Shown here one piece after another: positions 1 through 32,889 of a DNA stretch of 32,889 bases (position 1 is its first letter; each line of letters begins with the position of its first letter). The notes beneath the pieces were generated by a model. The model ran no database searches. It was not told where the DNA came from and was given only the letters and a program-made list of their open reading frames with translations. The stretch covers positions 1 through 32,889 of the forward strand of contig MNWK01000016.1 in assembly GCA_001872485.1 (NCBI GenBank), read 5' to 3'. The DNA is from Parcubacteria group bacterium CG1_02_44_31 (lineage in GTDB: Bacteria; Patescibacteriota; Minisyncoccia; UBA6257; Brennerbacteraceae). The position numbers were made by a program, and so were the translations under genes.

Positions 1-12
1 GATTTCGCTTGT

Positions 13-99
13 ATGGATATTAGAAATATAGCTATCATTGCTCATCTTGGTACTATCTTGCTAAGCAAGAACTACAGGGCAGGTGTTGATTATACATAA
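13..99 (+). CDS. Short upstream ORF (28 aa, [28 protein letters not shown]) whose first 11 residues equal the TypA N-terminus; leader peptide, gene remnant or assembly chimera
   Basis: ATG at 13, TAA at 97-99, 2 nt before the typA ATG at 102; residues 1-11 identical to TypA but 7 of 11 codons differ synonymously. Confidence 0.4.
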
Positions 100-101
100 A
101 T

Positions 102-1883
102 ATGGATATTCGCAATATTGCCATTATCGCACACGTGGACCACGGCAAGACAACTTTGACCGACGCGCTTATGCGCCAAACCGGCGCGGTTGCCGAAGGC
201 ATTTCCATGGATTCCAACGCGCTTGAACAAGAGCGCGGCATTACCATTTATTCCAAAAACGCTTCCATTACATACAAAGGAACGAAGATTAATATTGTTG
301 ATACGCCCGGGCATGTTGATTTTGGTTCTGAAGTGGAGCGCGTATTGCGGTCTATTGATTCGGTGCTTTTGGTGGTTGACAGCCAAGAAGGCCCAATGCC
401 GCAAACGCGGTTTGTGCTGAAAAAATCTTTGGAACTCGAGCTCAAACCAATTGTGGTAATCAACAAAATTGATAAGAAAACCGCAGACCCTAATCGATGC
501 GTAGAGCAGGTGCTGGAATTGTTTTTTGAGCTTGGCGCAAATGAACAGCAGGCGAATTTTCCTATTGTATACGCATCAGGACGCGAAGGAATTGCAAAGA
601 AAAATCTTTCAGACGAGTCGCACGATTTAACCCCGCTTTTGGATACGATTCTTGAATATGTGCCGATTGCGTCGCATGCGTCATCGGAATTGCCGCTCAA
701 ACTCCAGCCGTTTAATTTGGGATATGATAATTTTTTGGGTCGGCTTGCGATTAGTCGCGTATATCAGGGAACGGTTCGCCCAGGGCAAAGCGTGTTTGTG
801 AAAAAACCAAATGGCGATACGCGAACAGGAAAACTCACCAAGATTTTCACATTTTCAGGTTTGCAAAAGCAGGAAACAAATGCGGCGATGCCCGGAGATA
901 TTGTGATGGTCGCGGGGCTGCCTGATATTGATATAGGAGAGACCGTCACAACAGACATGAACGAACAGCCGCTTCCCGCAATTGCGGTTGACGCGCCAAC
1001 GCTCACATTGAATGTGTTTGTAAATAATTCGCCGTTTGCCGGACGCGAAGGCGTATATGTAACGTCGCGCCAGATTCGCGAACGTTTGAAGCGCGAGCGT
1101 GAAGTAAATGTGGGTCTGCATATTGATTTTTCCCAAAGCGACGCGTGTGTGGTGTCCGGACGAGGAGAATTGCACATTGCGATTTTGCTTGAAATCATGC
1201 GCCGCGAAGGATATGAAATGCAAGTATCCCAGCCGCACGTGATTATGCGCGAGATTGACGGCGTTGTATGCGAACCATTTGAACAAGTGGTTGTAGATGC
1301 GCCGGTTGAGTATCAGGGTGTTGTGATTGAAAAATTAAGCATGCGCGGATTTATTTTGCAAAATATGCATCCGACTGACCGAACTGTGCGTCTCACATTT
1401 GAAGGTCCGACACGTGGGCTTTTGGGATACCGTACTATGTTTATAATTGATACCAAGGGTGAAGGAATTTTGTCTCAACGGTTTGTTGGATTTCGCCCAT
1501 ATATTGGTGAAATCAAAAAACGCGCTGTCGGCTCCATGGTTTCCATGGCAACAGGCAAAACACTAGGGTATGCGCTTGCGAATCTCCAATTGCGCGGAAT
1601 GCTGTATGTTGGCGCGGGCGTTGAGGTGTATAAAGGTATGGTGATTGGCAATACATTAAAAAGTACTAGGGAAATGCGCGTGAATCCGATGAAAGGCAAG
1701 GAAATGAGCAATGTGCGAACGCCATTAGGCGATGAGGCGATTGTTTTGACTCCGGCGTACGAGTTGACAATTGAACGAGGGCTTGAGGTGATGGCAGAAG
1801 ATGAATACCTTGAAATTACGCCTAAAAGCGTGAGGTTGCGCAAGCCTCATACAATTCCGCTGCAACAGGGATATGCCTGGTAA
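102..1883 (+). CDS. typA: Translational GTPase TypA/BipA
   Basis: 593 aa; G1 [23 protein letters not shown] motifs; full-length TypA-like C-terminus. Confidence 0.96.
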
Positions 1884-1991
1884 GCGCTGTTTGACTGAAT
1901 AAGAACCGCAGCAGCGCGCGCAGAAAGGGAAAGAAAGATTGTCACATGCTAGTCCAGTCTTGAGGGGTAGTCCATGGGGCTTTACATTCCG

Positions 1992-2020
1992 TTGACCTAA
2001 AACACAAAACGTGGTATCTT
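1992..2020 (+). promoter_or_regulatory. Putative sigma70-type promoter for the HTH regulator gene
   Basis: TTGACC-N17-TATCTT, 13 nt before the ATG at 2034. Confidence 0.55.
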
Positions 2021-2033
2021 AGTATTTGAAAAT

Positions 2034-3113
2034 ATGGTTGAACAGCTTATACAAGAAACATTGCATATTGTGCCGCAGCGGACTCGCGAAGTGGTTTCGC
2101 GCCGCTATGGAATTGTAACCGGAAAGATTGAAACCTTGGATAAAATCGGAAAGAGTTTAAAAATTACCCGAGAACGCGTGCGTCAGATTGAATCTGCGGG
2201 ACTTGTCATGATACGTAAGGCATTACCAAAGTCATTTGAAAAGTTTTCCGCAGTTGTACATGACCATTTGAAACATTTTGACGGTGTGCGCGAAGAAAGC
2301 AGATTGCTGCGCGAACTTATGTATGTGATGAATGAAGAAAACACGAACCCGATGTGCATCAGGTTTTTGTTAATGTTTGACTCGTCAATGACATACATGC
2401 CGGAAACGGATTCGTGCGCGGCGTTTTGGACCGACGCGTTGAAAACTGCTGAAAAAGTTTTTGCATTCGTGAAACTCGTTGATAAAACATTTGCCAAACG
2501 GACCACACCTATTTCAGTTGAAGATGCAGAATCGTTTTTTGTGGACTGTGCGAAGAAAGTCGGCATCAAGACATTGCGTCCGGGTATTGCATTGTCATAT
2601 GCATGCTTGAGCAAAATGCTTACCTTCAGCCCATTCGGATACATTGGCGCGGCTCACATGAAACAGATTGTTCCGGGGAATGTCGGAGATAAAGCACTGA
2701 TGGTTTTGCGTCAAGCTGAACATCCACTTCATTTCCGCGACTTGGCACAGGCAATCAATACGCATGCGAGCGTTGCGTCGAATTTCCATCCTGTATGGCA
2801 AAGAACGGTGCGCGCGCAAACCGTACATAACGAATTGATTCGAAATCGTAATTTTGTGCTAGTTGGCAGAGGATTATATGCGTTAAAGGAATGGGGGTAT
2901 CAAGGCGGGACCGTGCGCGAAGTTATCGCAGATATTTTGCAAAAAGCTGCAAAACCATTGGCTATAAGCGACATTGTCAAACGCGTTCAAAAACGCAAAA
3001 TCGTCAAGGAATCAACCATTTTTATCAATTTGCAGAACAAAAAGTTTTTCTCCAGGGACGCAAACGGCAAGTACGCGTTGCGCCGCATCGGACGTCAGAT
3101 GGAAGAGGCATAA
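2034..3113 (+). CDS. Sigma-70 region 4-like HTH protein with C-terminal HARE-HTH-like repeats; no region 2 seen
   Basis: N-term [31 protein letters not shown] is region 4-like; C-term ALMVLRQAEHPLHFRDLAQAIN...NFVLVGRGLYAL and VIADILQKAAKPLAISDIVKRV...YALRR look like two HARE-HTH units. Confidence 0.75.
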   Translation: MVEQLIQETLHIVPQRTREVVSRRYGIVTGKIETLDKIGKSLKITRERVRQIESAGLVMIRKALPKSFEKFSAVVHDHLKHFDGVREESRLLRELMYVMNEENTNPMCIRFLLMFDSSMTYMPETDSCAAFWTDALKTAEKVFAFVKLVDKTFAKRTTPISVEDAESFFVDCAKKVGIKTLRPGIALSYACLSKMLTFSPFGYIGAAHMKQIVPGNVGDKALMVLRQAEHPLHFRDLAQAINTHASVASNFHPVWQRTVRAQTVHNELIRNRNFVLVGRGLYALKEWGYQGGTVREVIADILQKAAKPLAISDIVKRVQKRKIVKESTIFINLQNKKFFSRDANGKYALRRIGRQMEEA

Positions 3114-3156
3114 GTGCATATTGCGCATCGTATGGGAAGCGTTATACAATAAAGGC

Positions 3157-4578
3157 ATGGATGTCTATCGTTTTTTGTTTCCCGACGCGTTTACCCAGAA
3201 AATTTTCAGCGATATATTCAGCGTCATATGGCGCGCGTTCGCGGCGTATTGGTGGGTCATTTTGCCGCCAACATTGTTTTACATTTTCTTGGAACAATGG
3301 ATTTTGTATTGGCGGAAACTTTTTTTGAAAAACGTTGTATGGGAATTTCTTGAGCTGAAAGTTCCGCGCGATGTCTTGTTGACGCCCAAAGCCATGGAGC
3401 AGATTTTTGCCGGACTGCAAGCGATTTCAACCACGCCAGATACATGGCAAGAAGAATTGCGCGACAAAAAGATTCCATTCAAAGCCGGGAAGTTGCCCTT
3501 GTGGGTTTCGTTTGAATTACTCGGTACGCATAGCGGCATTTCTTTTTTCGTGCGCACGCCCAAGGAATTCAGGCCCTTGGTTGAGACACAATTCCGTTCG
3601 CAATATCCGCAAATACAAATTCTTGACGCGAAAGATTATACAGAAAAATTTCAAACATTGCCCAGTGCGTATACTAATATGTGGGGAACGGAGTATAAGC
3701 TTGGCGAAGACCCTGTGTATCCCATCAAAACATATCAATTTTTTGAAGAACGGGTTGAAGAGCAACGTCTTGACCCTATGGCCCCACTGTTGGAGCTTTT
3801 GAGCCATTTGCAAGAAGGCGAGGAAATATGGGTGCAAATGAATCTCCGCGGGCTTACGGGTCCGCAAACAAAAGCATGGAAAAAAGCTGCGCAAGCGGTT
3901 ATTGACAAGTTGATGGGTAAAAAAACAGCGCCCGAACCAAAAAACGAAAACCTGATTATTGAATTTCTTACGGGAATAGCGCAAACAATTAATGATTTTT
4001 TGACTTCATTCGGAGGCATCATGGAGCAAGCATCTCCTGCAAAAAAGGAAGAAAAAAAAGAAGAGAAAACACCCCAAAGCTTGATGCAATTTATGTCTCC
4101 GGGGCAAAGAGACCGCGTGGAACAAATGGAAAAGAAACTTGCGAAACCGGTTTTTGAAACTATGATTCGGGTTTTATATCACGCCCCAAAGACCGTGTTT
4201 GATAATAAAGCTCGCAGAGCGGCAATGAATGCGTTTTTTCGAAGTTTTAATACTTCGAACCTCAATGAATTCAAAGGCAAGAAAAAAGATTATAACTTTT
4301 TTGCGCAAGTGTTGTGGGGAGATAATTTGAAACGGCGCGACGCCACGGCATTATTCACATGCTATCGAAACAGAATCGTAGAACCTGCGCCGCAATTCCG
4401 CAAATGGGGAGAATTCAAACCTTTATCAACAGACGATATTATGAAACGCACGCTTTTAAATATTGAGGAGTGTGCAACCTTGTATCATTTTCCAATTAGC
4501 CAAGTCGAGGCGTCAAAGCTGTATCGTGTGCAGACAAAAACGCAGGCGCCGCCGTCAGATTTGCCCATTATCCAATAA
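3157..4578 (+). CDS. Conserved membrane-anchored protein of unknown function, paired with the downstream VirD4/TraD-like ATPase
   Basis: In-frame ATG at 3157 preferred over the track start at 2974, which overlaps the previous CDS; N-terminal TM segment IWRAFAAYWWVILPPTLFYIFL; 8 nt before next ORF. Confidence 0.7.
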   Translation: MDVYRFLFPDAFTQKIFSDIFSVIWRAFAAYWWVILPPTLFYIFLEQWILYWRKLFLKNVVWEFLELKVPRDVLLTPKAMEQIFAGLQAISTTPDTWQEELRDKKIPFKAGKLPLWVSFELLGTHSGISFFVRTPKEFRPLVETQFRSQYPQIQILDAKDYTEKFQTLPSAYTNMWGTEYKLGEDPVYPIKTYQFFEERVEEQRLDPMAPLLELLSHLQEGEEIWVQMNLRGLTGPQTKAWKKAAQAVIDKLMGKKTAPEPKNENLIIEFLTGIAQTINDFLTSFGGIMEQASPAKKEEKKEEKTPQSLMQFMSPGQRDRVEQMEKKLAKPVFETMIRVLYHAPKTVFDNKARRAAMNAFFRSFNTSNLNEFKGKKKDYNFFAQVLWGDNLKRRDATALFTCYRNRIVEPAPQFRKWGEFKPLSTDDIMKRTLLNIEECATLYHFPISQVEASKLYRVQTKTQAPPSDLPIIQ

Positions 4579-4586
4579 TTCAAAAT

Positions 4587-6173
4587 ATGGTAAAACAAAC
4601 AGAAGACATTGCATTAATCGGAACAACGTTTTTCCGCGATAAGCAGACTAAGTTTGGCATCAAAACCGATGACCGCCGCAGACATATGTATGTGATTGGC
4701 AGAACAGGTGTTGGTAAAACAACCATTTTGGATACATTGGCGGTTCACGACATTATGTGTGGGAATGGCGTCGGCGTGATTGACCCGCATGGAGAGTTTT
4801 CCGAGCGATTGCTCAAAATGGTTCCGAAAAACCGCCTTGACGATGTGGTGTATTTGAATCCTGCAGACATCGAATTTCCTCTTGCGTTCAACGCCATGGA
4901 ATACGTATCGTCCGAAGCGCGTAATACGGTTGCCGCGGGTCTTATGAGCGTGTTCAAGAAAATATGGCCTGATGTATGGTCTCCGAGAATGGAATATATT
5001 TTGAATAACTGTATTTTGGCGCTGCTGGAATATCCTGACGCGACGCTCTTAGGCATCAGCCATTTGCTTGCAAATAAAGATTTCAGAGAAGATGTTGTTG
5101 GCCATCTGACTGACCCGGTTATCAAGGCGTTTTGGACTGACGAATTCGCGAGGTATCATGACCGGTTCCAAATTGAGGCAATCGCGCCTATTCAAAACAA
5201 AGTAGGACAATTCGTATCAAACCCGCTCATCAGGAATATCATCGGACAGTCAAAGTCCAAAATTAATTTGCGCGAAATAATTGACCAAAAGAAAATTTTG
5301 ATTGTGCGTTTGCCAACGGGATTGATTGGCGAAAGCAACGCGTCGCTTTTGGGAGGGCTTATCGTGACCAAACTTCAGCAAGCTGCCATGTCACGCATTG
5401 ATGTGCCGGAGTCAAAACGCGAAGACTTCTTTTTGCTTATTGACGAATTTCAAAACTTCGCAACCGAGGCGTTTATCAATATTTTGGCAGAAGCGCGCAA
5501 ATATCGCTTGAATTTGGTTCTTGCGCATCAATACATTGAGCAAGTCCCGGAAGAGATACAGGCGGCAATTTTAGGCACAATCGGGACATTGATTACGTTT
5601 CGCATCGGAGCGCGCGACGCGAAGTTTTTGGAAAAGGAATTTGAACCAATGTTAACAGCACAAGATTTGGTTAATCTTCCCAAATATCAGTTTTACGCCA
5701 AACTGATGGTTGATGGAGTTGTATCCCAGCCGTTTTTGGCATCAACGCTCCCGCCGACTCCAGTCCCAGAGCAAATGTTTGAAGATGAAATCATTGCGTT
5801 GTCCCGTTTGAAATATTGTTCTCCCAAGAAGGGCGTTGAGCAAATGATTGCCTCACAGTTTGAAAAGCGAGGCGGAGAAGAAAACAGGAATGCGCAAAAA
5901 GAAAACGCGGTTTTATACGATGCGGTATGCGCATCGTGCAAAAAAGACATCAAGGTTCCATTTCAGCCGGACCCTAAACGCCCGGTGTATTGCAAAAATT
6001 GTTTGAAAAAAGCGCAGCGTGAACGCGCGTTGAAAGAAATGTATGAAAAAGAAAAAAAGCAGAAAAAACAAGAAACGTCTCACGGAGAATTGACGTCGTT
6101 GCTCAAAGAAATTGTTCACAAGCCCGAAGATTCCGGCTGGCAAGATGCATCTCAAAATTCCGGGCAATTGTAA
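4587..6173 (+). CDS. VirD4/TraD/HerA-like DNA-translocation ATPase with C-terminal zinc ribbon
   Basis: Walker A GRTGVGKTT, DPHGEFSERLL, Walker B FFLLIDEFQNF, AHQYIEQ; C-term CASCKK...VYCKNC. Confidence 0.88.
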   Translation: MVKQTEDIALIGTTFFRDKQTKFGIKTDDRRRHMYVIGRTGVGKTTILDTLAVHDIMCGNGVGVIDPHGEFSERLLKMVPKNRLDDVVYLNPADIEFPLAFNAMEYVSSEARNTVAAGLMSVFKKIWPDVWSPRMEYILNNCILALLEYPDATLLGISHLLANKDFREDVVGHLTDPVIKAFWTDEFARYHDRFQIEAIAPIQNKVGQFVSNPLIRNIIGQSKSKINLREIIDQKKILIVRLPTGLIGESNASLLGGLIVTKLQQAAMSRIDVPESKREDFFLLIDEFQNFATEAFINILAEARKYRLNLVLAHQYIEQVPEEIQAAILGTIGTLITFRIGARDAKFLEKEFEPMLTAQDLVNLPKYQFYAKLMVDGVVSQPFLASTLPPTPVPEQMFEDEIIALSRLKYCSPKKGVEQMIASQFEKRGGEENRNAQKENAVLYDAVCASCKKDIKVPFQPDPKRPVYCKNCLKKAQRERALKEMYEKEKKQKKQETSHGELTSLLKEIVHKPEDSGWQDASQNSGQL

Positions 6174-6220
6174 AAATCATCTGTTGCCGCGTTATAAAAT
6201 CTAAAGCAATACCCAAACTC

Positions 6221-6252
6221 ATAACAGAATTAACGATCGTTCATTCTGTTAT
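6221..6252. repeat. Nested palindrome upstream of mnmA
   Basis: ATAACAGAAT/ATTCTGTTAT perfect 10-nt arms around AACGATCGTT (itself palindromic). Confidence 0.6.
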
Positions 6253-6328
6253 ATGTCAAGCTTGTATTTTGAAACGGAGGATTTTAAGCATCATAACTGC
6301 CCTTGCTTTATTTTAGGTAATAGTGATA

Positions 6329-7504
6329 ATGGGAAAAAACAATAAAAAAATTGTTTTCGTTGCTATGAGCGGAGGCGTTGACAGCTCGGTCGCTGCTCTG
6401 TTGTTGAAAAAACAGGGATACAATGTGGTTGGTGTATATATGAAAAACTGGTCTGAAAGCAAGCCCGGGGTTGTGTGGTGCACATGGGAGCAAGACCAGC
6501 GGTTCGCGCGCGAAGCGGCAAGTCAAATCAACATTCCGTTTTATACATGGGATTTTGAAAAAGAATATCGTGGTAAAGTGTTTGATTATTTCGTGCGCGG
6601 ATACCGTAAGGGCGAAACGCCCAATCCGGATGTGATGTGCAACAAGGAAATCAAGTTCGGTTTGTTTTTGAAAAAAGCATTGTCCTTGGGCGCGAATTAC
6701 ATTGCCACAGGACATTATGTTCGGTTAAAATCAACAAATAGCGAATCCTTACGAATATACGAATTTGCGAAAAAATTCTTGCCCCCTCATTCGTTTATTC
6801 GTAAATTAGCACCAATTCGTTATTCGTTGATTGTTGCTAAAGACAACAACAAAGACCAATCGTATTTTTTATGGACATTGACGCAAAAGCAATTGCGATA
6901 TTGTTTGTTTCCCATTGGCGATTATATAAAGCCCGAAGTCCGCGCACTGGCAAAACGGCATGGATTGATAAACGCTGAGCGCAAAGATTCGCAAGGATTA
7001 TGTTTTGTTGGCAAGGTTAAGTTCAATGAATTTTTACAAGCGTATGTTTCACCAAAACAAGGCGATATCATACAAGTGATTTTTGACGCACAAGGTAAAA
7101 GGTATGAAAGTGTTGTCGGAATGCATCAAGGCGTACAGTTTTACACCATTGGCCAGCGCCACGGCATCCGTATTGCGGCTGGCGAACCGTATTACATAGT
7201 TGCAAAATGCGCAAAAACAAATACCCTGTATGTTTCATTTCACAAATACGTGAACCGCTTTTTTGACCATGTTATTCGCGTACACAATATACATTGGATA
7301 TCTTCACATATGCCCCATATGCCGTTTTCGTGCATGGCGCGGTATCGGTATCGTCAGCCCTTGCAAGAAGTTACGGTTATGCGTATAAAAGGAAAAACAG
7401 CAGTTGTAAAATGCGCCAAAGTTCCTGTTGGAATCGCATCAGGACAGTCAATTGTGTTTTATCAAGGGCAAAAAATGCTCGGTGGGGGAGTAATCGCGAC
7501 CTGA
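6329..7504 (+). CDS. mnmA: tRNA-specific 2-thiouridylase MnmA with an internal repeat-encoded insertion
   Basis: AMSGGVDSSVAALLL PP-loop, PNPDVMCNKEIKFG, DSQGLCFVG, YTIGQRHG; ATG at 6329 preferred over GTG at 6323. Confidence 0.95.
   Translation: MGKNNKKIVFVAMSGGVDSSVAALLLKKQGYNVVGVYMKNWSESKPGVVWCTWEQDQRFAREAASQINIPFYTWDFEKEYRGKVFDYFVRGYRKGETPNPDVMCNKEIKFGLFLKKALSLGANYIATGHYVRLKSTNSESLRIYEFAKKFLPPHSFIRKLAPIRYSLIVAKDNNKDQSYFLWTLTQKQLRYCLFPIGDYIKPEVRALAKRHGLINAERKDSQGLCFVGKVKFNEFLQAYVSPKQGDIIQVIFDAQGKRYESVVGMHQGVQFYTIGQRHGIRIAAGEPYYIVAKCAKTNTLYVSFHKYVNRFFDHVIRVHNIHWISSHMPHMPFSCMARYRYRQPLQEVTVMRIKGKTAVVKCAKVPVGIASGQSIVFYQGQKMLGGGVIAT
6730..6831. repeat. 102-nt palindromic element inserted in frame in mnmA
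   Basis: Terminal inverted repeat ATCAACAAATAGCGAAT / ATTCGTTATTCGTTGAT (15/17 complementary), repeated ACGAAT motifs inside; encodes STNSESLRIYEFAKKFLPPHSFIRKLAPIRYSLI. Confidence 0.75.
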
Positions 7505-7529
7505 AATATGAGATAAATTTTGTTATAAT
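7501..7529 (+). promoter_or_regulatory. Putative alaS promoter overlapping the mnmA stop
   Basis: CTGAAA-N17-TATAAT, 10 nt before the ATG at 7540. Confidence 0.4.
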
Positions 7530-7539
7530 ACGCTTTATT

Positions 7540-9354
7540 ATGACAGCAGACGAGCTTCGCAAAAAATATATATCATTTTTTCAAGAACGCGGACACGCGG
7601 TTATTCCCAGCGCGCCGCTTATTCCCGAGCACGACCCGTCGGTTTTGTTCACGACCGCCGGCATGCATCCGCTCGTGCCGTTTTTGTTGGGTGAAAAACA
7701 TCCTGCTGGTAATCGGCTTGTTGATGTGCAAAAATGCCTGCGCACGGATGATATTGATGAAGTCGGCGATTTTTGTCATCATACGTTTTTTGAAATGCTT
7801 GGTAATTGGTCTTTGGGCGACCCTGCCGCGCCAGATGGTATCGGGACAGGTTATTTCAAAAAAGAAGCAATTGCATGGAGTTGGGAGTTTTTGACTTCGG
7901 ACAAGTGGCTGGGGCTTAAACCGGACATGCTGGCAGTATCGGTATTTGCAGGCGATCAAGATGCAGCATTTGACCAGGAAGCATACGATGTGTGGAAATC
8001 GCTTGGAATATCTGACTCCAGAATCGCGCGTTTGCCAAAGAAAAACAACTGGTGGGGGCCTGCGGGGCAAACCGGTCCGTGCGGGCCCGATACGGAAATG
8101 TTTTACTGGACAGGCGATGTTCATCATGTGCCCGAGCAATTTGACCCGGATAATTCGCAATGGGTTGAGATTTGGAATGATGTGTTTATGCAATTTCATA
8201 AGCAATCGGACGGAACATACAAACCGCTTATGCAAAAAAATGTTGATACCGGTATGGGGTTGGAACGGACGCTTGCTGTGCTCAACGGCCAAGACGACGA
8301 TTATCAAACCGAGTTGTTTATTCCGATTATTAAAAAAATTGAGGAATTAAGCAACAAACGGTACGGAGATTTTGTTGATAGCGATTGCGCCATGCGCATT
8401 ATTGCCGACCATGTCAGGGCAGCTTCGTTTTTAATGGCAGAAAAACTTGAGCCGTCTAATGTTGAGCAAGGATATATTTTGCGCCGTCTTATTCGGCGCG
8501 CAGTAAGGTATGGCAAGCAAATCGGAATACAAGGTTTTTTCACTGTGCAAATTGCGCAAACTGTTATGGATATATACCAGGATACGTACCCCGAACTTAA
8601 CCAGCATAAGGGTTTCATACAAGAACAATTGTTGCGAGAAGAGGAAAAGTTTGTAAAGACCCTTGAACGCGGCGTAAAAATTGTAAAACAATACGCGAGG
8701 AAATTGCATGAAGAACCGCAGGATTTGGGGAAGATAGTTTTTGATTTATATCAAACGTACGGATTTCCTTTGGAATTGACACTTGAAGAATTAAAGCGCA
8801 ATGGCGTATTGTTTTCGTCTCCAGAACTCCATTCGTTGTTCGAAGAAAAATTGAAGCACCATCAGGAGCTTTCTCGCGCCGGCGCGGAGCAGAAATTCAA
8901 AGGAGGGTTAGCCGACCATTCTGAGCAAACCACCAAATATCACACGGCAACTCATTTGCTTCAAGCCGCGCTTCGCACGATTTTAGGCGAGCATATTGAA
9001 CAGCGCGGTTCCAATATCACCGCAGAACGCATGAGATTTGATTTTCCGTATCCGGACAAGATAACGCCGGAACAAATCAAACAGATTGAAGATTTGGTTA
9101 ATAGGGTCATCAACCGCGCGATTCCGGTTACGATGCAGGAAATGAGTTTTGATGAAGCAAAACAAAGCGGAGCCTTAGGCTTGTTTGCGTCCCGGTACGG
9201 CAAACGCGTCAAAGTGTATACAATTGGCGATTTTTCAAAAGAAATCTGCGGTGGTCCGCATGTGGCAAACACGAAAGATATCGGACACTTTATCATTATG
9301 AAAGTTGAATCAATCGGGCAAGGATTAAAACGCATTCGCGCCATTGTTGAATAG
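7540..9354 (+). CDS. alaS: Alanyl-tRNA synthetase, short form lacking the C-Ala domain
   Basis: 604 aa; MTADELRKKYISFFQERGH, GLERTLAVLNG, editing motifs HTATHLL and CGGPH; ends at SIGQGLKRIRAIVE. ATG at 7540 preferred over track start 7294. Confidence 0.95.
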   Translation: MTADELRKKYISFFQERGHAVIPSAPLIPEHDPSVLFTTAGMHPLVPFLLGEKHPAGNRLVDVQKCLRTDDIDEVGDFCHHTFFEMLGNWSLGDPAAPDGIGTGYFKKEAIAWSWEFLTSDKWLGLKPDMLAVSVFAGDQDAAFDQEAYDVWKSLGISDSRIARLPKKNNWWGPAGQTGPCGPDTEMFYWTGDVHHVPEQFDPDNSQWVEIWNDVFMQFHKQSDGTYKPLMQKNVDTGMGLERTLAVLNGQDDDYQTELFIPIIKKIEELSNKRYGDFVDSDCAMRIIADHVRAASFLMAEKLEPSNVEQGYILRRLIRRAVRYGKQIGIQGFFTVQIAQTVMDIYQDTYPELNQHKGFIQEQLLREEEKFVKTLERGVKIVKQYARKLHEEPQDLGKIVFDLYQTYGFPLELTLEELKRNGVLFSSPELHSLFEEKLKHHQELSRAGAEQKFKGGLADHSEQTTKYHTATHLLQAALRTILGEHIEQRGSNITAERMRFDFPYPDKITPEQIKQIEDLVNRVINRAIPVTMQEMSFDEAKQSGALGLFASRYGKRVKVYTIGDFSKEICGGPHVANTKDIGHFIIMKVESIGQGLKRIRAIVE

Positions 9355-9372
9355 GCGTTGAGGCGGTATAAT
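9344..9372 (+). promoter_or_regulatory. Putative promoter
   Basis: TTGTTG-N17-TATAAT upstream of the 9401 CDS, overlapping the alaS 3' end. Confidence 0.4.
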
Positions 9373-9400
9373 AGGAACGAGAAATTATATATAGTAATAT

Positions 9401-10783
9401 ATGCCAAAAAAATTTACCGATATCGCGCGACCGAACGGCAGTGATTCAAAAAAGAACGCTCGGAATTCCGAACCTGAAAAAACAGAAAAACCGCGCCTAC
9501 AGCAAGCCGCGCGCGCAACAAGCGCAGCATCCTTATCATCACGGATCAAAGATAATGTGAGGCGTAAAGCGAATATTTGGAAAAAGCTTGTGCAGGGAAA
9601 AAAGACGCTTGATCACGAAACGGAAAAACATGCTGCACGCAAACATCGTGTGCCAATGAAAGCACTCATGTGGTCCGGTATATTTCTTTTCATTTCAGCA
9701 TGCGTATATGGGTTTGGCCTTATGGCAACGAGCGTGCATATTGTCATCACCACCCAAAAGCAAAAGCAAGACCAATCGTTTTCAATTCAGTTTTCCAAAA
9801 AACTTGCAACCGCGACTGCAGATATTTTGCCGCTGCGGTTGTATGAAAAATCTTTTCAATACACAAAAACATATCAAGCAACCGGACAGAGCCAAGAGCC
9901 ATCATATGTGGAAGGAACAGTGACGATATACAACAAGGCCCAACGAACGCCGCAAGTGCTTGTCGCCACAACGCGGTTTTTATCTTCGGACGGAAAATTA
10001 TTCCGTTTGATTGAGCGAACCATTGTACCCGGCTATACCATACAGAATGGTACGACGACTCCGGGTTCAATCCAGGCGCGCATCAGGGCTGACCAGCCGG
10101 GCCCGTCGTTTGCGGTTCAACCTACACAGTTTCGTTTGCCGGGACTTGCAGGATTAGCAAAATATCAAACAATATACGGCGTTTCAATTGTTCCGTTTGC
10201 GTATGCGGCAACTGGAACAATACCAGTGGTGACCGAGGACGACATACAGAACGCAAAACAATCAATTGCGCAATATGCCATTGACCAGACCAAACAAGAT
10301 ATCGTCAGCAGTTTACCCGATTCAATAAAATTGCTGGACCAAGCGCTGCGCATTAAAGTTTCAAGCGTCGCCGTACCTGCAAAGGCAGGGACAAAAACAT
10401 CTTCGTTTTCTGCGACTATTCAAGGCACAGTTGCTTTGATGGTGTTTGATGAAAAAGACATTACGCAGTATGTGCAAACCAAGATGTCCGTGAACCAATC
10501 CGCGAGCACGCTTGTGAAAGATGTTGTGACGTTTTCGTATGAAACGCCAATTGTTTCCTTTGAACAAGGAACGATGACCATGTCGGTGCATGCCAAACGT
10601 GAATTAATACCGATTGTTGATACCATGATGCTTCAACAAAAAACCGCCGCAAGGACCCTGGACGACTTGCGGAGAGAACTCCTGGCAGTTTCCGGTGTGA
10701 GGCGCGTTGATATTGTCGTGTGGCCGTTTTGGATTACACGCGTTCCGAGCAATGTGGATAAAATTGACATTGAAGTACGATAA
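9401..10783 (+). CDS. Membrane-anchored protein of unknown function (possibly baseplate J-like, CPR type)
   Basis: 460 aa, basic N-terminus, one TM ALMWSGIFLFISACVYGFGLM, beta-rich extracytoplasmic region. Confidence 0.6.
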   Translation: MPKKFTDIARPNGSDSKKNARNSEPEKTEKPRLQQAARATSAASLSSRIKDNVRRKANIWKKLVQGKKTLDHETEKHAARKHRVPMKALMWSGIFLFISACVYGFGLMATSVHIVITTQKQKQDQSFSIQFSKKLATATADILPLRLYEKSFQYTKTYQATGQSQEPSYVEGTVTIYNKAQRTPQVLVATTRFLSSDGKLFRLIERTIVPGYTIQNGTTTPGSIQARIRADQPGPSFAVQPTQFRLPGLAGLAKYQTIYGVSIVPFAYAATGTIPVVTEDDIQNAKQSIAQYAIDQTKQDIVSSLPDSIKLLDQALRIKVSSVAVPAKAGTKTSSFSATIQGTVALMVFDEKDITQYVQTKMSVNQSASTLVKDVVTFSYETPIVSFEQGTMTMSVHAKRELIPIVDTMMLQQKTAARTLDDLRRELLAVSGVRRVDIVVWPFWITRVPSNVDKIDIEVR

Positions 10784-10890
10784 AAAGCTTTGATATTGTA
10801 ATCGATTTGACCAATGCAGAGCTTGTCGAAGCATTGTCATATTGTCATTCGGCGCTGCTCATGACAATGCTGAGCGTAGTCGAAGGATTG

Positions 10891-10930
10891 ACCCAGCACC
10901 ACTTCTGCCGTAGCAGAAGTGGTGCTGGGT
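10891..10930 (+). terminator. Perfect 18-bp hairpin with CGTA loop, possible terminator; abuts the infA promoter
   Basis: ACCCAGCACCACTTCTGC-CGTA-GCAGAAGTGGTGCTGGGT. Confidence 0.6.
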
Positions 10931-10958
10931 TGACTTTTCCCCTTATCGTGAGTAGAAT
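10930..10958 (+). promoter_or_regulatory. Putative alpha-operon promoter
   Basis: TTGACT-N17-TAGAAT, 11 nt before the infA ATG at 10970. Confidence 0.6.
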
Positions 10959-10969
10959 AGGACACGTGT

Positions 10970-11188
10970 ATGGCGAATAAGGGTTCAGAGCAGTGTTTTG
11001 AAGGTGAAGTTCTGGAAGCGTTGCCAAGTACTACGTTTCGAGTCCGGCTTGATAGCGGCCGAGAAGTTCTTGCGTATTTGGCTGGTAAAATGCGAATGCA
11101 CTTTATTAAAGTCACTGTAGGGGACCGCGTGACGGTCCAGTTTTCTTCGTATAACCCGGACCATGGGCGAATTATTTATCGAAAATGA
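10970..11188 (+). CDS. infA: Translation initiation factor IF-1
   Basis: 72 aa; [32 protein letters not shown]...[22 protein letters not shown]. Confidence 0.97.
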
Positions 11189-11189
11189 T

Positions 11190-11303
11190 ATGAAAGTGCG
11201 AACGTCAGTTAAAAAACGATGTGCAAAGTGCAAAGTGGTTCGGAGAAAGGGGCGCGTGTATATCATTTGCTCCACGAAACGTCATAAGCAGCGGCAGGGA
11301 TAA
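11190..11303 (+). CDS. rpmJ: 50S ribosomal protein L36
   Basis: [37 protein letters not shown]; below the ORF track size cutoff. Confidence 0.96.
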
Positions 11304-11326
11304 AAAACCGTTGTTATCGTATTTGT

Positions 11327-11713
11327 ATGAGAATTGCAGGAGTCGTTATTCCAGATGAAAAGCAGATTGATATCTCGTTGAGATATATTTTTGGCGTCGG
11401 TCCTACGCGCGCGCGAAAAATTGTCATAGAAGCGGGAATTTCTCCAAATACGCGGACGAAAAATTTGACCACCGCGGAAATTGCAAAAATCCGCGATGCG
11501 ATTGAAAAACAATATCGCATTGAAGGTGATTTGCGCCGTGAAATTCAAACCAACATCAAGCGGTTGAAAGATATCAAATGCTATCGGGGCATCAGACATA
11601 TGAAGCGATTGCCCGTGCGAGGACAAAGCACAAAGCGTAATGCGCGAACGGTTCGCGGGAATGTAAAAAAGTTGGTTGGGTCGGGAAGAAAACGTTCCGC
11701 GTCAAAAACATAA
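11327..11713 (+). CDS. rpsM: 30S ribosomal protein S13
   Basis: MRIAGVVIPDEKQIDISLRYIFGVGPTRA...GIRHMKRLPVRGQSTKRNART. Confidence 0.98.
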   Translation: MRIAGVVIPDEKQIDISLRYIFGVGPTRARKIVIEAGISPNTRTKNLTTAEIAKIRDAIEKQYRIEGDLRREIQTNIKRLKDIKCYRGIRHMKRLPVRGQSTKRNARTVRGNVKKLVGSGRKRSASKT

Positions 11714-11733
11714 TATGCATATTTTTCTTTTCT

Positions 11734-12195
11734 ATGGGTAAAAAAACAGTCATGCGAGAAACGGGCGAACATGCTTTACAAGAGCAGGAGGCCGTTACAT
11801 CCAATATTCAAAAAGCAGGAGTAGCCGCAAGCCATGGTCCTTCAAAACACCTTGAAAAGGCCCGTGTATATGTCAATGCGTCATATAACAACACGTTGAT
11901 TTGTGTGACGAACGAAAAAGGAGATATGGTCGCGTGGTCATCCTCTGGAAGTTTGGGGTTCAAGGGTCCCAAAAAAGCAACTCCGTATGCGGCAACGAGC
12001 GTAGTTGACACATTGCTCCAAAAATTAAAAAAAGTAACACTGGGCAAAGTAGTTGTGTTTGTTCGCGGCATTGGCGGAGGACGAGAAGCTGCGGTGCGAG
12101 CATTGATTAACCAAGGCGTTGATATCGCCGCTATTCAGGACGTGACGTCTATTCCCCACAACGGTCCTCGCCCGGTAAAGCCCCGCAGAGTATAA
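11734..12195 (+). CDS. rpsK: 30S ribosomal protein S11
   Basis: ARVYVNASYNNTLICVTNEKGDMVAWSSSGSLGFKGPKKATPYAA...IPHNGPRPVKPRRV. Confidence 0.98.
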   Translation: MGKKTVMRETGEHALQEQEAVTSNIQKAGVAASHGPSKHLEKARVYVNASYNNTLICVTNEKGDMVAWSSSGSLGFKGPKKATPYAATSVVDTLLQKLKKVTLGKVVVFVRGIGGGREAAVRALINQGVDIAAIQDVTSIPHNGPRPVKPRRV

Positions 12196-12211
12196 TGATA
12201 TTTTGTATGGT

Positions 12212-12841
12212 ATGGCGTTTATTTTAGGTCCAAAGGAAAAAAAGAACAGAGCTGTTGGAGAGTATTTGCAACTCAAAGCTGAACGGTCGCTCTCGCAAAA
12301 ATCAGCAATGATTCGCAAACCATATCGTCCGGGCATGCACGGCAAACGACGCCGCATGATGTCTGAATACGCGTTGCAGCTTGCGGAAAAACAAAAAATC
12401 CGTTTGACATACGGATTGAGCGAGCGTCGCATGAAACGGTATGCGTCTGATGCAACGCGTAATAAAATTATTTCAAAGACCGATTGTTTGGTTCGCGGGC
12501 TTGAATCGCGGTTGGATAATACGGTATTTCGCGCCGGGTTTGCTCCTTCGCGGAGTATTGCGCGCCAATTGGTTTCGCACGGCCACATTTTGGTCAATAA
12601 CAAACGCGTAACCATTTCTTCTTACGCAATGCGGCGAGGAGATATCATAACCGTAAGCGGTCAAGCAAGAAAGACCAAAGCATTTTCAGAATCTTTGGAA
12701 ACGATTAAAAAGCACATACCGCCAGCGTGGATTAAAACCGACCCGGATGCTTTGAGAGCAGAAGTTGTAGGGGTTCCAACACTTGAGCAAAGCGGCATTA
12801 ATTTCAATATTCCCCTTATTCTTGAGTTTTACTCCCGTTAG
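12212..12841 (+). CDS. rpsD: 30S ribosomal protein S4
   Basis: YRPGMHGKRRRMMSEYALQLAEKQKIRLTYGLSER...SRLDNTVFRAGFAPSRSIARQLVSHGHILVNNKRV; ATG at 12212 preferred over TTG at 12203. Confidence 0.97.
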   Translation: MAFILGPKEKKNRAVGEYLQLKAERSLSQKSAMIRKPYRPGMHGKRRRMMSEYALQLAEKQKIRLTYGLSERRMKRYASDATRNKIISKTDCLVRGLESRLDNTVFRAGFAPSRSIARQLVSHGHILVNNKRVTISSYAMRRGDIITVSGQARKTKAFSESLETIKKHIPPAWIKTDPDALRAEVVGVPTLEQSGINFNIPLILEFYSR

Positions 12842-12847
12842 TGTAAA

Positions 12848-12885
12848 CCCCGCACCATCCTTGTTAGACAAGATTGGTGCGTGGG
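12848..12885. repeat. Hairpin element E1, flanked by TAAA
   Basis: TAAA|CCCCGCACCATCCTTGTTAGACAAGATTGGTGCGTGGG|TAAA. Confidence 0.75.
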
Positions 12886-12889
12886 TAAA

Positions 12890-13025
12890 CCCCGTAGTGA
12901 GAATGCGACTGCCTTAACAAAAGAATTCCATGCATGTTACGTATACAACCTAGTAAATTGATATCTGTGTATTAAAATAAAATCAGAAATACGGCATAAA
13001 ATTCTGTCGCATTTCTACTACGGGG
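12890..13025 (+). mobile_element. MITE-like element D1, flanked by TAAA
   Basis: Termini CCCCGTAGTGAGAATGCGACTG and (reverse complement) CCCCGTAGTAGAAATGCGACAG; homologous to 19126-19263 and 20671-20839. Confidence 0.75.
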
Positions 13026-13029
13026 TAAA

Positions 13030-13132
13030 CCCCGTATGAAATTCAACAAAATAATGCACGAGCAAAAATAAAAGATTTTCTAAAACATACTATCCTCTTC
13101 AGATTCTTTGTACTTATGAATTTCTGACGGGG
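13030..13132. mobile_element. Second MITE-like element, different interior, flanked by TAAA
   Basis: Termini CCCCGTATGAAATTCA and (reverse complement) CCCCGTCAGAAATTCA; TAAA at 13026-13029 and 13133-13136. Confidence 0.65.
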
Positions 13133-13163
13133 TAAACATAATTAACAAACGGAAAATGAACAT

Positions 13164-14075
13164 ATGATTACATTACCGAAACAACCAATAATCGTCGAGT
13201 CAGATGCCCGCAAGGCGGTTATTGAAATTGAAGGATTATTCCCGGGATACGGAGTAACATTGGGAAACGCGTTGCGGCGCGTGCTTCTTTCTTCGTGCGA
13301 AGGAGCTGCGGTCACATCGTTTCGCGTGGAAGGCGTTCACCACGAGTTTTCAACTATTCCGAACATTCTGGAAGATGTAATTGACATATCGCTTAATTTG
13401 AAAAAACTGCGTTTCCGCGTTTTTTCCAATGAACCGCAAACGCTATCGCTTGTAAAAAAAGGCGAGGGAATTGTGACTGCTTCAGATATCGCAAAGAATC
13501 CCTTGGTTGAAATCGTCAATCCAGAAGCGCATATTGCGACATTGACTGACAAGCGTGCCGCTCTGGATATGAAAATGGTTGTTGAAAAAGGTATGGGATA
13601 TTCCGAGGTAGACCAGCGTAGAAAAGAAAAGCTTCCTATCGGAACCGTTGCGCTTGACGCGAATTTTTCTCCCGTGACCTTGGTCAATGTTGAAGTTGAA
13701 AATATGATGGTTGAAGGACGAGCGGATTATAACCGTTTGCGTTTACACATTGAAACCGACGGTTCGCTTTTTCCACTGGACGCATATGACCAAGCAATCG
13801 GGATTTTAGTTGACCATTTCGGAAATTTGAGGATTGAAAAGGAGAAAACAGCCCAGGATGCTTCTGGCAAAGAACGCGAAAAACAGGTAAACGAATTGGT
13901 TCTCTCGGGCATTTCGACCCGGTTTTTGGCGATATTGGCAAAACATCGCGTCAAAACATTTGACGACATAGGGAAACTAAATCTTGATAAAATAAGCAGA
14001 TTCAAGGGTTTGGGCGATAAAGCAATTCAAGAAATTCGAAAAGTTGCCGAACAGCACGGTATTGATTTGAAATAA
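13164..14075 (+). CDS. rpoA: DNA-directed RNA polymerase subunit alpha
   Basis: 303 aa; GYGVTLGNALRRVLLSSCEGAAVTSFRVEGVHHEFSTIPNILEDV; C-terminal HhH domain. Confidence 0.98.
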   Translation: MITLPKQPIIVESDARKAVIEIEGLFPGYGVTLGNALRRVLLSSCEGAAVTSFRVEGVHHEFSTIPNILEDVIDISLNLKKLRFRVFSNEPQTLSLVKKGEGIVTASDIAKNPLVEIVNPEAHIATLTDKRAALDMKMVVEKGMGYSEVDQRRKEKLPIGTVALDANFSPVTLVNVEVENMMVEGRADYNRLRLHIETDGSLFPLDAYDQAIGILVDHFGNLRIEKEKTAQDASGKEREKQVNELVLSGISTRFLAILAKHRVKTFDDIGKLNLDKISRFKGLGDKAIQEIRKVAEQHGIDLK

Positions 14076-14079
14076 ATAT

Positions 14080-14436
14080 ATGCGGCACCGTAAAGTCGGG
14101 AAAAAATTCGGACGCAAAAAAGGCGATCGAAATGCATTCACTAAGTCGTTGGTGCATAATTTGATTATGAAGGAAAAGATAACAACGACGCGCGCCCGCG
14201 CCAAAGAAACAGCCCGTCTTTTTGGTCCGTTGATGACTCTTGCAAAGAAACAAACGCTTGCTGCGTATCGTCTTTTGTTAGCTCGCCTCCCAAAAAAATC
14301 AGCGGAGAAGTTATATAAAATTCTTGTCCCGCGGTTTGCGAATAGAACTTCGGGATGCACGAGAATTATTGCGCTACCGCGCAGGACTCACGACGCGTCA
14401 CCGATGTGCATCATTAGTCTTGTGGAGCAAAAATAG
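14080..14436 (+). CDS. rplQ: 50S ribosomal protein L17
   Basis: MRHRKVGKKFGRKKGDRNAFTKSLVHNLIMKEKITTTRARAKE. Confidence 0.97.
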   Translation: MRHRKVGKKFGRKKGDRNAFTKSLVHNLIMKEKITTTRARAKETARLFGPLMTLAKKQTLAAYRLLLARLPKKSAEKLYKILVPRFANRTSGCTRIIALPRRTHDASPMCIISLVEQK

Positions 14437-14455
14437 CGCCATTTATTTTTACGTT

Positions 14456-14806
14456 ATGGAACCAGCTCATATAACAATTGACGCAACGGGGAAATCTATG
14501 GGGCGTTTGGCTACGCAGGTAGCGCGAGTTTTATTGGGAAAACATACCCCTGAGTACAAAAGAAATCTTCAACAGGTATGCCCTCTTGTTTCAATTGAAC
14601 ATATTGATGCGGTTCGATTTACCGGGAAAAAACTAAGTCAAAAAGTGTATCGGTATCATACGGGATATATGGGCCATTTGAAAGAAATCAAAGTGAAAGC
14701 ATTATTTGCAGCAAAGCCGTCTGCGGTATTTATGCATACGATTCGCGGCATGCTTCCCAAAAATAATCAGCGCGATAAACTGTTGAAAAATATCATATTC
14801 ACATAA
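14456..14806 (+). CDS. rplM: 50S ribosomal protein L13, short form
   Basis: IDATGKSMGRLATQVARVLLGKHTPEY...YRYHTGYMGHLKE...IRGMLPKNNQRDKLLKN; ATG at 14456. Confidence 0.95.
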   Translation: MEPAHITIDATGKSMGRLATQVARVLLGKHTPEYKRNLQQVCPLVSIEHIDAVRFTGKKLSQKVYRYHTGYMGHLKEIKVKALFAAKPSAVFMHTIRGMLPKNNQRDKLLKNIIFT

Positions 14807-14809
14807 TGT

Positions 14810-15226
14810 ATGGCAACCAAAAAAATAAAATCCGAATCAAAAAAATATATCCGCGCAAAAGGAACGCGCAAGCGCGCTGTTGCTGTTGTGCGGCTTATGG
14901 AACACGGCGCTGACATCACGATTAATAAAAAATCCGTGAACGCGTATTTCCCGGTTTTTGAATTACAAAAAATCGTATTCGAACCTTTGCGAGTGTTAGG
15001 CCTTGAAGGGAAGGTAGGCGTGAATATTACAACCAAAGGCGGCGGCATGCGCGGACAAGCTGAAGCGATTCGCCATGCGCTTTCCCGCGCGCTTGTCAAA
15101 ATGAAACAAGAACACCGGACAATATTGAAAAAAGCGAAATTACTTACGCGCGATGCACGCGAAAAAGAACGCAAGAAATTCGGGCTCAAGCGTGCGCGAA
15201 AAGCACCGCAATGGGGAAAGCGCTAG
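14810..15226 (+). CDS. rpsI: 30S ribosomal protein S9
   Basis: YIRAKGTRKRAVAVVRL...GGGMRGQAEAIRHALSRALVKM...KFGLKRARKAPQWGKR. Confidence 0.97.
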   Translation: MATKKIKSESKKYIRAKGTRKRAVAVVRLMEHGADITINKKSVNAYFPVFELQKIVFEPLRVLGLEGKVGVNITTKGGGMRGQAEAIRHALSRALVKMKQEHRTILKKAKLLTRDAREKERKKFGLKRARKAPQWGKR

Positions 15227-15261
15227 ACAATAATATCGTCTTGCGATGTTGATAGAAAGTT

Positions 15262-15756
15262 ATGATGGGGAAATTATTTGGAATTCTCATTATTGTTTTA
15301 GCCCTTGTTTTAGGGGGCGTTTTTATCAAGGCATTTCAAAAATCGAATAAGTATCAAAATAGCAGAACGCCTCAACCCCTTACTTCGCAAACCGCATATA
15401 CAACTACAACGCCATCTTTATCTCCTAACATTTCTTCATCACCGTCAGTTTTGCCACCTCAAGAACCAATAGTGAAAACGCGGCTCGTGTCAATTGATGT
15501 TGATAATGATGCAGCTGGGATGACGATTGTTCACGTTCCCAAAGGATGGCGCATCAAAATTGAGCTTCATGCGATGAATGCGAATGTTGATGCACAAGGG
15601 CTTCGTTTTCGAAGCGGGACGATTGACAGTGGCGCAATTTTGCCCGGAATGTCAAAAAGCATTGATTTCATTGCTGACCAATCGTTTACCTTAACGCCGT
15701 ATGAGATGAGTACAGGAACAGTTCGTCCGTATGTGATTCAGATTGTTGTGGAATAA
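15262..15756 (+). CDS. Membrane-anchored protein with cupredoxin-like domain, probably lacking copper ligands
   Basis: N-terminal TM; domain IVHVPKGWRIKIELHAMNANVDAQGLRFRSGTIDSGAILPGMSKSIDFIADQSFTL...YVIQIVVE follows the cupredoxin-like pattern; no Cys. Confidence 0.5.
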   Translation: MMGKLFGILIIVLALVLGGVFIKAFQKSNKYQNSRTPQPLTSQTAYTTTTPSLSPNISSSPSVLPPQEPIVKTRLVSIDVDNDAAGMTIVHVPKGWRIKIELHAMNANVDAQGLRFRSGTIDSGAILPGMSKSIDFIADQSFTLTPYEMSTGTVRPYVIQIVVE

Positions 15757-15871
15757 TTTGGTATGTCACGTTAGAGACCACCCTGCCACAGACACGGCTA
15801 CGGCCGCCTTGGGGCGGTTTGTCTCTAGCGGGGTATACTAAATAGAATTATTAACAGGATCACTACTCGGT

Positions 15872-16501
15872 ATGTCAGTTTCTCATCGGCAAAAAGTCCG
15901 GAATATCATCAGGACTTTGAAACGATTGTATCCGCGCATCCGTATTTCGCTTTGTTTTTCATCTCAATGGGAACTTATGGTTGCCGTGATTTTGTCTGCG
16001 CAAACTACGGACGTGAAAGTAAACCACATTACAAAAAAGCTTTTTAAAAAACACAAGACAATTCGAGCATACGCACAAGCGTCGCCTCGGGAGTTTATGT
16101 CTGATATTCGCGGCGTTAATTATTATAAAACCAAAGCGCGGCATATTATCGCAGCTGCGCAAAAAATCGTACATCAATACGGTGGAAAGATTCCTATAAC
16201 TATGGGCGCTCTTACGGGGCTTCCGGGCATTGGCCGTAAAAGCGCGAATGTGATTATCAACGAATGCACGAAAAAACCGGTTGGTATCGTGGTTGATACT
16301 CACATGATTCGGTTAAGCAGATTAATGGGATTGACCAGTTACAAGAACCCGAAAAATATAGAATTGGATTTAATGCGCATTGTTCCCCAAAGTGAATGGA
16401 GAACATTTGCTTTGCGCCTTGTGCAGTATGGACGCGATTATTGTCCTGCGCGAAAACATCGTCACGATTTATGCCCGCTTGAACCGTACGACGCCAATTA
16501 A
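15872..16501 (+). CDS. nth: Endonuclease III family DNA glycosylase/AP lyase with altered Fe-S loop
   Basis: LSAQTTDVKVN, LTGLPGIGRKSANVIIN HhH, VDTHMIRLSRLMGL; C-terminal loop CPARKHRHDLCPLEPYD. Confidence 0.93.
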   Translation: MSVSHRQKVRNIIRTLKRLYPRIRISLCFSSQWELMVAVILSAQTTDVKVNHITKKLFKKHKTIRAYAQASPREFMSDIRGVNYYKTKARHIIAAAQKIVHQYGGKIPITMGALTGLPGIGRKSANVIINECTKKPVGIVVDTHMIRLSRLMGLTSYKNPKNIELDLMRIVPQSEWRTFALRLVQYGRDYCPARKHRHDLCPLEPYDAN

Positions 16502-16516
16502 GGGACGCTAAACGTC

Positions 16517-17926
16517 CTAAGGAAACAATGCGGCGCGCACCAATCTTCCTGTTTGGACCCAGGAGCACGACGAATTACCGCATGTAAGCGGAAAACTAAT
16601 GTCTGTGGGAATTGTCCAATGATTCGCTGGTTGGCGCGAATCTATTTCCGCAAGCACGATAGTTTTTGCAAAAAGCGCGATGACTGACCAGTCGTCGTTT
16701 GCAAAAAAGATTTTATACGCCTGTTGTGTCAAGGGAGCAATGTAAAATGATTGTCCTTGTTCGTATTTTACATCGTCATACATTTGTTCCAGGAAATAGA
16801 CATATAGGTTGTTGCCAGTCGCATACGCCATTTTTGTTTCGTTTGCCGTGATAGCGACATCAAGGGCTGAATTTGTAATTCGCAAAGATGAACCATTGAT
16901 GGTATCCAGCACGGATAATGGACCGTTTTTTGCAAAAGCAACGAGCCGATTATTATCCAGTTCGTACAGCGACCATGCATATTGGCCCGGATGCGCAATG
17001 GGGAGTATGGCGATGCGTTTTTCAGACAGTTGCTTTGACGGGTCAAAAGAATATATGATGCCGTTCTCATCAAGAAAATAATTTCCTGTTTTTGTTTCAG
17101 ATATTTCAATAATCGGTTTTTCGGTAAAGTGCGTGTAGCGCTGTGTTTGGAAGTCAAACGCGTATCCGCCTTGGCTGGTCATCAGAATGAGGATATTGTT
17201 TTGGTTTGCGTGCCATCGGAAACGGATTGAAGAAAGCGTGAGCCCTGTTTGCCGCAGAAAATCAGCAAAATAAGATTTGCCGTTTATGATTTCTGTTTTT
17301 GTCTTTATCAAGACGGTTTCATTGGTGCGAACTAATAGAGTATCTTTGTCCTTTGAAAAAAGCGCTGAACGAATTTTATCCGATATAGAGGACGATGCCA
17401 TTTCTGAAAGGTCTATGGCGCGCTGGCTTGTTGCGTTTGTTTGGTCGTATATGAAAAGCGTTTTTAAATCAGAACTCCATGCAAACGATTGCGCATCGCG
17501 CGGCTGCACAAAATTGATTGTTGTGGTGGAAAGCTGTACGGCATCCGTGCGCGGTTGCGAATAAGGGATGGCGATACGCGTTGCTTTTGTGACCGTAAGA
17601 GGTTGCACGGGTAGTGTCTTTTGCCAAAGAAATGTTGTGGTATTAGGCGCAGCGACTTCAACAAAATATGGTGTTGGGATAAGTGACTGGAATAATGTTC
17701 CGGTGTAGAGTATTTCCGCTGCGGGTTTGACGCGCTGAACTATGTTCCCAATGCGTATAACGGTTGCCGAAGGCCGAGATTTTAAAAATATGGCGCCTGT
17801 TTGAACCCATTGGTAATGTTTCCAATCAAACGCGTACCCTTGCGACATAAGAACAACAATCGGCGTTCCGATGCAAAAAAGCGCGGCCAGAATCCAAAAA
17901 AGCAGTGTTCGATGCGATTTTTTCAT
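16517..17926 (-). CDS. Membrane-anchored PEGA-like / beta-propeller-like protein of unknown function
   Basis: 469 aa; N-terminal TM; GAIFLKSRPSATVIRIGN...PYFVEVAAPN PEGA-like; repeated beta segments. Confidence 0.65.
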   Translation of the reverse strand: MKKSHRTLLFWILAALFCIGTPIVVLMSQGYAFDWKHYQWVQTGAIFLKSRPSATVIRIGNIVQRVKPAAEILYTGTLFQSLIPTPYFVEVAAPNTTTFLWQKTLPVQPLTVTKATRIAIPYSQPRTDAVQLSTTTINFVQPRDAQSFAWSSDLKTLFIYDQTNATSQRAIDLSEMASSSISDKIRSALFSKDKDTLLVRTNETVLIKTKTEIINGKSYFADFLRQTGLTLSSIRFRWHANQNNILILMTSQGGYAFDFQTQRYTHFTEKPIIEISETKTGNYFLDENGIIYSFDPSKQLSEKRIAILPIAHPGQYAWSLYELDNNRLVAFAKNGPLSVLDTINGSSLRITNSALDVAITANETKMAYATGNNLYVYFLEQMYDDVKYEQGQSFYIAPLTQQAYKIFFANDDWSVIALFAKTIVLAEIDSRQPANHWTIPTDISFPLTCGNSSCSWVQTGRLVRAALFP

Positions 17927-17977
17927 ACGTATATGTATTATAGCATTCAGTTTGCGTATATCGATGCTGTAATAGCA

Positions 17978-18082
17978 ATGGAGTCCTCAGGGCGAAGCCC
18001 ATAATGTACGCTTTCTCATTAATGTAAAAAGTCCTTCGGCCAGAGGCTGATCCGCCTATGGCGGAAAATTCTAAGCACTAAT
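17978..18082 (+). repeat. Intergenic repeat C copy 1
   Basis: ATGGAGTCCTCAGGGCGAAGCCC...CCTTCGGCCAGAGGCTGATCCGCCTATGGCGGAAAATTCTAAGCACTAAT, matches 20319-20425. Confidence 0.85.
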
Positions 18083-18088
18083 GTTCTC

Positions 18089-18119
18089 GTCTTCGCAAGA
18101 ACAAAGTTCTTGCGAAGAC
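18089..18119. repeat. Palindromic repeat A copy 1
   Basis: GTCTTCGCAAGAAC-AAA-GTTCTTGCGAAGAC perfect 14-bp stem. Confidence 0.9.
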
Positions 18120-18235
18120 TTTAATTGCTTAGAGTTTAAAATGGAACCTCGTAGTAGATTTTTAACAATCCCGCAAAGCGGGAAAAAGAAAATATGGTGT
18201 ATTATATAAAAAGGGTATACATATTGTAATTATAT

Positions 18236-18862
18236 ATGATAACACAGTGGATTTCAGGTTTTTACATCGTGTTCCAGCATTGGGGGCTTGTGGGTATTTT
18301 TATTTCCATGTTTTTGGAAAATATTGCGTTTCCGCTTCCGATTGAAATAGGATATTTATCTGGCGCGTATATGATTGAGAAAGGCATCCATTCGTATTGG
18401 CTTGTGATGGTTGTTTTAACCGCTGGCCATATGTTCGGCGCTGCAACAGCGTACGCAGCGGGCAAGTACGGTAGACATTGGCTTGAATACAGGTTGAGGA
18501 ATAATGTTTCGTTTGCGGCAATTGAGCAAAAAATCCATTATTGGTATGAAAAATACGGGGATTATACCGCATTCGGCGTGAGGTTTTTCGGATATGTGCG
18601 GTTGTTTTCTTCGTATATTGCGGGTTTGGCTGAATACAATTTTTGGCGGTTTATTATATTCACAACCGCGGGTTCTTTGTTATTTAATATGCTTGGCATT
18701 TCTGCGTCAAAGGTTTTGATGGATGTATGGAGCGTGTACGCGTCGCTTCATATCTATATCGTGCTTGGTTTGAGTATTTCATTTTTCGTATGTATCGGAT
18801 GGGGAATCATACAAAAAAGAAAGCGCGCACCTTCGCACAATCAGCATCCTGTTTCCGAATGA
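18236..18862 (+). CDS. DedA family membrane protein
   Basis: 208 aa; FLENIAFPLPIEIGYLSGA, FGVRFFGYVRLFSSYIAGLAEYNFWRF, several TM helices. Confidence 0.88.
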   Translation: MITQWISGFYIVFQHWGLVGIFISMFLENIAFPLPIEIGYLSGAYMIEKGIHSYWLVMVVLTAGHMFGAATAYAAGKYGRHWLEYRLRNNVSFAAIEQKIHYWYEKYGDYTAFGVRFFGYVRLFSSYIAGLAEYNFWRFIIFTTAGSLLFNMLGISASKVLMDVWSVYASLHIYIVLGLSISFFVCIGWGIIQKRKRAPSHNQHPVSE

Positions 18863-18892
18863 GTAAAACCGATATTTTTTGTTTGGTTGTCT

Positions 18893-19003
18893 TTATCCCT
18901 TCAGCCAGAAGACCGTGGGCTTCTTTTCAAATCTTGGATCACGGATCTTGGATCATGAATCTTGGATCTTGAACAAATCCCAATTTCCAAACCCCAAAAC
19001 AGT
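18893..19003 (+). repeat. Composite repeat B copy 1 with heptamer array
   Basis: TTCAGCCAGAAGACCGTGGGCTTCTTTTCAAAT-(7-mers)-CTTGAACAAATCCCAATTTCCAAA...AAAACAGT; reverse complement occurs at 20461-20570 and 30475-30573. Confidence 0.85.
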
Positions 19004-19034
19004 GTCTTCGCAAGAACAAAGTTCTTGCGAAGAC
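19004..19034. repeat. Palindromic repeat A copy 2
   Basis: Identical 31-mer to 18089-18119. Confidence 0.9.
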
Positions 19035-19125
19035 GAGGACATTAAGTAATTTGGCGCTTGTTACGCGGATTGACTGTTTTTTGCGCAATGCGGTTCAGTT
19101 GAAAGGGAAAATCGTATTGGGCAAG

Positions 19126-19263
19126 CCCTGTAGTAGAAATGCGACAGAATTTTATGCCGTATTTCTGATTTTATTTTATCAACAATGTAATCAATTCTTT
19201 ACAGTTTATACGTGTTTATTTATTAAATTCTCTTGTTAAGGCAGTCGCATTCTCACTACGGGG
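19126..19263 (-). mobile_element. MITE-like element D2, flanked by CAAG
   Basis: CAAG|CCCTGTAGTAGAAATGCGACAGAATTTTATGCCGTATTTCTG...TTGTTAAGGCAGTCGCATTCTCACTACGGGG|CAAG; reverse orientation to D1. Confidence 0.8.
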
Positions 19264-19631
19264 CAAGCGTTTTTTCAAAAGGAGAAAGCATAGGTTATGT
19301 TTTTTCAGTTATCGTATGGTACAATGAGGTGTGGGAATTATCAGCGTTGTTTACTTTTTCAAAAAGGAAAATACCTGGATTTCTTACATGTTACAATAGC
19401 ATGCATGAAGAAATTTGATTTGTCTGTATTTGGGACGATCGTTCAAAATAGGGATAAATCAAATATTATTAATAAACCATCCGAATATAACAAAAATGCA
19501 AAAAAGGGTGAACAGATAATAAAGTATTGAAATAGTTCGCTGGTTCAAAACCGTGCCCGTTCGCTACCCGAAGCGTTTCCGAAACCAACTTCCTCATTTT
19601 AAAGTGTAAACAACGATAAGAAATCTTACAA

Positions 19632-20306
19632 ATGAAGCATATGCATATGCAAAAAAACCTGATGAAAAAAATCGCTTTATGGGGAGGAGGAATACTTGCC
19701 ATAGGCGCCATATTTGGGTTTTTATGGTGGTCATATACCCAATCAAATCCCGAATCTGAAAACATTACCCCGATTTCCCAATCTGATTGGATACGCGGAA
19801 ATCAGAACGCGCCGGTGCGCATTATTGTATACAGCGATTTCCAGTGTCCAGCGTGCAAATATTACGCATCGTTTATGGATAGAATCGTATCGGATGAAGG
19901 AACAAATGTGGCATTGGTGTATCGGAATTTTCCGTTATATCAAAATCATCCGTATACGTTGGCTGCAAGTTTCGCGGCAGAAGCAGCTGGTAAGCAAGGA
20001 AAGTTTTGGGATATGCACGCGATGTTATTTACAAAGCAAGATGAATGGCTGCAAAGCAAAAACATCGATGAAGCGCAGGGATTTTTCAAATCGTATGCGA
20101 AAACGTTGAAACTGGACGTAAATCAATTCTCCCAAGATATGGCATCCAGAGATATTATGGATAAAGTGTTTGCGCAATATCAAATGGGGATACATGACCA
20201 TGTCCAGTGGACGCCAACGATTTTTATTAATAGCACGCGCATTCAAAATCCGCAGTCGTATGACGCGTTTAAGGCATTAGTTGACCAAGCATTGCATGCT
20301 AGGTAG
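19632..20306 (+). CDS. DsbA/thioredoxin-like thiol-disulfide oxidoreductase, membrane anchored
   Basis: N-terminal TM; YSDFQCPACKYY active site; VALVYRNFPL; WTPTIFIN cis-Pro region. Confidence 0.93.
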   Translation: MKHMHMQKNLMKKIALWGGGILAIGAIFGFLWWSYTQSNPESENITPISQSDWIRGNQNAPVRIIVYSDFQCPACKYYASFMDRIVSDEGTNVALVYRNFPLYQNHPYTLAASFAAEAAGKQGKFWDMHAMLFTKQDEWLQSKNIDEAQGFFKSYAKTLKLDVNQFSQDMASRDIMDKVFAQYQMGIHDHVQWTPTIFINSTRIQNPQSYDAFKALVDQALHAR

Positions 20307-20318
20307 TGATCCCGTAAA

Positions 20319-20425
20319 ATGGAGTCCTCAGGGCGAAGCCCATTAATGTACGCTTTTCTTATTAATATAAAAAATCCTTCGGCCAGAGCCTGGTCCGCCT
20401 ATGGCGGAAAATTCTAAGCACTAAT
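20319..20425 (+). repeat. Intergenic repeat C copy 2
   Basis: Same orientation as 17978-18082. Confidence 0.85.
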
Positions 20426-20460
20426 TTCTAAATAATTTCAAAATTCAAATGTTCCGAATT

Positions 20461-20570
20461 CAAAACTGTTTTGTATTTTGGGTTTTGGAAATTGGAATTT
20501 GTTCAAGATCCATGATTCAAGATCCATGATTTGAAAAGAAGCCCACGGTCTTCTGGCTGAAGGGATAAAA
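20461..20570 (-). repeat. Composite repeat B copy 2
   Basis: AAACTGTTTTGTATTTTGGGTTTTGGAAATTGGAATTTGTTCAAGATCCATGATTCAAGATCCATGATTTGAAAAGAAGCCCACGGTCTTCTGGCTGAA. Confidence 0.85.
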
Positions 20571-20670
20571 TATATGGAACACGAAAGGCAACCGACGACC
20601 ATAGAGATAAATAAACTTCAGCACCCTTGTTTATATTCAAAGATAATTAACGGGACTACTACGGGGCATG

Positions 20671-20839
20671 CCCTGTAGTGTCATGCCAGAGGCAGATCCG
20701 CCTTTGGCGGAAAAATGCGACTGCCTTAACAAAAGAATTTCATAAATAAATATATACAAACCAATGGGCATGAATTATATTGTTGATAAAATAAAACAAG
20801 AAATACGGCATTAAATTCTGTCGTATTTCTACTACAGGG
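20671..20839 (+). mobile_element. MITE-like element D3, flanked by CATG, with nested GATCCGCC palindrome
   Basis: CATG|CCCTGTAGTG...ATGCGACTGCCTTAACAAAAGAATT...CTACTACAGGG|CATG; about 31 nt longer than D2. Confidence 0.8.
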
Positions 20840-20840
20840 C

Positions 20841-21281
20841 ATGCGGCGAAATAATCTTTTTCCTTTTGTTGTTTTGGCTGCAAGTATAATCGGCATTGTT
20901 GATACTGCATATTTGTTTATGGGGGAATATGTATTTCATCGCGGGCCTGCGTGCGATTTTTGGGGATTTTCTTGCGATACGGTTATGAAAAGTTCATATA
21001 GCATGGTATGGGGCGTGCCGCTTGCTGTATGGGGATTGCTGTATTACGGTATTTTGTTTTTCGCGTGCATTGCATATTTTGACATGCGCAAATCTGTTTT
21101 CGTGCATTTCATTATGCTTGCTGTTGCATGGGGAATCGTATTTTCAGGTTGGCTTGTATATATTCAAGCAATGCGCCTCCATGCATGGTGTTTGTATTGT
21201 CTTATTTCAGAGGTATTAGCCGCGGTGATGGGTTTTGCGCTGTTGATTTCAATATACCCCGTGCGTATAAAGAAAAAATAA
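20841..21281 (+). CDS. Vitamin K epoxide reductase (VKOR) family protein
   Basis: 146 aa, several TM helices; ACDFWGFSCDTVMKSSYSMVWGVPLAVWGLLYYG; CLYC motif. Confidence 0.9.
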   Translation: MRRNNLFPFVVLAASIIGIVDTAYLFMGEYVFHRGPACDFWGFSCDTVMKSSYSMVWGVPLAVWGLLYYGILFFACIAYFDMRKSVFVHFIMLAVAWGIVFSGWLVYIQAMRLHAWCLYCLISEVLAAVMGFALLISIYPVRIKKK

Positions 21282-21296
21282 GTATAAATTATATAT

Positions 21297-22139
21297 ATGT
21301 TCGTCATCAAGGCAGACGGAAAACGGGAAATATTCCGGCCTCAGAAAATCATATCATCTCTCGCGCGCATCGGCGTTGACGAATCTACGGCTCGTTCTTT
21401 TGCAGAAGATATCAAAGGCGTTCATATCAGAGAGTTGCGCTCTGATGATATTTTTCGCAGAATTACCGAATTGTTGTACCAGTACAATCCGGTGTTTGCA
21501 GGAAAATACAATCTCCGCCGCGCCATTATGCAAATGGGGCCAACGGGATATCCGTTTGAAAAATATATTGCCGCGCTCTTAGGGTCGTACGGATATCAAA
21601 CTAAAACCAATCAAATGGTATGGGGCGCGTGCGTGCAATATGAAATTGATGTTGTTGTTGAACGCGATGGTGAAACATATGTGGTAGAATGCAAATACCA
21701 CAATACGCCCGGCGCGCGCTGCGATTTGAAAGTGGCGTTATACGTGTGGGCCCGTTTTTTGGACATCAAAGAAAAATGGGAACGCGGCCCCGGTAATCGC
21801 CAGGAATTTTATAATGGCTGGCTCGTGACCAACACGCGTTGCACCTCGGAAGCGATCAGATTCGCAGAATGCAAGGGCATGAAACTAACAAGTTGGGGGT
21901 ATCCGCAACACGAGAGTTTGGAAAAATTGATTGAACAAAAAGCGCTGTATCCGATGAATGTTTTTCCGTTTTTGAATAACGGTTGGCTGTATGCGCGTTT
22001 GGCTGAACATGGGTTGTATCTGCTGCGGGATATTGTGTCGTATACGACCATTGACCTTGCAAAAAAAACCGGCGCGCAGCAAAAAGACATATCATTGCTT
22101 CAAAAATACGCGCGAGGTTTGTGCGGGAACAACGAATAA
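21297..22139 (+). CDS. ATP-cone domain fused to Mrr-like restriction-endonuclease-fold domain
   Basis: N-term FVIKADGKREIFRPQKIISSLARIGVDES (ATP-cone); EIDVVVERDGETYVVECKYH (D-x(n)-ExK nuclease motif); VTNTRCTSEAIRFAECKGMKLTSW. Confidence 0.85.
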   Translation: MFVIKADGKREIFRPQKIISSLARIGVDESTARSFAEDIKGVHIRELRSDDIFRRITELLYQYNPVFAGKYNLRRAIMQMGPTGYPFEKYIAALLGSYGYQTKTNQMVWGACVQYEIDVVVERDGETYVVECKYHNTPGARCDLKVALYVWARFLDIKEKWERGPGNRQEFYNGWLVTNTRCTSEAIRFAECKGMKLTSWGYPQHESLEKLIEQKALYPMNVFPFLNNGWLYARLAEHGLYLLRDIVSYTTIDLAKKTGAQQKDISLLQKYARGLCGNNE

Positions 22140-22155
22140 ATTGTGTAAATTATTT

Positions 22156-23040
22156 ATGAACAGTTATACGCTTACATGCATGGGGGGCGGGGAGATGGGG
22201 GCGTGTTTGGCAAATGTGTTCAAGCATAGCGGACATTCCGTGTATGTATGGGACATTGACCCTGCAAAACGCAGTACTGAAAAAAATGTAAAGAAAATCG
22301 TTTCCGAAAGCGCTGCTGTTTTTATCACTACGCCATCGTGGACGGTTGCAACTGTCTTGCGCGATATCCGCGACCATATGCGTCCAAACGGGTATGTCAT
22401 TTGCCTGTCAAAAGGAATGACTGATGACGGAAAGACGATGTATCATATGATGAATGAAATGCTTCGTAATCCGCATGGGATTTTGGCTGGTCCTATGATT
22501 GCAGAGGAAATTAATGCTGGAAAAAGCGCGTACGGCGTTATCGCGGGCAATGACGACGTGTGCCGTTTTGCATTTGATGTTTTTGAAAAAAGCGCAATCC
22601 GTATGGAATCAGAACACGATATGGAAAGCGTGGCATATGCAAGCGTGTTGAAAAATATCTATGCCATTATAGCCGGGATGATTGAAGGTTGGGAATTGGG
22701 CGATAACGCGCGAGGATATGTTATGGCAAAAATTTTAAACGAGTGGGATGCGTTGTCAGATGCCATCGGCATAAATAAAAAAGTATTGTGTGGAACCGCA
22801 GGAGAAGGAGATTTTATCGCTACAAGCATCAGCAACTATTCCCGCAATCGCATGATGGGTGAATTATTTGCGAAAAATAGCGTCGTAACTCAACAAAGCG
22901 AAGGCATACGGTCCTTGACGGGCATGGTTCGGTTGCTGAAAGAACGAAATATTCCGACGCCGCGGATTCTTGCAGCTTTATATAATGTGTTTGTGCACCA
23001 ACAGTCGCCAAGCGAATTGCGCGGCGCTTTAAATGTATAA
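22156..23040 (+). CDS. gpsA: NAD(P)-dependent glycerol-3-phosphate dehydrogenase
   Basis: GGGEMGACLANVFKHSGHSVYVWD; VICLSKGM; ASVLKNIYAIIAGMIEG; GEGDFIATSISNYSRNRMMG. ATG at 22156 preferred over track start. Confidence 0.88.
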   Translation: MNSYTLTCMGGGEMGACLANVFKHSGHSVYVWDIDPAKRSTEKNVKKIVSESAAVFITTPSWTVATVLRDIRDHMRPNGYVICLSKGMTDDGKTMYHMMNEMLRNPHGILAGPMIAEEINAGKSAYGVIAGNDDVCRFAFDVFEKSAIRMESEHDMESVAYASVLKNIYAIIAGMIEGWELGDNARGYVMAKILNEWDALSDAIGINKKVLCGTAGEGDFIATSISNYSRNRMMGELFAKNSVVTQQSEGIRSLTGMVRLLKERNIPTPRILAALYNVFVHQQSPSELRGALNV

Positions 23041-23046
23041 AAAGCA

Positions 23047-24381
23047 ATGATTATTCAAAACACAAGGCAGCTGGGGCAAACGCCTGAGCGCAGGATTGCT
23101 CTGCGGATTTTGGAATCCGGATACCGGGCAATTGATACGCAAACGGTTTTGCAAAAATCTATCTTTTTAAAAGGCGCCATTTTGCATGTGCAGAATGAAC
23201 GAATTGATTGTTCCGCATACCGCCGCATTGGCATTATTGGCATTGGGAAATGCGCGTATGAAGCCGGAGCATATATGGAAAAAATTCTGGGTAAAAGGAT
23301 ATACGGCGGTTTGATTCTTGATATGGTGCAAGGAAAGTTAAAATTCTTGAAAAGTAAAAAAGGAACGCATCCGTTGCCTTCAGCGCGCAATATCGGATTT
23401 GCAAAACAAATTGTCGCATTTACAAAAAGCCTTGACCCTCAAAAAGATTTGCTTATAGCGTTCGTATCAGGGGGTGGTTCAAGTTTGTTTTTTATTCCTG
23501 AAAACATTGACAAGAGAGATTTTATTCAATTGACTCGTAATTTGCAAAAAGGCGGGGCAGATATTTATGAATTAAACTGCGTGCGAAAACACTTGTCCGC
23601 AGTGCAGGGAGGAAAATTCGCGCGCATGCTGTATCCGCTCCCTATATGCGTTTTGTATTTTTCCGATGTTGTCGGAAATGACCCGAACGTTATTGCGTCC
23701 GGTCCTTTGTATCAAGATAATACGTCAAATGCAGATGCGCGGCGTATTTTGAGAAAATACGGATTATGGAATGCATATAAAAATAAAGTGAGATATTTTG
23801 GCGAAACGCCTAAGCAGAAAAAATATTTTACGCATGTATCACAGCATGTTGTGTTGACGAATACGACAGCCTTACGCGCAATGGCGCAAGAAGCGAAAAA
23901 AGTAAGATTGCGTCCGCGCATCGTTGATGCACGGTTTCACGGAGACGCAAATAGGGCATATGCGACGATGAAACGTATGTCTCAAAAAGATACAAAGGCG
24001 GATGTATATATTGCGGGTGGAGAAACAATTGTCCATGTTATAGGAAATGGGAAAGGGGGGAGAAATCAGCAAGCCGTCCTTGCCGCGCTTGATAAAATAA
24101 AAAAGAACGAATTGTTTATTTCCGCAGCTTCGGATGGTATTGATAATACGCCATATGCCGGCGCCATTGCAGACCTGTTGACAAGGGAACACGCGCGAAA
24201 ACTTGGGTTGGACTCGCATGTGTATGTGCGTAACAATAACTCGTATGCTTTTTTTTCAAAAACAAAAGATTATATCAAAACGGGTAAAACCGGAAGCAAC
24301 GTCGCTGATTTGATGATATTGTATAAAACTCCACGCGCTTACGCCACGGTATCTTCTCCGGCGGATAAAACAAAAAAATAA
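23047..24381 (+). CDS. Glycerate 2-kinase (MOFRL/DUF4147 type)
   Basis: IGIIGIGKCAYEAGAYMEKIL; KGTHPLPSARN; LIAFVSGGGSSLFF; SDVVGNDPNVIASGPLYQD; AASDGIDNTPYAGAI. Confidence 0.88.
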   Translation: MIIQNTRQLGQTPERRIALRILESGYRAIDTQTVLQKSIFLKGAILHVQNERIDCSAYRRIGIIGIGKCAYEAGAYMEKILGKRIYGGLILDMVQGKLKFLKSKKGTHPLPSARNIGFAKQIVAFTKSLDPQKDLLIAFVSGGGSSLFFIPENIDKRDFIQLTRNLQKGGADIYELNCVRKHLSAVQGGKFARMLYPLPICVLYFSDVVGNDPNVIASGPLYQDNTSNADARRILRKYGLWNAYKNKVRYFGETPKQKKYFTHVSQHVVLTNTTALRAMAQEAKKVRLRPRIVDARFHGDANRAYATMKRMSQKDTKADVYIAGGETIVHVIGNGKGGRNQQAVLAALDKIKKNELFISAASDGIDNTPYAGAIADLLTREHARKLGLDSHVYVRNNNSYAFFSKTKDYIKTGKTGSNVADLMILYKTPRAYATVSSPADKTKK

Positions 24382-24395
24382 AAGTATATACGCAT

Positions 24396-26855
24396 ATGAC
24401 AAAAACAAAATTGATTTATTGGTTTCAGGAAGTATCCATTAAAGATGTGCCGCTTGTTGGAGGGAAGAATGCCGCGTTGGGCGAAATGTATTCTGAACTA
24501 ACGCCGCTGGGTGTTCGAATTCCCAATGGGTTTGCCATTAGTGCTGACGCATATCGGTATTTTTTAGAAACAAACGGGTTTGACCGTAAAATCAAACAGA
24601 TTTTACAAGGCATCAATACGCACAATATTGCCGATTTGGCGCGCCGGGGTAAACTCATTCGTGATTTGATTGTATCCGGAAAATTTCCGCTTGATTTGGG
24701 AAAACAGATTATCGCGTCGTACAACGAGCTTTCAAAGTTTTATAAAACGCAAAACGTGGATGTTGCGGTGCGTTCGTCAGCAACTGCAGAGGATTTGCCC
24801 GGGGCAAGTTTTGCCGGACAGCAAGAGACATTTTTGAATATTCGCGGGGCAAAACAACTGATGATAGCAGTGCGAAAATGTTTTGCATCGTTGTTTACTG
24901 ATAGAGCCATTTCGTATCGCGTTGATAAGGGATTTTCCGTCAAAGGCGGATCCGCCTCTGGCGGAAATCCGTCCAAAATTGCGCTTTCGGTTGGCATCCA
25001 AAAAATGGTTCGTTCGGATAAGTCATGTTCTGGCGTTGCGTTTACGATTGATACCGAAACTGGTTTTGATAAAGTTATCAGTATTACGGGCATATACGGA
25101 TTGGGCGAATTGATTGTGCAGGGCGCGGTGATTCCTGACGAATTCATCGTGTTTAAACCGTCGCTTGAAAAGGGGTTTTATCCCATTATTTCTCATGCAT
25201 TGGGAAAGAAAAATATAAAGCTTGTATACAGCTCCGGGCAAAAATCAACCAAGACCGTTCCGGTTTCAAAAAAAGACAAAAATGTATTCGTACTTCTGGA
25301 CAAAGAAATCCGTGAACTTGCCGTGCAGTGTCTCAAAATTGAACAGCATTTTTCCAAAAAGCACAAAAAATATACGCCCATGGATATTGAATGGGCAAAA
25401 GACGGCGTCACCAATCAGCTCTTTATCGTGCAGGCGCGGCCCGAAACAATTCACGCGGGTAAAAAAGAAATTGTGTATGAAGAATATGCCTTGCGCGTAA
25501 AACCTGGCAGCCCGATTCTTGTCGGGATTGCGGTCGGAACGAAAATTGCGAACGGTACGGTTCGGGTGATTAAAAATGTCAAGGACATTGCCACATTTAA
25601 AAAAGGCGAAATTCTCGTTACTGAAATTACCGACCCTGATTGGGAACCCGTGATGAAAATCGCTTCTGCGATTGTGACGGATAAGGGCGGGCGGACAAGC
25701 CACGCCGCGATTGTGAGCCGCGAACTTGGCGTTCCGTGTATGGTCGGAACGGGCAATGCGACTCGTTTGCTTAAAACAGGAGACGACATCACAATTGATT
25801 GTTCTTCAGGAGAAATTGGAAAAATTTACCGCACGCTTTTGCCTTTTCGCGTGATGCGTCATTCATTGAAGCATTTGCCTAATCCGGGAGTCAAAATTGC
25901 GTTAAACATCGGGTCGCCCGATGAAGCATTCCGATACCACGCGTTGCCTGTGTCAGGCGTCGGATTAGGGCGTCTTGAATTTATCATTGCGTCGCATATT
26001 CGCATTCATCCAAAAGCCTTATTGGATTATGCAAAATTGAAAAAGGGGTTGGTAAAAATTCCATACCACCCTCAATCGGAAATCGCTTCTTTTGTGCGTA
26101 AAATTGATGCGTTAACCAAAGGATACGAGGATAAAACTCAATATTATGTGGATAAATTGAGCGAAGGCATTGCAAAAATCGCGGCAACATTTTATCCGTA
26201 TGATGCTATTATCAGGTTTTCTGATTTCAAAACCAATGAATATGAAACATTAATCGCTGGAGTATTATACGAGCCGCATGAGGAAAATCCTATGATAGGG
26301 TGGCGCGGAGCGTCGCGATATTATGACCCGAAGTTCGCTGATGCGTTTGCGCTTGAATGCAAGGCAATTGCCCGTGTCAGAAACGAGATGGGGTTTTCAA
26401 ACGTGATCCCCATGGTTCCGGTATGCCGTACGCCCGAAGAAGGGAAAAAAGTGCTTGCCCTTATTCGCAAAAGCGGCATTAAAAATTGCAAAGTGTATGT
26501 GATGGCGGAAATTCCATCAAATATTTTGCTTGCTGACGAGTTTTTGAAAATATTCGACGGCATGTCTATTGGGTCAAATGATTTGACTCAAATGATTATG
26601 GGGCTTGACCGAGATTCGGGCATTGTGTCGCATATCGCAAATGAAAAAAACAAAGCAGTCAAAATCATGATTGCTCAAGTTATCAAGGTGTGCAATGACC
26701 GAAAGAAATATGTGGGAATTTGCGGTCAGGCGCCGAGCGATTATCCGGAATTCGCGCTGTTTTTGAAAAAAGCCGGCATTCAGGCAATCAGTTTGAACCC
26801 TGACTCGGTAATCAAAACAATTATGACGCTGGGCAAAAAAAGCGTCGAAACGTAA
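24396..26855 (+). CDS. ppsA: Phosphoenolpyruvate synthase
   Basis: VPLVGGKNAALGEMY; VRSSATAEDLPGASFAGQQETFLN; GGRTSHAAIVSRELGVPCMVGTGNAT; SIGSNDLTQMIMGLDRDS; CGQAPSDYPEF. Confidence 0.95.
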   Translation: MTKTKLIYWFQEVSIKDVPLVGGKNAALGEMYSELTPLGVRIPNGFAISADAYRYFLETNGFDRKIKQILQGINTHNIADLARRGKLIRDLIVSGKFPLDLGKQIIASYNELSKFYKTQNVDVAVRSSATAEDLPGASFAGQQETFLNIRGAKQLMIAVRKCFASLFTDRAISYRVDKGFSVKGGSASGGNPSKIALSVGIQKMVRSDKSCSGVAFTIDTETGFDKVISITGIYGLGELIVQGAVIPDEFIVFKPSLEKGFYPIISHALGKKNIKLVYSSGQKSTKTVPVSKKDKNVFVLLDKEIRELAVQCLKIEQHFSKKHKKYTPMDIEWAKDGVTNQLFIVQARPETIHAGKKEIVYEEYALRVKPGSPILVGIAVGTKIANGTVRVIKNVKDIATFKKGEILVTEITDPDWEPVMKIASAIVTDKGGRTSHAAIVSRELGVPCMVGTGNATRLLKTGDDITIDCSSGEIGKIYRTLLPFRVMRHSLKHLPNPGVKIALNIGSPDEAFRYHALPVSGVGLGRLEFIIASHIRIHPKALLDYAKLKKGLVKIPYHPQSEIASFVRKIDALTKGYEDKTQYYVDKLSEGIAKIAATFYPYDAIIRFSDFKTNEYETLIAGVLYEPHEENPMIGWRGASRYYDPKFADAFALECKAIARVRNEMGFSNVIPMVPVCRTPEEGKKVLALIRKSGIKNCKVYVMAEIPSNILLADEFLKIFDGMSIGSNDLTQMIMGLDRDSGIVSHIANEKNKAVKIMIAQVIKVCNDRKKYVGICGQAPSDYPEFALFLKKAGIQAISLNPDSVIKTIMTLGKKSVET
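24931..24969. repeat. In-frame palindrome inside ppsA centred on GGATCC
   Basis: GATTTTCCGTCAAAGGCGGA/TCCGCCTCTGGCGGAAATC; core matches the repeat in C1, C2 and D3. Confidence 0.65.
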
Positions 26856-26859
26856 AGCT

Positions 26860-27348
26860 ATGAAGTATTTGGAAGGACAACAAGAACAAGAGGCGATTAA
26901 GTTAATCGAAAAGGCGGCCGATGTCGCCAAGAAGGGTTTATGCCTGCGGGCAAAATGCGGAGCTGTAATTGTAAAATATGGTGAAATAATTGGAGAAGGA
27001 TATAATGCACCACCACTTAACAGCGAGGAACATAGAACTTGTTTAAATGAATATCAACTTCCTCAGAAATTTAAGTACGACCGCACATGCTGCATGCATG
27101 CTGAATGGCGGGCAATTATTGACGCTTTAAAACATAAACCAGAAAAGCTGGATGGTTCAAGGCTTTATTTTACGAGAATTAATGAAGAGGTGGTGAAATG
27201 GGGGAAACCATTTTGTACTGTATGTAGCCGTATAATTCTGGATGTCGGTATTGCAGAAGTAATTCTCACGCAACAAAAAGGATTATGTCTGTATTCTGCT
27301 GATGAATATAATAAATTATCTCATCAGTATAAGGATGAAGAAAAATAG
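26860..27348 (+). CDS. Cytidine/deoxycytidylate deaminase family protein
   Basis: GAVIVKYGEIIGEGYN; CCMHAEWRAI and PFCTVCSRII zinc motifs. Confidence 0.85.
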   Translation: MKYLEGQQEQEAIKLIEKAADVAKKGLCLRAKCGAVIVKYGEIIGEGYNAPPLNSEEHRTCLNEYQLPQKFKYDRTCCMHAEWRAIIDALKHKPEKLDGSRLYFTRINEEVVKWGKPFCTVCSRIILDVGIAEVILTQQKGLCLYSADEYNKLSHQYKDEEK

Positions 27349-27371
27349 TTTATAGAGATCAAGGAAATAAT

Positions 27372-28568
27372 ATGCCGCAGATTCAAACCATTGCAGCTGA
27401 AAAAGTTTTGGGGTTTCGCGGACAGGAAACCATAGAAGTAACCGTAACGGATGAATGCGGCCTCGCGGGCGAGTTTCGCGTGCCGTTTGGAAAATCAGAA
27501 GGAATGTTTGAAGCAATGTATGTTGCGCCGGACCAAGCGGTCAAAATCTGCAATGAAACATTGAATCAATTACTACACGGATTTGACCCGGAAAACCAAC
27601 GCGTTTTGGATAATACAATGATACAAGCTGACGCTACGCCGCAAAAAAAGAATTTCGGCGGAAATGCAATACTTGGTATAAGTATCGCATGCAGCAGGCT
27701 GGCTGCGCGTGAACAAGGAATTGCTTTGTATCAACACTTAGGAAATATAATCAATAAGCGCGTGAGCACCCATGGGCCGTTTCCACGAATGCTGTATAAT
27801 CTTGTTGAGGGCGGGGTGCATGCGCAAAATAATTTGGCATTTCAGGAGCATTTGATTATCCCAAAAGTTAACTCCTTAAACCAACAAATTGAAATACTCA
27901 AATCGTTTTCCCAGGCATTTATGCAATACGCAAAAACACTCGGATGGAATAAAGCATACGGCTATGAAGGCGGTTGGGCAGGGAACATAACGAAAGACGG
28001 CGTTATTCTTTTTGGGCAAGACGCTGAATACGCAGTTTTTGAAGCTCTTGACGCGGTGCGTACACAAAACGATTTTCCAGTTGATTTTGGCCTTGATGTT
28101 GCGGCAAATAACATTGCTAAGTTTGAACCGTCTTCATATTGCGATTTTTATGTAAAATGCGCAAAAGATTTTCCTATTACATATCTTGAAGACGGTTTTG
28201 CCGAACAGGAGCAAGATGAATGGTGGAAAATGCTATATGGGAAAATTCATCATACAACGCTTATGGTCGGAGATGATTTGACCGTGACGAATCCGCGCAA
28301 AATGGACGCGTATATTGGGAAAAATATGATTAACGCAATAATTATCAAACCAGACCAGGTCGGAACCTTGAGTGAAACATTTGACGCGATTGAAAAAGCA
28401 AAGCAAAATAACTGGCGCGTTATTATATCGCATCGTTCACAGGAAACAACCGATGACTACTTGGCTGATTTGGCTGTTGCGGTTAAGGCTGATTTTGTGA
28501 AATTCGGCGCGTTTGCGCAGGGCGAACGTCTTGCAAAATATAATCGGCTGCTGGAAATTGAGCAATAA
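27372..28568 (+). CDS. eno: Divergent enolase
   Basis: 398 aa; GGNAILGISIACSRLAA; FQEHLIIP; YGYEGGWAGN; LEDGFAEQEQDEW; VGDDLTVTNP; IIKPDQVGTLSE; ISHRSQET; KFGAFAQGERLAKYNRLLEIE. Confidence 0.85.
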   Translation: MPQIQTIAAEKVLGFRGQETIEVTVTDECGLAGEFRVPFGKSEGMFEAMYVAPDQAVKICNETLNQLLHGFDPENQRVLDNTMIQADATPQKKNFGGNAILGISIACSRLAAREQGIALYQHLGNIINKRVSTHGPFPRMLYNLVEGGVHAQNNLAFQEHLIIPKVNSLNQQIEILKSFSQAFMQYAKTLGWNKAYGYEGGWAGNITKDGVILFGQDAEYAVFEALDAVRTQNDFPVDFGLDVAANNIAKFEPSSYCDFYVKCAKDFPITYLEDGFAEQEQDEWWKMLYGKIHHTTLMVGDDLTVTNPRKMDAYIGKNMINAIIIKPDQVGTLSETFDAIEKAKQNNWRVIISHRSQETTDDYLADLAVAVKADFVKFGAFAQGERLAKYNRLLEIEQ

Positions 28569-28574
28569 AGTAAA

Positions 28575-28609
28575 CCCTGTTAAATAGTGCTAAAGGCAAT
28601 TTAACAGGA
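28575..28609. repeat. Hairpin element between eno and dnaG, flanked by TAAA
   Basis: TAAA|C-CCTGTTAAAT-AGTGCTAAAGGCA-ATTTAACAGG-A|TAAA, 10-nt perfect arms. Confidence 0.6.
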
Positions 28610-28618
28610 TAAACGAAT

Positions 28619-30412
28619 ATGTTAACTCCGTTGGAAGAAATCAAATCAAAAATTGATGTTGTTGACTACATCAAACAAACGGTGAAATTGGCGCCGTCAG
28701 GAAAAAGCATGAAAGGATTATGCCCGTTTCACAAGGAAAAAACTCCTTCGTTTTTCGTGTCGCCGGAGCGGCAAGTGTGGTATTGCTTCGGCTGCCAAAA
28801 AGGAGGCGATATATTCAAATTTATTGAAGAATCCGAACATGTTGACTTTCCTGAAGCATTAAAAATTTTGGCTGACAAAGCAGGAATCCAATTACGCTAT
28901 GAAGACCCGCGAATTCAAACCATGCGCAATCGCGCGTTTGAAATTTTGAAGCACGCGCAGATATTTTATCAGCAAAACCTTTCCGCCAACGCGCGCGTTA
29001 TGGATTATATGGTATCGCGCGGCATGAAACAGGAAACCATTGAAACATTCGGTATTGGTTTTGCGCCTGCGGGATGGAAAAACATTTTTATTCACTTGAA
29101 AACAAAAGGATTCACACCCCAAGATATAGAACAAGCAGGGCTTATCACCAGGTCGCAAAGGCAAGAACAGAGGACCGAGTATTACGACAGATTTCGCAGT
29201 CGCGTGATGTTTCCGATTTTTGACCAAATCGACCGCGTGGTTGGATTTTCCGGGAGAATTTTGCCGCAAGAATTCGGCGGGCCGCAAGACCAGTCGCAGG
29301 AAGCAAAGTACATCAACACTCCCGAGACCCTTGTGTATCAAAAAGGAAAAATTTTGTACGGATTTCATAAAACAAAGCAAGCTATCAAGGACGCCAATGC
29401 CGCGGTGTTGGTTGAAGGAAATATGGATATGCTCATGGGTTGGCAAGACGGCATTGAAAATATTGTCGCGGTTTCCGGAACAGGGCTGACGGAATATCAA
29501 TTAAGCATTTTGAAACGTTTGTGCGCAACCGTGGTGTTTGATTTTGACATGGATAGGGCAGGCGAAATGGCGACCGACCGGTCCATCGGTCTTGCAACAA
29601 AAAAGGGATTTATTGTTAAGATTTTATCTCTGCCCAGTGAGAAGGATTTGGCTGATTTTGTGCGCGACCATCCCGGACAGGCGCAAAAGCTTATTCCTGA
29701 TGCGCAGGATATTATGGCGTACTATGTTGATACTGCATTCCGGCAGGGAGATGCGACAACTGAAGATAAAAAACGCATTGTTGCGTATCTTTTGCCGCGT
29801 TTGAAACTGTTAGATAATCCCATTGACCAACAAAAATGGACGCAAACCATCAGTCAAAAACTTAGGGTGCGCGAAGAACTGTTGATTGAAGAACTTCGCA
29901 AAACTCCCTCGCTTCTTTCGGAAGAGGCCGAAACAAACGAACCAAATGATAAAAAGTCGTCAGTGCTGTTCATGAAGTCACGTTTGGATTTGCTTGCTGA
30001 GCGCGCGCTCGGATTGATGATTAAGATTCCTTACGCGAACAAAACCGTGTTTGAGGCGTGTTCGTTTTTCCCGTATCGGTTTCAGGAATTTGTCCGGCTT
30101 TTGGGAAGCATACCGGAAGGGGATTTACAACAAGGTGTATTTCCTCAATCGCTTGACCAGGAATCGTTGAATTATTTGGCATTGCGCGCGGATTATGAAT
30201 TGGCAATGCTTCCGGACAACACCACACCCGAGAAAGAATTGGAATTGACGCTTTTCGAACTGAAACGCGAAAAAGTACACTCAAGTTTGCGTGAAATAAC
30301 GCTTGCGCTCAAAGAAGCCGAAGCGGCGAAAAATGTGGAACGCGTGAATGAACTAATGAAACAAGCACATACGCTTACCTCAACGCTTGCGGAGATAGAA
30401 AACAGTGTATAG
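28619..30412 (+). CDS. dnaG: DNA primase
   Basis: CPFHKEKTPSFFVSPERQVWYCFGCQKGGD zinc finger; VEGNMDMLMGWQDGIENIVAVSGTGLT; VFDFDMDRAGEMA. Confidence 0.97.
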   Translation: MLTPLEEIKSKIDVVDYIKQTVKLAPSGKSMKGLCPFHKEKTPSFFVSPERQVWYCFGCQKGGDIFKFIEESEHVDFPEALKILADKAGIQLRYEDPRIQTMRNRAFEILKHAQIFYQQNLSANARVMDYMVSRGMKQETIETFGIGFAPAGWKNIFIHLKTKGFTPQDIEQAGLITRSQRQEQRTEYYDRFRSRVMFPIFDQIDRVVGFSGRILPQEFGGPQDQSQEAKYINTPETLVYQKGKILYGFHKTKQAIKDANAAVLVEGNMDMLMGWQDGIENIVAVSGTGLTEYQLSILKRLCATVVFDFDMDRAGEMATDRSIGLATKKGFIVKILSLPSEKDLADFVRDHPGQAQKLIPDAQDIMAYYVDTAFRQGDATTEDKKRIVAYLLPRLKLLDNPIDQQKWTQTISQKLRVREELLIEELRKTPSLLSEEAETNEPNDKKSSVLFMKSRLDLLAERALGLMIKIPYANKTVFEACSFFPYRFQEFVRLLGSIPEGDLQQGVFPQSLDQESLNYLALRADYELAMLPDNTTPEKELELTLFELKREKVHSSLREITLALKEAEAAKNVERVNELMKQAHTLTSTLAEIENSV

Positions 30413-30443
30413 CGCTCGATGTCTTCGCAAGAACTTTGTTCTC

Positions 30444-30474
30444 GTCTTCGCAAGAACTTTGTTCTTGCGAAGAC
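30444..30474. repeat. Palindromic repeat A copy 3 (partial extra copy at 30421-30441)
   Basis: GTCTTCGCAAGAAC-TTT-GTTCTTGCGAAGAC. Confidence 0.9.
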
Positions 30475-30573
30475 ACTGTTTTGGATTTTGGAAATTGGAA
30501 TTTGTTCATGATCCATGATTCATGATCCATGATTCATGATTTGAAATGAAGCCCGTTGTCTTCTTGCTGAAAT
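30475..30573 (-). repeat. Composite repeat B copy 3
   Basis: CTGTTTTGGATTTTGGAAATTGGAATTTGTTCATGATCCATGATTCATGATCCATGATTCATGATTTGAAATGAAGCCCGTTGTCTTCTTGCTGAA. Confidence 0.85.
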
Positions 30574-30581
30574 ATATAGGG

Positions 30582-30610
30582 TTTACACTTCATATTTTTT
30601 CGTTTATGAT
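30582..30610 (+). promoter_or_regulatory. Putative rpoD promoter
   Basis: TTTACA-N17-TATGAT upstream of the ATG at 30617. Confidence 0.5.
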
Positions 30611-30616
30611 TACATA

Positions 30617-32104
30617 ATGGCTTACAAAACAATGCGTAAAAAAGTAAAACCCCGCACCGTCCATCTAAGTGGGACCGGTGCGGGGGTAAAACCTCGTACC
30701 GCTTCGTCAGGCGGGCCTCTCCGCGTAGACGGAGCTGGCATGAGGGTGAATACGAAAAAAAAGCGAAAAACGGCAAGGGCTGTTAAACATTTCGCAAAAT
30801 CCCGTTTTGTAAGACGGGATACTGCGAAAACGTCAAAAACAAAAAAGGTTCGTATGTCCCCGACGCTTCGGTACGCGAGAAAAACATTGGGGCTTCGGGG
30901 ATTGCTAAAAAAGAGAAAAAAAACAAGCAAAAAAACAACCGCAAAGCGCACCTTAGCGATACAAAAACGGAAAAGAATTGTCACGAAACAATTCGCCAAA
31001 GGCGCATCCAGCGTTGGCAGAAAAATGAAGAAAGCGGAAATGTTAAACGCGATTGAAGAATTGTTGAAAAAAGGACGGCAGCGCGGTTTCATTACCGAGC
31101 GGGAAATTTTGCAAGCAATTCCCGATACGGAACAAAATATTATGATTATCGAGCAGTTGTATGAACGCTTGCAGGCGGCAAATATCAAACTGACAGGCGT
31201 CAAAGAATTTTTGGGTACGCCACTGGACACGCGCGTGGGAGAAAACGGATTATTCCAAGACGAAACGGACGAAATGCCTGACCCAGTTCAGATTTATTTG
31301 CGTGAAATCGGACAAGTGCCTCTGCTTACAAAAGAAGAAGAGCGAGAACTTGGCAAACGTCTTGAAAAAAGTGACCCCGAAGCACGACAAAGTTTGATTC
31401 GGGCAAATCTTCGGTTAGTGGTTTCCATTGCTAAAAAGCATATCGGGCGGTCCGCAAGCCTTACGTTGCTTGATTTAATCCAGGAAGGAAACATTGGGTT
31501 ATCGCGCGCGGTGGACAAATTTGATTACCGTTTGGGATACAAGTTTTCAACCTATGCGACATGGTGGATCAGACAAGCGATTACGCGCGCCATTGCGGAT
31601 TACGGCAGAACAGTTCGTATTCCGGTGCATATGGTAGAAACTATTGCTAAATATAAAAAAGTGAAACGCAAACTTGAAATGGACCTCGGCCGTCCGCCGC
31701 TTCCTATGGAAATTGCGTTTGAAATGGGCGAGGAAACCGACAAGATTCATCAACTGATGAAAATCGACCAGGACATCGTGTCGCTTGATAAGCCCGTGAC
31801 CGAAGACGAGGAAGATACTGTTTTCGGCGATTTTGTCAAAGATGACACGTCGCCCACGCCGGATAACGCAACCGAGATGAAAATGATGCAGGAAAATTTG
31901 CGAGACATTATCGGCAGTTTGACCGACCGTGAGCAAAAAATTATCAGAATGCGGTTTGGCCTTGACGACGGCGTGACGCGTACACTCGAAGATGTCGGAA
32001 GAGACTTTGGCATTACGCGCGAACGTGTGCGCCAAATTGAAGCAAAAGCGTTGGAACGTATGCGCCAGCACGAGTCAGTTAAGAAAATCGGCGAAAGGGA
32101 ATAA
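30617..32104 (+). CDS. rpoD: Primary RNA polymerase sigma factor with repeat-derived basic N-terminal extension
   Basis: [90 protein letters not shown]. Confidence 0.97.
30650..30686. repeat. In-frame hairpin element in rpoD, related to E1, flanked by TAAAA
   Basis: TAAAA|CCCCGCACCGTCCATCTAAGTGGGACCGGTGCGGGGG|TAAAA. Confidence 0.75.
30692..30746. repeat. Second in-frame hairpin element in rpoD
   Basis: CCTCGTACC...GGCATGAGGG imperfect termini; internal CTCCG/CGGAG hairpin; followed by TGAAT. Confidence 0.5.
30790..30829. repeat. Third in-frame palindrome in rpoD
   Basis: TTTCGCA-AA-ATCCCGT-TTTGTA-AGACGGGAT-AC-TGCGAAA. Confidence 0.7.
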
Positions 32105-32120
32105 AAGAATATTATGTATG

Positions 32121-32148
32121 AAAAACTCCGAATCGCATCGGAGTTTTT
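32121..32148 (+). terminator. Rho-independent terminator after rpoD
   Basis: AAAAACTCCGA-ATCGCA-TCGGAGTTTTT. Confidence 0.8.
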
Positions 32149-32165
32149 ATATTGACAATTCCGTA

Positions 32166-32193
32166 TTGAAAAATCTCATGTGTCTGGTACACT
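32166..32193 (+). promoter_or_regulatory. Putative tRNA-Asn promoter
   Basis: TTGAAA-N16-TACACT, 11 nt before the tRNA. Confidence 0.4.
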
Positions 32194-32889
32194 ATTCGTA
32201 TTATTCCGGCGTAGCTCAGTGGTAGAGCGACTCCCTGTTAAGGAGATGGTCGCAGGTCCGAATCCTGCCGCCGGAGCCAAAGAATATGATACGAACTCGC
32301 TATTTTTAGGGGAAATCGTATTTTCCCGCGCCCGCCTTTGGCGGGACGGCTCAGCCGCGCCTGACCCGACAGGGCTATTTTCAGCCGCCGGATTTCCCCA
32401 ATTTTCCCTATAAAATAGGGAAAATTTTACACATTCTTTGGAATAAATTATCTTCTCAATGAATTTTTTGGCCCAAAGATTTTTCTCAATTCCTTTCTTT
32501 TTTGCGAGAGTAGAAAGGAAAAATTTTAGAGCATTGGAGATGGTTTCCGGCGAAAATTTAGAGCATGGTTGCGTTAGTTCGTATCCAGTTTGGCGGGGGA
32601 TTGCTGAATTTTTTAATTCGGGATTCGAACTATGGTTGAACTTGAAAGCAAGATTTTCTAAATAGTTTTTATCAAGGGAAATCCGCTCTAAATTTTCCAA
32701 AGCATAATTTTCTAACCTTTCGGCGGAAACTTGTTTTACCGAACAAGCTTGCCAGTCCTGTCTTAAAGTGGAAGTACAGCGATAGTAATAGTATCTTTTC
32801 AGTTTTCCATTTGCTTTTTTGTTGGTAAAGCAAGATGTCATTTTGGAGTCGCATTCCTCGCAATTTACCAATCCGCCGAAAAGAAAATT
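32176..32889 (-). CDS. C-terminal part of a large serine recombinase, truncated by the window edge; the 3' part of this ORF overlaps tRNA-Asn antisense and is probably not genuine
   Basis: Zn-ribbon NFLFGGLVNCEECDSKMTSCF...YYYYRCTSTLRQDWQACSVKQVSAERLENYALENL; ORF open to position 32889. Confidence 0.75.
   Translation of the reverse strand, partial: NFLFGGLVNCEECDSKMTSCFTNKKANGKLKRYYYYRCTSTLRQDWQACSVKQVSAERLENYALENLERISLDKNYLENLAFKFNHSSNPELKNSAIPRQTGYELTQPCSKFSPETISNALKFFLSTLAKKKGIEKNLWAKKFIEKIIYSKECVKFSLFYRENWGNPAAENSPVGSGAAEPSRQRRARENTISPKNSEFVSYSLAPAAGFGPATISLTGSRSTTELRRNNTNSVPDT
32205..32279 (+). tRNA. tRNA-Asn (anticodon GTT), CCA encoded
   Basis: Acceptor TCCGGCG/CGCCGGA, D-arm GCTC/GAGC, anticodon loop CTGTTAA, T-arm GCAGG-TCCGAAT-CCTGC, GCCA end. 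Confidence 0.93.
32400..32426. repeat. Palindrome within the recombinase ORF
   Basis: AATTTTCCCTAT-AAA-ATAGGGAAAATT. Confidence 0.6.

Follow-up and report, generated by a model that had tools for sequence, protein, structure and literature searches.

The gap between rpsD and rpoA in Parcubacteria group bacterium CG1_02_44_31 is filled by three short palindromic units arranged in tandem between four copies of one tetranucleotide, TAAA-[38]-TAAA-[136]-TAAA-[103]-TAAA, as read directly from the sequence. The array very probably represents three non-autonomous, palindromic, MITE-like mini-transposons that were inserted successively into a single TAAA behind rpsD, and the description of these units as MITE-like elements with serial re-use of a duplicated target is well supported. 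The window, i.e. the whole 32,889-nucleotide stretch of DNA that was analysed, corresponds to one contig (C34) of a 527 kb genome, which is 94% complete and assembled in 37 contigs.

The tandem layout proposed in the first-pass annotation proved exact to the base, as did the proposed start of the array two nucleotides past the rpsD stop: the stop codon (12839-12841) is followed by TG and then by the first TAAA (Table 1). For rpsD, the ATG at 12212 was chosen as the start, the open reading frame as listed beginning with TTG at 12203. The outermost pairs of all three units are C-G and end exactly at the TAAA borders, with inverted arms of approximately 17, 20+ and 17 nt for units 1, 2 and 3, respectively, and a complementarity of 81-88%. 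The CCCC termini that had been claimed hold only in part: inverted ends are present in all units, while some pair as CCC/GGG rather than CCCC/GGGG, and the arms of unit 1 carry a 1-nt bulge (CCCCGCACC / GGTGCGTGGG). The differing interiors were correctly recognised, the three units having only their CCC/GGG tips in common. Furthermore, each unit folded alone is more stable than 200 of 200 dinucleotide shuffles (z = -6.9, -7.1 and -4.6).

Table 1. Positions in the window of the array, its flanking genes and related elements.
Feature	Position	Strand	Evidence
GCACC-class hairpin (10892-10929) with 4-bp duplication TTGA	10888..10933	+	core search, TIR scan
rpsD (ribosomal protein S4), upstream neighbour	12212..12841	+	ORF and translation, aligned with relatives
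TAAA, duplicated target at the left border of the array	12844..12847	+	sequence
Element 1, 38-nt hairpin of the GCACC class, CCCCGCACCATCCTTGTTAGACAAGATTGGTGCGTGGG	12848..12885	+	sequence, inverted ends, fold; class members with their own 4-bp duplications
TAAA common to elements 1 and 2	12886..12889	+	sequence; list of shared junctions
Element 2, 136 nt, MITE-like, CCCYGTAGT class	12890..13025	+	inverted ends, genome copies with 4-bp duplications
TAAA common to elements 2 and 3	13026..13029	+	sequence
Element 3, 103 nt, ends CCCCGTATGAAATTCA / TGAATTTCTGACGGGG	13030..13132	+	inverted ends, further copy elsewhere
TAAA, duplicated target at the right border of the array	13133..13136	+	sequence
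rpoA (RNA polymerase alpha), downstream neighbour	13164..14075	+	ORF and translation
GTAGT-class element (19126-19263), orientation opposite to element 2, duplication CAAG	19122..19267	+	BLAST, pair search
GTAGT-class element (20671-20839), duplication CATG, abutting the right end of another element (20658-20666)	20658..20843	+	pair search, junction list
GCACC-like hairpin with GTAAAA on either side (30644-30691), inside an ORF	30650..30685	+	core search

All three array units are dispersed repeats. BLAST analysis of the array against its own genome returned 43 matches, the weakest of them at chance level; these include many copies of unit 2, some full and some partial (78-97% identical), several further copies of unit 1, and one further copy of unit 3 (96% identical; contig C31, 5939-6050), which likewise lies between TAAA copies. 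The unit-2 end ACTACRGGG occurs 84 times in the genome against 12 for its reversed control, and the unit-1 core GCACC..GGTGC 28 times against 11 for its control. The element ends are of the types CCCYGTAGT, CCCAGCACC and CCCCGTATG, and copy numbers outside the GTAGT and GCACC classes are lower bounds derived from sampled stretches of the genome. The contig breaks of this assembly often fall inside mini-elements (the starts of C11 and C30, the ends of C26 and C35, and the start of C27), and the assembly therefore probably undercounts them. A small hairpin, TTCCGCCAAAGGCGGATCTGCCTCTGGCATGACA, was observed near one end of some GTAGT elements (20671-20839 of the window; contigs C25 and C32), representing a repeat nested within a repeat, and the open reading frame at 30617-32104 stays open through the GCACC-type hairpin that it contains.

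TAAA is a target-site duplication and not part of the elements, since the flanks vary between copies and match within a copy. An exact 4-bp direct repeat surrounds 36 of the 50 elements of the two largest classes. The GTAGT class, with approximately 30 complete pairs, shows such a repeat in 22 of 31 cases, with TATA, CATA, CAAG, CATG, TATG, TTTA, TTGA or CCTG on both sides, and the GCACC class is flanked in the same manner by TTGA, TAAA, TCAA, TTTA or TTCA. Both known copies of element 3 lie between TAAA, and the variability of the duplication thus rests on the two large classes. Elements lacking an exact duplication (14 of 50) may reflect decay or composite events. An independent scan for CCC..GGG inverted repeats gave the same length, with flanks agreeing in 17 of 30 cases at k = 4, in none at k = 3 and in one at k = 5; outward-shifted control windows matched in 0-1 cases and shuffled pairings averaged 2.0. 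Eleven different tetranucleotides were recorded among 39 duplications (TATA, TAAA, TTTA, TTGA, TCAA, TTCA, CATA, TATG, CAAG, CATG and CCTG); all 39 are of the form pyrimidine-N-N-purine (Y..R), and 33 are T..A. No clear longer target consensus was found around 17 isolated insertions. An invariant TAAA, which the first-pass annotation had named beforehand as speaking against its reading, was not seen: the same elements carry other matching flanks elsewhere.

The elements are short and non-coding, with terminal inverted repeats, many dispersed copies and a target duplication of exactly 4 bp that is fixed in length and variable in sequence. They share shortness, lack of coding capacity, inverted ends, target duplication and high copy number with bacterial MITEs, from which they differ in forming serial arrays of different classes on one duplicated target and in having unusually short palindromic members.

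The sharing of one duplicated tetranucleotide by neighbouring elements is a recurrent, genome-wide habit. The sampled part of the genome yielded 19 candidate junctions with a single tetranucleotide between abutting ends, most of them clear; a few (e.g. CAAG and CAGG) are uncertain, because only one of the two partners is clearly an element. The tetranucleotides at these junctions were TAAA, TATA, CATA, CATG, TTTA, TCAA, CCTG, CAAG and CAGG, and the abutting units often belong to different sequence classes. The elements at 20658..20843 form a second shared-target pair within the window, and on contig C7 a nested insertion was found, in which an outer TATG-flanked element holds a TTTA array. The junction filter missed some cases, such as a GCACC tandem at position 18015 of contig C32, whose upstream end has decayed. 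Chance re-use at the observed rate is implausible (we estimate it at a few per cent), because the window alone offers approximately 420 intergenic tetranucleotides of the observed types.

Comparison with relatives indicates that the array was inserted in this lineage. The rpsD-rpoA gap was read in 29 relatives with an rpoA match, five of which belong to the same family. In these five genomes the gap measures 28-47 bp and holds no array, as opposed to 322 bp here; subtraction of the three element-plus-TAAA units (42 + 140 + 107 = 289) leaves 33 bp. An array conserved without an empty site in any relative, the second outcome named in advance as adverse, is therefore not what is seen. The relatives compared are other genera (rpoA 50-62% identical) and not strains, so that the insertion, although lineage-specific as judged from these sequences, is not necessarily recent. 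The absence of the array from all five same-family genomes also bears on the possibility that the units belong to the alpha operon itself, as conserved hairpins with a regulatory or terminator function, as strong RNA folds between two operon genes might suggest. Given that the same units occur at unrelated loci, that no U-tract is present at the unit ends and that terminators are not in excess (one weak call, inside unit 2, against 0.9 expected in the region), such an origin is scarcely credible; moreover, no Rfam family scored above its gathering threshold for the array. The claim of separate mini-elements with a duplicated and re-used 4-nt target is hence sustained by variable flanks, array-free relatives and shared junctions across the genome.

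Beyond this genome, the distribution is patchy. The longer end CCCYGTAGTRRATTTTCRRC is found only here among 381 genomes of the phylum. By a different pattern, three relatives were seen to hold single GTAGT elements; the duplications around two of these are TCAA (G005) and TATG (G055). The generic pattern GTAAACCCCG..CGGGGTAAAC matches more than 120 stretches across many phyla, where approximately 15 would be expected at random by our estimate, and hairpins with TAAA flanks were found in assemblies of Omnitrophota, Elusimicrobia, Nitrospirae, Planctomycetes, Bacteroidota and Cloacimonadota. In the cross-phylum scan, hairpins of a similar kind were also present in the complete genome of Velamenicoccus archaeovorus, where their flanks are mixed. 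A link between these hairpins and the array elements is only suggestive, because the generic pattern also picks up simple tandem arrays (Planctomycetaceae), and the flanks of some similar hairpins outside the phylum are mixed or inverted. Planctomycetaceae Cd354_bin63 (JAIROD01 contigs) carries long tandem arrays of a unit of approximately 30 nt, TAAA-CCCCGTCGTTAACGAACAACACGGGG, many per genome. No match to the array was obtained among phage, plasmid or viral-contig sequences. A comparison of direct with inverted TAAA flanks in viral contigs was uninformative, the TAAACCCCG..CGGGGTTTA form (101 stretches) resembling ordinary terminators. We found no prior description of these end sequences, or of MITEs in Patescibacteria, in the open-licence literature.

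Duplications that are fixed in length and variable in sequence suggest that the responsible transposase cuts its target with a 4-bp stagger. Insertion by such an enzyme would place a newly made copy of the target on either side of the element, and a later element would then enter one of the duplicated copies, perhaps attracted by the end of the resident element in the way that IS30 inserts beside its own inverted repeats. As a tentative lead drawn by analogy, the piggyBac/IS1380 superfamily, whose signature is CCC/GGG tips combined with a 4-bp T..A duplication, could have provided this enzyme: a DDE transposase that either acts in trans or has since been lost. The piggyBac elements have CCC tips and a TTAA target with the variants TAAA, TCAA and TATG, IS1380 being their prokaryotic outgroup (PMC10813416), and for piggyBac a contact between T and A inside the tetranucleotide is considered necessary (PMC7351741), with which 33 of the 39 duplications recorded here agree. 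The two large classes present in the array show both the tips and the duplication, as do piggyBac/IS1380 elements and their MITEs. They differ from these in a target looser than TTAA, in units as short as 15-38 nt that are almost wholly palindromic, and in the tandem sharing of the duplication. No convincing autonomous element was detected among TIR pairs 300-4000 bp apart at the sampled loci, none with array-type ends among 48 ORFs taken from short contigs and from the ends of others, and no IS1380 transposase among the families listed for the sampled contigs (25 of 70 Pfam and 25 of 534 NCBIfam entries).

Two types of resident transposase deserve consideration as alternative mobilisers. The genome encodes two Y1_Tnp proteins, which match the RAYT model NF047646 below its cut-off, and the array units, being palindromic, intergenic and repeated, with GTAG near their tips, recall REP elements moved as single-stranded hairpins by such Y1 (RAYT or IS200-like) transposases. 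Indeed, REP, REPIN and BIME sequences are likewise short, palindromic, mostly intergenic, present in many copies and sometimes clustered. Y1 transposition (IS200/IS605, RAYT) leaves no target duplication, a property contradicted by the exact, site-variable 4-bp duplications around the array elements, which also rule out an IS200/IS605-type insertion with TAAA as an element-carried cleavage site. In addition, GTAG forms an unpaired tag in REPs (PMC3733652), whereas in the predicted folds of the array units it is paired inside the stem. None of the array units at the loci examined lies beside either Y1 gene, and no association of the RAYT genes with them was seen; mobilisation by these enzymes is accordingly extremely improbable. 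One Y1 (RAYT-like) gene (L035, 1990-2060) is followed by a palindrome of its own, AAGGTCTTGCGATGT..ACATCGCAAGGC, which is unlike the array elements.

IS30 is the only DDE insertion sequence in the examined part of the genome, and it targets inverted repeats: insertion next to these, giving end-spacer-end junctions, has been documented, as has a target duplication of 2 bp (PMC9333248). On contig C27 (L003, 1100-1156), a 32-bp solo IS30 end abuts TAAA-CCCCGTCTGACGGGG-TAAA, the IS end and the 15-nt hairpin sharing the tetranucleotide. It is nevertheless very improbable that the units are miniature derivatives of resident IS30-family elements, as IS30, both in this genome and elsewhere in the class, has TTTGAATCCGAACAC-like ends that are unrelated to the GTAGT, GCACC and GTATG ends, and no 4-bp duplication was seen around IS30 elements; IS30 was therefore rejected as the parent. 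The array resembles IS30 (and IS911) in the placement of new insertions beside an existing end, and departs from IS30 in the length of the duplication, in its ends and in the frequent abutment of units of different classes. Several patescibacterial IS30-family elements (L331-L360; contig C25, 15300-16320) appear to lie inside palindromic flanks (e.g. AATTC..GAATT, CAAC..GTTG and TTTACC..GGGTCAA), as expected for an IS30-type choice of palindromic targets. Elsewhere, on contig C32 (41927 and 43378; L027 and L028), a gene resembling a serine recombinase lies between two copies, in inverted orientation, of a repeat containing GGGGGTAAAAAC.

Returning to the 4-bp staggered-cut transposase, the question arises as to how units with no TIR in common beyond CCC could be served. 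One unlikely answer is that a single enzyme system, whether piggyBac/IS1380-like or new, might read the CCC/GGG tip of a palindrome together with the tetranucleotide next to it, without requiring a particular inner sequence. If true, such a tip-reading enzyme would mobilise many unrelated hairpins and stack them on targets that are used repeatedly, in Patescibacteria as in other phyla. Alternatively, a structure-guided or multi-enzyme system might accept any CCC/GGG-tipped palindrome, explaining how differing interiors obey the same tip and duplication rule. At least four interior types follow this rule in the one genome, and several phyla contain very short palindromes bordered by TAAA at either end. 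Within a class, however, the inner 15-20 nt are conserved, as in ordinary end recognition, and we know of no enzyme for structure-guided mobilisation of palindromes; we consider this alternative quite unlikely.

For the host operon, read-through of the array into rpoA is likely, because rpoA must still be expressed, and the transcript of the array probably serves as an untranslated spacer; a regulatory role, which might touch rpoA/rplQ expression, is possible. The reduced genomes of Patescibacteria are generally regarded as streamlined. The reduced genome described here holds dozens of tiny palindromic insertions, three of them in an essential ribosomal/RNA-polymerase operon. The shared duplicated targets document serial insertion and allow target-adjacent transposition to be put to the test, and a repeat type that is common in environmental genomes, and apparently without a name, could be explained once the enzyme is identified.
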